Shown here: positions 1 to 64,000 of the stretch, one piece after another | Layout: every line of letters begins with the position of its first letter | How positions within the stretch are numbered: the first letter of the stretch is position 1 | Notes under the pieces: model-generated | Told to the model about the DNA's origin: nothing | Database searches by the model: none | What the model saw: the letters and a program-made list of their open reading frames with translations, nothing else | NCBI RefSeq assembly: GCF_001263335.1 | Contig: NZ_LGVW01000028.1 | Coordinates: 160,001 to 224,000, forward strand | Origin: Dichelobacter nodosus | GTDB taxonomy: Bacteria > Pseudomonadota > Gammaproteobacteria > Cardiobacteriales > Cardiobacteriaceae | Reading direction: 5' to 3' | DNA length: 64,000 nt | Made by a program: the position numbers and the translations under genes

Positions 1-657
1 GCTCAGGATCGTTACGGCATCAGCTGGCATAATCGCCCGCGGTGGCTGCTCAATCATCGCTTTCCCATTATTCACCCTGAACAAGATAATAACCGCCATC
101 AAACGCAATTATTAGCAGATTTTACCGCTCACTTTGCATTGCACGATGGCATTTCTTTTGAAACCTTTTTTCCGCAACAAACTGGTAACGGCATTGTGCT
201 TATTTGTGGTTCAGAAAATTATCCCGCGAAACGTTGGTCGGTTGAACATTGGCGTACTTTGTTGGATTTTTTACTTCTTCATACGCATGAAAACATTATT
301 TTCTGCGGAACGAAAAATGATATTGCGCTGATTCAGGAAATCACGGCGCCCTTTAATGCCGTGCGTATTCAAAACCTTGCCGGAAAAACAACTCTGTCAG
401 AATTTGCCCACATTTTACGGCAAGCGCGTTTAGTAGTCGGCAATGATACGGGCGGATTGCATCTTGCTAATGCGCTTGCCGTGCCAACCATTGGTTTATA
501 TGGTCCGACAAATCCGCAACGCACCGCGCCCATTTATCAAGCACCGCTCATCATTTTGCAGCCGCCTGATTGCCCACCCACTGGCGGTAAAGATATGGCT
601 TTGCTAGAAGCAGAACGCGTTATTTCGGCGGTAAAAAAATTATTAATGACAAAATAG
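1..657 (+). CDS. Glycosyltransferase family 9 (heptosyltransferase-like), 5' end cut by window edge
   Basis: The reading frame is open from base 1, so the true start lies outside the window; 218 codons remain of a family that is usually about 330-350 residues. The visible C-terminal half has the family 9 signature around codons 147-172 (GNDTGGLHLANALAVP, then GLYGPTNP), the nucleotide-sugar binding part of ADP-heptose:LPS heptosyltransferases, and a KRWSVEHW segment typical of the same family. The likely role is transfer of heptose or a similar sugar to the lipopolysaccharide core at the cytoplasmic face of the inner membrane. Which enzyme (WaaC, WaaF or another core transferase) cannot be decided from half a protein. 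znuA starts 39 bases after the stop, and its operator sits directly behind this gene. Confidence 0.85.
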   Translation, partial: AQDRYGISWHNRPRWLLNHRFPIIHPEQDNNRHQTQLLADFTAHFALHDGISFETFFPQQTGNGIVLICGSENYPAKRWSVEHWRTLLDFLLLHTHENIIFCGTKNDIALIQEITAPFNAVRIQNLAGKTTLSEFAHILRQARLVVGNDTGGLHLANALAVPTIGLYGPTNPQRTAPIYQAPLIILQPPDCPPTGGKDMALLEAERVISAVKKLLMTK

Positions 658-680
658 TTTTGTTATAGTGTAACTGCAAT
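658..680 (+). promoter_or_regulatory. Zur-like operator overlapping the znuA promoter
   Basis: Bases 661-675 read TGTTATA-G-TGTAACT, an interrupted palindrome matching 12 of the 14 arm positions of the gammaproteobacterial Zur consensus (TGTTATA-N-TATAACA). A possible -10 hexamer TATAGT (664-669) lies inside it; no strong -35 is visible. It ends 21 bases before the znuA ATG, where zinc-loaded Zur would block transcription. This is inferred from sequence match and position; no Zur gene is in the window. Confidence 0.65.
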
Positions 681-696
681 TTTATTGGAGAATACT

Positions 697-1692
697 ATGA
701 AAAAAACTTTGATTGCGAGCACTATCTCTTTGTTTTCAATTTTAGCTTATGCGGAAGTGCCCAAAGTTGTCACCACAATTAAACCGTTGCATAGTTTGGT
801 AGCGCAAGTGATGGACGGCGTGTCTCAACCTGATTTACTTATCGATCAAGGTTCACCGCACGGTTATCAAATGAAACCGAATGATGCTAAAGCTCTTGCT
901 CATGCAGATTTAGTGATATGGGTGAGTAATGATTTAGAAACATTTATGGAAAAAGCATTGCGTAAAAATACGGCGCGTAAACTCAACTGGTCAGAAATTG
1001 ACGGGATAAAATTACTCAAAAATCGCGCGGGCGGTTTATGGGAAGAACATGATCATAACGATCACGAGCATGAAGAGCATGATCATGCTCACGGCGTTCA
1101 CGAACATGAAGAGCATGATCATGAACATGGCGATCACGAACATGAAGAACATGAACATCACCACGAGCATCATCACGGTATTAACAATGCCCATCTTTGG
1201 TTAGGAATTGATAATGCATCAGTTTTAGTAAACGCCACCGCACAAACGCTTGCCGAACTTGATCCAGAACACGCAAAAACCTATCAGCAAAATGCACAAA
1301 AAACGCTCGATAATCTTAATGCACAAAAAACCGCGCTTAAAAAGCAACTTTCAGGACTCGATAAAAAGCCTTATATGGTTTTTCACGATGCGTATCATTA
1401 TTTTGAACAAGATTTTGGTTTAAATGCGGTGGGCGTGGTGCGCGTCGATCCGGAACACGAACCCGGTTTGAAAGATATTGAAGCGCTACGCAAACAATTC
1501 ACCGAACATAAAATCGTCTGCATTTTTAAAGAACCGCAATTTCCTTCTACGATCGTGGATAAACTCGCCCAAGGCTCAAAAGTAAAAACGGGAACGTTAG
1601 ATCCCATCGGCGCAGATTTACCAGCAGATCAATCTTTATATCAAAAACTGATGCAACAATTAGCTGATAACTTAACTGATTGTTTGAAATAA
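697..1692 (+). CDS. znuA: Zinc ABC transporter periplasmic binding protein ZnuA
   Basis: This is the zinc-capture component of the ZnuABC high-affinity importer, acting in the periplasm. The start is the ATG at 697, preceded by GGAG at 687-690; an in-frame TTG at 685 lies upstream of that ribosome site. An N-terminal signal peptide is evident (KK, hydrophobic stretch, cleavage near AYA-EV). Typical ZnuA/TroA-family features follow: TTIKPLHSLVAQVMDG, a metal-ligand His in GSPHGY, a His-rich loop at about residues 113-158, then NAHLWLG and FHDAYHYFE with further ligand His residues. The loop is built from 36-base tandem repeats. The permease and ATPase genes (znuB, znuC) are not adjacent, so they must be elsewhere. 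A Zur-like operator overlaps the promoter. Confidence 0.95.
   Translation: MKKTLIASTISLFSILAYAEVPKVVTTIKPLHSLVAQVMDGVSQPDLLIDQGSPHGYQMKPNDAKALAHADLVIWVSNDLETFMEKALRKNTARKLNWSEIDGIKLLKNRAGGLWEEHDHNDHEHEEHDHAHGVHEHEEHDHEHGDHEHEEHEHHHEHHHGINNAHLWLGIDNASVLVNATAQTLAELDPEHAKTYQQNAQKTLDNLNAQKTALKKQLSGLDKKPYMVFHDAYHYFEQDFGLNAVGVVRVDPEHEPGLKDIEALRKQFTEHKIVCIFKEPQFPSTIVDKLAQGSKVKTGTLDPIGADLPADQSLYQKLMQQLADNLTDCLK
1063..1170 (+). repeat. Three 36-base tandem repeats encoding the ZnuA His-rich loop
   Basis: Units begin at 1063, 1099 and 1135, each opening CACGA(A/G)CATGAAGA. They encode 12-residue blocks: HEHEEHDHAHGV, HEHEEHDHEHGD and HEHEEHEHHHEH. The exact 36-base period keeps the frame, so units can be gained or lost without breaking the gene. 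Confidence 0.85.
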
Positions 1693-1698
1693 CAATGC

Positions 1699-1728
1699 AA
1701 AAAAAGGATGGAACGCTCCATCCTTTTT
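1699..1728. terminator. Bidirectional terminator between znuA and pilE
   Basis: AAAAAGGATGGA, loop ACGC, TCCATCCTTTTT: a 12-base-pair stem with A-run and T-run flanks. It can end both znuA (plus) and the pil operon (minus), which converge here. Confidence 0.85.
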
Positions 1729-1746
1729 CGCCAAAAAAATCAAAAA

Positions 1747-2202
1747 TTACCGTCCCCAACAACGAGTAGAAATCGCATCCCTTGCCCCTTTACCGTTTGC
1801 TTGTTTCACATTGCGGTGATCCAAAGTAAATTCTTTACATTCATCGGAAGCTTGACTGCCAAATGCTGTAGCTTTCACGGTAAACTTATCTTCCTCAATT
1901 TCAGAAAGAGTAATGTCATAGCGCTTCGTACCAGTAGCAGGAGAAACGTCTAATCCCCACTTATTCAATAGAGCATTATCAATGGGATCGCCATTACTCA
2001 TTTGGTTATACTTATGGGAAATACTATAATTTTGCTCCAACTTTTGCGCAACGCTCATCAGAACATTTCGCGCATCAACACGATAGCCGCGCAAAACGTA
2101 ACGCTGATAATTTGGAATAGCAATCGCTGCCAAAATACCTATGATTGCTACAACAACCATCATTTCTACTAAAGTAAATCCCTTTTGCTTGGGAGAAATC
2201 AT
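1747..2202 (-). CDS. pilE: Type IV minor pilin PilE
   Basis: A 151-residue class IVa prepilin. The short leader MISPKQKG is followed by the [22 protein letters not shown] hydrophobic spine with Glu at mature position 5; PilD would cut after the Gly and methylate the Phe. The C-terminal part carries a Cys pair (DECKEF and STRCWG) like the pilin D-region loop. The [19 protein letters not shown] segment is typical of the minor pilins found beside pilY1 rather than of the major subunit. It is the last gene of the pilY1-pilV-pilW-pilX-fimT-pilE run and has a good ribosome site (AAGGAG). It probably takes part in the pilus priming or tip complex. Confidence 0.88.
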
Positions 2203-2216
2203 TTTGAACTCCTTCT

Positions 2217-2696
2217 TTACTGAATTCGACCAGCGCGACTAATACTAAGTTTAAGTTCTAAACCTTTAACCGTTTTGTGCGTTATTGTCAAATTTCCCCC
2301 CACAAAATTAAGAGGAGGGCGTCCATTGTTAAGAAAAATTAAATCTACACCATTTCCAACACCTAAATTAACAACAACATTCTCGTGAATCGGCGGATAA
2401 TCACGAATGACTTTTTTCTCATTAACATCAAATACAATCCAACCTTGAGAGTAGTCATTAGCATTATCACATGACTCCCCATTCTTACTCGCGCATAGTT
2501 GAACAGGACGTTTTAAACGAATTGCTTCTTTTTGTGCCAGATAGAAAGCGCTTCGCCATTCGCCGGCAACCGCGCGCATTTGATTTGTAACCATCACTCG
2601 CTTTAGGCTTGGTGCAGCAAATGCCATCATGACTCCGAGAATAGCAACGACAACGGTCACTTCAAGGAGCGTAAAGCCCTTCATTTTTTGTGTCAT
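2217..2696 (-). CDS. fimT: Minor pilin of the FimT/FimU (GspH) type
   Basis: A prepilin-like protein of 159 residues. I start it at the ATG at 2696 because GGAAGGAA lies just upstream, between it and an in-frame ATG at 2714 that would precede the ribosome site. The cleavage motif is [23 protein letters not shown] with Glu5. The following segment ([29 protein letters not shown]) is the GspH/FimT signature. FimU-type pilins join PilV, PilW and PilX to form the complex that initiates and tops the type IV pilus. Its start lies just past the pilX stop, so the two are probably translationally coupled. Confidence 0.88.
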
Positions 2697-2697
2697 T

Positions 2698-3363
2698 TTA
2701 TTCCTTCCCTTCATCAGACTTGATGGGCACTTCTTCTTGCTTTAATAAAACGTAAGTATTTTGTTTTATTACGTTTACGGCACTATTCGTATCATCGCTA
2801 AGACCAACAGCCGTTACCCGCATCAACATTTTTGTTTCAATAACATTGGTTTGGAGTTTTTCATTAACGCCAACATTCTTAGGTTCTGCTTTAATCCGTT
2901 CAATTAAATATCTGATTTTTTTATCATTTTCATAACAAGCGGGTTGGTTTGCCAATGCTTGACAATCGCCTGTCCATTTAAAAAATGGACAATCTTGTAC
3001 TGGTGAATTGTCGCAATTTCCTTTGTAATCAAAGGTACTGGCATCAACTACACCAGGAAGATTACTAACCTTACCATCATCTAGCCAAAAATCGACTATC
3101 TCGGTTGAAAGCACATAATCGATACCGTTGTTATCAGATGGTTTCTTTTCCAGATGATCTTCATCTATGATGTAGAGCTCTGCCGCCCGAAGCGCCACAG
3201 ACGCTGCTTGAGATGCTTTCAATTGTTCGTAATCGGCACCAACTTTCTTCTCTTGCACACTAGCGCTTCCGAGTACAAACCGCAACAAAGTTAAGATTAC
3301 TATCAAAAAGACCAAACAGGTCAGCAAAACGACCCCTTTTTCTTTGCGATAAATATAGCTCAT
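2698..3363 (-). CDS. pilX: Minor pilin PilX
   Basis: 221 residues. The N-terminus MSYIYRKEKG/VVLLTCLVFLIVILTLL fits the PilX N-terminal domain: a prepilin leader ending in Gly, then a hydrophobic helix that lacks the Glu5 of ordinary pilins, as is common in PilX/GspK-like subunits. A conserved helix follows (QEKKVGADYEQLKASQAASVALRAAE). The C-terminal globular part has several Cys residues (CDN, CPFF, CQAL, ACYE). It overlaps pilW by four bases (ATGA), showing tight operon coupling. PilX-type subunits work with PilY1 at the pilus tip and affect adhesion and aggregation. Confidence 0.85.
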   Translation of the reverse strand: MSYIYRKEKGVVLLTCLVFLIVILTLLRFVLGSASVQEKKVGADYEQLKASQAASVALRAAELYIIDEDHLEKKPSDNNGIDYVLSTEIVDFWLDDGKVSNLPGVVDASTFDYKGNCDNSPVQDCPFFKWTGDCQALANQPACYENDKKIRYLIERIKAEPKNVGVNEKLQTNVIETKMLMRVTAVGLSDDTNSAVNVIKQNTYVLLKQEEVPIKSDEGKE

Positions 3364-4505
3364 AGTCCACCTCCCAGAGGGAAATAAATCAGATTAGGAA
3401 CCGCAAAAGTTCTAACGTAACGGCGATATAGGCGTGTATCATTTTTAGGACGGTTATTATCCTCATTAAAATTGCCTTTACTATCTCGTACACAAGTAGG
3501 AATTTTGGGTTGTAATTCAGCTATATCTTGCGTTTTCTGGCTTTTCAGCGGTTCACCAGCCACAACAATACAAGCTTCCACACCAATTACTTTTGCCCAT
3601 TCGCCTCCAACGTCTTCAGCTTTCACGATTTTGTCGGTATATAAACCTGATTGAGAGGAATAAACGTTAATATTGCTTCCGCCATCTTCGGTAGTCTCTG
3701 TTCCTCCGTCTCCTCCAGCCGAAGGGGTATAACCGGTTAGAGCGTATCGAAATTTCAATTCGGTTACGTTATCTACAATCGGCTCTGCATTACCTGCTTT
3801 ATCATTATTTTTACCATTACCTTCACAATAAAAAGCACCATCTTGTAAAAAATATTTATTTTCTACAAGCTTTCCTTCTGGTTTTTGCCCTAAACAATCT
3901 CTACCAAAACCACTCTCTTTAAGGCGAGCCTTTTCCTCTAAATCACCTTTCTCATAAAGACCAGAAGGAATGTTTTTATTTCTATCAAAGGTCACTGAAT
4001 TTTCACTTGATGCAAACTGATAACGAATCACCAAAGATTCTCTGGAATTTTCTTTAAGTTCTTCTACCGCCTCTTTACCAAAAGTAATAAAAAACGGGGT
4101 TTTAACTTTTATATCAGCACTTCCCGATTTCCAACCTTCTACTCTGGCATAAGCAGCTTGAATATCTTGTCTATTAATATTACCAATAATATTGTAGTGC
4201 TTTCTTGATTCCTTATTCTCATCTGACCCCTTAATTTGTTTAAAAGTAATAGGTTCAATAATATTTTCGGAAACATCAAAAAGCTCAACGTAGCCAGCCA
4301 TATTTAAATCCTGCTGCAAACGTTCAAAAATTTGCCGCGCCGATTCATCTAAAGCCTCATTTAAGCTTCGATCCTTATCCATCTTATTTGCCGTTACATA
4401 GATAGAAGCTAAAGAAAGCAGCAAAATAAGACCAATTGTTAGGGCAACCATCATTTCCATTAAACTGATACCCTTTTGAAATTTATGAGTTGATTGATAA
4501 TTCAT
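3360..4505 (-). CDS. pilW: Minor pilin PilW
   Basis: 381 residues. The prepilin cleavage region is KFQKG/ISLMEMMVALTIGLILLLSLAS with Glu5, followed by the helix ANKMDKDRSLNEALDESARQIFERLQQDLNMAGY, which is diagnostic of PilW (GspJ-like). The C-terminal globular region is long and includes a Gly/Thr-rich linker around residues 263-277. The start has AAGGAT upstream. It overlaps pilX by four bases and begins 9 bases after pilV ends. The expected role is in the minor-pilin complex that primes pilus assembly and anchors PilY1. Confidence 0.87.
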   Translation of the reverse strand: MNYQSTHKFQKGISLMEMMVALTIGLILLLSLASIYVTANKMDKDRSLNEALDESARQIFERLQQDLNMAGYVELFDVSENIIEPITFKQIKGSDENKESRKHYNIIGNINRQDIQAAYARVEGWKSGSADIKVKTPFFITFGKEAVEELKENSRESLVIRYQFASSENSVTFDRNKNIPSGLYEKGDLEEKARLKESGFGRDCLGQKPEGKLVENKYFLQDGAFYCEGNGKNNDKAGNAEPIVDNVTELKFRYALTGYTPSAGGDGGTETTEDGGSNINVYSSQSGLYTDKIVKAEDVGGEWAKVIGVEACIVVAGEPLKSQKTQDIAELQPKIPTCVRDSKGNFNEDNNRPKNDTRLYRRYVRTFAVPNLIYFPLGGGL

Positions 4506-4514
4506 GATAAATCC

Positions 4515-5084
4515 TTAAAGAGTAAAATCTACGCTAACTTGATCGGTTTTATTACTGGTTGCACTTCCTTCCGCACGTTGGTCTGCTTCAAAAATACGCC
4601 ACATAATCGTAACCGTATAAATACCCGTCTTATCCTCATCGCGAGTCACAGCAGCTTGACCATTGGGCACAACAGCTTGCACACGTTGCAACCAATTAGT
4701 CATTTCCGTATATGCTTGTTTTACAGCATTTTTTCCTGCTTTATTTCTTAATTCGCAAGCTTCTTTGTCAACATCTTTATCTTTAAATTTCTCGCCACTG
4801 CATGTATCTGTTTTAAATTCTGCCGTCCCAATATTAATTGAGTAGCCATTTTCTTGATATTTCGCTATACCAAAAATATAACCATCGATACCCAAAGCAT
4901 TCGCTTGTACCATCTCAATGAGCGACTGCATTTCATGCATAGCGCGTGCACGATATTCAGCAGAATATCCATAGCGGTTACTCACCTGCAACATCATTGT
5001 TGTCGTCACTAAACCGACGGCGACAATCAACATTGAAACGAGCACTTCCAGTAGCGTCATTCCCCGTTGTTTTTTTATTAACAT
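4515..5084 (-). CDS. pilV: Minor pilin PilV
   Basis: 189 residues from the ATG at 5084, which has AGAGGAAA upstream; the longer frame to 5144 would run through a strong hairpin and lacks a ribosome site. The leader MLIKKQRG is cleaved before MTLLEVLVSMLIVAVGLV (Glu5). The following RYGYSAEYRARAMHEMQSLIEMVQAN helix is typical of PilV (GspI-like). It begins 63 bases after the pilY1 stop, separated from it by an 11-base-pair hairpin that may set the ratio of the large PilY1 to the small pilins. Confidence 0.87.
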   Translation of the reverse strand: MLIKKQRGMTLLEVLVSMLIVAVGLVTTTMMLQVSNRYGYSAEYRARAMHEMQSLIEMVQANALGIDGYIFGIAKYQENGYSINIGTAEFKTDTCSGEKFKDKDVDKEACELRNKAGKNAVKQAYTEMTNWLQRVQAVVPNGQAAVTRDEDKTGIYTVTIMWRIFEADQRAEGSATSNKTDQVSVDFTL

Positions 5085-5112
5085 AACTTTTCCTCTTCGT
5101 CTAAGAGCAGAG

Positions 5113-5138
5113 AGAGCATGGTGATTCCACCATGCTCT
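5113..5138 (-). promoter_or_regulatory. Intercistronic hairpin between pilY1 and pilV
   Basis: A perfect 11-base-pair stem (AGAGCATGGTG / CACCATGCTCT) with a four-base loop, lying between the pilY1 stop and the pilV ribosome site. It has no T-run on the minus strand, so it is more likely an mRNA-stabilising or partial-termination element than a full terminator. Confidence 0.6.
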
Positions 5139-5147
5139 AAACACACA

Positions 5148-8100
5148 TTACTTCAAAACAGATTCTTTGATTTCGCGAGTATTGATACGAATCAACCGCG
5201 CACTTTCTGGGCAAATTTTGAAATCGACGCCAATTTCATCATAGCCCTTACCGGTAGAAGAATGACTCAAAATCTTGTCAGCTTCTTTTCGAGAAATACA
5301 ATAAGATTTTGTCTTATCTACTCCAGGAGCCTCATCCTGTCCAGATTGAGCCGCGCCATGTTGTGTCACCGATTTAGGTTCATCTAACGAAGAAAGAACT
5401 ACGCCAGAAGTTAATCCATCTTCCTTGTAACCAGCAGCTTCTTGTTGCTCACTACCACCACCGTTGCCACCACCAGTATTTCCATTATTATCTATTGGTT
5501 TTGTTCTTGGCGGCAGATTTTTAAATCGAGCACTATCTTTTTTCGGGTTACTACCAGTTAACACGTCAACACCGTATATCCAGCTTTCACCTTTTGCTTC
5601 AGCCTTTGTTTCACTGGTTTTACAAGAATAGGAACTTGATTGATCAGGCTTGCTTCCGCTTGATGTTTCTGAAGAGTCATAAATTCGTGAAGAGAAGAAA
5701 GCGGTTGAGTTTAAAATTGAAGCCTGCGTTACAACGCGCTCACCATTTTCTTCATTGAGCAACAATTGCCAACCTTTTTTATCTTTAACAGGATTATCAG
5801 TTAAATAAGCTACTGTTTTACCATCAGCTTGCACAGTTGTCTCAACTTTTTGTTGCGCTAAATCATCGCTGGTAAGTACTTTGGGATCTTCATCATTTAC
5901 ATCATCAAAAATACCCATCATGACTTGGGGATCTTTCGACTTCAAATCTTCCTGATAAACGTCCGATCCAGTACCAACGACGATAACCAATTTATTATCT
6001 TGTCCATCGCGACCACGATAAATTGCCGGTTGTGCAGTAATTGGTTGCGATTTATTGCCTTGATAAATCTTGTGAACCGTCCACTCTGCAACGTTTTCTT
6101 TATTGAAAGTGAAACGATATAAGTTACCACCTTGGTCACCAGCATAAGCATGATCGAATAAGAAATCGCGGTCAGTATCCACAAGAACCGGTGTTGATAA
6201 ACCACCAACGCCATCTTTTACCGTCAATTTAGCAATCAAGTCCCCCGCGGCTTTACCAGTACGAGCAGGATTGCCTTTATTAAGATTTAATCCCAAAGCT
6301 TCATAAATATAAAGCGTGGGTCCATTATCAAGTTTCACTGGAGAATTGGCAACAGGCGCACCTTCACGACCATGGTAACCATTGGCAAGGAATAAATATT
6401 GACGAACCGGATCTTCATCACCAAATTTCGCTTTGCCGTTATCGTATTTAGTTGCTACTTGTCCAAATTGTGGCGTATTTACCGTATAAGCCAATAAGTT
6501 ATCAGCACCTTTTGCGGTTTCCCATAAAGGAACTGTTTTTGACCAATTTCCTTCGCCAGCATCTAAACCAATTGGTGCTTTGGTAACTCTATCAAAACCA
6601 GAAACACTCAAAACATAAGCACCGCGTCCGCCTTGTCCCATTGCGCCAGCAATATAAACACCAGATTTATCGCCTTTTTCAGCATCTTCAGAAGTGGCGC
6701 GCCATTGCATACCGCCGTTATTTAAGAATAAATGCGGTTGAGCATCGACCGGAGTTCCTTTTACGGTTTTACCGTAACCTTCTTCTGCGGTTGCCGCTAA
6801 AGCTTTAGCAACGGTATCTGAACCGTCAACGCTTTCCCGTTCCATCGCAGCTGGCAAATAGTTCAATGCCAATGTAAAAGGTTTTTCGCCTTCTTGAGCT
6901 TTAAAAATATAAACCATGCCGTCGTTGGCAGCGGTCATAACGTATTTTTGCGTGGAAAGAATCGGCGTTCCTAAGACGTCCGCCATCATGCGTTGAGGAT
7001 CGTCTGCTTTTTCAGCACGCACGCGATATTGCGCAACTTTTTTTGCCGCTGCCGCTAATTTAGCCGCTCCATCGCGAATAGCAGGATCAGAGATGTTGCT
7101 ACTACGTGTGTACCACGGTTTAAAATATTGCGCGAAATCATTTTCTTGTTCTTTACTAAAGCCATAAAAATCTGCTTTTGGCGCATCAGCAGCATCAATC
7201 AAGGTATTTTTCGTGCCGTCATTAACGATAATCTTCCGGCTCGAATAATCAGCACTAACGCGTTTCGGTTGTTCTACTCCGTCTTTATCTTTTTCTTTGA
7301 CGATATTGCCCTTCTTATCCAATTGAGTAAACTCTAACGTACTGCTCCAATTGGCTGTATTTAAAGTTAAAGCAATACCAAACCCGCCATCTTTAGATGG
7401 AGTAACGGCAGGAGAAGAAACAGAGTGACCTTCTGTGGGTTTTAAAGCAATCGCACCGTTATTATTAATGTCTTCTACGATCAATCCAAAAGCATGATCC
7501 AATTCTTTTTGACTTAACGCACTAAAGAAACCCACGGTATCATCTTTCTTATCGCCATCGGTATCCAACATTGAAGCGGCATTTTTTAAATACGCTTTAC
7601 CAATTGCGCTCAAACCAGAACCAAAGCCGATGGTATAAGTTTTAATGGTTTGTGGCGGGAAGCTGGCATCGTCCCAATCGAGACCTTCTTTATCTTTATC
7701 ACCATAAAAAATACCTTCATTTTTCGGACTTTTAACGTCTTTACTGGCTAAACGTTTCGAAAAAAAGGCAATTCCATGATCTTCTTCATAAACGTTTGGA
7801 TCATCGTAGAGACAGATAAATTGACTTTGCGCTATCAGGTTATGCAAACCACTAGAGGGATATATTAACTTAAAGCCATTAGGGCATTGTTGCCCCCGCG
7901 CCTTCCACTGCGGCCAAGTATATGGAATGTATTTGTATTCATCTTTGATGGGGCGATATCCATCAGCTGAATAATTAGCCGGTAACGCGCCAAAGAAAGA
8001 AGGCACTGCTTTATCCGTCCCACCTGTTGCCTGCAAAAATCTTCCTTTTCTGTTTCGGTACCAGCTATACCCAACAACTTCACGAATAGTACTAGGTTTA

Positions 8101-8966
8101 TTTGAGTTTCTCAGGAAATAATTGTCCGCATTAATAGGCTCGTCTAAGAAAGAGTCTCCATCAGAAAGCACGATAATATAGTTCTTTTGACAAACGTGCT
8201 CCATATTCTTCACAACGTGCGTAAAAGCATCCATATAACGTGAAGTTGAAGGCGTACCACCTGACGGAGATAAAATAGACATTTGATTATTGATAATACT
8301 GTAGCTGTCTAACGTATACGGTGAAGGTTTTTGAGTTGTTTTGTTGTTAAGACTGATGAAACTCCAATAAAATTTATCTTTATAATCTTTATTTCGTAAA
8401 ATTTTAACAAGCGCATTTCGCGCAATATCAAATTTTGATGCTTCATTGCCAGGAATTGCCGGAGTAGGAATCAACATTAAGTTCTGATGACCATTGGAGC
8501 AAGAAACACTATTAGCTGAAGACATGGTCGGTTTTGTACCATCCATACAAAAATAGCAATTACTACCAACAGCGAGCTGCTCATCAGACGGTATTATTAA
8601 TGGCAAACCAAGCTGATTACGCTTATTTACAAAATTCATGTAACCATTAGAAGAGACAGGCCAAGAATAAGAGGGGCAATACAAACTAGAAGAATTGCCC
8701 CCAAACACCATTGGAGAATCAGCCATTGAACCAGAGTCGTCGATCATCAGCATAATTTTTGCTGGAAAACCATTCCCGCCGCTACTTTCACTGAAGTTTT
8801 GCAAGTTTAAAGACAAATAAGCAAAAGGCGAAAAGGGAATGCCCGCTTTATCTTTTTTCGCGTCCGCCGCATAACCTTGCGTGCAAACGGCAATCACTGC
8901 CAAAGCCAAAGGCAACCGTCCAAATGCCACGGTCGTTCCATCTTTTTTATGTTTCAAATTACGCAT
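5148..8966 (-). CDS. pilY1: PilY1, type IV pilus tip adhesin and biogenesis factor
   Basis: 1272 residues from the ATG at 8966, chosen for its TTTGGAGG ribosome site and because a signal peptide follows (ending near QGYAADA). The N-terminal part contains a von Willebrand A-like domain with the MIDAS start LMIDDSGSM at about residues 70-80. The C-terminal half is the PilY1 beta-propeller domain, with an EF-hand-like calcium loop (DTDRDFLFD) near residue 928, where PilY1 proteins bind calcium to control pilus extension and retraction. A long low-complexity Gly/Asn/Ser stretch lies near residues 1160-1170. PilY1 is first in this operon, upstream of its pilin partners; in Pseudomonas it follows them. 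A sigma-54 promoter and structured leader precede it. Confidence 0.92.
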   Translation of the reverse strand: MRNLKHKKDGTTVAFGRLPLALAVIAVCTQGYAADAKKDKAGIPFSPFAYLSLNLQNFSESSGGNGFPAKIMLMIDDSGSMADSPMVFGGNSSSLYCPSYSWPVSSNGYMNFVNKRNQLGLPLIIPSDEQLAVGSNCYFCMDGTKPTMSSANSVSCSNGHQNLMLIPTPAIPGNEASKFDIARNALVKILRNKDYKDKFYWSFISLNNKTTQKPSPYTLDSYSIINNQMSILSPSGGTPSTSRYMDAFTHVVKNMEHVCQKNYIIVLSDGDSFLDEPINADNYFLRNSNKPSTIREVVGYSWYRNRKGRFLQATGGTDKAVPSFFGALPANYSADGYRPIKDEYKYIPYTWPQWKARGQQCPNGFKLIYPSSGLHNLIAQSQFICLYDDPNVYEEDHGIAFFSKRLASKDVKSPKNEGIFYGDKDKEGLDWDDASFPPQTIKTYTIGFGSGLSAIGKAYLKNAASMLDTDGDKKDDTVGFFSALSQKELDHAFGLIVEDINNNGAIALKPTEGHSVSSPAVTPSKDGGFGIALTLNTANWSSTLEFTQLDKKGNIVKEKDKDGVEQPKRVSADYSSRKIIVNDGTKNTLIDAADAPKADFYGFSKEQENDFAQYFKPWYTRSSNISDPAIRDGAAKLAAAAKKVAQYRVRAEKADDPQRMMADVLGTPILSTQKYVMTAANDGMVYIFKAQEGEKPFTLALNYLPAAMERESVDGSDTVAKALAATAEEGYGKTVKGTPVDAQPHLFLNNGGMQWRATSEDAEKGDKSGVYIAGAMGQGGRGAYVLSVSGFDRVTKAPIGLDAGEGNWSKTVPLWETAKGADNLLAYTVNTPQFGQVATKYDNGKAKFGDEDPVRQYLFLANGYHGREGAPVANSPVKLDNGPTLYIYEALGLNLNKGNPARTGKAAGDLIAKLTVKDGVGGLSTPVLVDTDRDFLFDHAYAGDQGGNLYRFTFNKENVAEWTVHKIYQGNKSQPITAQPAIYRGRDGQDNKLVIVVGTGSDVYQEDLKSKDPQVMMGIFDDVNDEDPKVLTSDDLAQQKVETTVQADGKTVAYLTDNPVKDKKGWQLLLNEENGERVVTQASILNSTAFFSSRIYDSSETSSGSKPDQSSSYSCKTSETKAEAKGESWIYGVDVLTGSNPKKDSARFKNLPPRTKPIDNNGNTGGGNGGGSEQQEAAGYKEDGLTSGVVLSSLDEPKSVTQHGAAQSGQDEAPGVDKTKSYCISRKEADKILSHSSTGKGYDEIGVDFKICPESARLIRINTREIKESVLK

Positions 8967-8980
8967 AATTCCTCCAAAGC

Positions 8981-9016
8981 ACTGCTCGCGCAGTAAAACC
9001 CAACTCAAAGATTGGG
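8981..9016 (-). promoter_or_regulatory. Two small hairpins in the pilY1 5' leader
   Basis: On the minus strand, CCCAA (9016-9012), an eight-base loop, TTGGG and then TTTT form a weak terminator-like element. ACTGC, GCGA, GCAGT (8994-8981) follows. The second stem ends a few bases before the GGAGG ribosome site. They could attenuate transcription or gate translation; function is inferred only. Confidence 0.4.
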
Positions 9017-9036
9017 ACTAAACAAGTGAAATTTAT

Positions 9037-9051
9037 TGACAGAACCTGTCA
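9037..9051. promoter_or_regulatory. Palindrome at the predicted pilY1 transcription start
   Basis: TGACAG-AAC-CTGTCA is a perfect 6+6 inverted repeat. It begins two or three bases after the start predicted from the sigma-54 element, so it may be an operator or a 5' stem-loop that stabilises the mRNA. Confidence 0.45.
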
Positions 9052-9063
9052 GATCTTTACGCA

Positions 9064-9079
9064 TGCAAATTTTATGCCA
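9064..9079 (-). promoter_or_regulatory. Sigma-54 (RpoN) promoter for pilY1 operon
   Basis: The minus strand reads TGGCATAAAATTTGCA: a -24 GG and a -12 GC separated by exactly ten bases, with TGGCA and TTGCA arms. This is a near-consensus sigma-54 element. The predicted start is near 9053, about 87 bases before the pilY1 ATG. Type IV pilin genes are known RpoN/PilR targets in several gammaproteobacteria; no PilR site was recognised. Confidence 0.65.
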
Positions 9080-9143
9080 TAAAAATGTATTTTTATTAAT
9101 AATCCGTTCACTAATGTTCATTAAAAATAAAAAAAAACAATTT

Positions 9144-9746
9144 TTACCGCCAGCGCGCAGAAAAAAGTTCTGCCCACTTTTTATGCACGGAATCCACATC
9201 AATTTCTGGCACAAATTCAGATAATTGCGCCATTTTCATTCCCGATAAACCGCAAGGATTAATACCCAAAAAAGGCGACAAATCCATTGCCACATTAATG
9301 GCAATACCGTGATAACTACAACCACGACTCACCTTAAATCCTAAAGAAGCAATTTTGCGTCCATCTGCCACATAAACGCCCGGCGCATCAGCGCGCGCGT
9401 GCGCAGCAACCGCATAATCCTGCAAAAGCGCGATCGTTGTTTCTTCAACCAGCGACACAAACCGCCGAATGCCGATATTCGCCGCCTTCAAACTCAATAA
9501 CGGATAAATCACCGCCTGCCCAAGTCCGTGATAAGTAATTTGTCCGCCGCGGTCAATTTGAATTACGGGAATATTGCCGGTATTTAAAATATGCTCCGCT
9601 TTGCCCGCCTGCCCTTGCGTGTAAACGGGATAATGTTCTACCAACCATAATTGGTCATCTTCGGCGCCGCCGCGTTGCCGCGTAAAATCCTGCATCTTTT
9701 GCCAAACAGAAACATAATCCTGCCGCCCTAATTGTTGAATCAACAT
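9144..9746 (-). CDS. lipB: Octanoyl-[acyl carrier protein]:protein N-octanoyltransferase LipB
   Basis: LipB moves the octanoyl group from acyl carrier protein to lipoyl domains of 2-oxoacid dehydrogenases and the glycine cleavage H protein, the first step of lipoate synthesis. The 200 residues show the family motifs: RGGQITYHGLGQ (about 66-77), GRKIASLGFKVSRGCSYHG with the active-site Lys131, and INPCG with catalytic Cys165. The length is normal. It follows ybeD by one base in the dacA-ybeD-lipB order known from E. coli. lipA, which often comes next, is missing here; the pilus operon starts instead. Confidence 0.96.
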   Translation of the reverse strand: MLIQQLGRQDYVSVWQKMQDFTRQRGGAEDDQLWLVEHYPVYTQGQAGKAEHILNTGNIPVIQIDRGGQITYHGLGQAVIYPLLSLKAANIGIRRFVSLVEETTIALLQDYAVAAHARADAPGVYVADGRKIASLGFKVSRGCSYHGIAINVAMDLSPFLGINPCGLSGMKMAQLSEFVPEIDVDSVHKKWAELFSARWR

Positions 9747-9747
9747 G

Positions 9748-10023
9748 TTATAACGCCATCAAAACATGCGGATTTTTTGATAGCGCTTGATAAACGCGAT
9801 CAATTGCCGGCTTTTCATAAAACATCGCTGTTACCGTCAACGATAAATACCGCTGATTTTTGCTCAACTGCTCGGTAACGCCCATGCGATCCGCTTCTGG
9901 AATTAAATCTTCCGCAATTTGTAATACCGCCGCGCGAAAATCCGCATCATTTTTTCCCATAATCTTTATTGGAAAACGCGCGGGAAATTCCAATAATGAT
10001 TCTTTTACCTCGTCACTCATCAA
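9748..10023 (-). CDS. ybeD: YbeD/DUF493 family small protein
   Basis: 91 residues matching the DUF493 family: LLEFPARFPIKIMGKNDADF at the start, then a ferredoxin-like alternation ending NPHVLMAL. The family has an ACT-like fold and no firmly established function. Its constant position between dacA and lipB suggests a link to lipoate metabolism or simply shared transcription. It lies 7 bases downstream of dacA and one base upstream of lipB. Confidence 0.9.
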   Translation of the reverse strand: MMSDEVKESLLEFPARFPIKIMGKNDADFRAAVLQIAEDLIPEADRMGVTEQLSKNQRYLSLTVTAMFYEKPAIDRVYQALSKNPHVLMAL

Positions 10024-10030
10024 TCTATCC

Positions 10031-11158
10031 TTATTTTTGCCGCCATAATGTGAAGCTATCTTTTAACCGTTTAAAAAATCCTGCGGCAGCAATATCTTTA
10101 CCGGCAAGCGCGGGAACGGTGGCATAACTTTTGCTGCCATCGGTAACGGTAATCGTGCCCACTTTTTGCCCTTTTGTAATCGGCGCGATCAGCGTATCCA
10201 AAGCAACGTGCGCACTGATCGCATTTTGTGCGGTAACGGGCAACAATAAATGAACGGTGCGCTCGGCAACGATCGGCACTTCCGCTTCCAATCCTTTATA
10301 CACCTTGCCGCGCAATAATACTTGCTCGGCGCGCAACGCTGTTACCTGCGTATAATTTGCAAAACCGAAATTGAGCAAATTTTCTGCCGCATCATAACGT
10401 TGCGCCTCTTTTTCTGCCCCTAAAACCACGCCAATTAACCGCCAATCGCCGCGTTTTTCACTCGCTGCTAAACAATAACCCGCGGCATCGGTATAACCCG
10501 TTTTCAAGCCGTCAACATTTTGATTGCGCCACAATAAACGATTGCGGTTGGGCTGTTTGATATTGTTCCACGTAAATTCTTTTTGCTGATAAAAATGATA
10601 AAACTCGGGAAAATCGCGAATTAACGCCTGAGCGAGCCGCGCAATATCATGAGCGGTGGAAAAATGTTGTTCATCGGGCATGCCGGTTGGATTTTGATAA
10701 TGCGTTTTTTGTAAATCTAATTGTTTGGCGGTGGCATTCATCATATGAACAAATCCTGCCACTGTTCCGCCAATATATTCCGCCAGCGCCACGCTGGCAT
10801 CGTTGCCCGATTGCACGATCATGCCTTGCAATAAATCGTTCACCGAAACTTGAGAATTAACTTCCACAAACATACGCGAACCATTTTGCGCTCGCGCATT
10901 TGCGCTGATCGTCACCAAATCGGTTAAATGAATTTTGCCGGTTTTTAACGCGTTAAACGTCACGTATGCCGTCATCAATTTTGTAATACTCGCCGGCGGC
11001 AAACGCTCATCGGCAGCGCGTTCTGCCAATATTTGTCCACTTTGCGCGTCCATTAAAAGATAACTTTTTACCGGCAAATCCGGCGGCGGTACTTCTGCGC
11101 GCACGCCGAAAAAAAGCAAAAAAACCGTCACAAAACAACATTTTTTCCAAAAAAGCAT
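10031..11158 (-). CDS. dacA: D-alanyl-D-alanine carboxypeptidase (PBP5/6 type)
   Basis: A periplasmic low-molecular-weight penicillin-binding protein that removes the terminal D-Ala of peptidoglycan pentapeptides and so limits cross-linking. It has 375 residues with a signal peptide at 1-21. The three active-site motifs are intact: SITK with nucleophile Ser57 and Lys60, SGN at 117-119, and KTG at 219-221. A C-terminal beta-rich PBP5 domain follows, then an amphipathic tail (FFKRLKDSFTLWRQK) that anchors the enzyme to the inner membrane. It heads the dacA-ybeD-lipB operon. Confidence 0.95.
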   Translation of the reverse strand: MLFWKKCCFVTVFLLFFGVRAEVPPPDLPVKSYLLMDAQSGQILAERAADERLPPASITKLMTAYVTFNALKTGKIHLTDLVTISANARAQNGSRMFVEVNSQVSVNDLLQGMIVQSGNDASVALAEYIGGTVAGFVHMMNATAKQLDLQKTHYQNPTGMPDEQHFSTAHDIARLAQALIRDFPEFYHFYQQKEFTWNNIKQPNRNRLLWRNQNVDGLKTGYTDAAGYCLAASEKRGDWRLIGVVLGAEKEAQRYDAAENLLNFGFANYTQVTALRAEQVLLRGKVYKGLEAEVPIVAERTVHLLLPVTAQNAISAHVALDTLIAPITKGQKVGTITVTDGSKSYATVPALAGKDIAAAGFFKRLKDSFTLWRQK

Positions 11159-11197
11159 TTTCTTCCTTTATTTTTGAGAATGATTCACGCGTTACGG

Positions 11198-12673
11198 TTA
11201 AGCGGCGTTGTGGTAGCGGCTTTTAAACGCTTCTGGATCGGGAAACGATAATTCAATCCGCAAACCCGTTGGTTTATTTTCCAATAATTGAATCGTGCCG
11301 CCGTGTAAACTCATGATTGCGGCGACTAATGATAATCCTAATCCGTTTCCTTGCGTACTTCGGGCGGCATCTAAACGCACAAAACGCTTTAATACTTTTT
11401 CCCGATCTTGCTCGGCAATGCCTTTTCCATCATCACACACGGCAACTACAACGGTATGTTCCCGCCGTAACGCTTGTAAAAAAATATGACCGCCTTCCGG
11501 CGTATATTTCACGGCATTATCCAATAAATTTGTAATCGCTTGAGCGGTTAATTGTCGATTGCCCATAATCATCAAATCCGCGTCAATTTGTGCACAAAAA
11601 TGATGCATGCCTTCTTCCTCTTCGTTGAGCACTTCATACATTTCTGCCATATCTTCAGATATTTGCGACAAACTGATCAATTCAAAATCATCACGAGCGC
11701 GCGATTCAACTTGCGCAATATTGAGCAAGGAATTGAACGTTTGCAACAATCCTTGGGCATCAACAATCGATTGTGAAATCACCTCGCGCAATTCGGCATT
11801 ACTGCGATGCTCGTCTAATAACGCAACTTCCATGCGGCTGCGCAAACGATTCAGCGGACTGCGCAAATCGTGAGCAATATTATTAGTAACTTGCCGTTGA
11901 CTGGTAATTAAGCGCTCGATTCTGTCGAGCATGTGATTTAAATCTTCGGCGAGTAATTGCAATTCAATGGCATCATTGCCTTTAATTAAAATGCGCTCGG
12001 AAAAATCGCCGTCAACAATGACTCTTGCCGTGCGGCTGATACGGGCAATAGATTTTGTAATCTTTTGTCCAATCATAAAAGAGCCAAAAAACGATGCCAG
12101 AATTAAAACCGCCGTCATCAGCATTGCCATCGTATTCATTTTATGCAAAATCTGCCGTTCGCTGCGGGTGTCATACCCCACGATAACCGCATATTGATTG
12201 CGCAGCGGCATGACGATCACGCGCATGATATTTTTGCGATTGACGAGCGGCTCGTGTTCTTCATTATTCAAATAATTTTGACTTTGCATGTGGCGCTTGA
12301 GATTACACAAATCATCAAAAGAACTGTTTGTCATAATCATCACCGGCATTTCTTCATCAAAGCTCGGATATTCCTGCAAACAATAAGACATCGCCGGCTC
12401 TGTTTGCACGCGTTCTGTAATCCCCGTTGCCAGCGGATTAATATCAAAGCTGCTGTGATATTCATAGCGCCTTTGTAAACGCATACTTTCCGACAAAAGT
12501 CGCGCGTCAATTTGATCAAAAATTTGCTGGCGCGCGGTTTGATAAATCATTACCATTGCCGCGCCCGTAATAATGCTTGCGACCAAAGTAAACAACAATG
12601 AGAACCGGAATGCCGAAATTCTCATTGTTTGTTTGGCGTCGCTGATAATTTTAGCGATAAGTGGATGGATCAT
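11198..12673 (-). CDS. Two-component sensor histidine kinase
   Basis: 491 residues. Transmembrane helices lie at about 24-45 and 182-202 and flank a periplasmic sensor region of roughly 135 residues. A HAMP linker (about 200-255), a HisKA domain with phospho-acceptor His268 in NNIAHDLRSPLNRLRSR, and a HATPase domain with the N box (NLLDNAVKYT), DDGKGI and GNGLGLSLV follow. The gene overlaps its response regulator by 23 bases, so they form one system. The architecture resembles metal- or envelope-stress-sensing kinases, but the sensor region has no recognisable ligand motif. Neither candidate start (12673, 12625) has a clear ribosome site. Confidence 0.88.
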   Translation of the reverse strand: MIHPLIAKIISDAKQTMRISAFRFSLLFTLVASIITGAAMVMIYQTARQQIFDQIDARLLSESMRLQRRYEYHSSFDINPLATGITERVQTEPAMSYCLQEYPSFDEEMPVMIMTNSSFDDLCNLKRHMQSQNYLNNEEHEPLVNRKNIMRVIVMPLRNQYAVIVGYDTRSERQILHKMNTMAMLMTAVLILASFFGSFMIGQKITKSIARISRTARVIVDGDFSERILIKGNDAIELQLLAEDLNHMLDRIERLITSQRQVTNNIAHDLRSPLNRLRSRMEVALLDEHRSNAELREVISQSIVDAQGLLQTFNSLLNIAQVESRARDDFELISLSQISEDMAEMYEVLNEEEEGMHHFCAQIDADLMIMGNRQLTAQAITNLLDNAVKYTPEGGHIFLQALRREHTVVVAVCDDGKGIAEQDREKVLKRFVRLDAARSTQGNGLGLSLVAAIMSLHGGTIQLLENKPTGLRIELSFPDPEAFKSRYHNAA

Positions 12674-13340
12674 ACATGCTGTAACCGGCGCCGCGTTCGG
12701 TATGAATTAAAGGAGGATTAAAATCTTTGTCGATTTTACTGCGCAAACGTGAAATATGAACATCAATCACGTTGGTTTGCGGGTCAAAATTATATTCCCA
12801 AACTTTTTCTAAAAGCATGGTGCGCGTCACCACTTGCCCAGAATTGCTCATTAAATATTCCAAAAGACGAAATTCGCGCGGTTGTAAATTAATCTTTTTT
12901 CCCGCACGGGTTACTTTGCGCCGCAATCGATCGAGATGCAAATCCGCAATTTCTAGTACCATTTGATCGTGAACGTCGGTATTACGCCGCCGCGCCAGCG
13001 ATTGCACGCGTGCTAAAAGTTCCGAAAACGCATAAGGTTTAACCAAATAATCATCACCGCCGGCAGCAAGTCCTTCAACGCGATCGTCAACTTCTCCCAA
13101 AGCCGAAAGAATTAATACTGGAGTACTGGCTCCTTGAGCGCGCAATTGTTGAATTAAAGAAAGCCCATCTAATTCCGGCAACATGCGATCAACGATTAAA
13201 ACGTCATATTGACCTTTTTGCGCTATCATTAATCCTTTGCTGCCGGTATGCGCGGTATCAACAACATAACCGCTTTCAGTCAATCCTTTTGCAATATAGG
13301 CTGCGGCATCTTGATCGTCTTCAATTACCAATATGTGCAT
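12651..13340 (-). CDS. OmpR-family response regulator
   Basis: 229 residues from the ATG at 13340, which has GGGAGG upstream. The receiver domain has the acidic pocket EDD at 7-9, phospho-acceptor Asp51 (LIVDRMLPELDG) and Lys101. A winged-helix DNA-binding domain follows, with RLRRKVTRAGKKINLQPREFRLLEYL and VWEYNFDPQTNVIDVHISRLRSKID. The sequence is of the CopR/CusR/PhoP-like type. It is transcribed with the downstream kinase and divergently from the degP-like protease 106 bases away, so envelope stress is a reasonable guess for its stimulus. The target genes are unknown. Confidence 0.92.
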   Translation of the reverse strand: MHILVIEDDQDAAAYIAKGLTESGYVVDTAHTGSKGLMIAQKGQYDVLIVDRMLPELDGLSLIQQLRAQGASTPVLILSALGEVDDRVEGLAAGGDDYLVKPYAFSELLARVQSLARRRNTDVHDQMVLEIADLHLDRLRRKVTRAGKKINLQPREFRLLEYLMSNSGQVVTRTMLLEKVWEYNFDPQTNVIDVHISRLRSKIDKDFNPPLIHTERGAGYSMYDPSTYR

Positions 13341-13446
13341 ATTTTCCTCCCAATTTGTTATCAGCATTTAATTGACCGCTCCATTGATGTCACTGCGGCA
13401 ATTTAGTAAAAATATTGTACTCATCTTATCGGAAATAGGAGTAATG

Positions 13447-14850
13447 ATGAATAAAACCTTAGTAACCCTTATTTTTGCAATAAATTTGCTCTTCTCCAGT
13501 TTAATTCATGCCGATCTGCCACCGAATTTTACCGAATTAGTTGAAAAAGCTTCTCCGGCAGTTGTCAGTATTGAAGTGCAAAGTCTTGTTACGCAACCAA
13601 AATTTTCAAGACTTACGCCTCCTTTTCCTGATTTGTTTGAACATTTTTTCGGCGAACAAGGCTCACCTTTTAGCGAACCATTCCCAGAAGAACAACCCGA
13701 AAAAGAATTGCGCAAAGGCAACGGCTCCGGATTTATTATTGACGCAGAAGGTTATGTTTTAACTAATGCGCACGTTATTGATGGCGCTGATAGCGTTTCC
13801 GTATTATTAACCGATCAACGCGAATACAGCGCTGAAATTGTTGGCGTTGATAAACGTACCGATATCGCATTGTTAAAAATTGCCGCGCAAAAATTGCCCA
13901 CCGTGCAATTAGGCGATTCTGACGCGGTAAAAGTTGGCGATTGGGTACTCGCAATTGGTTCCCCTTTTGGTTTTGATACCACTGCCACCAAAGGCATCGT
14001 TTCTGCTTTGGGACGCAGCCTCCCCAGCGGAACCTATACACCTTTTATTCAAACCGATGCCGCCATCAATCCAGGCAATTCCGGCGGACCTTTATTTAAC
14101 GGCAAAGGCGAAGTAATCGGCATTACTTCACAAATTTATACCCGCAGCGGCGCCTTCAATGGCGTTGGTTTTGCCATTCCCATTAATTTAGCCAAAACTA
14201 TTGCCGAACAATTAAAAACCACTGGCAGCGTCAACCGCGGTTGGTTGGGCGTTTCCATTCAAGCCGTTGACCAAAAATTGGCAGAATCTTTTGGTATGGA
14301 AAAACCAGAAGGCGCATTAATTGCGCAAATTGTTAAAGATGCGCCGGCGGAAAAAGCACAATTAAAAGTCGGCGATATTTTGCTTTCTTTTAATGGTCAT
14401 ACCATCAATAAAGCCAGCGATTTACCGCCGCTCGTTGCGATGGCGCCGTTGGGTAAAGATGTAGAAATTGAATATTTGCGCGACGGCAAAAAGCAAACCA
14501 CTACCGTCAAAATCGAAAATTTAGAAACAGCTGACACTTCATCTGCGGCAACATCGCGTGAAATGCGCAATTGGGGCATTGAACTCAAAGCGCTTGATGA
14601 TGATACGCGTAACGCTTTGGAATACGAAGATAAAGAAGGCGTCTTGATTGCGCGCGTTGAACCGAATTCGGCAGCAGCAAAATCAGGATTGCGCGCCGGC
14701 GATATTTTAATTGCCGTTGGCGACAGCATCATCAACACGCCTAAAGAAGCTTCTAAATTATTAGCGAAAACGGATCGCGCGCTGCCGGTACTCATTTACC
14801 GTCGCGGCTCAACAATTTTCTTGCCGCTGATGCCCGAGAAAAAGAAATAA
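13447..14850 (+). CDS. degP: Periplasmic serine protease/chaperone DegP (HtrA/MucD type)
   Basis: 467 residues from the second of two adjacent ATGs, 5 bases after AGGAG. A signal peptide ends near LIHA-DLPP. The trypsin-like domain has the catalytic triad His109 (TNAHVIDGAD), Asp139 (RTDIALLKI) and Ser212 (GNSGGPLF). Two PDZ domains follow, at about 250-340 and 365-460. This is the DegP/MucD layout of a periplasmic protease that removes or refolds damaged envelope proteins. No sigma-E type promoter is obvious upstream. It is divergent from the two-component system and ends at a bidirectional terminator. Confidence 0.93.
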   Translation: MNKTLVTLIFAINLLFSSLIHADLPPNFTELVEKASPAVVSIEVQSLVTQPKFSRLTPPFPDLFEHFFGEQGSPFSEPFPEEQPEKELRKGNGSGFIIDAEGYVLTNAHVIDGADSVSVLLTDQREYSAEIVGVDKRTDIALLKIAAQKLPTVQLGDSDAVKVGDWVLAIGSPFGFDTTATKGIVSALGRSLPSGTYTPFIQTDAAINPGNSGGPLFNGKGEVIGITSQIYTRSGAFNGVGFAIPINLAKTIAEQLKTTGSVNRGWLGVSIQAVDQKLAESFGMEKPEGALIAQIVKDAPAEKAQLKVGDILLSFNGHTINKASDLPPLVAMAPLGKDVEIEYLRDGKKQTTTVKIENLETADTSSAATSREMRNWGIELKALDDDTRNALEYEDKEGVLIARVEPNSAAAKSGLRAGDILIAVGDSIINTPKEASKLLAKTDRALPVLIYRRGSTIFLPLMPEKKK

Positions 14851-14864
14851 ATCCGTTTTTCCAT

Positions 14865-14900
14865 AAAAAAATCTGTACCCTTTGCGGTACAGATTTTTTT
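14865..14900. terminator. Bidirectional terminator between degP and the phoB-like gene
   Basis: AAAAAATCTGTACC, loop CTTTGC, GGTACAGATTTTTT: a long stem with A and T runs. It serves the two converging genes. Confidence 0.88.
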
Positions 14901-14905
14901 ATCAC

Positions 14906-15595
14906 TTAATTTTTTTGCCCCAAACGGTAACCAATTCCACGAATCGACATCACCGGCAATTGTTCGTCAATATTTTCAAAAGCTTTGCGCAAACGTCTAA
15001 TGGCAACGTCCACCGCGCGATCGCCAATATCTTCTTCGCCCTGCCAAGCAAAATCTAATAATTGCTCCCGACTTAATACTTTATTGGGGTGGCGCAAAAA
15101 ACATTCTAATAATTGAAATTCTCGCCGATTGAGTTTTAATAATTTATCTTGAAAAAAAACTTCATACGTCAATAAATTCATCGTAATGTCTTCCCAAGAT
15201 AAACAAGATTGTTCTTCTTCTGATTCTGGCATGCGGCGAAATAATGCTTTTATGCGTGATTGCAGTTCTGCCATCGAGAATGGTTTGGTTAAATAATCAT
15301 CAGCGCCGTAATCCAATCCTTTGATAATATCGCGTTCATCGGCGCGCGCGGTCAACATGATCACCGGCAAATAACGCAACGTTTCTATTTTGCGAAGATC
15401 TTCTAAAATTTTAATACCGCTGCCGTCGGGCAACATCCAATCCAATAAAACCAAATCAGGAATTTGCTGCTGCAAAATCGTTTTTGCCTGCGCTAAAGTT
15501 CCGGCTTCAATGCATTGATACTGGTCTTGCAAACCGTATAACAATAATTGTTGAATAGCCGGCTCGTCTTCAACTAATAAAATACGTTTTTTCAC
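14906..15595 (-). CDS. phoB: PhoB-like response regulator
   Basis: 229 residues, OmpR/PhoB family. The receiver domain has Glu-Asp-Glu at 9-11, phospho-acceptor Asp52 in LVLLDWMLPDGSGI and Lys104 (YLTKPFSM). The DNA-binding winged helix has LLKLNRREFQLLECFLRHPNKVLSREQLLD and DRAVDVAIRRLRKAFE. The LDWMLPDGSG motif is typical of PhoB, the activator of the phosphate-starvation regulon. No phoR kinase or pst genes are adjacent, so the partner is inferred. It lies 48 bases downstream of orn on the same strand. Confidence 0.8.
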   Translation of the reverse strand: MKKRILLVEDEPAIQQLLLYGLQDQYQCIEAGTLAQAKTILQQQIPDLVLLDWMLPDGSGIKILEDLRKIETLRYLPVIMLTARADERDIIKGLDYGADDYLTKPFSMAELQSRIKALFRRMPESEEEQSCLSWEDITMNLLTYEVFFQDKLLKLNRREFQLLECFLRHPNKVLSREQLLDFAWQGEEDIGDRAVDVAIRRLRKAFENIDEQLPVMSIRGIGYRLGQKN

Positions 15596-15643
15596 TATAT
15601 TTTCCTCAATTGATAACCAATAAGCGCTTCTATCTTGCCTCGC

Positions 15644-16186
15644 CTACGATGGATTAACAAAAATACGTTGCCGATAATGCCGCAATTCATCGATAGAATC
15701 GCGAATATCTTGCAATGCTTGATGCGTCGTATTTTTATGAAAATAATGCTCGGGATACCAACGCGCCACCAATTCTTTGATCGTTGAAACGTCCAAATTG
15801 CGGTAATGAAAAAAAGCTTCTAAACGCGGCATCAAACGCGATAAAAACCGCCGATCCTGACAAATACTATTGCCACAAATCGGTGAACGCCCTTTTTCGC
15901 TGTATTGCTCTAAAAACGATAACGTTTGCGCTTCGGCTTCAAGCGTATTAAATGAACTTTGCCGCACGCGCTCAATCAAACCCGAAGCGCCGTGATGCTT
16001 TTGATTCCACGCGTCCATTTGCGCCAAAATCGGCTCCGGCTGATAAACAGCAATCACCGGACCTTCTGCCAAAATATTTAATTGTGCATCGGTAACAATC
16101 GTTGCAATTTCAATGATTTCATCGTGTTGCGGATCCAATCCGGTCATTTCCAAATCGATCCAAACCAAATTATTTTTTTTATCCAC
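15644..16186 (-). CDS. orn: Oligoribonuclease
   Basis: A 3'-to-5' exonuclease that degrades short oligoribonucleotides, including pGpG from cyclic-di-GMP turnover, to mononucleotides. The 180 residues have the normal length and an intact DEDDh active site: Asp11 and Glu13 ([10 protein letters not shown]), Asp111 ([12 protein letters not shown]), and His155 and Asp160 ([11 protein letters not shown]). It is essential in many gammaproteobacteria. It lies between the phosphopantetheinyl transferase and the phoB-like gene on the minus strand. Confidence 0.97.
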
Positions 16187-16234
16187 GAGGTTATCCTTTT
16201 GAACTTTTTAAGTACGCAAACCATTATTCCGCGA

Positions 16235-16909
16235 TTATGGCGCGAGGGTCAACGTTTGCCCCAATAAAGAAAGCGGCGCATTACCATAAATTGCCTGAAA
16301 AACGGGCGGATTTTCGAAAAAAAATCGGACGCAAACCGGATCGCGGACGCATTCTTGCCAAAGCGCCGAAAAAATCCAATCGCGATTAAAAACCGCCGTC
16401 AACCAAAAATAATGACGATTTAACGCGCTTTTTAAACGCCAAATTGGCGCAAATTCTGCCACGCCAACGGCTTTCATTTGCGTAGGAAAACGTAAATCTT
16501 CCGCCTTAATTAGCGCCTCTTTTAACGTCCACAAACGATAAAAATCCACCATTAATTGCGGTGATGATTGCAAAAAATCCTGTTCTTTTTCATTGCAAAC
16601 CTGCTTCATCAAAGCATGAAAATCGCGCGGCTGCATAAACTCCAAATCCGCACCAACTGCTCCTTTTTGTCCCAAAGCAATAAAAGCATGGTCATATTTA
16701 TGACTCAAACACCACGGCGCCTCGGGATTTTTCTGCGTCACAAATGCTTTTAAAGCGCGCGAATTTTGCCAAGAAAGCGTGCGTTCACGCTGCGGCGCGT
16801 GTTGTAAACGTAATCGATCCGACGACGACAACTGCGCACGTTGATAAAAACGCGCGCAATCAGGCGTTGCAAAAAAAACCGAATAATCGAGCATCGTTTG
16901 CGGTTTCAA
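16235..16909 (-). CDS. 4'-phosphopantetheinyl transferase superfamily protein
   Basis: 224 residues of the Sfp/AcpT class, which move phosphopantetheine from coenzyme A to a Ser of carrier proteins. The two signature regions are present: VGADLE with the magnesium-binding Asp88 and Glu90, and FYRLWTLKEALIK with Trp127, Lys130, Glu131 and Lys135. No polyketide or peptide synthetase is nearby, so the target is more likely an acyl carrier protein of fatty acid synthesis or a single accessory carrier. It begins 6 bases after dnaQ in the minus-strand run. Confidence 0.82.
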   Translation of the reverse strand: MKPQTMLDYSVFFATPDCARFYQRAQLSSSDRLRLQHAPQRERTLSWQNSRALKAFVTQKNPEAPWCLSHKYDHAFIALGQKGAVGADLEFMQPRDFHALMKQVCNEKEQDFLQSSPQLMVDFYRLWTLKEALIKAEDLRFPTQMKAVGVAEFAPIWRLKSALNRHYFWLTAVFNRDWIFSALWQECVRDPVCVRFFFENPPVFQAIYGNAPLSLLGQTLTLAP

Positions 16910-16915
16910 AACGCT

Positions 16916-17617
16916 TTATTCTTTCAGTTGTTTTAAAATTTTTTCATGTAACGCGCGTTCCGCTTCTGGAACGTCAACGGGCAACCACGCGCACGGCGTT
17001 TTTGCAAACGTTGCGGCGGTTTTTTGTTCGGCGCGGCGGGCGGACGCCATCATGGGGTGCGCAAACGATAAATCCGATTGTCCGCCGGTTAATTTTAAAT
17101 ACACTTCCGCTAATAATTGCGCATCTAATAAAGCGCCGTGCAATTCGCGTCCCGTATTATCCACGCCGAAACGTTTACATAACGCGTCCAAATTATTGCG
17201 CGCGCCGGCAAATTTTTCTCGGGCAATTTTCAAACTGTCTACCAAAGTAAATTTATCGCCCAAACGATAATCGCAACCCGCCAGCTGCAATTCCCGATCA
17301 ATAAATTGTCGATCAAAGGCGATATTATGCGCCACCAGTTCATCGGCAGAAGCCAAATAAGCTTCAAATTCCGGCAAAACGTCTTTAAAAAACGGCTTAT
17401 CTGCCAAAAATTCATCAGAAATGCCGTGCACTTTAAAAGCTTGAGGATCAACTGGTTGCTCGGGATTAAGATAACAATGGAAATAATGCTCGGTTGGAAC
17501 GCGGTCAATTAATTCCACGCAGCCAATTTCAATAATGCGATGCCCTTCGGCTTTATTATCGCTTTCAAAATTCATGCCCGTGGTTTCGGTATCAAAAATA
17601 ACGCTGCGAAAACTCAT
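16916..17617 (-). CDS. dnaQ: DNA polymerase III epsilon subunit (proofreading exonuclease)
   Basis: 233 residues. The DEDDh exonuclease motifs are visible: Asp9 and Glu11 in IFDTETTGM, LVAHNIAFDRQFID, and HGALLDAQLLAEVYL. This matches the proofreading subunit of the replicative polymerase, including the C-terminal tail (about 180-233) that should contact the alpha subunit and the clamp. It starts one base after the mutase gene ends. The usual partner rnhA is not beside it. Confidence 0.93.
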   Translation of the reverse strand: MSFRSVIFDTETTGMNFESDNKAEGHRIIEIGCVELIDRVPTEHYFHCYLNPEQPVDPQAFKVHGISDEFLADKPFFKDVLPEFEAYLASADELVAHNIAFDRQFIDRELQLAGCDYRLGDKFTLVDSLKIAREKFAGARNNLDALCKRFGVDNTGRELHGALLDAQLLAEVYLKLTGGQSDLSFAHPMMASARRAEQKTAATFAKTPCAWLPVDVPEAERALHEKILKQLKE

Positions 17618-17618
17618 A

Positions 17619-19235
17619 TCAATTCGTCATTTTTAAAAATTGTTCGATATTCATCGCTAATTGCGCGGCGATTTCGGCAGCTGTTTTTTGATTATCGGCA
17701 AAAGTATCTAAATAAATCTTTAATTTGGGTTCGGTGCCCGATGGACGCACGATCACGCGATGACCGTCCACCAATTCAAATACCAACATATTACTTGCCA
17801 TTGCCGTTTTTAAATGATCGCAATAATGCATCACGCGATAATCGCCCACTTTTTCAAAAGGTTTTTCACGCAATACATTGATAATACGATTAATTTTTTC
17901 ATTATCTTCAATACGTATACTGATTTGTTGGCTGTGAAAAGCGCCAAATTGCGCTTGAAATGCTTGCATATAATCCAAAAACGTTTTGCCTTGCGCTTTT
18001 AAGGTTGCCATTAAATCCAAAAAAGCAATCGCGGCAGAAATACCATCTTTATCCGCAACTTTATCGGCATCAACGAGATAACCCAAAGCTTCTTCAAAAC
18101 CAAAAATCAGCCCCTCAATTCTGCCAATCCATTTAAAACCGGTCGGCGTTTCTTGATACGTCATATCGTACGCGGCGGCGATTTTTTTCAATAACGGACT
18201 GGAAACCAATGAACAGGCAAAAACACCTTTTTTTCCTTGCGCCTGCGCGCGTTGCGCTAAATGCCACGCCAAATACAATCCCACCATATTGCCGTGCAAA
18301 CGTTCCCAAACGCCTTCAGAACTCGGCAATGCTACCGCCAAACGATCAGCATCGGGATCGTTGGCAATAATAAATTCCGCGTTGACTTTTTTTGCCAACT
18401 CAATTGCCAAATCCAAAGCGCCTTTTTCTTCAGGATTGGGAAATGCTACCGTTGGGAAATTCGCATCAGGTTGCGCCTGCGTTTCCACCAATTGCGGTTG
18501 CGTTAATCCCACCGCGTGCAAAGTATCGAGCAAAGTTTCCGTGCCCACGCCGTGCATCGCGGTATAAACGTAATTCATTAAAACCGGTTTACTTTGAAAC
18601 ACCGCTGCCGTGCGTTCAATATATTGATCAATCACCGACATCGGAATCAGATGATAATGAATATCCCGCGGCAATTCGTTAACGCGTAAATGTTGCGCCA
18701 CATAATCAATTTCCGCGGCAATATCGGCATCAGCTGGCGGCACAATTTGCGCCCCACGATGTTCACCGCCCAAATAAACTTTATAACCGTTATCTTCGGC
18801 AGGATTATGGCTCGCCGTCACCATCACACCAGCATCAGCTTGATAAACGCGCAAAGCAAAAGCCAAAACTGGCGTCGGACGTAAATCAGGCATTAAATAA
18901 GCTTCAATTCCTGATGCTTGCAAAATTTCTGCCGTATCTTTGGCAAAACGGCGCGAATGTTTGCGCCCGTCATAACCGATAACCACTTTTTTTCCGGCGC
19001 CCAAATAACGCGCCAAACCCGCTGCCGCCTGCGCCACTAATACACGATTCATGCCATTGGGTCCCGCCTGCAAACGTCCGCGCAAACCCGCCGTGCCAAA
19101 TTGCAAGCGCCCTTCAAAACGGCGTTTTAATTCCGCTTCATCGTTGGCATCAATAAACGCTTGTAATTCGGCGCGCGTTTCCGAATCGGGATCTTGGGCA
19201 AGCCATGCTTGCGCCTGTTCAATTAAAGTAGACAT
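17619..19235 (-). CDS. Phosphohexomutase/phosphopentomutase of the PGM2/PgcA type
   Basis: 538 residues of the alpha-D-phosphohexomutase superfamily. The phosphoserine loop is TASHNP (Ser142), the magnesium loop is DPDADR (about 293-298), the sugar-binding loop is GFEEALGYL (about 376-384), and the phosphate-binding loop is RPSGTEPK near 505. The N-terminal FGTAGLRG is typical of the long PGM2/PgcA subgroup rather than of ManB or GlmM. It sits 24 bases downstream of deoA and two genes below deoC, while deoB is absent from this cluster. Because PGM2-type enzymes can act on pentose-1-phosphates, it may convert deoxyribose-1-phosphate to the 5-phosphate. General phosphoglucomutase or phosphomannomutase activity is the alternative. 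Confidence 0.85.
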   Translation of the reverse strand: MSTLIEQAQAWLAQDPDSETRAELQAFIDANDEAELKRRFEGRLQFGTAGLRGRLQAGPNGMNRVLVAQAAAGLARYLGAGKKVVIGYDGRKHSRRFAKDTAEILQASGIEAYLMPDLRPTPVLAFALRVYQADAGVMVTASHNPAEDNGYKVYLGGEHRGAQIVPPADADIAAEIDYVAQHLRVNELPRDIHYHLIPMSVIDQYIERTAAVFQSKPVLMNYVYTAMHGVGTETLLDTLHAVGLTQPQLVETQAQPDANFPTVAFPNPEEKGALDLAIELAKKVNAEFIIANDPDADRLAVALPSSEGVWERLHGNMVGLYLAWHLAQRAQAQGKKGVFACSLVSSPLLKKIAAAYDMTYQETPTGFKWIGRIEGLIFGFEEALGYLVDADKVADKDGISAAIAFLDLMATLKAQGKTFLDYMQAFQAQFGAFHSQQISIRIEDNEKINRIINVLREKPFEKVGDYRVMHYCDHLKTAMASNMLVFELVDGHRVIVRPSGTEPKLKIYLDTFADNQKTAAEIAAQLAMNIEQFLKMTN

Positions 19236-19259
19236 AAATCCTCCAAAAAACGATTAAAT

Positions 19260-20597
19260 TCATGATGATATATTTTCGGCGCGCACAATTTCGTACACAC
19301 AATTTAACGGCGCCACAACGGCATCATCAATCGTCACTGCGGCAAGATAAGCGTTTGCCGCGCGTTGCCACGAATACTCATCGCGCGCGTGAATCATCAC
19401 CAGCGGCGTATGTTCATCAACCGCGCTGCCTATCGGTAAAATTTGAGAAAAACCCACGCAGTAATCAATGCGATCATCGGTGCGCACTCTTCCGCCGCCC
19501 AGTTGAATAACAGCTAAACCCATTTCGCGACTGTTCATCGCCGTAATCGTTCCTGCATGCGGCGCGAATAATGGTTTTTGCACCGCTGCCTGCGGCAATA
19601 ACCGCGCATAATGCTGACAAAAATCCTGCACACCACTTTGAGCGGCAATCATACGATCAAAACGATCTGCGGCGGCGCCGCTGTCTAATGCTTTTTGCAC
19701 GATTTTTAGAGCGGCACCCTGATCGGGCGCTAATTGCGCGTGCCGTAACGCTTCCGCTGCTAACGTAAAAGTTACGTTTTTCAAACGCGGATTTTGATCG
19801 TCACCGCGCAGAAATTGTACCGCTTCTGCCACTTCAACCGCATTGCCAATACTTGCCGCCAACGGTTGATTCATATCGGTTAATAAAGCGCTGGTTTGGC
19901 ACCCCGCCGCATTGGCAACGCGCACGATATTATGCGCGAGCGCGCGGGCTTGAGTGATATCGGTCATAAAAGCGCCGTTTCCCACTTTAATATCCATCAC
20001 CAAACCATCGAGTCCTTCCGCTAATTTTTTGGACAATATCGAAGCGGTAATTAACGCGATCGATTCTACCGTGGCGCTGATATCGCGAACGGCATAAATG
20101 CGTTTATCCGCCGGCGCCAATTCATCAGTTTGCCCAACAATGGCGCAGCCGATATGTTGCACGATTTTTTGCATACGCGCCGCGTTCGGAAAAGCCTCAA
20201 AATGAGGAATGGATTCGAGTTTATCGATGGTGCCGCCGGTATGCCCTAATCCGCGACCGGCAATCATCGGCACACAAACACCGCAGGCGGCTAAAAGCGG
20301 CGCCAAAATCAGCGAGACGTTATCGCCGATGCCGCCGGTTGAATGTTTATCAACGATGGGCGTGGTTGTTTGCCAACGCAAACATTGCCCCGAATCGCGC
20401 ATGCTTAAAGTTAACGCGGTTTGCTCGTCAATAGTCAATCCGTTGAAAAAAACTGCCATACAAAATGCAGCAATTTGCGCTTCAGAAATGCGGTTTTGAC
20501 TGATTTCGTTGACAAAAAAACCGATTTCTTCTGAAGAAAGCGGTTGTTTATCCCTTTTTTTGCGGATAATTTCTTGGGGAAGATAAGTTGTCATCAC
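19260..20597 (-). CDS. deoA: Thymidine phosphorylase
   Basis: 445 residues, normal for DeoA. It cleaves thymidine with phosphate to thymine and 2-deoxyribose-1-phosphate. Recognisable features are LRWQTTTPIVDKHSTGGIGDNVSLILAPLLAACG (phosphate and nucleoside binding, with the conserved KHSTGG), GRGLGHTGGTIDKLESI, MDIKVGNGAFM and the C-terminal ARDEYSWQRAA. Its product is handled by the adjacent mutase and DeoC. deoC ends 11 bases upstream, so the genes form an operon. No deoR or cytR operator was recognised. Confidence 0.96.
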   Translation of the reverse strand: MMTTYLPQEIIRKKRDKQPLSSEEIGFFVNEISQNRISEAQIAAFCMAVFFNGLTIDEQTALTLSMRDSGQCLRWQTTTPIVDKHSTGGIGDNVSLILAPLLAACGVCVPMIAGRGLGHTGGTIDKLESIPHFEAFPNAARMQKIVQHIGCAIVGQTDELAPADKRIYAVRDISATVESIALITASILSKKLAEGLDGLVMDIKVGNGAFMTDITQARALAHNIVRVANAAGCQTSALLTDMNQPLAASIGNAVEVAEAVQFLRGDDQNPRLKNVTFTLAAEALRHAQLAPDQGAALKIVQKALDSGAAADRFDRMIAAQSGVQDFCQHYARLLPQAAVQKPLFAPHAGTITAMNSREMGLAVIQLGGGRVRTDDRIDYCVGFSQILPIGSAVDEHTPLVMIHARDEYSWQRAANAYLAAVTIDDAVVAPLNCVYEIVRAENISS

Positions 20598-20608
20598 AAA
20601 GTGGTCAT

Positions 20609-21352
20609 TTACGCGGATAATTCCGTGTAAATATCAGATAATAAAGAAGATGATCCCAAACGCACGCGGTCAGGTTTAATCCATTCTTCACCGAAATGAC
20701 GGCGAATGATCTCTAAATAAACCGCGGCATCGTTCATCGTGCGAATGCCGCCGGAAACTTTTATGCCCACGCGATCTTTGGCGTCTAGACGAATAATGGT
20801 GGCGCAAATGATTTCCACGGCTTCTGGCGTCGCGCCGACGGCAATTTTTCCGGTGGACGTTTTGACAAAATCACCACCGCCCAAAATGGCGATTTCAGTG
20901 GCTTTGGCAATCATGGCATCGTTTTCCAGCGCGCCGCTTTCAATAATAACTTTCAAATGCCCGCCGCCGCCGTGCGTTGCTTCGGCGACTTGACTCACCA
21001 CGGTTAACGCGGTGGTATCTTCTTTTTGAAACAAGCTGTTATAGGGCAAAACCAGATCAATTTCGGTGGCACCATCGGCGAGCGCTTGTTGCGTATCTTG
21101 CAAAATGGTAGTTAATTCATGTTCGCCGGAAGGAAAGTTAACAACGGTCGCAACGGCAACGGAACTGCCATCGCAATCGTCTAACGTTTGCCGCGCGGTT
21201 TTAATATATTGCGGATAAACACAAACCGCGGCGACTTTGCCGTGAATGCTGACGGCTTGACGACAAAGACGCTCAATGTGTTCCGCCGTATCATCTTCAT
21301 TGAGACTAGTTAAATCGATTAAAGAAAGTTGAAATTTTGCAGATTGAATCAT
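20609..21352 (-). CDS. deoC: Deoxyribose-phosphate aldolase
   Basis: 247 residues from the ATG at 21352, where similarity to DeoC begins (SLIDLTSLNEDD); the frame runs on to 21460 without family-like sequence. Ribosome sites are weak for every candidate start. DeoC splits 2-deoxyribose-5-phosphate into glyceraldehyde-3-phosphate and acetaldehyde through a Schiff base. The active-site lysine regions are present: FVKTSTGK and GIKVSGGIRT. It is the first gene of deoC-deoA-mutase, ahead of dnaQ. Confidence 0.95.
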   Translation of the reverse strand: MIQSAKFQLSLIDLTSLNEDDTAEHIERLCRQAVSIHGKVAAVCVYPQYIKTARQTLDDCDGSSVAVATVVNFPSGEHELTTILQDTQQALADGATEIDLVLPYNSLFQKEDTTALTVVSQVAEATHGGGGHLKVIIESGALENDAMIAKATEIAILGGGDFVKTSTGKIAVGATPEAVEIICATIIRLDAKDRVGIKVSGGIRTMNDAAVYLEIIRRHFGEEWIKPDRVRLGSSSLLSDIYTELSA

Positions 21353-21500
21353 ACGTTTCACTATGACCATAAAACAGTAGCCGGTAAGTGTATCATGACG
21401 CACCGGAAGCGAATAGGGAGCGCTTGATGAGAAATTAGCGCGGGCGTTTAGTGGCGTCAATCAACCGATAAAACCACCGCATCAGCAGTTATCCATAAAA

Positions 21501-21530
21501 AAATCACGCCGTTTTCCGGCGCGATTTTAT
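21501..21530 (-). terminator. Terminator downstream of nrdD
   Basis: On the minus strand AAAATCGCGCCGG, AAAA, CGGCGTGATTTTTTT: a stem with one mismatch and a seven-T run, 25 bases past the nrdD stop. Confidence 0.8.
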
Positions 21531-21554
21531 TTTACTAACACGTTTTTTAAACAG

Positions 21555-23387
21555 TTATGACGCCTCAACTGTCAACGCGGTTTGATGGGCAGTTTTCTGA
21601 TTAAAATTGCCGGATTGGCGATGATAATGGCGCAATGCGTGTTCTTTACGGCGACCGCTGCTAAATGCTGATACGCGTTTTAAATACCCAATAACGCGTG
21701 TGCCGTAATCAATATCATGTGAACCGCAAGCGCTGCACGCCGCTAAAGTGCGTTTATCGATGGTGCCGCAGTGATTGCAAATGGTAATGCGAACGTTGAT
21801 ACAAAAATAATTGCAACCGGTTTTGGCAGCGATATTAAGCATTTTGCGGTAGCCTTCCGTGCTCAATGCTTCTTCCAAATTTAAATGCAACGCCGAACCG
21901 CCATCTAAATAATCGACCAATTCGCGTCCGTGCAATAAAAATTTATCCAAAGCATTAATTTCTTCATTTTCAACGGGATAAAAATAAGAATTGTAGCAAT
22001 CGCGTTTAACTTGATAACCGTCTGCTTTATCCCATTTTGCATTTTTAACGCCCAAATTTTCCGCCGGCACGAATTCCGTATTAAATTTAACGCGATAATG
22101 TTTAGAAGCTTCTTGATTTAATTGATAAATGGTTTTGAGGCGATTTTGAACAAATTCAATATATTCCGGATTATATCCCACCTCAATGCCGTGATATTCA
22201 GCCGCTTCCACCATGCCGTTAATGCCAATCGTTAAAAACTGTTTATCCAAAGTAATAAAACCAGCATCGTAAACCGGCAACATACCGGCAGCTTGATATT
22301 CTTCCATCAATTTGCGGTAAGCGTATTGATATTGATGGATTTTTTTAACTTCGGTTGCCAAATCGCGTCCGTCTTGTTCCAAACGGTTCATATTTAACGT
22401 AATGACATTAATTGAACCGGTCGCCACGCCGCCCGCGCCCAAAGTATAAGAAAAGGTGCGATCTTCAATGGCGTTACGCAAACGGCAACAAGACGCAAGC
22501 GAATCGGGGTTATCTGATAAATACATAAAAAATGAGTTGCCGTGCGCGAGCTCATCTGCCATTTGTTGCGCAAATGCTTCATCTTTACATTGACCATTTT
22601 GCGTTAACATCGCCGCGGTCACCACGGGAAAAGTTAAAACGGATTTGCAGCGCTCTTGATTAAACCAATCCATAAAGAAATATTGCAATTGGCTCACAGT
22701 CTGCCAATTAGGGCGCGAAAAATCCGGAAAAACAAAGTCGCCAAACATCGCCTCAAAATAATAGCGATCGTAAATAGAAATATTCCAAAACGCGCTTTGA
22801 TAACCGCGCGCGGCAGCGGGCTGGTTGATGCTGTAGACGACTTGTTGCAGATGATTGGCGATTTCGTGGCGATGCGTATTTAAATAATCGTCACCAAAAT
22901 CTTTGCGCGCGAAATAGTCGAAATAAGTTAAAAATTCGACGGTAGCAACGGCGCCGGCAAATTGCGCGCTGATGGCAAAAACTAAATTAATAAAAGAACC
23001 GCAAAAAGAAGCCAAATGATGCGGCGCTTTCGATTCACCGCCTAAAGATGTTAAACCGTCGCGCAAAAAGGGATATAAAGTTGCCGATACGCAATAAGGT
23101 TTTAAGCTGGTTTCATCGTGAACGTAGATTTCATGCGATTCAATTTGGCGCAAATATTCTTCGGCGGTTTCTTGTCCAAATAATTCGGCGATTTTTTGGC
23201 TAACTTGTCCGCGGTTAATTTGCACCAAAAAATCTTTTAATAATTCGGTTTCCATGGTGGCAATATTTTTTTGCGTGACGTTAGCGTTAGCGTCTACTTT
23301 TGAACCGTCTGCCGCATTTTGAGCGGCAATATAATCGCGTATAAATTGAATTTTGCCGTCAATTTGTTGAGACGATAACCGAATCAT
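21555..23387 (-). CDS. nrdD: Anaerobic ribonucleoside-triphosphate reductase (class III)
   Basis: 610 residues. This glycyl-radical enzyme reduces ribonucleoside triphosphates to deoxy forms without oxygen. The C-terminus has the four-Cys zinc site (CNHC at 537-540 and CSAC at 551-554) and the radical region RVIGYL with Gly567. The N-terminus starts directly with catalytic-domain sequence (DANANVTQKNIATMETELLKDF), so the ATP-cone found in E. coli NrdD is missing. The GYLKRVSAFS variant resembles the shorter class III subgroup first defined from Bdellovibrio-type proteins (from memory, unconfirmed). It overlaps nrdG by four bases, with the activase gene first, and ends at a strong terminator. 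Confidence 0.93.
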   Translation of the reverse strand: MIRLSSQQIDGKIQFIRDYIAAQNAADGSKVDANANVTQKNIATMETELLKDFLVQINRGQVSQKIAELFGQETAEEYLRQIESHEIYVHDETSLKPYCVSATLYPFLRDGLTSLGGESKAPHHLASFCGSFINLVFAISAQFAGAVATVEFLTYFDYFARKDFGDDYLNTHRHEIANHLQQVVYSINQPAAARGYQSAFWNISIYDRYYFEAMFGDFVFPDFSRPNWQTVSQLQYFFMDWFNQERCKSVLTFPVVTAAMLTQNGQCKDEAFAQQMADELAHGNSFFMYLSDNPDSLASCCRLRNAIEDRTFSYTLGAGGVATGSINVITLNMNRLEQDGRDLATEVKKIHQYQYAYRKLMEEYQAAGMLPVYDAGFITLDKQFLTIGINGMVEAAEYHGIEVGYNPEYIEFVQNRLKTIYQLNQEASKHYRVKFNTEFVPAENLGVKNAKWDKADGYQVKRDCYNSYFYPVENEEINALDKFLLHGRELVDYLDGGSALHLNLEEALSTEGYRKMLNIAAKTGCNYFCINVRITICNHCGTIDKRTLAACSACGSHDIDYGTRVIGYLKRVSAFSSGRRKEHALRHYHRQSGNFNQKTAHQTALTVEAS

Positions 23388-23866
23388 GATTGAACTCCCT
23401 TTTGAAATAAATAATTAAGATTTTGACCCGTGCGAACATCGAGAAAACGTTGATTGGTGGTTGGGCAATCTAAACCGCCTAATGATTCAATCCAACGCCC
23501 TGTTTTTAAATAAGTTAAATGTGGCAATATATTTACTGGTAACGCTGATAATTCCGCCATTTCCAAACCGGTGTATAAACAGGTTTTTAAATTTCTTTGT
23601 TGACAAATCATTAATAATTGTTGTAACGCCGCTGCTTCCCATTCCCCGCCCAAAAATAAAACGCAAGAAATCAAATCGCGGTAACGATCGAGGCGGTTTT
23701 CCAAATAATCCGCGCTTAATAGCGTTCCGCGGTCAGCTGCCCAACTGTAGGCGCTATGGCAACCTTTGCAGGCTAATGGGCAGCCGCTGCATAAAAATGC
23801 CAAAGAAACTTCATTAGGCACTTCCTGCCACACAATTTCTTCCGTTATAAAATGAAGGGGATACAT
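23384..23866 (-). CDS. nrdG: Anaerobic ribonucleotide reductase activating protein NrdG (radical SAM)
   Basis: 160 residues. The radical-SAM cluster motif C-x3-C-x2-C is CPLACKGC at Cys29, Cys33 and Cys36; a further Cys precedes it at 26. It generates the glycyl radical on NrdD using S-adenosylmethionine. WQEVPNEVSLAFLCSGC is typical of the short NrdG subgroup that accompanies ATP-cone-less NrdD. It precedes nrdD in the operon, the reverse of the E. coli order. No Shine-Dalgarno sequence precedes its ATG, and the predicted transcription start lies almost at the ATG, so the message may be leaderless. Confidence 0.9.
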   Translation of the reverse strand: MYPLHFITEEIVWQEVPNEVSLAFLCSGCPLACKGCHSAYSWAADRGTLLSADYLENRLDRYRDLISCVLFLGGEWEAAALQQLLMICQQRNLKTCLYTGLEMAELSALPVNILPHLTYLKTGRWIESLGGLDCPTTNQRFLDVRTGQNLNYLFQKGVQS

Positions 23867-23872
23867 TATTTT

Positions 23873-23920
23873 TTACTATATACAGTGGTTATATTTTAAT
23901 CAATACGCTAGATATTGTGT
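23873..23920 (-). promoter_or_regulatory. nrdG-nrdD promoter with two NrdR boxes
   Basis: Box 1 (23873-23888) reads TTACTATATACAGTGG and box 2 (23905-23920) reads ACGCTAGATATTGTGT on the plus strand; both fit the 16-base NrdR consensus. Their starts are 32 bases apart, about three helical turns, which is the usual NrdR spacing. On the minus strand TTGATT (23903-23898) and TATAGT (23880-23875), with a 17-base spacer, form a sigma-70 promoter. Box 1 covers its -10 and box 2 abuts its -35. Confidence 0.75.
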
Positions 23921-24199
23921 TGCTAGCGGATTGTGGCGCGATAGACTACGCGTCATCATTCCATTTTTCCAATAGAAAAAACTGGGGGATCAATCACTTT
24001 TCTTGCATCAAACTGTTTCTAACAACAAAATTTTCTTAGATAAAAAGAATTGTTTCAAAACTGTTTTTCAATTTGTTTTTTACAATAGATTGTTTTTATT
24101 GGTAAAACTTGGATAAACGCGAAAATTGAAAAAAGAAAGATTTATATTTTTTGCGAAATATCGCGATGGATTTTGATATCGTTTGAATTTAATGACATA

Positions 24200-24226
24200 A
24201 AAAAACGACACGCATCGAACATGTCG
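24200..24226 (-). terminator. Terminator downstream of hslR
   Basis: On the minus strand CGACA, an 11-base loop, TGTCG, then TTTTTTT. The stem is short but the T-run is good. It lies 23 bases past the hslR stop. Confidence 0.55.
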
Positions 24227-24248
24227 CTATCGTCAGCAATAAAAATAA

Positions 24249-24668
24249 TTACTGATAACGCAAACTGCGCAATGCGCGCCGCTCGCGTTTATCGGGTCGG
24301 CGAGTTGGAAATTGCACCAAAGATTTTGCCAGCTGTTGCCGCAACGCTAATTCTTGCCGATTGTGAATACTTGCTTCAGTTTCTTGATAAAGCGCCGTTG
24401 CCAATTTTGCGCCGAGACGTTTATTTTCCAGCGCCAGCACGTTTACTTCAAAACATAATTCCGGCGTTTTTTGAATGGTGAGCGTGTCGCCAACGCTGAT
24501 CGTTCTCGCTGGTTTTGCGCGCTGTCCGTTGACTAAAACCCGTCCATTTTTAATATTTTGCACCGCAACGGGTCGTGTTTTAAAAAACCGCGCCGCCCAC
24601 AACCATTGATCTAAGCGGACGGTTTCTCGTTGGCAATCATTGTTTTGTTGCAATTTTATCGACTTCAT
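24249..24668 (-). CDS. hslR: Heat shock protein 15 (S4-domain RNA-binding protein)
   Basis: 139 residues. The S4 RNA-binding domain spans about 16-75: VRLDQWLWAARFFKTRPVA, then GRVLVNGQRAKPARTISVGDTLTI. A basic C-terminal tail (RRPDKRERRALRSLR) follows. Hsp15 binds stalled 50S subunits that carry a nascent chain and helps recycle them. The ATG at 24668 lies inside the 3' end of minE (32-base overlap in another frame), so its translation is probably coupled to minE. Confidence 0.9.
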   Translation of the reverse strand: MKSIKLQQNNDCQRETVRLDQWLWAARFFKTRPVAVQNIKNGRVLVNGQRAKPARTISVGDTLTIQKTPELCFEVNVLALENKRLGAKLATALYQETEASIHNRQELALRQQLAKSLVQFPTRRPDKRERRALRSLRYQ

Positions 24669-24957
24669 TCAAGCTGACATTAACGGAAAGCACTTCAAAA
24701 TCGCCTTCTTGTTCAATTTTGGCGTGAATGTCATTTTTAGAAATGGAAATATATTTACTCACTACGGTTAAAATTTCGTCCGTCATACGTTCGATTTCAA
24801 TGCGTTCGCCAACGTGTCCGTTTTGCTTTTGGTGGCGCACTTTTGCTTTCAAAGATAAATCTAATAAGCGCGTTTTTGCAATTTCGGCAGACGAGAGACT
24901 CTCTTTTTTTTCATCAGGAGGCGTTACAGGTGACGTAAAAAATTTTTTCCAACTCAT
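24637..24957 (-). CDS. minE: Cell division topological specificity factor MinE
   Basis: 106 residues, longer than the 88 of E. coli. MSWKKFF at the start is the membrane-targeting sequence. IAKTRLLDLSLKAKVRHQ is the MinD-activating segment, and the dimerisation domain runs through EILTVVSKYISISKNDIHAKIEQEGDFEVLSVNVSL. The extra length is an acidic, Pro/Ser-rich insert at about 8-24. MinE drives MinC/MinD oscillation so that division occurs at mid-cell. It overlaps minD by four bases (ATGA) and hslR by 32. Confidence 0.93.
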   Translation of the reverse strand: MSWKKFFTSPVTPPDEKKESLSSAEIAKTRLLDLSLKAKVRHQKQNGHVGERIEIERMTDEILTVVSKYISISKNDIHAKIEQEGDFEVLSVNVSLNEVDKIATKQ

Positions 24958-25775
24958 AATTTTTTTAACCCGAATATTTTGTAAATAAAATTGGTTTTAT
25001 CTTCAAGGAATCGATGCGGCAAAGAAGTATTTCCTAAAAGACGTTCTACCAAATCAGAATAAGCCTGTCCTGCAATCGTATCGCGTTTTAAAATAACTGG
25101 CATACCTTCGTTAGAAGCTAATAAAACATCATTAGATTCTGGAATAACGCCTAATAATTCAACGCCTAAAACATCAATCACATCTTCAACGGAAAGCATA
25201 TCTTTTATCCGCACACGCCGCGGATCATAACGCGTAATGACAAGATGTTCTTTTACCGGCTCTTCACCTAATTCCGCGCGCCGTGATTTACTCGACAATA
25301 TGCCCAAAATGCGATCAGAGTCTCGAATTGATGAAACTTCTGGGTTCGTTGTAATAATTGCCTCATCGGCAAAATATAATGCCATCAACGCGCCGCGCTC
25401 AATGCCCGCGGGAGAATCGCAAATAATATATTGGAATCCCATTTCTTTGAGTTCATTAAGCACTTTTTCCACGCCTTCTTGCGTGAGCACGTCTTTATCC
25501 CAAGTTTGTGAAGCGGCTAAAGTGTAAAGATTTTCGATTGCCTTATCACGAATAATGGCTTGATTTAAACGTACGCCGCCGCGAATAACATCAATAAAGT
25601 TATAAACAACGCGACGTTCAACACCCATCAATAAGTCTAAATTTTTCAAGCCAACGTCAAAATCAATTGCGATCGTTTTATATCCTAATAACGCGATGCC
25701 CGTAGCCAAACTCGCGCTTGTGGTTGTTTTTCCGACACCACCTTTTCCTGACGTCACTACAATAATTTTTGGCAT
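24954..25775 (-). CDS. minD: Septum site-determining ATPase MinD
   Basis: 273 residues from the ATG at 25775, preceded by GCGAGGAGC. The deviant Walker A motif is GKGGVGKTT (10-18), and switch regions include DFDVGLKNLDLLMG and CDSPAGIERG. The C-terminal amphipathic helix (NFIYKIFGLKKL) binds the membrane. MinD recruits MinC to polar membrane and is released by MinE. The gene order minC-minD-minE matches E. coli; the minC stop is 70 bases upstream. Confidence 0.97.
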   Translation of the reverse strand: MPKIIVVTSGKGGVGKTTTSASLATGIALLGYKTIAIDFDVGLKNLDLLMGVERRVVYNFIDVIRGGVRLNQAIIRDKAIENLYTLAASQTWDKDVLTQEGVEKVLNELKEMGFQYIICDSPAGIERGALMALYFADEAIITTNPEVSSIRDSDRILGILSSKSRRAELGEEPVKEHLVITRYDPRRVRIKDMLSVEDVIDVLGVELLGVIPESNDVLLASNEGMPVILKRDTIAGQAYSDLVERLLGNTSLPHRFLEDKTNFIYKIFGLKKL

Positions 25776-25845
25776 ATTGCTCCTCGCTTTAGTCGTAAGG
25801 CTGATTTTTATTTCCATTATAAATGCTCCATAAAAGCTCCGCTAT

Positions 25846-26580
25846 TTATAGTGGCGTAATTTGCATTGTCTCATCAGAATTTAATGTAATTAAACAATTG
25901 TTTTTTGTTGTATGTGCATTTTTTTCAAGATTCTGATAAATACCTGCGATGGAGATAATCTCTGCCGCCATTTCTAAACAAAAAATGTGAGCATCTTCAT
26001 TATTTTTAATGCCCGCAAAAGCCTTGCCGCGCAGCGTACCCAAAACATGGATATTACCATCTGCCAATATTTCAGCGCCGGCATTAACCGTCCCAATAAC
26101 CACTAAATCCCCTCCGTGCGCGTAAATACGCTGACCGGAGCGAACATGATGCCTCACCGTTAAGGTTTTGCGATGAGCGGCACCGCTTAAAAAATGGGGT
26201 GATGATGATTCAATTTCTTCATTTAAATCAACGGATTTAATCTCTTCTTCCCCTTCTAATTTTGCTGATTTCGGCTCCAGAAAAGGTACATCGATTAATC
26301 CCGCGCGAAATAACGTTTCCGAATCAAACGGGTGCTGCGTAACTCCCACTAACAATAAATGATGCTTTTGAAAAACGGTTTTTAAATGCATCAGCCAAGA
26401 TAAATCAACATTATCAACGGCTTTTAAATGAGCAACCATCGCCGCGCCCTTAAAAAACCCCTCGGGTGCTTTTGCCAATTTTTCAGTTAATTGCTCGTAT
26501 AACACCTCGAGATTGCGCTCTTCAATCAAGACGGTATTAAGTTGCGCCATTTGCGATTTAAAAATAAGACTGTTACTCAT
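25846..26580 (-). CDS. minC: Septum site-determining protein MinC
   Basis: 244 residues. The N-terminal domain (about 1-100) inhibits FtsZ polymerisation. The C-terminal beta-helix (RHHVRSGQRIYAHGGDLVVIG, VNAGAEILADGNIHVLGTLRGKAFAG) binds MinD and FtsZ tails. An acidic, Ser-rich linker joins them at about 105-130. The protein blocks Z-ring assembly at the poles. It heads minC-minD-minE-hslR, 30 bases after the ppiD stop. Confidence 0.95.
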   Translation of the reverse strand: MSNSLIFKSQMAQLNTVLIEERNLEVLYEQLTEKLAKAPEGFFKGAAMVAHLKAVDNVDLSWLMHLKTVFQKHHLLLVGVTQHPFDSETLFRAGLIDVPFLEPKSAKLEGEEEIKSVDLNEEIESSSPHFLSGAAHRKTLTVRHHVRSGQRIYAHGGDLVVIGTVNAGAEILADGNIHVLGTLRGKAFAGIKNNEDAHIFCLEMAAEIISIAGIYQNLEKNAHTTKNNCLITLNSDETMQITPL

Positions 26581-26609
26581 AATTCAATGAAAAAAGTTAA
26601 TCCCTAAAA

Positions 26610-28415
26610 CTACAAATCTTCTTCATCTTTTAATAAGCTTTGATTGGTTTTAATATTCGCCCGTTGCCGCAACCAATCGGTATAACCCCGCATCGCATCA
26701 GTTTGATAAGTTAAAACCATCTGCTGATTAAATAAATCTACCGCTTCTTTGGGGACGGCATCAACGCTACCGTCATAAACCGCATCAATGCGACTGACTA
26801 CTAAATCGCCGTTTGTCGCTTCAAGTTGCGCAACTTTTTCATGTTGCTGCATCACTTGCTGAAAAATCGCATTATCCATTTTTTCGGGCACTTTAAATTC
26901 ACCAATTTTTTGGTAAACCGCCTTAGCGCTTTCCCCTAATGTTTGCGTATCTAAATCATCGCCGGCTACTAATTGGGTTGCCAAAGTATCCGCGGTTATC
27001 CGCAACGCTTTTTTTGCTTCATCAGTACGATAATCGCGCGTCACTTGCGTTTCCACTTGTTCATACGGCAATTCTTTTGGCAAAACTCGCGCATCAACTT
27101 CATAAAATAAACTGCGCGTTTCATCTAATTCAATTGGTGTTCCCAACTTACCCGTTGCCATCGCATCGGCGCCGAATAAAACATTTTGCAACTCCGCTTT
27201 TGTTAACCAATCAGGTTGCGCAGTATGCGCGGTGATTTGGGATAATTGTTGCGGCGCGCTTTTCGCCAACGCAGCAATGTCATCGATCGTGCCGCCGCGC
27301 ACCACCGTATCAAAAGCTTCATTTGCCAAATGGGTATAACGTTCTTGATTTTTTTCTGCTAACAATTTACTGCGCAAAGCCGCCTCATCTAAATCAGCGG
27401 CAACAACTTTACCCAATTGCACCAACATTGCACCGTATTCCGTATCAAATAAAGCAGACGTATCGCCCGTTTTTTGCAATGAAAACAATACCTCATCGGC
27501 TTTCTCGCTGGGACCTTCGCCTTTTTTATGCAAATCAAATAAACCAGACTGCCCCGCAAGCTCTTTTTTCTCAATCGCTGCCACAATATCAGCAAAAGAA
27601 CGCTCACCTTGAGCTAACGCCGCTGCCGTTTGTTCTGCGACTGCTTTATCATCAAAAATAATATATTGTCCGTCGCGCCGATCATCGTTAACCATTGCCG
27701 CCCGCGCCGCCGCCAATTCTTGTTCACTAATTTCCGCATTTCCCGCCAAATGCGCGGCGTCCAAAATCACATAGCGCACAGAAACCGTTTCATCGCTCAT
27801 ATACCGCGCGCGATTTTCCTCATAATAAGCGCGCAACACTTCCGGCGTGGTTTTTACGGAAGCTATTTTTTCTGCTAACGGCAAAGTAAATAAAGTGACA
27901 TCGCGCTGCTGCGAAAACAAACGATAAAAAGCATTTTGCAATTCATCGCCAATAAAAACGGTTTTTCCCAATAATTGATAATACTGGCTCACCGTTAAAT
28001 CATGATACAAACCTGCTTCATAATTTTGCGCGGTAATTCTTTGACTTTTTAACCATTTTTCATAAGTTTCATTATCGCCAAATTGCGCTTTTACCGCGGT
28101 ATATAAATCTTGCCGCGACGCTAAATAACCGCTTTGCAACGCGTGCTGACGCAATAAAGTTTCATTAATAATTTGTTGTAACGCGAGTTCGCGCACTTCT
28201 TTGCTGGGAATGTTCGTTAAACGCTGCTGCAAATGAGAAACCATACGGTTAAAATCATGCTGCTCAATGGAAATACCGTTAACTTGTGCCACCGTTGCCG
28301 GCTGATATTTCGGCGTTAAAATCGGAACGCCAATAAAAACAACTCCTAATCCTGCCACCCCAACGAGCGCGTATGTAAAGCGATTGCCTTTTTTTTCTGA
28401 AACTGCGTCTGCCAT
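26610..28415 (-). CDS. ppiD: Periplasmic folding chaperone PpiD (SurA-like N domain, parvulin domain)
   Basis: 601 residues from the ATG at 28415; the frame continues to 28475 but the longer N-terminus adds nothing family-like. The only transmembrane helix is at about 12-32, so the bulk is periplasmic and membrane-tethered. A SurA_N/PpiD-type helical region follows (EVRELALQQIINETLLRQHALQSGYLAS). The parvulin segment (about 245-345) includes GQSGLFDLHKKGEGPSEKADEVLFSL but is weakly conserved, as in other PpiD proteins with little isomerase activity. PpiD assists proteins leaving the Sec translocon. Confidence 0.88.
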   Translation of the reverse strand: MADAVSEKKGNRFTYALVGVAGLGVVFIGVPILTPKYQPATVAQVNGISIEQHDFNRMVSHLQQRLTNIPSKEVRELALQQIINETLLRQHALQSGYLASRQDLYTAVKAQFGDNETYEKWLKSQRITAQNYEAGLYHDLTVSQYYQLLGKTVFIGDELQNAFYRLFSQQRDVTLFTLPLAEKIASVKTTPEVLRAYYEENRARYMSDETVSVRYVILDAAHLAGNAEISEQELAAARAAMVNDDRRDGQYIIFDDKAVAEQTAAALAQGERSFADIVAAIEKKELAGQSGLFDLHKKGEGPSEKADEVLFSLQKTGDTSALFDTEYGAMLVQLGKVVAADLDEAALRSKLLAEKNQERYTHLANEAFDTVVRGGTIDDIAALAKSAPQQLSQITAHTAQPDWLTKAELQNVLFGADAMATGKLGTPIELDETRSLFYEVDARVLPKELPYEQVETQVTRDYRTDEAKKALRITADTLATQLVAGDDLDTQTLGESAKAVYQKIGEFKVPEKMDNAIFQQVMQQHEKVAQLEATNGDLVVSRIDAVYDGSVDAVPKEAVDLFNQQMVLTYQTDAMRGYTDWLRQRANIKTNQSLLKDEEDL

Positions 28416-28491
28416 GAATGATCCGTCAACTAAAATTAGGTGGCTAATTCTAGGCGAGCGGGTTAAGAAGAGCAAGCGCCAAACGCCGCCT

Positions 28492-29268
28492 TCACCATAA
28501 ATCTCGATAGGTTAAAATCAGCGGCGCGTGATCCGAAAAATTTTGCGCGCGATAAATCTCCGCCGATAAAACATCGGCTGCCAAATTATTACTCACAATC
28601 TGATAATCAATCCGCCAACCGGCATTATTAGCGCGCGCTTTGCCGCGTTGACTCCACCACGTATATTCATGATCATTTTGATTTTTTAAACGAAAACCAT
28701 CTTTATATGCGCCGGCAAATAAATCCGTTAACCATTGCCGCTCGTGCGGTAAAAAACCAGAATTATGAATATTGCCCCGCCAGTTTTTAATATCGCGTTC
28801 ACAATGCGCAATGTTGATGTCGCCACACACAATCACGCGTCGCCCCGATTGAGCCAATTCTTCCAAATAAGGCAAAAGCCGAACCATAAAAGACTCTTTC
28901 TTTTCTTGCCGATGCGCGCCGCTGGTGCCCGAATGCATATATAAAGAAATCAGCGATAAATCGCCATAACGCGCTTCCAAATAACGCCCTTCTTCATCAA
29001 TATCCGCCCAACCAATGCCATAACGCACCTGATCAGGTTCTTTTTTCAGGTACAATGCCACGCCGCTATAACCCTTGCGTTGCGCGTCGTGATAATAATT
29101 GTGCGCCAACGGAAAAAAAACGGGATTATCTTCAAGCTGATGGCGTTGTGCCTTCGTCTCTTGAATGCAAACGGCATCGGGATTTTGCGTTGCCAACCAA
29201 TCAAAAAATCCCTTACGCTGCGCGGCGCGAATACCATTCGCATTGAACGTAATCATTTTAAAAGACAT
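28492..29268 (-). CDS. xth: Exodeoxyribonuclease III
   Basis: 258 residues of the ExoIII/APE family, which cut DNA at abasic sites and degrade 3' ends in base-excision repair. Motifs are TFNANGIRAA, CIQETKAQ with the metal-binding Glu, GYSGVALYLKK, CGDINIAH, WWSQRGKARANNAGWRIDYQIVS, and FSDHAPLIL at the C-terminus. The start may be the listed ATG or the ATG four codons on (29256). It is divergent from pyrE with only 25-37 bases between them, so the two promoters must overlap coding sequence. Confidence 0.95.
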   Translation of the reverse strand: MSFKMITFNANGIRAAQRKGFFDWLATQNPDAVCIQETKAQRHQLEDNPVFFPLAHNYYHDAQRKGYSGVALYLKKEPDQVRYGIGWADIDEEGRYLEARYGDLSLISLYMHSGTSGAHRQEKKESFMVRLLPYLEELAQSGRRVIVCGDINIAHCERDIKNWRGNIHNSGFLPHERQWLTDLFAGAYKDGFRLKNQNDHEYTWWSQRGKARANNAGWRIDYQIVSNNLAADVLSAEIYRAQNFSDHAPLILTYRDLW

Positions 29269-29293
29269 GATTCATCATCGAGGTTAAAAAAAG

Positions 29294-29959
29294 ATGTTAG
29301 CAGTATATCAAACCCGCTTTTTAGAAGCGGCACTGGCAGCCGATGCCCTAAAATTTGGCGAATTTACCTTAAAATCCGGTCGCCACAGCCCCTATTTTTT
29401 TAATGCCGCCGCCTTTTGTAACGGCAAATTATTAAGCGTAATGACGGAAGCTTACGCCGCCGTGATTGCCGAATTACACGAAACATGCGCCATCGATGTT
29501 CTTTTTGGACCGGCTTATAAAGGCATTCCGCTCGTTGCCGGCATCGCGCAAGCATTGTTTCACCGCTACGATATCAATCTGGCTTGGGCATTTAACCGCA
29601 AAGAAACGAAAACACACGGCGAAGGCGGCAATATCGTTGGCGCGAGCGTTGCCGGAAAAAAAGTATTACTCGTTGATGACGTATTAACTGCTGGAACCGC
29701 CGTGCGTCAATCGCTGGCATTACTGGCTCAAGAACAAGCAATGCCGGTTGGTTTAGTGATCGCTTTAGATCGTCAAGAAAAAGTCGGCGACAGTAATTTA
29801 TCCGCGCTCAAACAGTTTTCCGTTGAAAATCAACTGCAAACCCGCGCAATTATTACTTTAGATGATTTAATGACTTTCGTAAAAGAAAGCGGTAAACCTG
29901 CCGTTTTAGAAAAAATGCAAGCTTACCGCAAAATTTATGGCATCAGCGAAGCTGATTAA
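29294..29959 (+). CDS. pyrE: Orotate phosphoribosyltransferase
   Basis: 221 residues. It joins orotate and PRPP to make orotidine-5'-phosphate in pyrimidine synthesis. Signature regions are [44 protein letters not shown] and the PRPP-binding motif [13 protein letters not shown] at about 122-134. The length and start fit the family. Its 3' end overlaps purH tail-to-tail by four bases, leaving no room for a separate terminator. Confidence 0.97.
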
Positions 29960-31521
29960 TGATTAAAGTGACGAACTCCGGTAAAAATCATCGCAATACC
30001 TTGTTCATTTGCCGCCGCAATCACTTCTTCATCACGAATTGAACCACCGGGTTGAATAATCGCCGTTACGCCCACCGCGGCAGCGGCATCAATACCATCG
30101 CGGAACGGGAAAAACGCATCGCTTGCTAAAACCGCGCCCTGCGTATTCAATCCTTCATCTTGTGCTTTCATCGCCGCAATTTTGGCAGAATAAACACGGC
30201 TCGTTTGTCCGGCGCCGATGCCCAAAGTTGCGCCCTGACGGCATAATACAATCGCATTTGATTTTACCGAACGCACCACTTTCCACGCGAACAATAAATC
30301 TTCTAATTCTTGATGCGTCGGTTCGCGATCGCTAACGACAGTGCGTTGTCCCGCGGCAACATTGCTGCGATCCCAATCTTGAACCAAAATCCCGCCACAA
30401 ACACTGCGCATTTGATAACCAGATTCGGGGTGTTCCATATTCTTAATTTCTAAAACGCGCACATTGGGCTTTTGCGCTAAAACTTTTAACGCTGCATCAG
30501 TAAATTTCGGCGCCACTAATACTTCCACAAATTGCCGGCTCAAAATTTCCTGCGCGGTTTCGGCGTCCAAACTGCGGTTAAAAGCGATAATGCCGCCGAA
30601 TGCCGAAGTAGGATCCGTGCGGTGCGCGCGATCGTAGGCTGCTAATGTATGTTCACCAACGGCAACACCGCAGGGATTGCCGTGTTTTACAATCACGCAC
30701 GCCGTCATCTCAAAATCACAAACACAACGCAGCGCCGCATCAGCATCAGCAATATTGTTATAAGACATAGTTTTGCCTTGATATTGTTTCGCTGCGGCAA
30801 TGCTTGCGGCGGAATAATGATTATGCCGGTAAAACGCCGCCCGTTGATGCGGATTTTCGCCGTAACGCAAAACATCAGCGCGTTGAAAATCTAAAGACAA
30901 TTGTTGCGGAAAATCTTCTTTTTCGCCGTATTGCGCGGATAAATAAACGGCAATGGCGCGATCGTATTCGGCGCTGTGTTGAAATGCTTTTACGGTTAAT
31001 TTTTGACGCAACGCCGCCGTGATGCCGCCATTATCTAATTCAGAAAGCAGCGCTGGATAATCCGTGGGATCAACAACAACTGCCACATCGTTATGATTTT
31101 TTGCTGCCGCGCGCAACATTGAAGGCCCGCCGATATCAATATTTTCAATGGATTCAGCAAGTGTGACGTTTTCTTTAGCAATCGTTTCGCGAAAGGGATA
31201 TAAATTCACGACTACCAAATCGATGGGTTTAATGCCGTTTTCTGCCATTACCGCTTCATCAGTGCCGCGGCGCGCCAAAATGCCGCCGTGAATTTTCGGG
31301 TGTAACGTTTTCACGCGTCCGCCCATAATTTCGGGAAATTCTGTGTATTGCGCAACATCGCAAACGGGAATGCCCGCTTCGCGCAATGCTTTTGCCGTGC
31401 CACCGGTGGATAAAAGCTCAACATCTTTTTCCACCAAACGTCGCGCAAAATCAACTATTCCTCTTTTATCAGATACGCTTAACAAAGCGCGCCGCGGAAA
31501 AAGTAATTGAGCATCAGTCAT
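29956..31521 (-). CDS. purH: Bifunctional AICAR formyltransferase/IMP cyclohydrolase
   Basis: 521 residues from the ATG at 31521, preceded by GGGGAGA. It performs the last two steps of IMP synthesis. The N-terminal IMP cyclohydrolase (MGS-like) domain has [30 protein letters not shown] and [14 protein letters not shown]. The C-terminal transformylase has [34 protein letters not shown] and GAGQTSRV. No PurR box was recognised upstream. It is divergent from lptD. Confidence 0.97.
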
Positions 31522-31659
31522 GATTAAAGTCTCCCCAAAAAGCGCCATCATACAAAATTACGATTTAATTTGCAGTGTTCAAATCTGTGTCAACAGATGA
31601 CAAGAGCAGTTGCGCTCTCTAAAATGATGCGACTTTTTGCTGCCGTCTTTTAGGGATAT

Positions 31660-33852
31660 ATGTTGCGATCGTTATTATTTTTATCCGCTGTGGTTTCAAT
31701 ACGCATTACCGCTGCACCGTGTTTGGTTGATCCGCTGGCGAATTACACAAAATTAGGCGGCGATAATAACGATGATCATATTTATATTCAGGCGGATCAA
31801 TCAGAAGGCAATTTTACTCGCCAACAATTCAGCGGATCCGTGCAACTTCAGCAAGGCGATAAACATTTATTAGCGCCTCAACTGCATTACGATGCCGAAA
31901 AAAAACGCGTTGACAGTCAAAGCGGTATGATTTTAGCAGCGCCTAATTTAGTCATCAGCGGCACCAACGGCAGTTATCATTTCAACGAAAAAACGGCGCG
32001 TTTTGATACGCTCGATTATTATTTAGACCGCAAACCCAATGCTGCCAAAGGTTCTGCGGTTCATGCCGAAATCGACCGCAACCGCAATATTGATAGTTTT
32101 AAAAATCTGACGTATACCACGTGTAATCGCGAAAATCCCGTTTGGCAATTAAACGCGCAGCAAATGACGATTCATTACGATCGCCACCGCGGCAATGTAC
32201 GCAATACGACTTTTCGCATTGGTGATGTGCCTGTTTTATGGCTACCGTATTTTAGTTTTCCGATTGACGGTCAACGTGCAACGGGACTTTTAACGCCTTC
32301 ATTTGCCAGTTCTCACTCGCGCGGCATAGAAGTAAAAATGCCGTTTTATTGGAATATTGCGCCCAATCAAGATGCAACTTTTACGCTGCATCCGATGAGT
32401 GCGCGCGGCGTGATGCTGGAAAGTCAATACCGTTATCTCGGGCGCCAACAATCGGGGGAAGTTAATTTTTCGTGGTTGCCTAATGATAGAAAATATGGCG
32501 AAGCGCGCGGTGAAGTTAATGTGCAACATGAATATTATTTTTCGCCGAATTGGCGCAGCACTATTTATTATCGAAACGTTTCCGATCAACATTATCTCGC
32601 GGATATGACGGGTGCGCTTTTGCGCGAGCATGAATGGTATCTCGATCGTTATGCGGCATTATACGGCACGGGTGATTGGGGACAATTTACGTTTAAAATT
32701 CAAGATTATAAACAAGCCGTTCCTCATTTTGATGCGGATAATCAGCCGTTTAGCCGGCTGCCGCAAATCGTGTATCGCAATCATTGGCAACAAGGTTATT
32801 GGAATTTTGATTTTTCCACGGAAGCGGTGCGCTTTTATCGCCACGCCGATGGTAAAAATGATCGTTTTCGCGTGAATGCGGCGCTGCATTACGATTTAGA
32901 GCGTTCATATGGTTTTATTAAACCCACCATTAGCTTAGATGCGCGGTATTACACGCTCGCGCGGCAGAAAAATCAGCTTCATGATGAACACATTAGCCGC
33001 GTTTTGCCGTCTTTTAGTTTTGATTCGGGTTTATTTTTTGAACGCGATGCCACGCTCGGCGCTGAACATTATGCGCAAACGTTAGAACCGCGACTTTTTT
33101 ATTTATATACGCCCTATCAAGATCAAAGTATGTTGCCGCTTTTTGATACCACTAACAGCAGTTTATCGTGGCAATCGTTGTTTGACCGCAATCGTTTTAT
33201 CGGCAGCGATCGCATTGGCGATGCGCATCAATTAACGGTTGCCGGCACCACGCGGTTTTATCGTCACCACGATGGTTCTGAAAAATTGCGGCTTTCCGTC
33301 GGGCAAACTTATTATTTTTCCAAGCGTAAAGTTGGATTGCACGGCAATATCGATGATGATAATCTGCGCTCGGCTTTAATCAGCGAGGGCAATTATCAAA
33401 TTGATCGCCACTGGCATTTATACGGTTTATCTTTTTGGGATAGCTCTTTGCACCGCAATCAAGGCAATATTCTCGATTTGCGTTATCACATTGATCAAAA
33501 TCGTTACTTTTCAATTGGACACCGTTATCATCGTCCCCATTATGATCAAATTACGCTCAACAGCGGCTGGAAGCTGGGCAATGATTGGCGCGTTTTTGCC
33601 CGTTATGATTATTCGTTAAAAGAGCAACAGCCGATCAATCAAATGTTGGCAGCAGAATATAGCGATTGCTGTTGGGCGTGGCGATTAGTCGGACGGCACT
33701 ATCGCGAGCACCCGCAAGATAATGCTATGGAAAAAGGTATTTATCTGGAATTTATCTTTAAAGGACTGGGAACGATGGGTAATGACACTAAAGAATTGTT
33801 GCACCAACAATTACCCGATTTTCAACCGCTCCCCGAAGAAGTGCGTTTTTGA
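31660..33852 (+). CDS. lptD: LPS-assembly outer membrane protein LptD
   Basis: 730 residues. A signal peptide (1-19) precedes an OstA-like periplasmic domain (about 40-150) and a large C-terminal beta-barrel. With LptE it inserts lipopolysaccharide into the outer leaflet. The four cysteines that form the functional disulfides are all present at the expected places: Cys21, Cys155, Cys670 and Cys671 (adjacent pair in SDCCWAW), like E. coli Cys31, Cys173, Cys724 and Cys725. It is followed 21 bases later by surA, whose product helps fold it, and dsbC nearby encodes an isomerase that acts on such disulfides. Confidence 0.94.
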   Translation: MLRSLLFLSAVVSIRITAAPCLVDPLANYTKLGGDNNDDHIYIQADQSEGNFTRQQFSGSVQLQQGDKHLLAPQLHYDAEKKRVDSQSGMILAAPNLVISGTNGSYHFNEKTARFDTLDYYLDRKPNAAKGSAVHAEIDRNRNIDSFKNLTYTTCNRENPVWQLNAQQMTIHYDRHRGNVRNTTFRIGDVPVLWLPYFSFPIDGQRATGLLTPSFASSHSRGIEVKMPFYWNIAPNQDATFTLHPMSARGVMLESQYRYLGRQQSGEVNFSWLPNDRKYGEARGEVNVQHEYYFSPNWRSTIYYRNVSDQHYLADMTGALLREHEWYLDRYAALYGTGDWGQFTFKIQDYKQAVPHFDADNQPFSRLPQIVYRNHWQQGYWNFDFSTEAVRFYRHADGKNDRFRVNAALHYDLERSYGFIKPTISLDARYYTLARQKNQLHDEHISRVLPSFSFDSGLFFERDATLGAEHYAQTLEPRLFYLYTPYQDQSMLPLFDTTNSSLSWQSLFDRNRFIGSDRIGDAHQLTVAGTTRFYRHHDGSEKLRLSVGQTYYFSKRKVGLHGNIDDDNLRSALISEGNYQIDRHWHLYGLSFWDSSLHRNQGNILDLRYHIDQNRYFSIGHRYHRPHYDQITLNSGWKLGNDWRVFARYDYSLKEQQPINQMLAAEYSDCCWAWRLVGRHYREHPQDNAMEKGIYLEFIFKGLGTMGNDTKELLHQQLPDFQPLPEEVRF

Positions 33853-33873
33853 GGTATACGTTAAGGAATATTG

Positions 33874-35139
33874 ATGAAATTAATAATATTATTTTTTGCC
33901 CTGATGCTGTTGCCCAGTTGGGCGCTGGATTTTGGCCCCAAACCAATGCCGCAGCAGAACGTGTTAGATGAAATCGGGTTAGTCGTCAATGAAGAAGCGA
34001 TCAGCCGAAAACGGTTAAACGAATTATTAGAACAACAACGCGCCCGTGCGCCGCGCGATCAGCCGTATTCCGAAGAACAGCTGCAAGAACAAATCATTAT
34101 GCAAATTTTAATGGCACAAATGGCAAAATCCGCTCATTTAACCGTTAAAGATGCTGAAATTGATCACGCCATTGCCACCGTTGCCGCGCAGCATAAAATC
34201 AGCGTCGCGCAGCTTTATCAACAAATCGCGCGCACGATGGGATTGAGCCAAACCGAATACCGTCAACAAATCGCGCAATTAATGCTGCAAGATGAATTAA
34301 AACAACGCTTAATCGGTCGTGATATCAATATTTCCGAACAACAAATCAATAACCAAATTACGCAAATTATTCGTCAACGCGGCACGAAATTTCATCTTCA
34401 AGATTTATTGCTGCCGCTGCCCAAAAAAGAATTGCCCGAACAGGCGTACCGTCAACAAATGCAAACCATTTCTCAAGCGCTCAAAACAACGGGCAATGAT
34501 TTAGCAAAAACTGCACAACTTTTACCCAAAGCTCAATTTAACGATTTAGGCGCGGTCAATCTCGGGCAAATTCCTGCAAAATTTGCTCAAGCGGTCGCCA
34601 CTTTAAACTCGGGTGAACTTGTCGCCGAACCCGTTGCTGATGCCGATGGACTTCATTTTTTAAAAGTCGTTTCTAAAACCGCTGCCAACGGACAACATTA
34701 TGAAGTTGAGCAAGGAAAATTGCGCCATATTCTGATTCGCCGCGATCCCAATAATCCGCAATTTAGCCGTTTGCAAATTGAACAGCTTTATCAGCAATTG
34801 CAATCCGGCGCCGATTTTGCGCAATTAGCCGCGCGTTATTCACAAGATCCGCGATCTGCCGTTAACGGCGGCGATCTCGGTTGGATGAGTACGGATCAAC
34901 TCGATCCGCGTTTTGTTGCCGTGATGCACCGCATTCCATTTAATACAATCAGCGAACCGTTTGAATCGGCTTTGGGCTGGCATATTATTGAAGTATTTGC
35001 GCGGCAAACCGTTGATCGCAGTGAAGAACGTATCCGCGATCATATTCGCCGCACTTTATATGAAGAAGCACTGGCTTTAGCTTGGGAGCAAAAATGCGCA
35101 CAAATGCGACAAGCGGCTTATATTCGGTGGTTTCCATGA
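33874..35139 (+). CDS. surA: Periplasmic chaperone/peptidyl-prolyl isomerase SurA
   Basis: 421 residues from the ATG at 33874 (AAGGA six bases upstream; an adjacent TTG at 33871 is less likely). A signal peptide (1-17) precedes the SurA N-domain (VLDEIGLVVNEEAISRKRLNELL to about 150). A first parvulin-like domain (about 165-270) is poorly conserved. The second (about 280-375) is typical: LRHILIRRD, FAQLAARYSQDPRSAVNGGDLGW, and GWHIIEV. SurA escorts outer membrane proteins, LptD among them, to the assembly machinery. The gene overlaps rsmA by four bases; the pdxA that separates them in E. coli is absent. Confidence 0.95.
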   Translation: MKLIILFFALMLLPSWALDFGPKPMPQQNVLDEIGLVVNEEAISRKRLNELLEQQRARAPRDQPYSEEQLQEQIIMQILMAQMAKSAHLTVKDAEIDHAIATVAAQHKISVAQLYQQIARTMGLSQTEYRQQIAQLMLQDELKQRLIGRDINISEQQINNQITQIIRQRGTKFHLQDLLLPLPKKELPEQAYRQQMQTISQALKTTGNDLAKTAQLLPKAQFNDLGAVNLGQIPAKFAQAVATLNSGELVAEPVADADGLHFLKVVSKTAANGQHYEVEQGKLRHILIRRDPNNPQFSRLQIEQLYQQLQSGADFAQLAARYSQDPRSAVNGGDLGWMSTDQLDPRFVAVMHRIPFNTISEPFESALGWHIIEVFARQTVDRSEERIRDHIRRTLYEEALALAWEQKCAQMRQAAYIRWFP

Positions 35140-35927
35140 CAGAAATAAAAGCAGTAAAACGTTTGGGGCAACATTTTTTGCGCGATGAAGGCATCATCAC
35201 GCAACTTTTAGCGGCAATTGATCCCAAACCACAACAAAAAATCCTTGAAATTGGTCCGGGTTTAGGAGCATTGACGCTGCCCGTTTTAGAACGTTGCCAC
35301 GAATTATATGCCGTCGAATTGGATCATCGTGTATTGCAGCCGTTGAGCGAAAAAGCTGCCGCCGTTGGGATTTTGCATTTGATCGAACGCGATATTTTAA
35401 ACATTCATTTTGCTGAAGTAGCGCCGGCGCCGATACGCATTATTGGCAATCTTCCCTATAATCTTTCCTCGCCGATTCTGTTTCATTGTGTAGCGCAAAG
35501 ATCCGACATCGTAGATATGCATTTTATGTTGCAAAAAGAAGTCGTTGACCGCATCACCGCGCCCGTTGATACGCCGGCATACGGTCGATTAAGCGTGATG
35601 ATTCAATTGTATTGCCAAGTTGAAGCGTTGTTTGACGTTCCGCCAGAAGCGTTTGCGCCGCCGCCAAAAGTCAATTCAGCGGTTGTGCGTTTGATTCCGC
35701 AGACGCAATTAACATGGAATATAGAAAGCATCGCGCATTTTGAATGCGTTGTACGCAGTGCTTTTTCGCAACGCCGGAAAATGTTACGCAAATCATTGGC
35801 GGCGTATTTTGAGCCAAAAGAATTGATGGCGCTTGATGTCGATCCGACGGCAAGAGCCGAGACTATTGACGGCGCAAGCTTTGCGCGTCTTGCTAATGCC
35901 TTATATCTCAAGGAGAAAAATTTATGA
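35136..35927 (+). CDS. rsmA: 16S rRNA dimethyladenosine transferase (KsgA)
   Basis: 263 residues from the ATG at 35136, which overlaps the surA stop. It dimethylates A1518 and A1519 of 16S rRNA late in 30S assembly. Motifs are RLGQHFLRD, the SAM-binding LEIGPGLGALT, the acidic EL at the end of strand 2, and the catalytic IGNLPYNLSSPILFH. The C-terminal helical domain is intact. An SDR gene overlaps its 3' end by four bases and is probably co-transcribed. Confidence 0.97.
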   Translation: MTEIKAVKRLGQHFLRDEGIITQLLAAIDPKPQQKILEIGPGLGALTLPVLERCHELYAVELDHRVLQPLSEKAAAVGILHLIERDILNIHFAEVAPAPIRIIGNLPYNLSSPILFHCVAQRSDIVDMHFMLQKEVVDRITAPVDTPAYGRLSVMIQLYCQVEALFDVPPEAFAPPPKVNSAVVRLIPQTQLTWNIESIAHFECVVRSAFSQRRKMLRKSLAAYFEPKELMALDVDPTARAETIDGASFARLANALYLKEKNL

Positions 35928-36661
35928 ACGAACGGGTGATTATCACCGGACACAGTAGTGGTTTGGGAGCGGCTTTGTCTCGCGCGTGGTTGGAATGCGA
36001 GGCAAAAGTACTCGGCATTGCCCGCCGGAGTAATCCATCGTTAAAGAATGATTTTCCGGACGATTTTTATGAAGTATCGCTTGATTTATCCAATATTGAA
36101 CAACTTCGGGAATGGTTAGAAACACCGCAATATGATGAATTTTTTCAAGAGGGTACGCGCATTTGGTTGTTTAATAATGCGGCAACGATTGGCGATAGTA
36201 AAAATATCGGTATGCAAACGCCCGATGCGATTAATCATGCCATTGCGCTCAACGTTACCGCGCCGTTTATTTTAAGTGAAGTATTTGCAGCGTGGGCGGA
36301 ACGCAAAAAAATCCCGCTGAATATTGTTCACATCAGTAGCGGCGCGGGGCGCAAATCGTATCCCGGTTGGAGCTGTTACGGCGCAACAAAAGCGGCTTTG
36401 GATATGCATGCGCGCGTGGCGCTTAGCGAAAATAATCCGTTGATTACGGTTGTGAGCATCGCGCCGGGCGTGGTGGATACGCCGATGCAAAAAGCAATTC
36501 GCAATAATCTTTATTTTCCGGCGCGGGAACGTTTTGTGGCGCTGCATGAAAATCATAAGTTACAAAATGTTGATGATACGGCGATGCAAATTCTTTCTTA
36601 TTGTTTGAGCGGTTTATTTGGTACTAATCCGGTTGTGGACGTGCGGCAATTGCCGGCTTGA
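35924..36661 (+). CDS. SDR-family NAD(P)-dependent oxidoreductase
   Basis: 245 residues with a Rossmann fold. The cofactor motif is TGHSSGLG (8-15), followed by NNAA (about 84-87), a Ser at HISSGAG and the catalytic pair YGATK (Tyr and Lys around 144-148). The overall layout resembles sepiapterin-reductase/benzil-reductase-like SDRs of the YueD group. The substrate cannot be told from the sequence. It overlaps rsmA by four bases and ends before a terminator shared with the converging dsbC. Confidence 0.85.
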   Translation: MNERVIITGHSSGLGAALSRAWLECEAKVLGIARRSNPSLKNDFPDDFYEVSLDLSNIEQLREWLETPQYDEFFQEGTRIWLFNNAATIGDSKNIGMQTPDAINHAIALNVTAPFILSEVFAAWAERKKIPLNIVHISSGAGRKSYPGWSCYGATKAALDMHARVALSENNPLITVVSIAPGVVDTPMQKAIRNNLYFPARERFVALHENHKLQNVDDTAMQILSYCLSGLFGTNPVVDVRQLPA

Positions 36662-36687
36662 TCGTTTTTTGTGATACGTTTTTATTC

Positions 36688-36717
36688 AAATGCTGCTGAT
36701 TGGGCAGCATTTTTATT
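36688..36717 (+). terminator. Terminator after the SDR gene
   Basis: AAATGCTGC, loop TGATTG, GGCAGCATTTTT, 27 bases past the stop. It may also act for dsbC from the other side. Confidence 0.75.
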
Positions 36718-37504
36718 TGTTGGAAAAATGGGTTTGTAACATCGTCATCAGATTTTCTGGTGAAACAAATCCGGAGATGAGAAAGCCGTCGCTAAATACG
36801 AATGACGGCGTTCCCGTGATGCCCGCTTTAACGCCGATATCGTAACTTTCTTTCACGGGCGATTCGCAGGAATATTTTTCGTGTTTTAAACCGCGCCCTG
36901 CCCGTAATAATGTGGTTTTACGATCGGGGGCGCACCAAACGGATACGGATTTATAGTAGCTGCGCGAATCAATTCCGGTGCGCGGAAATGCCGCAAAACG
37001 AAGTTCAATGCCCAATTTTAAAAAGTCATCGATTTGCTCGAATAACATTTGACAATACGGACAATCAACGTCGCTGAAAACGGTGACCGTGTAACGCGTT
37101 TGCCCCACGGCGGGATAAATAATTAAATCCGATAAATTAAGACGATTAATCACCGCTAAACGCGCTTGATCGCGTTGCGTTTCGGTGAGATTTTTATATT
37201 GTTTTAAATCTAATAAATCACCTTGCAACATGTAACGTCCATCGCGGCTTAAATAATATACTTGCGCGCCGGCAGTAACTTGAAATAAGTCATCAATCGG
37301 CGTTGATACCACGGCTTCGATCGTATCGCGATCACCAATGAGACGTTTAATTAACGATAAATCCGGTAATGTTTCTTGTTGAACAGGTGCGGGGAATTGC
37401 GTTTTTTCTTGTTCATCTTGATAAATCACTTCATCGATGGAAGGACGCGTAAATCCCACCATTAATAGTGCACTTATCAGTATGAATCCTATACGTTGTT
37501 GCAT
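36713..37504 (-). CDS. dsbC: Thiol:disulfide interchange protein DsbC
   Basis: 263 residues. A signal peptide precedes the N-terminal dimerisation domain (about 45-100) and a thioredoxin-like domain with the active-site CPYC (Cys148, Cys151) and the cis-Pro loop GITGTPSFVF. A second Cys pair (VWCAPD and YSCESP) matches the structural disulfide of DsbC. The enzyme reshuffles wrong disulfides in the periplasm, for instance in LptD. No dsbD is adjacent. The start has only a short ribosome site (GTGGA). Confidence 0.93.
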   Translation of the reverse strand: MQQRIGFILISALLMVGFTRPSIDEVIYQDEQEKTQFPAPVQQETLPDLSLIKRLIGDRDTIEAVVSTPIDDLFQVTAGAQVYYLSRDGRYMLQGDLLDLKQYKNLTETQRDQARLAVINRLNLSDLIIYPAVGQTRYTVTVFSDVDCPYCQMLFEQIDDFLKLGIELRFAAFPRTGIDSRSYYKSVSVWCAPDRKTTLLRAGRGLKHEKYSCESPVKESYDIGVKAGITGTPSFVFSDGFLISGFVSPENLMTMLQTHFSNK

Positions 37505-37538
37505 AATCCACTCTCTTTATAATGCAAAAAATCTGCGC

Positions 37539-38156
37539 TTAAACATGTTTTCCCGCCGGCTGATGAGGTTGAGACGAAATAAGATGGTATTCACGGGTTA
37601 AAACACGTTTGGGGTAATTGGGTTTTGCGGGATACGGCAAATTTTTTCGGGCATGCATATGTTTAGCAATATCTATCCAGCGCCATAATTGAAACGCGGG
37701 GTGCGCATCAATCCCCACGTCCATCGCCCGACCGCGCAAACGAATGCTGCCGTGTGTATGACCATATAAATGCCACGCGCCGCGCTGCGCGTTACGCCAC
37801 TGAACAATCGGATAATGACACATCACAATTTCCTGCCCGTTAATGACTAATTCTGCATACGGTTTAATCCAAGCAAACCGGCTAACCAAATAAGAATCGG
37901 CACACAATTCATCATCGTGATTGCCGCAAATGAGGTAAATCGTGCCATTGAGTTCTGCCAGCAGACGAAACGTCTCCGAAAGTCCGCCAAAAGAAACGTC
38001 GCCCAAATGATAAACGCTATCTTCTTTTTTCACTTGACGATTCCAAATGGCAATCATCGCGCGGTTCATTTCTTGCGGTGAGGCGAAGGGACGCTGGCAA
38101 TATTTAATAATATTGCGGTGAAAAAAATGCGTATCTGCTGTAAAAAAAATCCCCAT
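37539..38156 (-). CDS. Calcineurin-like metallophosphoesterase
   Basis: 205 residues with the metallophosphoesterase motifs ADTHFFH (D and H ligands near the N-terminus), HLGDVSF, CGNHDDE, CHYPIV and YGHTHG. This subgroup has no assigned substrate; relatives hydrolyse phosphodiesters or phosphoproteins. The C-terminal 50 residues (Pro/Lys/His-rich) look unstructured. It lies 34 bases upstream of dsbC on the minus strand and may be co-transcribed with it. Confidence 0.85.
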   Translation of the reverse strand: MGIFFTADTHFFHRNIIKYCQRPFASPQEMNRAMIAIWNRQVKKEDSVYHLGDVSFGGLSETFRLLAELNGTIYLICGNHDDELCADSYLVSRFAWIKPYAELVINGQEIVMCHYPIVQWRNAQRGAWHLYGHTHGSIRLRGRAMDVGIDAHPAFQLWRWIDIAKHMHARKNLPYPAKPNYPKRVLTREYHLISSQPHQPAGKHV

Positions 38157-38359
38157 TTCGCCCTACTTCAATCACTAAAATATCGTTTTTATCATAACAT
38201 TTTCATCTCAAAAACAAGGTAAACATTCGATAAACTGTCTCACTTTTTAGCGTGCGTTCATACTTTTGCAATTGAGTTGCCGGCAGATTTGATGAACTAT
38301 TAAAATGCTGCGATGAATGTTGAAACTCATTTAATTTCTTTCTTTTTCAAACCAATATT

Positions 38360-38668
38360 ATGAATCATTTGATCACGCCCGAACTTGCCGAACTGCGAAA
38401 ATGCATTGATCACTACGATCAACAATTAGCGCATTTATTGTGTCAACGTTTATTGTTGGTGAAAAAAATCGCGCCGTTAAAACCTGATTTAGCGTCCATT
38501 CGCGTGGAAGCGCGGATTGAGGAAATTATTCATCGCGTCATACCAATTGCCGATGAATATGGTATTGATCGGCAATTTTTAGAGACGATTTTCCGTCATT
38601 TAATCGATGAATGCGGTCAACAGGAACATGATTTTTGGCTAAAAATGCAATCAAATCAAAAGAAATGA
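38360..38668 (+). CDS. Chorismate mutase (AroQ class)
   Basis: 102 residues in one all-helical CM_2 domain: LRKCIDHYDQQLAHLLCQRLLLVKKIAPLK, then EEIIHRVIPIADEYGIDRQFLETIFRHLIDECGQQ. The spacing of Arg, Lys and Gln residues fits monofunctional AroQ mutases, which turn chorismate into prephenate. A PchB-like isochorismate lyase is possible but there is no salicylate or siderophore gene nearby. No signal peptide is seen, so it is cytoplasmic. It stands alone. Confidence 0.8.
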   Translation: MNHLITPELAELRKCIDHYDQQLAHLLCQRLLLVKKIAPLKPDLASIRVEARIEEIIHRVIPIADEYGIDRQFLETIFRHLIDECGQQEHDFWLKMQSNQKK

Positions 38669-38976
38669 TAGATTGAAAATCCTCATAAAAAAATATCAGG
38701 AAGAGGAAACGGAACAAATAAACCCGTTGGTACCTTTCCTTTTCTTCAAATGATTATAGATTTTTTCCCTTTTTAGAAATCAACGGCGAAAAATAGCGTT
38801 GAAAAGCAGCAGAAAAATGGCACGCACGGCATAATATTTTGATCCCAATAATTATTTACCTCAAACAAATGCCCGTTATTCAATGCAATTACCCTGCTTT
38901 TAATATTTGCGGGCGGTTATTTTCGGCAAATTCAAGATAAACTATCCCAATCACAAAACATTTAAGGAGATTCAAT
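38669..38976. other. Intergenic region between chorismate mutase and ypfJ-like gene
   Basis: 308 bases. An imperfect hairpin (AGGAAACGG to TTTCCTTTT, about 38704-38742) could end the chorismate mutase transcript. A small inverted repeat TCAACG/CGTTGA lies near 38779-38801. The rest is AT-rich leader for the metallopeptidase gene; I see no gene. Confidence 0.5.
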
Positions 38977-39933
38977 ATGGACTGGCAAAAAGGAAGACGC
39001 AGCGATAACGTTGAAGACCGCCGCGATTCGGGCGGTTCCCAACCGCGGTTATCAACCAACATGGGGCAGCAAAGATTAATGGGTTTGGGTAAATCAAAAC
39101 CAGCGATGTTAGTCATGTTTATCTTCGTTTTATTTACCGCATTTACGCAAAAAGATCCCAGCGTTGTTATTCAATTTCTCTTTTCTCTGCTCAACGGCGG
39201 CGGACAATCCATGTTATTAGAACCCGCTGATTCCAATCCGCAATTTAATCAATCAACAAAATCCCGCCGCGCCGATGAAGCAAGCGACTTTATCCGCGTG
39301 ATGATGGCAAGCAATGAAGACGTTTGGCAGGAACAATTTCAAAAAAGAAATATTCCTTTTCGCCCCACTAAATTGGTTTTATTTTCTGACCGAACCAAAA
39401 GCGGCTGCGGCATGGCAAGTTCACAAACGGGCCCTTTTTATTGTCCGTTAGATGAAAAAATTTATATTGATCTGACGTTTATCCGTCAAATGCAACAATT
39501 AGGCGCCAGCCAAAATAGTAATGTTGCCGGTAATTTCGCGATGGGATACGTTATCGCTCATGAATACGGTCATCATATTCATAATATTCTCGGTATTTTG
39601 CCCAAAGCACAAAAAGCAATGCATTATGCCGGCAATAAAGCGGAATCAAATGCGTTATCCGTGCGTTTAGAATTGCAGGCGGATTGTTTTGCCGGCGTTT
39701 GGGCGGCTAATATTCCGCGTTACAACATTGCACTTGATGAACAAGATATTGCGCAAGGTATTCAGGCAGCAAAAGCCGTCGGCGATGATCATATTTTGCA
39801 AAGTTATGGACAAAAACCGTATCAAGAAAATTTTACCCACGGTTCTTCTCAACAACGCATGCAATGGTTAAAAGCCGGCATCAAAACGGGTGATATGAGC
39901 ACATGCGATACCTTCAAAGATATAACGCTATAG
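38977..39933 (+). CDS. ypfJ: Neutral zinc metallopeptidase, YpfJ/KPN_02809 family
   Basis: 318 residues. A short polar N-terminus precedes one transmembrane helix (about 44-62), placing the catalytic part outside the cytoplasm. The domain has the zinc motif HEYGHH near residues 195-200 and the family blocks SGCGMASSQTGPFYCPLDEKIYIDL and RLELQADCFAGVWA (third ligand region). These mark the Zn_peptidase family PF04228, whose physiological substrate is not established. The ribosome site is AAGGAGA. It is a single-gene unit. Confidence 0.9.
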   Translation: MDWQKGRRSDNVEDRRDSGGSQPRLSTNMGQQRLMGLGKSKPAMLVMFIFVLFTAFTQKDPSVVIQFLFSLLNGGGQSMLLEPADSNPQFNQSTKSRRADEASDFIRVMMASNEDVWQEQFQKRNIPFRPTKLVLFSDRTKSGCGMASSQTGPFYCPLDEKIYIDLTFIRQMQQLGASQNSNVAGNFAMGYVIAHEYGHHIHNILGILPKAQKAMHYAGNKAESNALSVRLELQADCFAGVWAANIPRYNIALDEQDIAQGIQAAKAVGDDHILQSYGQKPYQENFTHGSSQQRMQWLKAGIKTGDMSTCDTFKDITL

Positions 39934-40004
39934 ATTAAATGTATTAGTTATCATTTTAATAAAAGGTTACAATGACCGCCCCAAATTAAACTGTAGGAGG
40001 AAAT

Positions 40005-40838
40005 ATGAGTCAAAATTTACCGTTGCCCGTTGATGTGATTTCTATTCAATCGCAAGTCGTTTATGGCTGCGTGGGCAATAGCGCGGCGGTTCCAACGCTG
40101 GAACACTACAATTTAACCGTTAGTTCTGTTCCCACCGTTTTACTTTCCAATCGTCCGCATTATCCCACCATGTACGGCGGCGTTATCGACGATCAATGGT
40201 TTGCAGGCTTTTTAACCGCTTTAAAAGAACGAGACGTTTTAAAAAGCGCGCGCGCGATTATTTTGGGTTATTTAGGCAGTCCCAAACAAGCTGATATCTT
40301 GGCAAATTTTTTAACTGAAGTTCGTCGCGACTATCCGCATATTTTAATTCAAATTGATCCGGTTTTAGGGGACGTGGGCTGCGGATTATATGTTGATCCG
40401 AATTTAGCGAAAGTTTATCGGGAAAAATTACGCCATCTCGCAACCGGTATGACGCCTAATCACTTTGAATTAGAATATCTTGCTGATTGTAAAATCAATT
40501 CATTAGAAGAATCGATTACGGCGGCAAAAAATCTGCTTTCTGATACCACGCGTTGGATTATCGCAACCAGCGCCGCGCCGCAAACTTGGGCTAATGGTGA
40601 AATGAAATATGTGATTGTAACCGCAGATAAAACCATCGTTAAAACGCACGCGTTTCACGATGTGGAAGCCTACGGCACCGGCGATACTTTTGCCGCTTCA
40701 TTAGTTGCACATTTATTAAAAGGACATTCTTTGGAAAAAGCTGCTGAAGCAGCAGTTGAACGCGTGATGACGGTAATCCAACGTACCGGCGCCGCAAAAA
40801 CCAATGAAATTATCTTATTTGATAAAGATCATCAATAA
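40005..40838 (+). CDS. pdxY: Pyridoxal kinase PdxY
   Basis: 277 residues of the ribokinase-like family. It phosphorylates pyridoxal to pyridoxal-5'-phosphate in vitamin B6 salvage. Recognisable blocks are SIQSQVVYGCVGNSAAVPTLE at the N-terminus, VLLSNRPHYPTMYGG, DPVLGD, GMTPNHFELEYL and the C-terminal anion hole/catalytic region YGTGDTFAASLVAHLLKG. It matches PdxY more than PdxK. The ribosome site AGGAGG is strong. A GC-rich hairpin follows 12 bases after the stop. Confidence 0.95.
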   Translation: MSQNLPLPVDVISIQSQVVYGCVGNSAAVPTLEHYNLTVSSVPTVLLSNRPHYPTMYGGVIDDQWFAGFLTALKERDVLKSARAIILGYLGSPKQADILANFLTEVRRDYPHILIQIDPVLGDVGCGLYVDPNLAKVYREKLRHLATGMTPNHFELEYLADCKINSLEESITAAKNLLSDTTRWIIATSAAPQTWANGEMKYVIVTADKTIVKTHAFHDVEAYGTGDTFAASLVAHLLKGHSLEKAAEAAVERVMTVIQRTGAAKTNEIILFDKDHQ

Positions 40839-41188
40839 TCAAAAAAAAATGGGATTTCGCTCCACCGCGAAATCCCAAAATAACGTTCAAAAATCATCTT
40901 TTTTCTTTCAACTCATTGTTAAAAAATAAAAATTTTATAAAAATCGATTTTACGCCGTTTTTTATTCTCTCCCAATTTTGCTTATCCAAGAAACGCAGAC
41001 CGTTCGCTGCCCGTATCGTTTAATACTCAAAAAGCAATTTGATATAGCTTTAACGGTAAAAAAATGTTTACAATCTTTTAAATAAATCTCATGCGTGATT
41101 GCGCACCGTTTGCCCAATTTTATGGAACGCGCCATCACCACGCCGGCAAACCGTTTCGTTTGTCAATTATTCTTAAAGGACTGTATAA
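40839..41188. other. Intergenic region between pdxY and the FadE-like gene
   Basis: 350 bases. After the hairpin the sequence is very AT-rich. I see no protein-coding frame of note. An unannotated minus-strand RNA ending at 40841 is possible but no convincing promoter was found. AAAGGA before 41189 is the ribosome site of the next gene. Confidence 0.5.
40841..40880 (-). terminator. Strong hairpin with its T-run on the minus strand
   Basis: TGGGATTTCGC, loop TCCACC, GCGAAATCCCA: an 11-base-pair stem just past pdxY. On the plus strand it is followed by AAAATAACG, not T-rich. On the minus strand nine T follow. It is therefore a canonical terminator for minus-strand transcription, although no minus-strand gene is annotated before thiM, 4 kb away. 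It may still aid pdxY mRNA ending. Confidence 0.7.
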
Positions 41189-42967
41189 ATGACATTTATT
41201 TTTGCTTTTTTCATTCTCATCGCTGGAATTACCCTGCTCGCTTATTGCGGCGCACCTTTATGGGGTTGGGCTGTCGGTCTTGCCATTTTGGCAACCATTA
41301 TTAATTCTACTTTGGTATTACTGCTCAGTTTAGCAATCTGCGCCGCCATTGCTTTGCCAATGTTGCGCGAAAAAATCCGCCCTTACCTTTTTCCGCGTCT
41401 TAAAAAATATTGTCCTGTCATCACAGAAAGTGAACAAAAACAATTGGCTGATGCCGTTTATACAGGTTGGGAAAAAGATCTCTTTAACGGCACTATCGAA
41501 AGCGCACCCGCTGCGCAAACAGCATTAACCGAAGCAGAACGTGCCTTTTTAGCTCAAGAAACAGAGGAATTGTGTGCATTACTCGATGAAACAGAAATCG
41601 CCCAACAGCAATCATTATCCAAAGCTGCGCAAAAATATATTGAAGAACACGGTTTTCAAGCATTAACAATCGCCAAAGAACGCGGTGGACGCGGTTTTTC
41701 AACCACTGCCGCCGCGCATATCATGGCAAAAATCGCATCTCATAGTCCCAGCGCATTACTTTATATAAATGCTGATCGCGCAACCGTTCGTTGGGGCATG
41801 AGTCAAACCGCTTTATATTTGAGTTCGGCTTGGGCAAGTATGGCAACCGCGCGTCACGGACAAAAATTTGAAGACGAATTAGCCGATATTGCCGGTCTTA
41901 CTTATCAATTACGCGCTTTGCAAGCTGCCGCACCCGCCGCTCAAAACCAAAATACGTTAACTCTCATCGGGCAAGCGCAAGGTCAATCGTTATTGACGGC
42001 ATTAATCGAGCGCTCATTGGCGTTACAAACATTGGCAAGCACGGAAATGCTTTGCACGCCGCTGAATCATTTTCACCATGTTTTGCCGCATTTTCATTTG
42101 TCGCAAAAACCAGAATTAACTGCCCTTTCCGAACTAATCGGTCAACACGATTTTTGGTTGGAAGAAAGTCAAGCCATCAGCCAACAACAAGATTTAACGT
42201 TAGAAAAAGTACTTTTCCGCCACGCGCGGCAATTTTTGCGCCATTATGGTCGTAGCGTTGTTTTGGGCATCACGCACGGCAAAGGATTTAAAGCGCCGGC
42301 GCCGTTTGTTCCGGAATTATTTCCTTATTACGCACAATTAACGCGTTTGGCAGCAAGTTTTGCGCTTATTAAAGATGTTGCGGTCATCAGTCGCGCTATT
42401 GACGATAATCCGCGTTTTTTAAAACACGCAACTACCGCATTTGCGGCGCTTTATCGCGCGCGGGCAACGTTGGCATTTTGGCAAAATAACGGCGCCGTAA
42501 CCGATGAATTGGCGTTGGCTCAATATGGATTGACCACGGCTTTATTCGCTGCCGAAAATGCTATTTATGCCATGATTGAAGCATTTTCTTGCCGCAAAAT
42601 GGTGTTTTTAATGAAATGTTTGTGTTTTCCATTGGGACGCCGGCAAAAATGCCCCAGTCATGCGTTAATTCTTGCTTGTGCTCAAGCGGTGGAAAATAAC
42701 GCGGTTTCATTAAAAAATTTAACGCAGGAACTCTATTTAGGCGATGAAAAAACGAATCCCGCCGTTGCAACCGTTCATTCTGCATTAAAGACATTACAAA
42801 CCGCGGCAGCCGCTGAATATGCGATTCATCAAGCGCATAAAGCCGGAACATTAACCGCACAAACATTTACCGCGCGCGTTGATGAAGCTTGCGATAAAGA
42901 CGTTATTAGCGAGCAAATGCGGCAGGAAGTATTTGAAGCGCAGCGTTTGATGAAATCCATGAACTAA
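41189..42967 (+). CDS. FadE-like protein lacking the central acyl-CoA dehydrogenase core
   Basis: 592 residues in one undamaged frame, against about 814 in E. coli FadE. Two N-terminal membrane helices (about 1-58), the linker (WEKDLFNG, LTEAERAFL), and a short dehydrogenase N-domain (RGGRGFSTTAAAHIMAKIASHSPSAL, about 165-190) resemble FadE. So do residues 205-250 (SSAWASMATARHGQKFEDELADIAG) and the long C-terminal domain (RHYGRSVVLGITHG, PYYAQLTRLAASFALIKDVAV, PLGRR). Some 200 residues of the beta-sheet middle domain, which holds FAD and acyl-CoA contacts, are missing, as is the ITVEGANILTRSM-type catalytic stretch. It is unlikely to dehydrogenate acyl-CoA. It could be a membrane pseudo-enzyme or a relic; no frameshift or stop argues for relic. 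Confidence 0.75.
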   Translation: MTFIFAFFILIAGITLLAYCGAPLWGWAVGLAILATIINSTLVLLLSLAICAAIALPMLREKIRPYLFPRLKKYCPVITESEQKQLADAVYTGWEKDLFNGTIESAPAAQTALTEAERAFLAQETEELCALLDETEIAQQQSLSKAAQKYIEEHGFQALTIAKERGGRGFSTTAAAHIMAKIASHSPSALLYINADRATVRWGMSQTALYLSSAWASMATARHGQKFEDELADIAGLTYQLRALQAAAPAAQNQNTLTLIGQAQGQSLLTALIERSLALQTLASTEMLCTPLNHFHHVLPHFHLSQKPELTALSELIGQHDFWLEESQAISQQQDLTLEKVLFRHARQFLRHYGRSVVLGITHGKGFKAPAPFVPELFPYYAQLTRLAASFALIKDVAVISRAIDDNPRFLKHATTAFAALYRARATLAFWQNNGAVTDELALAQYGLTTALFAAENAIYAMIEAFSCRKMVFLMKCLCFPLGRRQKCPSHALILACAQAVENNAVSLKNLTQELYLGDEKTNPAVATVHSALKTLQTAAAAEYAIHQAHKAGTLTAQTFTARVDEACDKDVISEQMRQEVFEAQRLMKSMN

Positions 42968-42986
42968 TTGGATTTAAAAAGATAAG

Positions 42987-43015
42987 AAAACGGCACATTT
43001 TGTGCCGTTTTTTAT
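42987..43015 (+). terminator. Terminator after the FadE-like gene
   Basis: AAAACGGCACA, TTT, TGTGCCGTTTTTT: a strong stem and T-run 20 bases past the stop. Confidence 0.88.
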
Positions 43016-43087
43016 TAAAAAACACTGCTTTTGCACTTAAATCCCAATCCGCGCCGCAAATATATTAAAAAATTGAAACGCTCATAG

Positions 43088-43106
43088 TATAATCCCGCGC
43101 GGGGGA
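43088..43106 (+). promoter_or_regulatory. -10 box and palindrome upstream of the YfcC-type carrier
   Basis: A consensus TATAAT (43088-43093) is followed at once by CCCGCGCGGG (43094-43103), a perfect palindrome lying at the expected start point. A -35 with proper spacing (TTAAAA) is weak, so an activator may be needed. Confidence 0.45.
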
Positions 43107-43181
43107 TTTTCTGACCTTTTATCAAGATTAGAAGATAAAATCCTTTTCATTCAACTAATTAATTAAATTGGAGATAATGCG

Positions 43182-44705
43182 ATGTCTATCGGTGGCTTTT
43201 TTAGAAAGCTGAAAATGCCAACAGCTTTTACCATTTTATTCATCATTTTAGTGCTCTCCGCGTTCTCAACGTGGGTGATTCCAGCCGGTTCGTATGCCAA
43301 GTTAAAATATGATGCCGATACACAGCAATTTAGCATCACACATCCAGATGGACGCGTTGAATCTGCACCAGCTACAAAAGAAGAGTTACAAGCCCGAAAA
43401 ATTTCGATTGACTTGGGTCAATTTACCGAAGGAAAAATTCGCAAAGCGGTTTCCGTTCCCGATACTTATCAACGTTTAGAAAGCAAACGCCAAGGCGCTA
43501 AAGAATTGGTGATGAGCATTGTCAACGGTACCATTGAAGCTGCAGATATCATGGTATTCGTTTTAATACTCGGCGGTATGATTGGTATCGTTAACGCCAA
43601 CGGCGCGTTTGAAGCAGGACTTACGGCGCTGACCAAACGCACCAAAGGTCGCGAATTTATTTTGGTATTTTTCGTCTCCATCTTTACGATTTTTGGCGGT
43701 ACCAGTTTTGGTATGGCGGAAGAAACTGTTGCGTTTTATCCGATTCTATGCCCGATTTTTATCGCTTTGGGTTATGACTCGCTCGTTTGCGTGGGCGCGG
43801 TATTATTAGCTTCAACCATTGGTACCACGTATACCACAGTTAACCCGTTTGCCGTGGTTATTGCTTCTGGCGCGGCGGGTATTCCGTTTACTAACGGTAT
43901 CAGCTGGCGGATTATCGGTTTAATTTTGGGTAGTATCGTGGTGATTTCTTATTTGTATTGGTACGCCAAAAAAGTTAAAGCCAATCCAGAATTTTCCTAT
44001 GCTTATGAAGATAGAGAAGATTATATGCGGCGCTATCCCGTTAATTTAAATAGCGAAACTGCTGCCGATTTCACCGCACGCAAAAAAATCATTCTTTGCT
44101 TATTCATTACTTCCTTCTTCATCATGATTTATGGCGTGGTAGCTTTGGGCTGGTGGTTCCCAGAAATGGCATCATCATTTTTAGCCATTACTTTGATCAT
44201 GATGTTTGTTGCCAATATGGGTGAAGAAAAAGTAATCGGCGCATTCATGCGTGGCGCATCTGATTTAGTATCCGTTGCATTGATTATCGGCGTGGCGCGC
44301 GGTATCAACATTATCCTTGAAAACGGTATGATTTCAGACACTATTCTCAATTATGCATCTAGCGGCGTTGCGGGTATGTCCAGTTATCTCTTTGTTATCG
44401 TGATGTATTTCGTGTTCTTCATTTTGGGATTCGTGGTGCCGTCATCTTCAGGACTTGCCGTATTGTCAATGCCTGTTATGGCGCCTTTAGCAGATACAGC
44501 CGGTATTGATCGTTCTGTTATCGTTTCGGCTTATATTTGGGGACAAAATACCATGTCCTTTATCGCGCCGACCGGTATGGTTTTAGTTACTTCCGAACTC
44601 ACCGGCATGAAATATACCCATTGGTTGCGGTTTATTTTCCCGATTTTTGCATACGTTATGGTGGCAAGTATCACATTCTTGTTATTGCAAGTGGCTTTTG
44701 CCTAA
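43182..44705 (+). CDS. YfcC-family carboxylate/amino acid carrier
   Basis: 507 residues, strongly hydrophobic with about 11-12 membrane helices. The N-terminus (MPTAFTILFIILVLSAFSTWVIPAGSY) and the blocks GGMIGIVNANGAFEAG, FGGTSFGMAEETVAFYPIL and GFVVPSSSGLAVLSMPVMAPLAD identify the DcuC/YfcC group (C4-dicarboxylate anaerobic carrier family). A periplasmic loop of about 80 residues follows helix 1. Members move dicarboxylates, arginine/ornithine or peptide-like substrates; the substrate here is not evident. It stands alone between two strong terminators, so it is a single-gene unit. Confidence 0.85.
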   Translation: MSIGGFFRKLKMPTAFTILFIILVLSAFSTWVIPAGSYAKLKYDADTQQFSITHPDGRVESAPATKEELQARKISIDLGQFTEGKIRKAVSVPDTYQRLESKRQGAKELVMSIVNGTIEAADIMVFVLILGGMIGIVNANGAFEAGLTALTKRTKGREFILVFFVSIFTIFGGTSFGMAEETVAFYPILCPIFIALGYDSLVCVGAVLLASTIGTTYTTVNPFAVVIASGAAGIPFTNGISWRIIGLILGSIVVISYLYWYAKKVKANPEFSYAYEDREDYMRRYPVNLNSETAADFTARKKIILCLFITSFFIMIYGVVALGWWFPEMASSFLAITLIMMFVANMGEEKVIGAFMRGASDLVSVALIIGVARGINIILENGMISDTILNYASSGVAGMSSYLFVIVMYFVFFILGFVVPSSSGLAVLSMPVMAPLADTAGIDRSVIVSAYIWGQNTMSFIAPTGMVLVTSELTGMKYTHWLRFIFPIFAYVMVASITFLLLQVAFA

Positions 44706-44725
44706 AAACTCCACCCTCCACCCAG

Positions 44726-44754
44726 AAAAAATCCCCTTTTCAGGGGATTTTTTT
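44726..44754. terminator. Terminator between the carrier gene and thiM
   Basis: AAAAAATCCCC, TTTTCA, GGGGATTTTTTT. The A and T runs allow use from both sides by the converging genes. Confidence 0.85.
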
Positions 44755-44774
44755 ATGCGCTTAATAATCAACGC

Positions 44775-45593
44775 TTAATCTTGATAACGCATTGGAAACG
44801 TTAAATTATCCAATAACGCAACATAAAAACTGCCTAATCCCGAAGTCGTTAAACCCGCCCGTTCACCGGCGCGTTTCATCAAAGCGCACGCAGAAGCCGC
44901 GCCATACAAAACGTCACCACATAATACCGTTGACGCAATCATCGCCGATAAAACGCAACCCGTGCCGCAAACGCGCCCTAAAAAAGGGTGTCCGCCGCGC
45001 ACTGCTAAAATCGTCTCGCCGTCGGTCACATAATCAATTTCTCCCGTAACGACGACAACCGCACGTTGATGAATGGCTAATTTCACTGCCGCTTCAATTG
45101 CTTCCGAAGAACTCATCACATTTTCAAAACTACGGCGTCCGTACGTATCATTCAAATAAGAAATTTCCGAGGCATTGCCACGAATCACCCGCGGATAATA
45201 ACGCAATAATTCGCGCGCAAAACCGCTGCGGTAAGACAAAATATCGCTGACCGCTGCCGGATCAAAAACCCACCATTTGCCGTGATCATGCGCTACTTGC
45301 GCACTCATCGATAAAGAACGCAACCGCTCATCGGTTAACGAATCCAAATTCATCACCACATTTGCCGCACGTTGAGAAAATTCAACGACTTCCTGCCACG
45401 ATTCCACCATTGCCGGTTTCGCGCCAATTGCCAACAATGCATTTGCCACAAAAAATTTAGTCGTATTATTCGTTAAACAATGAATAAACGGCGCATTTGC
45501 ATAAGCCCGATCGAGATAAAATTGTGCCGATTTAAAATCAAAAGTTTGCACATTAAAATCAATGCTTTTACCCATTTCCAATGATTCCGTCAT
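44775..45593 (-). CDS. thiM: Hydroxyethylthiazole kinase ThiM
   Basis: 272 residues of the ribokinase-like fold. It phosphorylates 4-methyl-5-(2-hydroxyethyl)thiazole in thiamine salvage. Blocks are PFIHCLTNNTTKFFVANALLAIGAKPAM at the N-terminus, WVFDPAAV, IRGNASEI, VVVTGEIDYVTDG, and the catalytic GRVCGTGCVLSAMI near 225-238. No thiD or thiE is adjacent, and no TPP riboswitch was found upstream, where rimI overlaps it by four bases. The thiazole must therefore be salvaged with help from genes elsewhere. Confidence 0.93.
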   Translation of the reverse strand: MTESLEMGKSIDFNVQTFDFKSAQFYLDRAYANAPFIHCLTNNTTKFFVANALLAIGAKPAMVESWQEVVEFSQRAANVVMNLDSLTDERLRSLSMSAQVAHDHGKWWVFDPAAVSDILSYRSGFARELLRYYPRVIRGNASEISYLNDTYGRRSFENVMSSSEAIEAAVKLAIHQRAVVVVTGEIDYVTDGETILAVRGGHPFLGRVCGTGCVLSAMIASTVLCGDVLYGAASACALMKRAGERAGLTTSGLGSFYVALLDNLTFPMRYQD

Positions 45594-46030
45594 CTTCTTT
45601 CCTTTTGTAAAACGTCAACCGCCGCGTTTCGACAATAACAAATCGCATCTTCTCGCTGACCGTTCGACGCGGGATAATAATGTTTACGACGAACAATCGG
45701 CATAAAACCCAACTGTTGATACAAACATTTTGCCGCGTCATTACTCGCGCGCACTTCTAAAAAACAACACGCCACGCCGCGCGCATCGCATTGCCGACAA
45801 AATTCAGCTAATAATGTTTTACCAATACCGCGGCGCCGATAATCGCGCACCACGGCAAACGATAATAACGTTGCCTCATCGAAAACTTTTTGCCACGCCG
45901 CAAACGCGCATAACGTGTTACCATCAACGGCAACAATCAATTCATCATGTTCTTGCGGCACATAAACGCCACATTCGCGCGCCATGTCGGCAACGTCCAA
46001 AGCGTTGCCGGCGCGCATATTAATCTTCAT
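45590..46030 (-). CDS. rimI: Ribosomal protein alanine N-acetyltransferase RimI
   Basis: 146 residues of the GNAT fold. The acetyl-CoA motif RRRGIGKTLL (RxxGxG) lies at about 85-94. SFAVVRDYRRRGIG, CCFLEVRASNDAAKCLYQQLGF and the C-terminal RKHYYPASNGQREDAICY match RimI, which acetylates the N-terminus of ribosomal protein S18. Its usual neighbour tsaB is missing. It lies between metG and thiM on the minus strand and overlaps thiM by four bases. Confidence 0.88.
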   Translation of the reverse strand: MKINMRAGNALDVADMARECGVYVPQEHDELIVAVDGNTLCAFAAWQKVFDEATLLSFAVVRDYRRRGIGKTLLAEFCRQCDARGVACCFLEVRASNDAAKCLYQQLGFMPIVRRKHYYPASNGQREDAICYCRNAAVDVLQKERR

Positions 46031-46036
46031 TTAATG

Positions 46037-48058
46037 CTAACTGATGGTCATACCGGCGCGGGCGCGTCCGTTTGCCAAAAGAATTTGTAAATCGCAATCG
46101 TCGCTGGCAGATAAAATCATGCCTTCGCTGACGCCAAACCGCATTTTTCTCGGTTTAAGATTGGCTACGTAAACAACTAATTGCCCAACTAATTCCTCTG
46201 GTTGATGAAATCTTTTGATGCCAGAAAATACTTGGCGTTTGCCCAAATCGCCCACATCTAATTGAAATTTCAACAATTTATCAGAACCTTCCACCGCCTC
46301 ACACGCCAAAACTTTGGCAATGCGTAAATCCAATTGTGCAAAATCATCAATCGTAATTTCGCTTTTTTCCGGCGCGGCGGACGGTTGCACGGGCGCTTTT
46401 GTTTCGGCTTTCAATTCTTCTCGGCTGTCTTGAATCAGCGCATTTAAAGTTGCTTCTTCAATCCGCTGCATCATCGGCGAAAATGCGGCAATTTCATGAT
46501 TGATCATCGGTTTTTCAATATCTTGCCACGATTGCGGCGATAATTTTAAAAACGCTTCCGCATCAGCGGCAACTTTCGGTAAAACTGGTTTTAAATAAAT
46601 GATTAATAAACGAAATGCTTCCAAAACCACGCTGGCAATTTGCGCAATTTCCGCCGCTTTTCCAGTTTCTTTTGCCAAAATCCACGGTTTTGTTTCATCA
46701 ACATAAGCATTTACCGCATCAGCCAACGCCATCACCTCGCGCACCGCCTGACCAAATTCGCGTTGTTCATAATCGCGGGCGATGGTTTCACTTTTACCGC
46801 GCAATTGCTCCAATAATGCGCTATCCGAAAAAGCGGAAACTGTTGTGTTATCGGCAAAACGTTGTAAAAACGGCGCGCTGCGGCTGGCTAAATTAATCAA
46901 TTTTCCGACCAAATCGCTGTTTACTTTTTGCCGGAAATCGTTCAAATTCAAATCAATATCTTCAACTTTCGCCGATAATTTGCTGGCGATGTAATAGCGG
47001 AGATATTCGGGGCGCAAATGTTTTAAATAAGTGCGGGCTTTGATAAATGTGCCGCGTGATTTACTCATTTTTTCGCCGTTGACTGTTAAAAAACCGTGGC
47101 AAAAAACGCCCGTCGGTTTTTGTAATCCTGCGCCTTCCAGCATCGCCGGCCAAAATAACATATGAAAATAGGCGATATCTTTGCCGATAAAATGATAACG
47201 TTCCGTTTTATTGTCATCACGCCAAAAATCGTCAAAAGAAACGTGTTGATGTTGCTGGCAAAATGCTTGAAAACTGCCCAAATAACCTACCGGCGCATCA
47301 AGCCAAACGTAAAAATACTTATCTTTTGCTTCAGGAATGGTAAAACCCCAATAAGGCGCATCGCGCGAAATATCCCACGGTTGTAATCCCGCTTCAAACC
47401 ATTCCGCTAATTTATGACGCATTGCCGGTTGCAGATCCGCGCGTTGTAACCAATCTTTTAAAAAATCGGTAAATTGCGGCAAATCAAAAAAGAAATGTTC
47501 ACTTTTTTTCATGATCGGCGTCGCGCCGGATAACACGGAATACGGTTGGATTAAATCCGTGGGCGCATAAGTTGATCCGCAAACTTCGCAATTATCGCCA
47601 TATTGATCTTTTGCCTGACATTTAGGGCAAATGCCTTTGATGAAGCGATCGGGTAAAAAGATATTTTTTTCCGGATCAAAGAGCTGGGAAATTTCTTTTT
47701 TGAGAATATAACCTTTGGATTTCAGCGTTTGATAAATTTCGTTGGTGAGTTGACGATTTTCATCGCTGTGCGTGGTGTGATAATGATGATGATTGATTAA
47801 AAATCCTTGAAAATCGCTGATATGTTCGGCGCGCACTTCGTCTAATAATACTTCTGGTGTAACGCCTTTTTTTTCGGCGTGTAACATAATCGCGGTGCCG
47901 TGGGCATCATCGGCACAAACGTAATAACATTCATGCCCGCGTAATTGTTGAAAACGCACCCAAATATCGGTTTGAATGTGTTCCACCATATGCCCTAAAT
48001 GAATGGAACCGTTGGCATACGGCAAAGCCGAACTGACAAAAATACGACGTACACTCAT
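46037..48058 (-). CDS. metG: Methionyl-tRNA synthetase
   Basis: 673 residues from the ATG at 48058 (AGGA upstream). The class I HIGH motif is HLGHM (about 20-24) and KMSKS is at [11 protein letters not shown] zinc knuckle is visible as [17 protein letters not shown]. The anticodon-binding domain follows. The C-terminal 100 residues form the OB-fold tRNA-binding and dimerisation domain ([18 protein letters not shown]). The linker before it is rich in Ala/Pro/Lys (about 548-565). It charges initiator and elongator tRNA-Met. It is divergent from rlmH. Confidence 0.97.
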
Positions 48059-48212
48059 GATAAAAATCCTGTTTAAAAAGTAATATTTTAGCAAATAGAT
48101 TTTTTAACCGCAGTGATTACCGCCGCACTTTAAAGAAAATTGCTGCCGTTATTCCGACTTTACCGCGGCGGCAAAATCATTTACGGTACGCGCTATTTTT
48201 CAAAGGATAAAA

Positions 48213-48683
48213 ATGGATATCACAATTATTGCGGTGGGCAATAAAATGCCGGATTGGGTTAATGAAGGTTTTTCTGATTATGCAACGCGTTTTAATGCGG
48301 AAATCAATATGCAATTAAAAGAAATTCCCCTGCAAAAACGCGGTGATGATAAACAAATCGCTGCCGCGCGCAGCAAAGAAAGTGCACAAATATTAGCCGC
48401 GCTCGCCGGCAAAGATTATGTGGTGACGCTTGATATTGCTGGCAAAAATTATCGCTCCGAACAATTGGCGGCGCGTTTGCAATTCTGGCAAGAAAATGCC
48501 CGTTCGTTGGCTTTAATTATCGGCGGACCTGAAGGATTGAGCGCGGAAGTAAAAAACCGCGCGCAAGAAAGTTGGTCATTAGGCGCGCTGACTTTGCCGC
48601 ACCCTTTAGTGCGCATTATCGTTGCCGAAGCGTTATATCGCGCGTGGTCAATTAATCATCATCACCCGTATCACCGCGCATAA
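48213..48683 (+). CDS. rlmH: 23S rRNA (pseudouridine(1915)-N(3))-methyltransferase RlmH
   Basis: 156 residues of the SPOUT class, which methylates pseudouridine 1915 in helix 69 of 23S rRNA in the assembled ribosome. The SAM-knot sequence FIIGGPEGL-type is seen as LIIGGPEGLSAEVKNRA, followed by LTLPHPLVRIIVAEALYRAWSINHHHPYHR at the C-terminus. The length and start (AAAGGA ribosome site) are normal. It lies 59 bases upstream of corC; its usual partner rsfS is not here. Confidence 0.97.
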   Translation: MDITIIAVGNKMPDWVNEGFSDYATRFNAEINMQLKEIPLQKRGDDKQIAAARSKESAQILAALAGKDYVVTLDIAGKNYRSEQLAARLQFWQENARSLALIIGGPEGLSAEVKNRAQESWSLGALTLPHPLVRIIVAEALYRAWSINHHHPYHRA

Positions 48684-48742
48684 AGCACAATTACTTTTAA
48701 ATGCGTTACAATAATCGCCGTATCAATTATTCCTTAACCTCA

Positions 48743-49609
48743 ATGAATGATGAATTTTCTGGATCGAAAAGCAGCTGGTTGAAAAAACTGGCGCTTTTAC
48801 TCACCGATAAAACACAACCCGAAAATCCCCAAGATGCCTTTCATCTTTTGTTAGACGACTACCGTCACAATCAAACCATCAATGATGATACTGCCACGAT
48901 GATGGAATCCTTGCTTGAACTCAATCATACGCACGTGCGCGATGTGATGATTCCGCGCGGGCAAATGGTTGTTATTCATGAGCATTGGTCGCTTGATAAA
49001 GTATTAAGCGTAATTATTCAATCGGGACATTCGCGTTATCCCGTCATCGATGAAAGTCACGAAAAAATTCTCGGTATTTTAATTACTAAAGATCTACTGC
49101 CGATATTGGTTGATGACGACGAAAATCCCAATTTTATGGCAGTAATCCGTTCGGCAACCGTTGTTCCTGAAAGTAAACCGCTCGATGCGATGCTGCGCGA
49201 TTTTCGAACCAACCGCAATCATATGGCGATCGTCATCGATGAATACGGCAATTTATCGGGATTGGTAACCATTGAAGACGTTATCGAAGAAATCGTTGGC
49301 GAAATTGACGATGAACACGATCAAATTCCCGATGCGGAAATTCGTACGCTACCCGATGGCAGTTATCAAGTGAAAGCGCTGATGATGATCGAGCATTTTA
49401 ATGAACAATTTCAAACTCATTTGCCCGATGAAGATGCCGACACTATCGGCGGTTATTTACTGCATTATTTTGGACGCATTCCCATCAACGGCGAACGTTT
49501 ATCCATCGATGGTTGGGAAATTATCGTCAGTAAAGCCAATCAACGGCGCATTTTGCAGTTAAAAGTTGTCGCAACGAATGAAGAACATACAGAAAAAGCG
49601 GAAGAATAA
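48743..49609 (+). CDS. corC: CorC/YbeX-type CBS-domain protein (magnesium/cobalt efflux family)
   Basis: 288 residues. I begin at the ATG at 48743 because MNDEFSGSKSSW aligns with the CorC N-terminus; an upstream in-frame ATG exists at 48701 and neither has a clear ribosome site. Two CBS domains (about 66-185) carry HSRYPVIDE and RNHMAIVIDEYGNLSGLVTIEDVIEEIVGEI. A CorC_HlyC domain (DADTIGGYLLHYFGRIP) forms the C-terminus. The family is linked to magnesium and cobalt resistance and, more recently, to ribosome and membrane functions. The gene's last codons lie inside a terminator stem. Confidence 0.93.
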   Translation: MNDEFSGSKSSWLKKLALLLTDKTQPENPQDAFHLLLDDYRHNQTINDDTATMMESLLELNHTHVRDVMIPRGQMVVIHEHWSLDKVLSVIIQSGHSRYPVIDESHEKILGILITKDLLPILVDDDENPNFMAVIRSATVVPESKPLDAMLRDFRTNRNHMAIVIDEYGNLSGLVTIEDVIEEIVGEIDDEHDQIPDAEIRTLPDGSYQVKALMMIEHFNEQFQTHLPDEDADTIGGYLLHYFGRIPINGERLSIDGWEIIVSKANQRRILQLKVVATNEEHTEKAEE

Positions 49610-49621
49610 CTTCCGCTTTTT
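49593..49621. terminator. Terminator overlapping the 3' end of corC
   Basis: AAAAAGCGGAAG, AATAA, CTTCCGCTTTTT. The left arm encodes the last corC codons and the stop lies in the loop. It can act both ways, for corC and for the L,D-transpeptidase gene. Confidence 0.85.
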
Positions 49622-49624
49622 GCG

Positions 49625-50539
49625 TTAAAGATTGTTTGCTGGCGTCGTTGTCACGGGAACCGGCATGCCCGATGCTTCTTCAACCACCGCTCGAATCAAA
49701 TTTTCTGAAACGCGCAATCCGCGTGCTGATGCTTTTTCTGTCACCACGGCAATGGCTTTTTTCATCGCCGCTTGAGCGCTGATGCGATCTTCATCAATCG
49801 GCGGGTGATATTCAAGAAATAATTCATCGCCAAACCAGCCGACTTTCATTTCTTGTTTGATTACGTTTACTTTCGTACCCTGCGGCGTCATCGCAAATAA
49901 TTCTTTAATCCCTTCGGGAAACATACGAATGCAGCCGTGCGAAACGCGCATGCCGACGCCCCACGGTTTATTTGTGCCATGAATTAAATAGCTCGGATTC
50001 GATAAACGCATGGCAAAAAGTCCCAAAGGATTATTAGGGCCTGCTTCTACAACCGCCGGCAAAATATCGCCTTTTGCAGCGTGTTCGGCGCGCAAAGAAG
50101 CCGGCGGCGTCCACGTGGGATTAGGACGTTTTTCGGTAATCGTGTGCACACCAAGCGGCGTTCCCCAATCTTCACGACCAATGCCGATGGCGTAAACGTA
50201 AACCAATGATTTACCTTCCGGAAAATAATACAAACGCATTTCCGGCAAATTAATCACAATGCCTTCCCGCGGCACTTCCGGCAAAATATAACGCGAAGGC
50301 ACCAATACTTTTTTCCCAACTTCCGGCGCCCATAAATCAACGTCAGGATTTGCATGACGCATTGCTTCAACGCCAATACCAAATTGACGTCCGATATCGA
50401 GCAAATCTTCATCTTTTTGCACGTTTACTTGCCGCACCATGCCGACGATATCAACGCCTGCCGGCGGTAATACAAAGCGTTCGGAAAAAGCGTGACGCAT
50501 CATCGTCACGCTCATTACTAACAATAATATCCGTATCAT
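49625..50539 (-). CDS. L,D-transpeptidase (ErfK/YbiS/YcfS/YnhG type) with LysM domain
   Basis: 304 residues. A signal peptide (about 1-19) precedes a LysM peptidoglycan-binding domain (about 37-82) and a YkuD catalytic domain (about 92-230). The active-site residues are intact: His187 in IHGTN, then SHGCIRM with His201, Cys203 and Arg205. Such enzymes attach Braun's lipoprotein to peptidoglycan or form 3-3 cross-links. Which of the two occurs here is not clear from the sequence. The C-terminus ends in a Pro/Thr-rich tail. It lies 3 bases downstream of lysS and may belong to the prfB-lysS transcript. Confidence 0.92.
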   Translation of the reverse strand: MIRILLLVMSVTMMRHAFSERFVLPPAGVDIVGMVRQVNVQKDEDLLDIGRQFGIGVEAMRHANPDVDLWAPEVGKKVLVPSRYILPEVPREGIVINLPEMRLYYFPEGKSLVYVYAIGIGREDWGTPLGVHTITEKRPNPTWTPPASLRAEHAAKGDILPAVVEAGPNNPLGLFAMRLSNPSYLIHGTNKPWGVGMRVSHGCIRMFPEGIKELFAMTPQGTKVNVIKQEMKVGWFGDELFLEYHPPIDEDRISAQAAMKKAIAVVTEKASARGLRVSENLIRAVVEEASGMPVPVTTTPANNL

Positions 50540-50542
50540 GAC

Positions 50543-52039
50543 CTACTCGGGACGCATATGAGGGAATAACAACACATCACGAATTGAAGGCGCATTGGTC
50601 AATAACATCACTAAACGATCAATGCCAATGCCTTGACCCGCGGTGGGCGGCAAACCGTATTCCAACGCGCGCACGAAATCACCGTCATAATGCATTGCTT
50701 CTTCATCGCCGGCTTCAAATGCGGCAGCTTGTTCTTTAAAGCGTTCGGCTTGATCTTCGGCATCGTTGAGTTCGGAAAAGCCGTTGGCAATTTCGCGTCC
50801 GCCAATAAAGAGTTCAAAACGATCGGTAATGTCTGGATTTTCATCATTGCGCCGTGATAAAGGTGAAACCACCGCCGGATATTCGATGACGAATGTCGGT
50901 TGAATTAATAAATGTTCCACGCCTTCTTCAAAAATCATCGTCATCAATTTGCCGCAATCGCTTTCATTGCCCGCGTCAATATGGAATTTTTCTTTTAACA
51001 ATTGCACCATTTTCGGCGCGTCTTCTAAAATATTTGCCGCTTCGGGAACGTATTGGCAAACGGCATCGCGCATCGGCAAACGTCGGAATTGTGAAAAATC
51101 GATTTCCGTTCCTTGATAATCAAATTTCGTCGTGCCCAAAATGGTTTGCGCCAAACCTTGGAATAATACTTCGCTTAAATCCATCAAATCGTTGTAATCG
51201 GCATAAGCTTGATAAAACTCCAACATAGTAAACTCGGGATTATGCCGCGCGGATACGCCTTCATTACGGAAATTGCGGTTAATTTCAAAAACGCGCTCAA
51301 AACCGCCTACCACCAGCCGTTTTAAATACAATTCCGGCGCAATGCGCAAATAAAGCGGCATATCTAAAGCATTATGATGCGTAATAAACGGTTTTGCCGC
51401 GGCGCCACCGGGAATTGGGTGCATCATCGGCGTTTCCACTTCTAAAAAGTCCCGCGCTTCAAAGAAATGGCGGATATAACTGATAATTTTTGACCGCGCT
51501 TTAAAAACATCGCAGCTTTGTGCATTAACCATTAAATCCACATAACGTTGACGATAACGAATTTCTTGGTCAGTTAAACCGTGGAATTTATCCGGCAACG
51601 GGCGCAATGATTTTGTTAATAAACGAATGGCGTTTGTTTGTACGGTTAACTCGCCGGTTTTAGTGCGAAAAAGAGAACCGGACGCAAAAATAATGTCGCC
51701 GACGTCCCACGTTTTAAATTCTTCATAAACTTCCTCGGTTAACGCATCGCTGGAAACGTACAATTGAATTTGTTCACCAGATCCATCTTGAACATGCACA
51801 AAACTGGCTTTTCCCATCACCCGTTTTCCCATCATGCGTCCGGCAATGGCAACGGTTCCTGCTTGCGATAAAGCGGCTTCATCGCCGTGATCAAAATCGC
51901 GATGCAATTGCGCGGCTTTATGCGTGGGACGCGCATCATTAGGAAACGCAATTTTTTGCGTATCGCGGATTTTTTGCAATTTCTGCCGGCGTTCGGCAAT
52001 CAACTTATTTTCATCTTGTATTTTTTCATTGTGACTCAT
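50543..52039 (-). CDS. lysS: Lysyl-tRNA synthetase, class II
   Basis: 498 residues. The N-terminal OB-fold anticodon-binding domain ([22 protein letters not shown]) is followed by the class II core: motif 1 near [21 protein letters not shown], motif 2 ([28 protein letters not shown]) and motif 3 ([19 protein letters not shown]). It charges tRNA-Lys. Its ATG overlaps the prfB stop by four bases, the same prfB-lysS coupling as in E. coli. Confidence 0.97.
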
Positions 52040-53140
52040 AGTTCTACCCCTTGTTTGAGACTTTCCTGAATAAATGGGTCTAAATCACCGTCTAAAACCG
52101 CTTGTGTATTGCTGGTTTCATAACCGGTGCGTAAATCTTTAATTCTTTGTTGATCAAGAACATAAGAACGAATCTGATTCCCCCAACCAATATCAGATTT
52201 GCTATCTTCCAGCGCTTGCGCGCTTTCTGAACGTTTGTGTAACTCTAATTGATACAATTTAGCGCGTAAATGGCGCATGCAAGTTTGTTTATTTTGATGC
52301 TGACTTCGGCTGTCTTGCGATTGCACAACGGTTCCCGTTGGCAAATGCGTAATCCGAACAGCGGACTCGGTTCGGTTAACGTGTTGCCCGCCGGCGCCAG
52401 ATGCGCGATAAACATCAATCCGCAAATCCGCAGGATTAATGTCAATTTCAATAGCATCATCAATTTCTGGAGAAACGAAAACCGCGGCAAAAGACGTATG
52501 ACGGCGATTATTAGCATCAAAAGGCGATTTGCGCACTAAACGATGCACGCCGATTTCCGTTTTTAACCAACCATAAGCATATTCACCAGTAAAACGAATA
52601 GTTGCCGATTTAATGCCGGCAACGTCGCCTGGCGTTTCTTCCAATAATTCGGTGGTAAACCCTTTTGCTTCACCCCAACGTAAATACATGCGTTCTAACA
52701 TTTCCGCCCAATCTTGCGCTTCTGTTCCGCCCGATCCAGATTGAATATCCAAAAAAGCGTTGTTAGCGTCTAATTCGCCGGAAAACATGCGGCGAAATTC
52801 CAAAATTTCTACAGATTTTTGTAAACGCTCAATATCCAAACGCGCGGATTGCACCAGTTCTTCATCATTTTCATCTTCTGCTAACGCCATGAGTTCGCGC
52901 GCATCATTTAATCCCTGATGAATGTTATCCAATCCTAAAACCACCGTTTGCATGCTGGAACGCTCTTTATTAAGCGCGGCGGCGCGTTCCGGCTGCGACC
53001 AAATCGCTTGTTGTTCTAATTCGCGGTTGATTTCTTCTAAACGTTCTGCTTTTCCAGCGTAGTCAAAGATACCTCCGCAGCGACTGCTCTCGTTCTAATA
53101 ATTCATCAATCTGCTGATAATCTAAATTCAGCTCCATCAT
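52036..53140 (-). CDS. prfB: Peptide chain release factor 2, expressed through a programmed +1 frameshift
   Basis: The gene is in two frames. Codons 1-25 run from the ATG at 53140 to TAT CTT, codon 26 is an in-frame TGA (53065-53063), and reading resumes in +1 at GAC (53064). The slippery CTT-TGA-C and an upstream internal Shine-Dalgarno CGGAGG are the classical autoregulatory site, at the same codon as in E. coli. RF2 senses its own level: slow termination at UGA favours the shift. The 367-residue product has the SPF recognition tripeptide (RLVRKSPFD) and the GGQ catalytic motif ([14 protein letters not shown]). It is translationally coupled to lysS. Confidence 0.95.
53062..53079 (-). promoter_or_regulatory. 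prfB recoding signal
   Basis: Minus strand CGGAGG-TAT-CTT-TGA-C: an internal Shine-Dalgarno three bases before the CTT shift codon and the in-frame TGA followed by C, the weakest termination context. Confidence 0.95.
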
Positions 53141-53163
53141 AGAATTCCCGTAAAAAAGAGAAA

Positions 53164-53169
53164 ATTATA
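53164..53169 (-). promoter_or_regulatory. -10 box for prfB
   Basis: A TATAAT hexamer 24 bases before the prfB ATG. The -35 is poor. A perfect 5+5 inverted repeat, GCTTG-A-CAAGC, lies in the spacer near 53177-53187. Confidence 0.4.
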
Positions 53170-53310
53170 CGCGATAGCTTGACAAGCGTCATGAATGGAG
53201 CACCGGATTTTTATCGTTATCATCATCAAATAGCGATAAATTACCCCGATGATGCGCGGTAATTCCGTTAAAATAGAGCTTTATTGCCATCTATAAGGAG
53301 TTTTCCTCTT

Positions 53311-54576
53311 ATGAAGATCCTCATTATCGGTAACGGCGGGCGCGAGCACGCTATCGCATGGAAGCTCGCTCAAGAAGCTGAAATTCAAAATATTTACGTT
53401 TCTCCCGGCAATGCCGGCATTGTTGAATTACAAAAAGCCGAATGCGTGCGTTGCGATGATCTCGATGAAATCGTTGCTTTTGCGCTCGATAACGATATTG
53501 ATTTGACCATTGTCGGCTCGGAAGCTTGGTTAGTTGAAGGAATTGTTGATCGTTTTCATGACGAAAATTTAGCCATTTTTGGACCGCATCAAGCCGCGGC
53601 AATGTTGGAAGGCAGTAAAGCATTTGCCAAAGATTTCATGAAAAAATACAAGATAAAAACTGCTGATTATCAAATATTTACCGAACCGTCAGCTGCTTTA
53701 TCTTATTTAGAAAATTGCCGTTATCCGGTAGTGATTAAAGCCAGCGGTTTGGCGGCGGGAAAAGGCGTTGTGATTTGTCAAACGCATACCGAAGCGCAAA
53801 CAACCGTTCGTAACATGATGATTGAAAAACGCTTTGGTTTAGCGGGATTAGAAATCGTTATTGAAGAATATTTGCAGGGTTTTGAAGCTTCTGTTTTAAG
53901 TTTTTACGACGGCAAATACATCAAACCCATGCTTGCCGCCAAAGATCATAAAACCATCGGCGAACATAATACGGGGGAAAATACGGGCGGCATGGGTGTT
54001 GTTGTGCCGCACCCGCAATTTACGGAAACGCAATATCAGCAGTTTTTAACCGACGTTTTGCAACCCACATTGCGCGGATTACAAGCCGAAAATTTGCGTT
54101 TTGCCGGCGTGATTTTTTTCGGTTTAATGATTAATGAGCGCGGAGTGTTTCTGTTAGAGTACAACTTACGCTTTGGCGATCCGGAAACGCAAACTTTATT
54201 GCCGTTAATGCAAAGTTCTTTATTAACCGTGATTCAATCGTGTTTGGAAGCGCGTCTTGAAGAAACGCCACTGACTTGGTCAAAGCAAACGGCGGTTTGC
54301 GTGGTAGCGGCATCTCAAGGTTATCCCGCGGCATTTAAAAAAGGTTACACGATAGAACATATTGAAAAAGCACGGTTTTTTTCACATGTTTTTTTCGCGG
54401 GAACAAAATTACTCGACGGCGAATATTTAACTGATGGCGGTCGCGTGTTAAACGTCATCGGTTTGGGCAATTCACTTGCCGAAGCCAAACAAAAAGCCTA
54501 CAGCGGCATTCAGCTCATTACGTTTAACAGTATGACTTATCGCCGCGATATTGGCGACATTGAGGGGGAATTATGA
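53311..54576 (+). CDS. purD: Phosphoribosylamine-glycine ligase
   Basis: 421 residues from the ATG at 53311, where similarity begins; TAAGGAG lies 13-19 bases upstream. An ATP-grasp enzyme that makes glycinamide ribonucleotide, the second step of purine synthesis. Motifs are IIGNGGREHAIAWKL, VSPGNAG, VVIKASGLAAGKGVVIC, HKTIGEHNTGENTGGMGVV and FLLEYNLRFGDPETQ. It overlaps galE by four bases; the two form an operon although their pathways differ. purH is 22 kb away and unlinked. Confidence 0.96.
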   Translation: MKILIIGNGGREHAIAWKLAQEAEIQNIYVSPGNAGIVELQKAECVRCDDLDEIVAFALDNDIDLTIVGSEAWLVEGIVDRFHDENLAIFGPHQAAAMLEGSKAFAKDFMKKYKIKTADYQIFTEPSAALSYLENCRYPVVIKASGLAAGKGVVICQTHTEAQTTVRNMMIEKRFGLAGLEIVIEEYLQGFEASVLSFYDGKYIKPMLAAKDHKTIGEHNTGENTGGMGVVVPHPQFTETQYQQFLTDVLQPTLRGLQAENLRFAGVIFFGLMINERGVFLLEYNLRFGDPETQTLLPLMQSSLLTVIQSCLEARLEETPLTWSKQTAVCVVAASQGYPAAFKKGYTIEHIEKARFFSHVFFAGTKLLDGEYLTDGGRVLNVIGLGNSLAEAKQKAYSGIQLITFNSMTYRRDIGDIEGEL

Positions 54577-55583
54577 TTTTAATTACAGGCGGTGCTGGTT
54601 ATATCGGCTCGCACACCACGTTATTACTCTTAAATCAAGGCTATGAACTGGTTGTTTTGGATAATTTAAGCAACAGCAGTCCAGAATCATTGCGCCGCGT
54701 CGCGCAACTCACGGGCAAAAATATCCCTTTTGTAAAAGGCGATATCCGCGACCGTGCGCTGCTGGATCAATTATTTTGCGATTATCCGATCAACGCCGTA
54801 ATGAATTTTGCGGGGCTGAAAGCCGTGGGCGAAAGTGTGGCAAAACCGCTGGATTATTATCATTGCAATGTATACGGCGCTACCGTGCTGTTGCAAGCGA
54901 TGCAAGAAGCAAAAATCAAAACTTTTGTATTTAGTTCATCGGCAACCGTTTACGGCGATCCCATACAAAATCCCATCGATGAAAATTATCCCACGCAAAG
55001 CCCAACCAATCCTTACGGCGCTACTAAATTGATGATTGAACGCATGTTAAGCGATGTTGTCCGCGCTGATAATGATTGGAATATTGCCATTTTGCGCTAT
55101 TTCAATCCGATTGGTGCGCATGAAAGCGGGGAAATTGGTGAAGATCCCAACGGTATTCCCAATAATTTGCTGCCTTATATTGCGCGCGTGGCAACCGGCG
55201 TTTTTCCGCATTTATCTGTTTTCGGCGACGATTATCCGACGCAAGACGGCACCGGCGTGCGCGATTATATTCATGTGATGGATTTAGCGCAGGGTCATCT
55301 TGACGCGCTTAATGTGATCGAACAAAAAAAGGGATTGCATATTTGGAATTTGGGCACGGGCACGGGTTATTCCGTGTTAGAAATCATTCATGCTTTTGAA
55401 CGCGCCAGCGGTAAAAATATTCCTTATCAAATTGCGCCAAGACGCCAAGGCGATATTGCGATGTGTTACGCCAATCCTGCAAAAGCCGAGCGGGAACTCG
55501 GCTGGAAAGCAACGCGTGATTTGGAAACAATGATGAAAGATACTTGGCGCTGGCAAACAAAAAATCCTAACGGTTATCGTTAA
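54573..55583 (+). CDS. galE: UDP-glucose 4-epimerase
   Basis: 336 residues of the extended SDR family. The NAD-binding TGGAGYIGSHT (5-15), the catalytic Ser/Thr in VFSSSATVYG, and YGATK (Tyr/Lys near 150-154) are present, followed by ILRYFNPIGAHESGEIGEDP and RDYIHVMDLAQGH. It interconverts UDP-glucose and UDP-galactose, here most likely to supply galactose for surface glycans. Its ATG overlaps the purD stop. Confidence 0.96.
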   Translation: MILITGGAGYIGSHTTLLLLNQGYELVVLDNLSNSSPESLRRVAQLTGKNIPFVKGDIRDRALLDQLFCDYPINAVMNFAGLKAVGESVAKPLDYYHCNVYGATVLLQAMQEAKIKTFVFSSSATVYGDPIQNPIDENYPTQSPTNPYGATKLMIERMLSDVVRADNDWNIAILRYFNPIGAHESGEIGEDPNGIPNNLLPYIARVATGVFPHLSVFGDDYPTQDGTGVRDYIHVMDLAQGHLDALNVIEQKKGLHIWNLGTGTGYSVLEIIHAFERASGKNIPYQIAPRRQGDIAMCYANPAKAERELGWKATRDLETMMKDTWRWQTKNPNGYR

Positions 55584-55587
55584 ATGA

Positions 55588-55617
55588 ATCTCCCCCGCTC
55601 GTTCGGGGGATTTTTTT
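55588..55617 (+). terminator. Terminator after galE
   Basis: TCCCCCG, CTCGTT, CGGGGGA, then TTTTTTT. It abuts the end of the converging pgeF gene. Confidence 0.88.
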
Positions 55618-56353
55618 AGCAAACGGCAATAAAACTTGCCATGCGTCCGGCATTTTGTTGATTACGGCGATAGGAAAAAAACCGTTGATCCGAAAACGAA
55701 CATAATCCGCTGTCGCAAATATGCGGGCGTTGTAATCCGGCGTTTTGCAATTGTTGATGCGCGATGGCAGGCAAATCCGCCAAATAATGTCCCAAACGAT
55801 TGGCGCGGAAAAATGCCGCATAATCAGGAGATAATGCCAAAAACCGCTGATAAAAAGCTTCGTCAACTTCATAACTTGGTTGACGAATGGCGGCGCTGAT
55901 CCACGCATATAATGCCTGCGGTGGCGTGTGCATTTGTGAAACGGTTTGCGCAATAATGCCACGATAAAGTCCCTGCCAACCGGCATGAATCGCGGCAACT
56001 TCGCTGCCGTCGCGGTTGCTTAATAAAACGGGAACACAATCCGCCGTCAATACCACGGCGACAGTTCCGCTCGAACGCGCAATTAACGCATCGGCAGATT
56101 GCGTTTGTGGATAATCGTCATCGCTGATAACTTGCGCGCTATGGCTTTGATTTAACCATAACCACGAGCCTGTTAAACCGCTAGATTGCGCTAATTGTGC
56201 GCGGCGCGCGGTCACAATAGATAAATCGTTATCACGAGCAAGACTAAAGCCCGTTTTTTTATCTTCCTGCGCGGTTAATGACACGCCGGCAATCACTGGC
56301 AGCTTTTCTGACCATTGTGCCGGCAACCATAATGTTTTTTTTACTTGCATCAT
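55616..56353 (-). CDS. pgeF: YfiH/PgeF family (peptidoglycan editing factor, polyphenol oxidase-like)
   Basis: 245 residues. The family's zinc-site blocks are visible: LNQSHSAQVI (His), VLTADCVPVLL (Cys) and VAAIHAGWQGLYRGI (His), then the C-terminal CDSGLCSFSDQRFFSYRR. E. coli PgeF removes wrongly incorporated L-Ser precursors from peptidoglycan; other members have laccase-like or purine nucleoside phosphorylase activity. It is cytoplasmic with no signal peptide. Its start lies next to the tRNA-Pro promoter on the other strand. Confidence 0.92.
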   Translation of the reverse strand: MMQVKKTLWLPAQWSEKLPVIAGVSLTAQEDKKTGFSLARDNDLSIVTARRAQLAQSSGLTGSWLWLNQSHSAQVISDDDYPQTQSADALIARSSGTVAVVLTADCVPVLLSNRDGSEVAAIHAGWQGLYRGIIAQTVSQMHTPPQALYAWISAAIRQPSYEVDEAFYQRFLALSPDYAAFFRANRLGHYLADLPAIAHQQLQNAGLQRPHICDSGLCSFSDQRFFSYRRNQQNAGRMASFIAVC

Positions 56354-56372
56354 TTCTTTAACTCTCTATAAT
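56345..56372 (+). promoter_or_regulatory. Promoter of tRNA-Pro
   Basis: TTGCAT (56345-56350), 16 bases, TATAAT (56367-56372). The expected start is near 56379, six bases before the tRNA. Confidence 0.7.
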
Positions 56373-56384
56373 AAACGCCCTGTT

Positions 56385-56461
56385 CGGGGTATAGCGCAGT
56401 CTGGTAGCGCACTTGCATGGGGTGCAAGGGGTCGCAGGTTCAAATCCTGTTACCCCGACCA
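56385..56461 (+). tRNA. tRNA-Pro (GGG)
   Basis: A 77-base cloverleaf with encoded CCA. The acceptor stem is CGGGGTA/TACCCCG. The anticodon stem CTTGC/GCAAG holds the loop ATGGGGT with anticodon GGG, and the T arm is GCAGG-TTCAAAT-CCTGT. It closely resembles E. coli tRNA-Pro(GGG). It reads CCC and CCU codons. Confidence 0.96.
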
Positions 56462-56470
56462 ATCAAATTT

Positions 56471-56500
56471 TAAAGGACGCAGTAAAAAGCGTCCTTTTTA
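56471..56500 (+). terminator. Terminator after tRNA-Pro
   Basis: AAAGGACGC, AGTAAAAA, GCGTCCTTTTTA, 10 bases past the tRNA. Confidence 0.85.
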
Positions 56501-56518
56501 TTTGTTTCAATTTTAGCT

Positions 56519-57332
56519 AATACGACAGCGACGAAAAGCAACCACGTATACCACTGTAGAAGGTAAATTCCACGTTGCATTATCTTATGCGCCAGAAATG
56601 GAAGATAGAAACCGTTCGCGCACTTATTCTGGCATCAAACTTTTAAATCCCAACGCCAATATTAAATATACCGATACGCACTACGAACTTTTACAAAGTT
56701 CCGATCGTAAAATCAGCATTGTTGACGTTATGAATTTGCAACGCAATCGCTTCGAGCATTTGCCTGAATTTAAACCCTCTGATAAAGCGCCTTCCGTCAC
56801 TTACAACGCTCGAGGTCGTTACGCCATCACTGATTTAAAAGATCGCGCGGTTTATAAATATCCTCTCGGCAATGAATACGTCTTGGAAGGTCATATTTAT
56901 CAATTAAGCGATAAATTACCCCAGAATACCAACAGCGTTTTATGGTTAGCAACGGGATTAACACGCAGCGCGCCTTATTTACCGTATTACGGCAACATTA
57001 CAGATACTTATTCTGCTTATAAAAATTCACAAAGCACAAAATACGATGAAAATTCATGGTATTGGGTTGCTGCAAACATCGATAAAATGGCGTTTGATTA
57101 CCCCGATTTATTCGGCAATTCCGTTTTAGAAAAATGGCAAGCGATGGAAAAAACATTTATCGAGGAACAAGCAGAATTGAATAAACTGCCAGAAGTTTCA
57201 GCAGAAAAAGCAACGGAAACCTCTATGGCAAGAGCTGAAAAAGTATTTAAAGAAATGAAAGCGCTGGAAGCGGAAATGACAGAAAAAATCACAGAAAAAA
57301 CAGGAAAAGCACCAATAAAAGCCGGTGAATAA
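56519..57332 (+). pseudogene. Remnant of a C69-family dipeptidase (5' truncated, frameshifted)
   Basis: An open frame of 244 codons begins at 56598 but has no ribosome site, and similar sequence continues in frame back to about 56538 (ATTYTTVEGKFHVALSYAPE). Just upstream, YDSDEK is found in another frame at 56521-56538, so one base is missing in GAAAAGCA. A stop precedes it and the N-terminal half, with the nucleophilic Cys of Ntn-type C69 peptidases, is gone. The remaining part has family-like blocks NARGRYAITDL, NSVLWLATGLTRSAPYLPYYGN and NSWYWVAANI, then a charged coiled tail. About 265 of the usual 470-530 residues remain. It sits directly behind tRNA-Pro and its terminator. A short expressed protein is unlikely. 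Confidence 0.75.
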
Positions 57333-57344
57333 TCATTAGAAACT

Positions 57345-57375
57345 TAAAGCAGCCTAATTTTTAGGCTGCTTTTTT
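57345..57375. terminator. Bidirectional terminator between the pseudogene and ispB
   Basis: AAAGCAGCCTA, ATTTT, TAGGCTGCTTTTTT. It reaches the ispB stop and fits both converging transcripts; it is a leftover of the once functional dipeptidase gene. Confidence 0.8.
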
Positions 57376-58352
57376 CATGCTTCACGATGCACTGCTTGAT
57401 AAGCTAAAGAAATCAAAGCGTTTTTATAATCATTTTCTGGAAAAATCATTAACGCTTCCGCCGCCGCGGTTGCCATTTTTTCCGCTTGCGCTTGCGTGTA
57501 TGCCAAAGCGTCCGTCTTTTTTAACAAGGTAATTACTTCCGTAATCGCTTCTCGGTCGCCCGTTTGCAAAATCGCGCGCAATCGTTTTTGATCGGGATCA
57601 CATAATTGTTGCAACGCCCGAATCAACGGCATTGTCGGCTTTCCTTCAGCCAAATCATCGCCCAACGCTTTGCCAATTTTGCTTTCATCGCCCATGTAAT
57701 CCAACATATCGTCGATCATTTGAAAAGCCATACCCAGTTTTTTACCGTAATCAGCTAACGCCGCAATTTTTTCTTCGCTCACACCAGCCAGTTGTGCCGC
57801 AATTTTGCACGCCGCAGAAAATAAAACCGCGGTTTTTAACTCAATCACGCGGTAATAACACGTTTCATCAATATCCGGATTATGCATATTTGCCAATTGC
57901 ATCACTTCTCCAGCAGCAATTAAATTAGTAGCATCTGCCATCGTTTTTAATACCGCAGCATTGCCGCTACTGACCATTAATTGAAATGCGCGGGTATATA
58001 AAAAATCGCCAACCAAAATGCTGGCAGCATTAGAAAAAATAATATGAGCGCTCGCTTGTCCCCGCCGGATATCAGAACTATCAACCACATCATCGTGAAG
58101 CAAAGTAGCGTTATGAATAAACTCAATAAACGCCGCCGCCGTCGGCGCAAAATCCCCGCGATAATCGCACACGCCAGCGCTTAATAAATGCAACATAGGA
58201 CGAAATCTTTTGCCCTTTGCTTGAAGCGCATACCGCATCACTGATTGCGCTAGCGCCACTTCGGTATAAATTTCTCGTTGCATCACCCTTTCTGTTTGCT
58301 CCATTTCGTTGGCAATCAACCGTTGAATATCAGATAAGGTTAATAACTTCAT
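57375..58352 (-). CDS. ispB: Octaprenyl diphosphate synthase (trans-polyprenyl synthase)
   Basis: 325 residues from the ATG at 58352, where similarity starts; the frame extends to 58421. It elongates farnesyl diphosphate to the side chain of ubiquinone or menaquinone. The two Asp-rich motifs are present: LLHDDVVDSSDIRRG (first) and FQMIDDMLDYMGD (second), with KRFRPMLHLLSA and GDFLYTRAF. Product length cannot be read from the sequence. It often lies near rplU/rpmA in relatives, which are absent here. Confidence 0.93.
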   Translation of the reverse strand: MKLLTLSDIQRLIANEMEQTERVMQREIYTEVALAQSVMRYALQAKGKRFRPMLHLLSAGVCDYRGDFAPTAAAFIEFIHNATLLHDDVVDSSDIRRGQASAHIIFSNAASILVGDFLYTRAFQLMVSSGNAAVLKTMADATNLIAAGEVMQLANMHNPDIDETCYYRVIELKTAVLFSAACKIAAQLAGVSEEKIAALADYGKKLGMAFQMIDDMLDYMGDESKIGKALGDDLAEGKPTMPLIRALQQLCDPDQKRLRAILQTGDREAITEVITLLKKTDALAYTQAQAEKMATAAAEALMIFPENDYKNALISLAYQAVHREA

Positions 58353-58450
58353 CGCGCATCGTCCGTAATATAAACAAGAAAAATGCGTATTGTACGCGTT
58401 ATAGGAAGAATAAGAAGGCAAGACGCTTTAATAGTGCGCTACTGCGCAAT

Positions 58451-58473
58451 AAAAATGCCACGCAAGCGTGGCA
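58451..58473 (-). terminator. Terminator of the tRNA-Asn pair
   Basis: On the minus strand TGCCACGC, TT, GCGTGGCA, then TTTTT, 8 bases past the second tRNA. Confidence 0.85.
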
Positions 58474-58480
58474 CTCATTT

Positions 58481-58556
58481 TGGCTCCCCGAGACGGGCTC
58501 GAACCGCCGACCCAATGATTAACAGTCATTTGCTCTACCGACTGAGCTATCGGGGA
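58481..58556 (-). tRNA. tRNA-Asn (GTT), copy 2
   Basis: 76 bases with encoded CCA. The acceptor is TCCCCGA/TCGGGGA, the anticodon loop CTGTTAA (GTT), and the T loop TTCGAGC. It appears identical to the upstream copy at 58595-58670. Confidence 0.96.
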
Positions 58557-58594
58557 AAAAATCGGTTTATCGTGAAAAATAAAATAACGTGAAC

Positions 58595-58670
58595 TGGCTC
58601 CCCGAGACGGGCTCGAACCGCCGACCCAATGATTAACAGTCATTTGCTCTACCGACTGAGCTATCGGGGA
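58595..58670 (-). tRNA. tRNA-Asn (GTT), copy 1
   Basis: 76 bases with encoded CCA, same sequence as copy 2, separated from it by 38 bases. Together they form a two-tRNA operon with its own promoter and terminator. Confidence 0.96.
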
Positions 58671-58688
58671 ATGCCTAGAAGACGGCGA

Positions 58689-58717
58689 ATTCTAGCGAGA
58701 GAACGTTAAAAGGTCAA
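58689..58717 (-). promoter_or_regulatory. Promoter of the tRNA-Asn operon
   Basis: On the minus strand TTGACC (58717-58712), 17 bases, TAGAAT (58694-58689). The predicted start is near 58682, 12 bases before the first tRNA. Confidence 0.8.
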
Positions 58718-58769
58718 GGAATGCCCGTATTATTTAACTAATTATATGTTTTTAATGGATATTAATTTC

Positions 58770-60122
58770 TTATTTACCAATACAAAATCCGGAAAAAATT
58801 TCATCTAATAAATCGTCAGAGCTTACCGTTCCCGTAATCGTGCCCAAAGCCAGATGCGCCAAACGCAATTCTTCCGCCACCAATTCTGCAACAAAAAATT
58901 GTTCCAATTGTTGCAAAGCGCGTTGCAAATGCGCTTCTACGGACTCGAGCGCGTGAATATGACGTTTTCGCGCGATAAAAACCGTTTCTTCATGCTGATT
59001 TTTACCGGCTAACGTGGCAATTTTTTTCAATAATATTTCTATTCCAGCGCCAGTTTTTGCCGATATCCACAAACCATCACCAGCAGTTTGTTCATCAACT
59101 AAATCTGCCTTGTTATAAACCACCAAAAACTGGGCATGCGGCGCTAATTGATGCAATTCTTCTTGTAACGACACAAACTCCGCCCGCGCATCATTATCAC
59201 GCGCGCTGCCGTCTGCCAGCAATAAAACGATATCAGCGCGTTTTACGGCATCGAAACTGCGGCGAATGCCTTCTTGTTCCACCAAATCCTGACTTTCTCG
59301 TAAACCCGCGGTATCCGATAAATGAACGGGAATGCCATCAATGATCCAATCTTCACGCACGATATCGCGCGTCGTTCCTGCTTGCGGCGTCACAATCGCG
59401 CGTTCTTCGCCTAATAACGCATTGAGTAAACTCGATTTTCCCGCGTTAGGTTTTCCCGCTAATACCAAATGAATCCCGTCATTGAGTAGTTGCCCCTGCT
59501 GCGATTGCGCGAGTAATTGCTGCGTTTTTTGCAAAGAATCAACCAGTTTTTCCCGAATTTTTCCTTCACCCAAAAAATCAATCTCATCTTCGGAAAAATC
59601 CAACGACGCTTCCACATAAACGCGCAACCGCAACAATTCATCGGCTAACGCATCAATTTTTTGAGAAAAAACGCCCTGCAAAGAACGATTCGCTGCCCGC
59701 AACGCATCTTGTGAACGCGCATGAATTAAATCCGCCACCGCTTCGGCTTGCGCTAAATCCAATTTATCGTTTAAAAATGCCCGTTGCGTAAATTCTCCAG
59801 CGTGCGCCAAACGCGCGCCAAAATCTAAAGTTGCAGACAATAAAGCATGAGCAACGGCAATGCCGCCATGCCCTTGTAATTCAACAACATCTTCTCCAGT
59901 AAACGAATGAGGCGCCGGAAAATAAAGCACAATTCCTTGATCGATTTGTTCGCCGGATAAGTCATAAAAATGGCTCAAAATCGCCTGCCGCGGCACCAGA
60001 TTTTTTTTGTGTGTGATATTAACCGCGATCGCGTGCGCTTGTGCGCCGCTTATCCTAATAATGCAAACGCCTCCAATTCCCGGAGGCGTTGCAATTGCTG
60101 CGATGGTTTCGTTAGCAATCAT
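58770..60122 (-). CDS. mnmE: tRNA modification GTPase MnmE
   Basis: 450 residues. The N-terminal folate-binding domain (ETIAAIATPPGIGGVCIIRISG), a helical domain, and an inserted GTPase domain are seen: G1 GKPNAGKS at 223-230, TTRD, DTAG near 270, and NKAD. The C-terminus ends in the conserved FCIGK with Cys447. With MnmG it makes the 5-carboxymethylaminomethyl group on U34 of certain tRNAs. Its ATG overlaps the yidC stop by four bases, giving the conserved rpmH-rnpA-yidD-yidC-mnmE order. Confidence 0.97.
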   Translation of the reverse strand: MIANETIAAIATPPGIGGVCIIRISGAQAHAIAVNITHKKNLVPRQAILSHFYDLSGEQIDQGIVLYFPAPHSFTGEDVVELQGHGGIAVAHALLSATLDFGARLAHAGEFTQRAFLNDKLDLAQAEAVADLIHARSQDALRAANRSLQGVFSQKIDALADELLRLRVYVEASLDFSEDEIDFLGEGKIREKLVDSLQKTQQLLAQSQQGQLLNDGIHLVLAGKPNAGKSSLLNALLGEERAIVTPQAGTTRDIVREDWIIDGIPVHLSDTAGLRESQDLVEQEGIRRSFDAVKRADIVLLLADGSARDNDARAEFVSLQEELHQLAPHAQFLVVYNKADLVDEQTAGDGLWISAKTGAGIEILLKKIATLAGKNQHEETVFIARKRHIHALESVEAHLQRALQQLEQFFVAELVAEELRLAHLALGTITGTVSSDDLLDEIFSGFCIGK

Positions 60123-61753
60123 GATTGTGCGCTGGTTACCCGTTGACCATAACGTTTATTCATCACGTATTGCTGCACGATGGAAAACGCATTGCTCATC
60201 GTCCAATACAATACCAATCCTGATGGGAACCACATAAACATAAACCCAAAAACCAACGGCATCATCATCATCACTTTTGCCTGAGTTGGATCAGGTGGTG
60301 GCGGATTGAGTTTTTGTTGTAAAAACATCAACGCGGCATTGATGATCGGCAGAATATAAAGCGGATCCATAGATGATAAATCTTGAATCCAACCTATCCA
60401 CGGCGCGTGGCGCAATTCAACGGATTCTGCCAAAACCCAATAAAACGCAATAAAAAATGGAATTTGCAATAACATCGGCAAACAACCACTGGCAGGATTG
60501 ACTTTTCTATCGCGATACAGTTGCATCATTGCTTGACTAAAGGCTTGTTTATCTTCGCCATATTGCGCTTTTAAGCGATTGATTTCGGGTTGTAACGCCC
60601 GCATTTTTGCCATCGATTTATACGCCCACGCCGACGGCACAAAAAACAAACATTTAATTAATAAAGTCATCACGATAATCGCGCCGCCCCAGTTGCCGAT
60701 GACTGTATAAATGAAGGTCATGACGTGAAACATCAATTGGGAAATCATAAAGAGATAACCGTAATCAATGGTTTTATCTAAATATGGCGCGATCGCGGAT
60801 AAATTTTTGCTGATTTTGGGCCCAATATAACCGGTAGATTTGAAATGATGCGTATCACGCGGCGCAATTGTTACTTCTTTGTCGTGCGTACCGACGATAT
60901 GGTCGCCGTTATCGTATTGTGTATATAAACGATTTTCTACGCCCGATTGCGGCACCACGGCAGCTAAAAAATAATGCTGCATCATCGCCACCCAACCCGT
61001 TTGGGTAACTTCATTTAATTTGGCTTTTTTAGCGCTGGCGATGTCTTTTAATTCGATTTTGTTATAACGATTTTCTTCAGAGGAAGTCACCGCGCCCGTA
61101 AAAGTTGCTACTTGTCCCAAACCGCCCATTTTGGCAGCTTCTCCAAAAGCAATTTGGCGATAAGCAAAACCTTGCCACGGGCGTTCGCTTTGGTTCTCTA
61201 CGGTTTCCTCAATTTCAAAACGATAAGTACCGCGATGGAATGTAAAAGTTTTGGTAAACCGCACGCCGTGCTCATCTTCCCACGTAAAAGGAACGCTGAT
61301 ATGTTCCGCATCATCTGGTAAAACATATTCTTTTTGCGCGCTCTTCCATTGTGAAAAATGATTGGGCGCTGTTGTTCCCGATTGACTGACTAACCCCGAT
61401 TGAAACACCATGCGGCTAGGATTTTCTGCATGTAATAAAGTCAACGGCGATTTATTATCAATTGTAAACGCGTAATTGAGTAATTTCGCTTCCACAATTG
61501 AAGCGCCTTGAGTGGAAAACGCAATATCCAATACATCGGTTTTCACACGCACCCGATCGGGTGCTTCCGAGGTTTCAGAAGCCGAAATTGGCGGTTGTTG
61601 ATCAAGCGTTTCTGTTTTTTTAACGGTTTGACTGGCAACCGGCAATGTTGGTGATACTTCAACGGGACGATTTGCCACTTGCCAACGTTGCCACAAAATA
61701 AAAAATAACCCCGCTGCGAGGGTATACAAAACTACTCTAAGATTACCTTTCAT
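60119..61753 (-). CDS. yidC: Membrane protein insertase YidC
   Basis: 544 residues from the ATG at 61753, which has TGGAGAAAC upstream. The first helix (about 5-24) anchors a large periplasmic domain (about 60-330), followed by the conserved five-helix core including WGGAIIVMTLLIKCLFF, AYKSMAKMRALQPEINRLKAQYGEDKQAF, and MMQLYRDRKVNPASGCLPMLLQIPFFIAFYWVL. It inserts and folds inner-membrane proteins with or without SecYEG. It overlaps the yidD 3' end by 11 bases and mnmE by four. Confidence 0.97.
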   Translation of the reverse strand: MKGNLRVVLYTLAAGLFFILWQRWQVANRPVEVSPTLPVASQTVKKTETLDQQPPISASETSEAPDRVRVKTDVLDIAFSTQGASIVEAKLLNYAFTIDNKSPLTLLHAENPSRMVFQSGLVSQSGTTAPNHFSQWKSAQKEYVLPDDAEHISVPFTWEDEHGVRFTKTFTFHRGTYRFEIEETVENQSERPWQGFAYRQIAFGEAAKMGGLGQVATFTGAVTSSEENRYNKIELKDIASAKKAKLNEVTQTGWVAMMQHYFLAAVVPQSGVENRLYTQYDNGDHIVGTHDKEVTIAPRDTHHFKSTGYIGPKISKNLSAIAPYLDKTIDYGYLFMISQLMFHVMTFIYTVIGNWGGAIIVMTLLIKCLFFVPSAWAYKSMAKMRALQPEINRLKAQYGEDKQAFSQAMMQLYRDRKVNPASGCLPMLLQIPFFIAFYWVLAESVELRHAPWIGWIQDLSSMDPLYILPIINAALMFLQQKLNPPPPDPTQAKVMMMMPLVFGFMFMWFPSGLVLYWTMSNAFSIVQQYVMNKRYGQRVTSAQS

Positions 61754-61979
61754 GTTTCTCCACATCTTTTTCCGGTACAGGATCATAGCCCCCCGAACAC
61801 CACGGCCCACAACGCATTATTCTTTTAATACCGAGCCAGCTGCCCCGCCAAGAACCATGACGGCGAATTGCCTCTTCCGTGTAATGAGAACAACTGGGCA
61901 CGAAACGGCACTGCTGACCGAGGTAAGGACTTAAAGTCAGACGATATAATTTGATTAAGCCAATGAGAATTCGACTCAT
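61743..61979 (-). CDS. yidD: Membrane protein insertion efficiency factor YidD
   Basis: 78 residues from the ATG at 61979, which overlaps the rnpA stop. The conserved core is LIKLYRLTLSPYLGQQCRFVPSCSHYTEEAIRRHG, with further Cys residues in RIMRCGPWCSGGYDPVP. YidD is a small membrane-associated protein that improves YidC-dependent insertion. It overlaps yidC at the 3' end, so translation of rnpA, yidD and yidC is coupled. Confidence 0.95.
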   Translation of the reverse strand: MSRILIGLIKLYRLTLSPYLGQQCRFVPSCSHYTEEAIRRHGSWRGSWLGIKRIMRCGPWCSGGYDPVPEKDVEKHER

Positions 61980-62326
61980 GATTGAATATGTTTCCAATGC
62001 CGTGCCAGCGAGCGTTGTAATTCATCGTTTGTGGCTGTTTGTGCGGAAGCTCTTGCTAATACGACCAAATCAAGCAATTTTTTAAAACGGTATTGACGGA
62101 AACTCTCACGCACCACGCGCTTTACACGATTGCGTTCATGAGCTCTAGCGATGTGACGCTTTGCAACGATGATTCCCAAACGAGCTCGCTCTTCGCCGCA
62201 AAAACGTCCCAAAACGGTGAAATAACGGTCACTACTTCGCTGATCGGGCGTGGCAAAAACGCGGTCAAATTCTCCACGCTGTGTTAACCGCGCATTTTTT
62301 GAAAAACGGTTATCGGGTGTTGCCAC
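61976..62326 (-). CDS. rnpA: Ribonuclease P protein component
   Basis: 116 residues starting at a GTG two bases after the rpmH stop; no in-frame ATG is available nearby. The RnpA signature is ERARLGIIVAKRHIARAHERNRVKRVVRESFR (about 45-76), with the basic RNR motif that contacts RNase P RNA and the pre-tRNA leader. It processes tRNA 5' ends together with rnpB, which is not in the window. The weak GTG start next to the very strong rpmH frame fits its low required level. Confidence 0.96.
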   Translation of the reverse strand: MATPDNRFSKNARLTQRGEFDRVFATPDQRSSDRYFTVLGRFCGEERARLGIIVAKRHIARAHERNRVKRVVRESFRQYRFKKLLDLVVLARASAQTATNDELQRSLARHWKHIQS

Positions 62327-62328
62327 AT

Positions 62329-62466
62329 TTAAACCGTAAGACGATAACGACCTTTTGCACGACGGCGACTTAATACTTGACGACCATTTTTTGTTGCCAT
62401 TCTGGCGCGAAAACCATGAGTGCGCTTACGGCTAAGATTACTGGGTTGGAAGGTACGCTTAGACAT
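62329..62466 (-). CDS. rpmH: 50S ribosomal protein L34
   Basis: 45 residues, read from the sequence: [20 protein letters not shown], then [20 protein letters not shown], ending YRLTV. This is a full-length, typical L34. AGGAG lies 8 bases before the ATG. It heads the rpmH-rnpA-yidD-yidC-mnmE operon. In many gammaproteobacteria dnaA and the replication origin lie directly upstream; here recR follows on the same strand instead. Confidence 0.98.
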
Positions 62467-62499
62467 TTTTAACTCCTAAGACAAAATTCAAAGCGCGGA

Positions 62500-62528
62500 A
62501 TCATACGCAGCCCCTTGAAAAAAGTCAA
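62500..62528 (-). promoter_or_regulatory. rpmH promoter
   Basis: On the minus strand TTGACT (62528-62523), 17 bases, TATGAT (62505-62500). It drives rpmH, 34 bases downstream. A small hairpin GGCAAA-ATG-TTTGCC (62544-62558) lies just upstream. Confidence 0.8.
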
Positions 62529-62571
62529 TTAAAAACATCGCGCGGCAAAATGTTTGCCATCATCAAAAAAT

Positions 62572-63177
62572 TTATAACTCATGATAGTGATCGCGGCTTT
62601 GAAATGCGTGATGCAACGTTTGTTTATCGATATAAGATAATTCACTGCCCAGCGGCACGCCATAAGCTAAACGGGTGGCTTGAATGCCGTGTTTAGCCGC
62701 CAGTTCGGCTAAAAAATACGCCGTCGTTTCGCCCTCAAGCGTGGCATTGGTCGCCAATACGAGTTCAGAAATAGCCTCATTTGCCAACCGATCATCTAAA
62801 ATATCCATGCCCAACGCTTCTGGTCCCATACCATCGAGCGGCGCAATATGTCCCATTAAAACAAAGAATAAACCGCGATAATCGGTTGCTTGTTCAATCG
62901 CGATAACGTCTGCCGGCGTTTCCACAACGCAAATTTGCTGCCGATTGCGCAACGGATCGGCACACAATAAACACACTTCAGCATCGCTTAAATTGCGGCA
63001 ATAACGGCAGCGCTGCACCGTCGCCAGCGCCGTTGTTAACGCCTTTGCTAACGTTGCCGCTTCAGCATTTTTCTTTAACAATAAATCCAAAGCCATACGT
63101 TGCGCCGTTTTTTTCCCAACGCCGGATAAACACGTCAACGCCTGCACTAATGCATCAAAACTGGGTGAAAATGACAT
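62572..63177 (-). CDS. recR: Recombination protein RecR
   Basis: 201 residues. An N-terminal helix-hairpin-helix (LTCLSGVGKKTAQRMALDLL), a four-Cys zinc site (CRYCRNLSDAEVCLLC) and a Toprim domain (ICVVETPADVIAIEQ) follow in order. RecR acts with RecO and RecF to load RecA onto gapped DNA. Its ATG lies directly after the ybaB stop, in the conserved dnaX-ybaB-recR order. Confidence 0.97.
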   Translation of the reverse strand: MSFSPSFDALVQALTCLSGVGKKTAQRMALDLLLKKNAEAATLAKALTTALATVQRCRYCRNLSDAEVCLLCADPLRNRQQICVVETPADVIAIEQATDYRGLFFVLMGHIAPLDGMGPEALGMDILDDRLANEAISELVLATNATLEGETTAYFLAELAAKHGIQATRLAYGVPLGSELSYIDKQTLHHAFQSRDHYHEL

Positions 63178-63504
63178 TTAAAAAGGTAATTTAAATCCAT
63201 TAGGCAAATTCAATCCCGCAGTAATCGCGCTCATTTCTCGTTGCGTTAATTCTTGCACTTTTTGCACCGCATCATTAAATGCTGCGGCGATTAACGCCTC
63301 TAAAATTTCTGGAGATTCTTGTTGTGCTTCTTTTGAAATATGTACGCGTTCGCAACCATAATGACCATTTAAAACAATCTCAACTGCGCCCGCACCCGAT
63401 TGACCTGTGACCGTTTTATTAACCAAATCCGCCTGCATTTTTTGCATATTTTCTTGAACTTCTTGGGCTTTTTTCATCATACTGCCCAATCCACTTTTTA
63501 TCAT
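63178..63504 (-). CDS. ybaB: Nucleoid-associated protein YbaB/EbfC
   Basis: 108 residues. The family pattern GLGSMMKKAQEVQENMQKMQADL, then VTGQSGAGAVEIVLNGHYGCERVHI is complete. It forms tweezer-like dimers that bind DNA with low specificity. It overlaps dnaX by four bases and abuts recR. Confidence 0.96.
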   Translation of the reverse strand: MIKSGLGSMMKKAQEVQENMQKMQADLVNKTVTGQSGAGAVEIVLNGHYGCERVHISKEAQQESPEILEALIAAAFNDAVQKVQELTQREMSAITAGLNLPNGFKLPF

Positions 63505-64000
63505 ATCGATTCCTTTTTATCTAAAACACAAATACTGTCGCGCATAATTTTACCGTGAAAATCGGTCATCAAAGTACGCACGACGGGATTTTGAAGCAAT
63601 TTTTGCTTTGCCATTTGATGCATCTGATCGGATTCTTGCTGACGTAACATCGCGGGCGTTGCGATCGTATCGTCAAACGTAATGCTCACCGCGATTTTTC
63701 TGGCACACGATGCGCTTAAAATTCGCGTTAAATCCGCCAAACGTTGCTCATTTACCCACGATGCCGCAGCGGATAAAACTGCCAACTGCAAGCTATCATT
63801 TTGAAAAGAAACAGGAATACTTTGTTCCACAAGCGACTGCAAAAAAACATCTTCCACGGGCAAAGTATTTAAAAACTGCGACCACAATTGCAATTGATTA
63901 ACCGCTTGCTCCAATTGAATAACGGATTTATTTTCTGACGATTTCAGCGGCACGGTATTCATTTCTAATTCATCGTTATGCCACGGCGGTAAATCCACAT
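63501..64000 (-). CDS. dnaX: DNA polymerase III tau/gamma subunit DnaX, C-terminal part (cut by window edge)
   Basis: The frame is open to the right edge; only about 165 codons are visible. They match the C-terminal region of tau that contacts the polymerase alpha subunit: LPVEDVFLQSLVEQSIPVSF, LAVLSAAASWVNEQRLADL, and ending KIMRDSICVLDKKESI. The dnaX-ybaB-recR order supports the call. The ATPase domain, zinc site and any gamma-producing frameshift signal lie outside the window. Confidence 0.85.
   Translation of the reverse strand, partial: VDLPPWHNDELEMNTVPLKSSENKSVIQLEQAVNQLQLWSQFLNTLPVEDVFLQSLVEQSIPVSFQNDSLQLAVLSAAASWVNEQRLADLTRILSASCARKIAVSITFDDTIATPAMLRQQESDQMHQMAKQKLLQNPVVRTLMTDFHGKIMRDSICVLDKKESI

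Follow-up and report, generated by a model that had tools for sequence, protein, structure and literature searches.

Sigma-54 promoter of the pilY1–minor-pilin operon in Dichelobacter nodosus and related Cardiobacteriaceae, and a putative 5'-terminal stem-loop on pilus messages

Major pilin genes are controlled by RpoN and PilSR in Pseudomonas aeruginosa (pilA), in the sheep footrot bacterium Dichelobacter nodosus (fimA) and in Kingella kingae; the PilR regulon of D. nodosus was reportedly the subject of work by Parker in 2006. The minor-pilin operon of P. aeruginosa is controlled by AlgR/FimS, and 5'-end-dependent mRNA decay in Escherichia coli runs via RppH and RNase E. In commensal Neisseria, sigma-54 and the Nps-Npa two-component system drive pilE, and in Neisseria elongata pilus genes besides pilE, the tested pilC included, are not RpoN-controlled, according to the sections of the study on which this comparison draws (PMC6528607). 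Minor-pilin changes in a P. aeruginosa pilR mutant were judged indirect in the portion of text used here (PMC6058289), and the E. coli ompA and papA mRNAs are stabilized by 5'-terminal stem-loops, as cited in an excerpt of PMC3997798.

The D. nodosus genome analyzed here (G000, 1.45 Mb), from which a stretch of 64,000 nucleotides (the window) was taken, has in common with RpoN/PilSR control of major pilins a -24/-12 promoter, one RpoN and a PilSR-like pair, and resembles commensal Neisseria in having sigma-54 and a two-component system on the major pilin; in contrast to the former systems, the tip and minor-pilin operon of the Cardiobacteriaceae also owns a sigma-54 promoter, which is conserved in the family. 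The minor-pilin genes of P. aeruginosa are homologous, but their control by AlgR/FimS and Vfr is not of the sigma-54 type. The fimA/pilA messages are like those of ompA and papA, abundant messages for a surface protein or a pilin, in carrying a stem-loop at the extreme 5' end; genes and lineage differ, the stem-loop is here linked to sigma-54 starts, and a stabilizing effect is proposed for it.

The pilY1 operon and its promoter element

On the minus strand of the window, lipB is followed by pilY1-pilV-pilW-pilX-fimT/GspH-pilE, with the following features upstream of and within the operon:

9064..9079, minus strand: sigma-54 -24/-12 element TGGCATAAAATTTGCA, read from sequence, kept upstream of pilY1 in the family
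9053, minus strand: predicted +1, placed 12 nt past the -12 C, give or take about 2 nt
9037..9051, minus strand: first hairpin TGACAG-GTT-CTGTCA, predicted to be 5'-terminal, starting at about +3, like the fimA/pilA hairpins
8999..9016, minus strand: second hairpin CCCAAT-CTTTGA-GTTGGG (last pair T-G), weakly terminator-like, followed by TTTT
8981..8994, minus strand: third hairpin ACTGC-GCGA-GCAGT with a GNRA-type loop, ending 5 nt ahead of the ribosome site
8971..8975, minus strand: ribosome-binding site GGAGG
5148..8966, minus strand: pilY1, encoding the PilC/PilY1 tip adhesin and opening the operon, identified from profile matches
4515..5144, minus strand: pilV-like minor pilin
3360..4505, minus strand: pilW-like minor pilin
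2698..3363, minus strand: pilX-like minor pilin, so named from its position (no Pfam matches)
2217..2714, minus strand: fimT/GspH-type minor pilin
1747..2202, minus strand: pilE-like minor pilin with a ComP_DUS domain

The pilY1 product scored above the cut-off of the Pfam model T4P_PilY1 and reached 230.5 bits with the NCBIfam model PilC, under the cut-off of 350. The ComP_DUS domain is a receptor for DNA uptake sequences; no obvious repeated uptake word of this kind occurs in the window. The FimA protein of the same genome matches the solved chain 3sok (1.9e-65), which we take to be the D. nodosus pilin. An Rfam search of the window yielded three tRNAs and nothing else; two tRNA genes of equal score stand in tandem on the minus strand at 58484-58556 and 58598-58670.

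A preliminary description of this DNA had read TGGCA-N6-TTGCA with GG-N10-GC spacing as the pilY1 promoter. This element TGGCATAAAATTTGCA begins 113 nt upstream of pilY1 and is present at 9079-9064 on the minus strand; the proposed sigma-54 promoter is real and is conserved in the family. The motif by itself is not rare: the exact pattern TGGCAN6TTGCW has 18 copies on both strands of the 1.45-Mb genome (approximately 0.8 per 64 kb), two of them in the window. Sixteen of the 18 lie within long ORFs (one of these, L031, also 119 nt upstream of the next gene), one (L047) lies at a contig end just past a gene, and the pilY1 copy alone sits in a gap ahead of a gene. The near-consensus site at the contig end (L047/L093) lacks a start hairpin. 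When the 135 nt between -160 and -26 of pilY1 were shuffled 2000 times, the element's score was never equaled (p 0.0005). Among variant patterns, TGGCACN5TTGCA has no genomic sites; TGGCAYRN4TTGCW has three against two for the reversed pattern, and thus no excess from sequence alone; TGGCAYN7GCA has 38 against 21, as a bulk count.

As an alternative, the sigma-54-like site could be incidental, with pilY1 transcribed mainly by read-through from lipB/dacA or started at a sigma-70 promoter that went unseen. The gene lipB is encoded on the same strand 177 nt upstream, with no terminator-like site reported between the two on that strand, yet the element is kept ahead of pilY1 while the upstream gene changes between genera; a sigma-70 promoter for pilY1 was rejected after a crude consensus scan of the minus strand at 8900-9300 found no such site. 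Taken together, this alternative is regarded as improbable, and the sigma-54 promoter remains the preferred origin of the pilY1 transcript.

Conservation of the promoter and its likely activator

Ten Cardiobacteriaceae pilY1 genes were compared, one per genome, with start codons picked by eye from the ribosome site; in two genomes with many pilY1 paralogues (G001 and G007) the best-matching one was taken. These two genomes carry 23 and 24 PilY1 match rows over many different long ORFs, a large PilY1 expansion. The best GG-N10-GC site was scored between -160 and -26 from the start codon, with weights that follow the general sigma-54 consensus independently of the tested sequences (maximum 23). 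According to the ORFs, pilY1 heads the minor-pilin operon in seven family genomes (G000, G004, G011, G008, G003, G006, and G002). A GG-N10-GC element was found ahead of pilY1 in nine of the ten genomes, 59-113 nt from the start codon; five elements are near-consensus, with scores of 23 (G000), 22.5 (G011 and G008), 22 (G004) and 21 (G006), and four are weaker, with 20 (G002), 19.5 (G001), 19 (G003) and 17.5 (G007), those of G003, G001 and G007 being weak. Shuffle p values for the nine range from 0.0005 to 0.035 each, and the Fisher p value over all ten, G005 included, is 3.5e-12. The tenth genome, G005, has no such element upstream of pilY1 (L084, G005:C1:57000-70000), though pilV-pilE genes come after; its pilY1 is split into several frames, with stops within the matches. 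In G009, where the minor pilins precede pilY1, a site TGGCACATTTATTGCT with a score of 22.5 lies upstream of the first minor-pilin gene; in G010, pilY1 was not found. Conservation in relatives, which the preliminary description had named as a check, is therefore borne out for the -24/-12 element, at nine of ten pilY1 loci and at the G009 operon, and not for the start hairpin, since one scoring at least 5 at +1 to +4 occurs in three of nine leaders and other leaders have theirs elsewhere.

Outside the family, a site above a threshold of 20.5 was found at one of 18 Neisseriaceae pilC loci (L149, at -183), in line with an RpoN-independent pilC; at the same threshold three of four Cardiobacteriaceae operon loci pass, Cardiobacterium hominis fails, and neither of two paralogue loci passes. 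A rough gene walk over 45 other loci gave three with a site of at least 21 ahead of the first gene, one of them again in the Neisseriaceae, at a background of 1.2% per stretch.

RpoN was found in all 12 family genomes, with a single gene in G000. Among five activator-domain matches in this genome, one belongs to a 528-aa response regulator with a GSFTGA (GAFTGA-type) loop that adjoins a sensor kinase; it matches no NCBIfam model at its cut-off and is taken here as PilR from its architecture and its kinase neighbor. A second regulator (L074 1072-2430) also adjoins a sensor kinase and is closest to the NtrX model, below cut-off; it lacks the sigma-54 contact loop, so that the PilR-like protein is the one likely activator for RpoN. 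The remaining three matches are weak and fall in two proteins, each of which has a pair of Walker A motifs, lacks the loop and looks ClpA/ClpB-like by eye. With a single activator of the GAFTGA type in the genome, control by PilR and RpoN is likely, and any sigma-54 promoter in G000 should need PilR; by eye, no PilR box was recognized upstream of pilY1. The earlier proposal that the tip-adhesin and minor-pilin operon is itself under RpoN gains support from the kept -24/-12 element, the RpoN gene and the PilSR-like pair.

A predicted start hairpin on pilin transcripts

In the same genome, GTCAG-GCAA-CTGAC begins at +2 of the fimA promoter TGGCATTGATGACGCA, within the predicted transcript start CGTCAGGCAACTGAC downstream of fimA's own -24/-12 element. 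To the family set for this feature, each of 12 genomes contributed a single pilin gene whose GG-N10-GC site scores between 19 and 22.5; for comparison, PF00114 matched 149 of 275 class genomes, from which 90 loci were used, 73 with a usable site. A hairpin scoring at least 5 at +1 to +3 occurs at ten of the 12 family pilA promoters, which come from related genomes and are not independent, versus eight of the 73 class comparators (Fisher p 7.5e-7). The two exceptions have a hairpin with a mismatch (G011) and three pairs only (G001), and a second G010 pilin gene with a site has no start hairpin. The mismatched G011 hairpin and the AT-only one of G007 do not exceed shuffles in stability (z -0.7 each); folding z-scores of family pilA in the stretch -5..22 are -3.2 and -3.6.

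The arms vary while their pairing is kept. Hairpins from ten genomes have eight distinct arm pairs and loops of 3-5 nt, and 49 of 50 cells in their outer five pairs are paired (shuffle mean 41.2; p 1.5e-4). In an alignment of nine pilA rows, which leaves out G005, G001, G007 and pilY1, 96.3% of cells are paired against 19.6-50% in slid controls, four of six pairs have two-sided changes, and covariation is 0.509 versus 0.263 when shuffled. As a predicted RNA structure, the pilA start hairpin is well supported. Cardiobacterium-type pilA leaders (L096, L095, and L094) have a second, CAGC/GCTG hairpin after the first, at about +25.

These changes bear on the view that the palindrome at +3 of pilY1 is a DNA-binding site, for PilR or a repressor, instead of an RNA hairpin. 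The palindrome reads CTGTC on both strands and thereby resembles the P. aeruginosa PilR half-site, (C/G)TGTC, and the pilA arms of several genomes hold GACAG or CTGTC. However, pilA arm sequences change while pairing stays, the loop varies in length, the fimA arms in the same genome are GTCAG/CTGAC and hold no CTGTC, and the TGACAG/CTGTCA palindrome has one exact copy only in the window; a site right at +1 would also be unusual for an activator of the PilR type. A DNA site is considered unlikely, and the hairpin most likely acts in RNA.

In 71 class comparators the folding z-score at -2..25 is -1.0 (standard error 0.17-0.18), compared to -0.2 to -0.4 at 89 other sigma-54 sites and down to -0.77 at the 33 that are intergenic-like; the difference from these 33 has p 0.06 at -2..25 and 0.01 at 1..28. 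Within class pilA leaders, mean z rises from -0.94 at the start to -0.26 at +41 (paired p 0.003); of 71 leaders, 14 have z under -2 at the start and 9 at +41. Counted under looser rules (start -4 to +6, loop 3-9), hairpins occur in 22 of 71 class pilA leaders against a background of 26%, and for other sigma-54 sites the figures are 21 of 90 against 24%; with no class-wide excess in this count, the class-wide claim rests on the folding z-scores. Class pilA leaders from other lineages (L249, L254, L308, L323, and L289) have their own hairpins at the predicted start, some of them long-looped. In a limited literature search, no paper describing a 5' hairpin of pilA mRNA was found.

The pilY1 leader and the place of the tip operon in pilus control

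From the predicted +1 at 9053 to the ATG at 8966-8964, the pilY1 leader measures 87 nt; the preliminary description had counted 88, and its three hairpins and GGAGG are found as it described them. It is unusual for 87 nt to hold three separate perfect hairpins, which occurs in six of 5000 shuffles and, the leader itself counted, in 14 of 4408 overlapping stretches drawn from both strands of the window, while the whole-leader fold is ordinary (z -0.92 for the leader alone; z -0.05 with 27 extra bases). Hairpins two and three have no supported function. The suggestion that the leader might attenuate transcription fared poorly: although the second hairpin, with TTTT after it, had been flagged as terminator-like, it is a short stem of 6 pairs and -5.8 kcal/mol before a tract of four T (TTTTACTG), and by eye it has no clear counterpart in relatives' leaders, of which eight were inspected and only that of G004 has a short hairpin with TTTT, overlapping the ribosome site. 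As an attenuator the leader was rejected: a U-tract terminator combined with alternative pairing or a leader peptide was not found, and inspection by eye showed no ribosome site that would serve a leader peptide. Attenuation is accordingly rated very improbable.

Whether the first hairpin belongs with those of pilA can be approached with the model R1, built from the nine pilA rows without pilY1. Of the 20 window matches to R1, the pilY1 start ranks highest, at 17.2 bits (rough E 0.012), and the pilY1 arms GACAG/CTGTC equal the pilA consensus arms. A genome-wide R1 search, in which 150 of 374 first-look G000 candidates were scored, did not list pilY1 and did list a site antisense inside an ileS-like gene at 23.2 bits, so that 17 bits is unspecific genome-wide. 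In the 12 family genomes, 12 R1 loci beyond the known pilA promoters were inspected: two (L350 and L344) proved to be pilA promoters, five (L349, L352, L354, L361, and L366) have the site inside or overlapping long ORFs, one (L355) has a weak site only, and four (L346, L351, L353, and L356) have no GG-N10-GC near the center according to a script.

The pilY1 palindrome might instead be a chance hairpin, the pilA hairpin alone being real. A hairpin like it at +1 to +4 has a shuffle p of 0.026, and most relatives' pilY1 leaders lack one at that place: it scores at least 5 in three of nine (G000, G002, and G007) and 4 to 4.5 in G001 and G004, and is absent in four, where the main hairpin lies at +11 to +14 (G008, G006, and G011; leader z -3.2, -2.3 and -2.3, respectively) or a weak one at +6 (G003). 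As a pairing structure the start hairpin is not conserved across pilY1 orthologs. Yet its arms are the pilA consensus, it is the top window match of a model built from pilA only, and three hairpins together are rare. Chance is a serious contender with somewhat poorer prospects than an extension of the 5' hairpin from pilA to pilY1, which is likely; this extension is graded below the pilA hairpin itself, because pilY1 relatives keep the start hairpin partly, the G000 leader fold is ordinary, and pilY1 was unlisted genome-wide.

The explanation preferred here, and held to be probable, is that a PilR-activated sigma-54 promoter drives the pilY1–minor-pilin operon under control shared with fimA, and that the messages carry a 5' stem-loop of the ompA/papA type. 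PilR, whose binding is presumed, would activate this promoter as it does that of fimA; under the same control, tip complex and fiber subunit would be made together. The transcript would begin at about 9053, with the first hairpin as its 5'-terminal stem-loop, in the same place as in family fimA/pilA messages. The stem-loop lies no more than about 3 nt from the predicted 5' end, as in the ompA/papA type, and the 1-3 or so unpaired nucleotides ahead of the stem may hinder 5'-end-dependent decay through RppH and RNase E; a stabilizing role is suggested by this analogy.

More tentatively, RpoN-driven pilin transcripts of Gammaproteobacteria may tend to open with a 5' stem-loop, most strongly in Cardiobacteriaceae, and the D. 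nodosus tip operon may have gained promoter and hairpin as a module governing how much of a pilus message is made and how long it lasts; the odds are judged to be against this wider proposal. If the start hairpin is real class-wide, it would allow more confident prediction of pilA start sites and would add mRNA stability to the means of pilus control. For the family, the preferred explanation, if true, would place the pilus-tip operon within the RpoN/PilR circuit throughout the Cardiobacteriaceae, unlike in Neisseria, and would offer a testable reason for possibly long-lived pilin messages.
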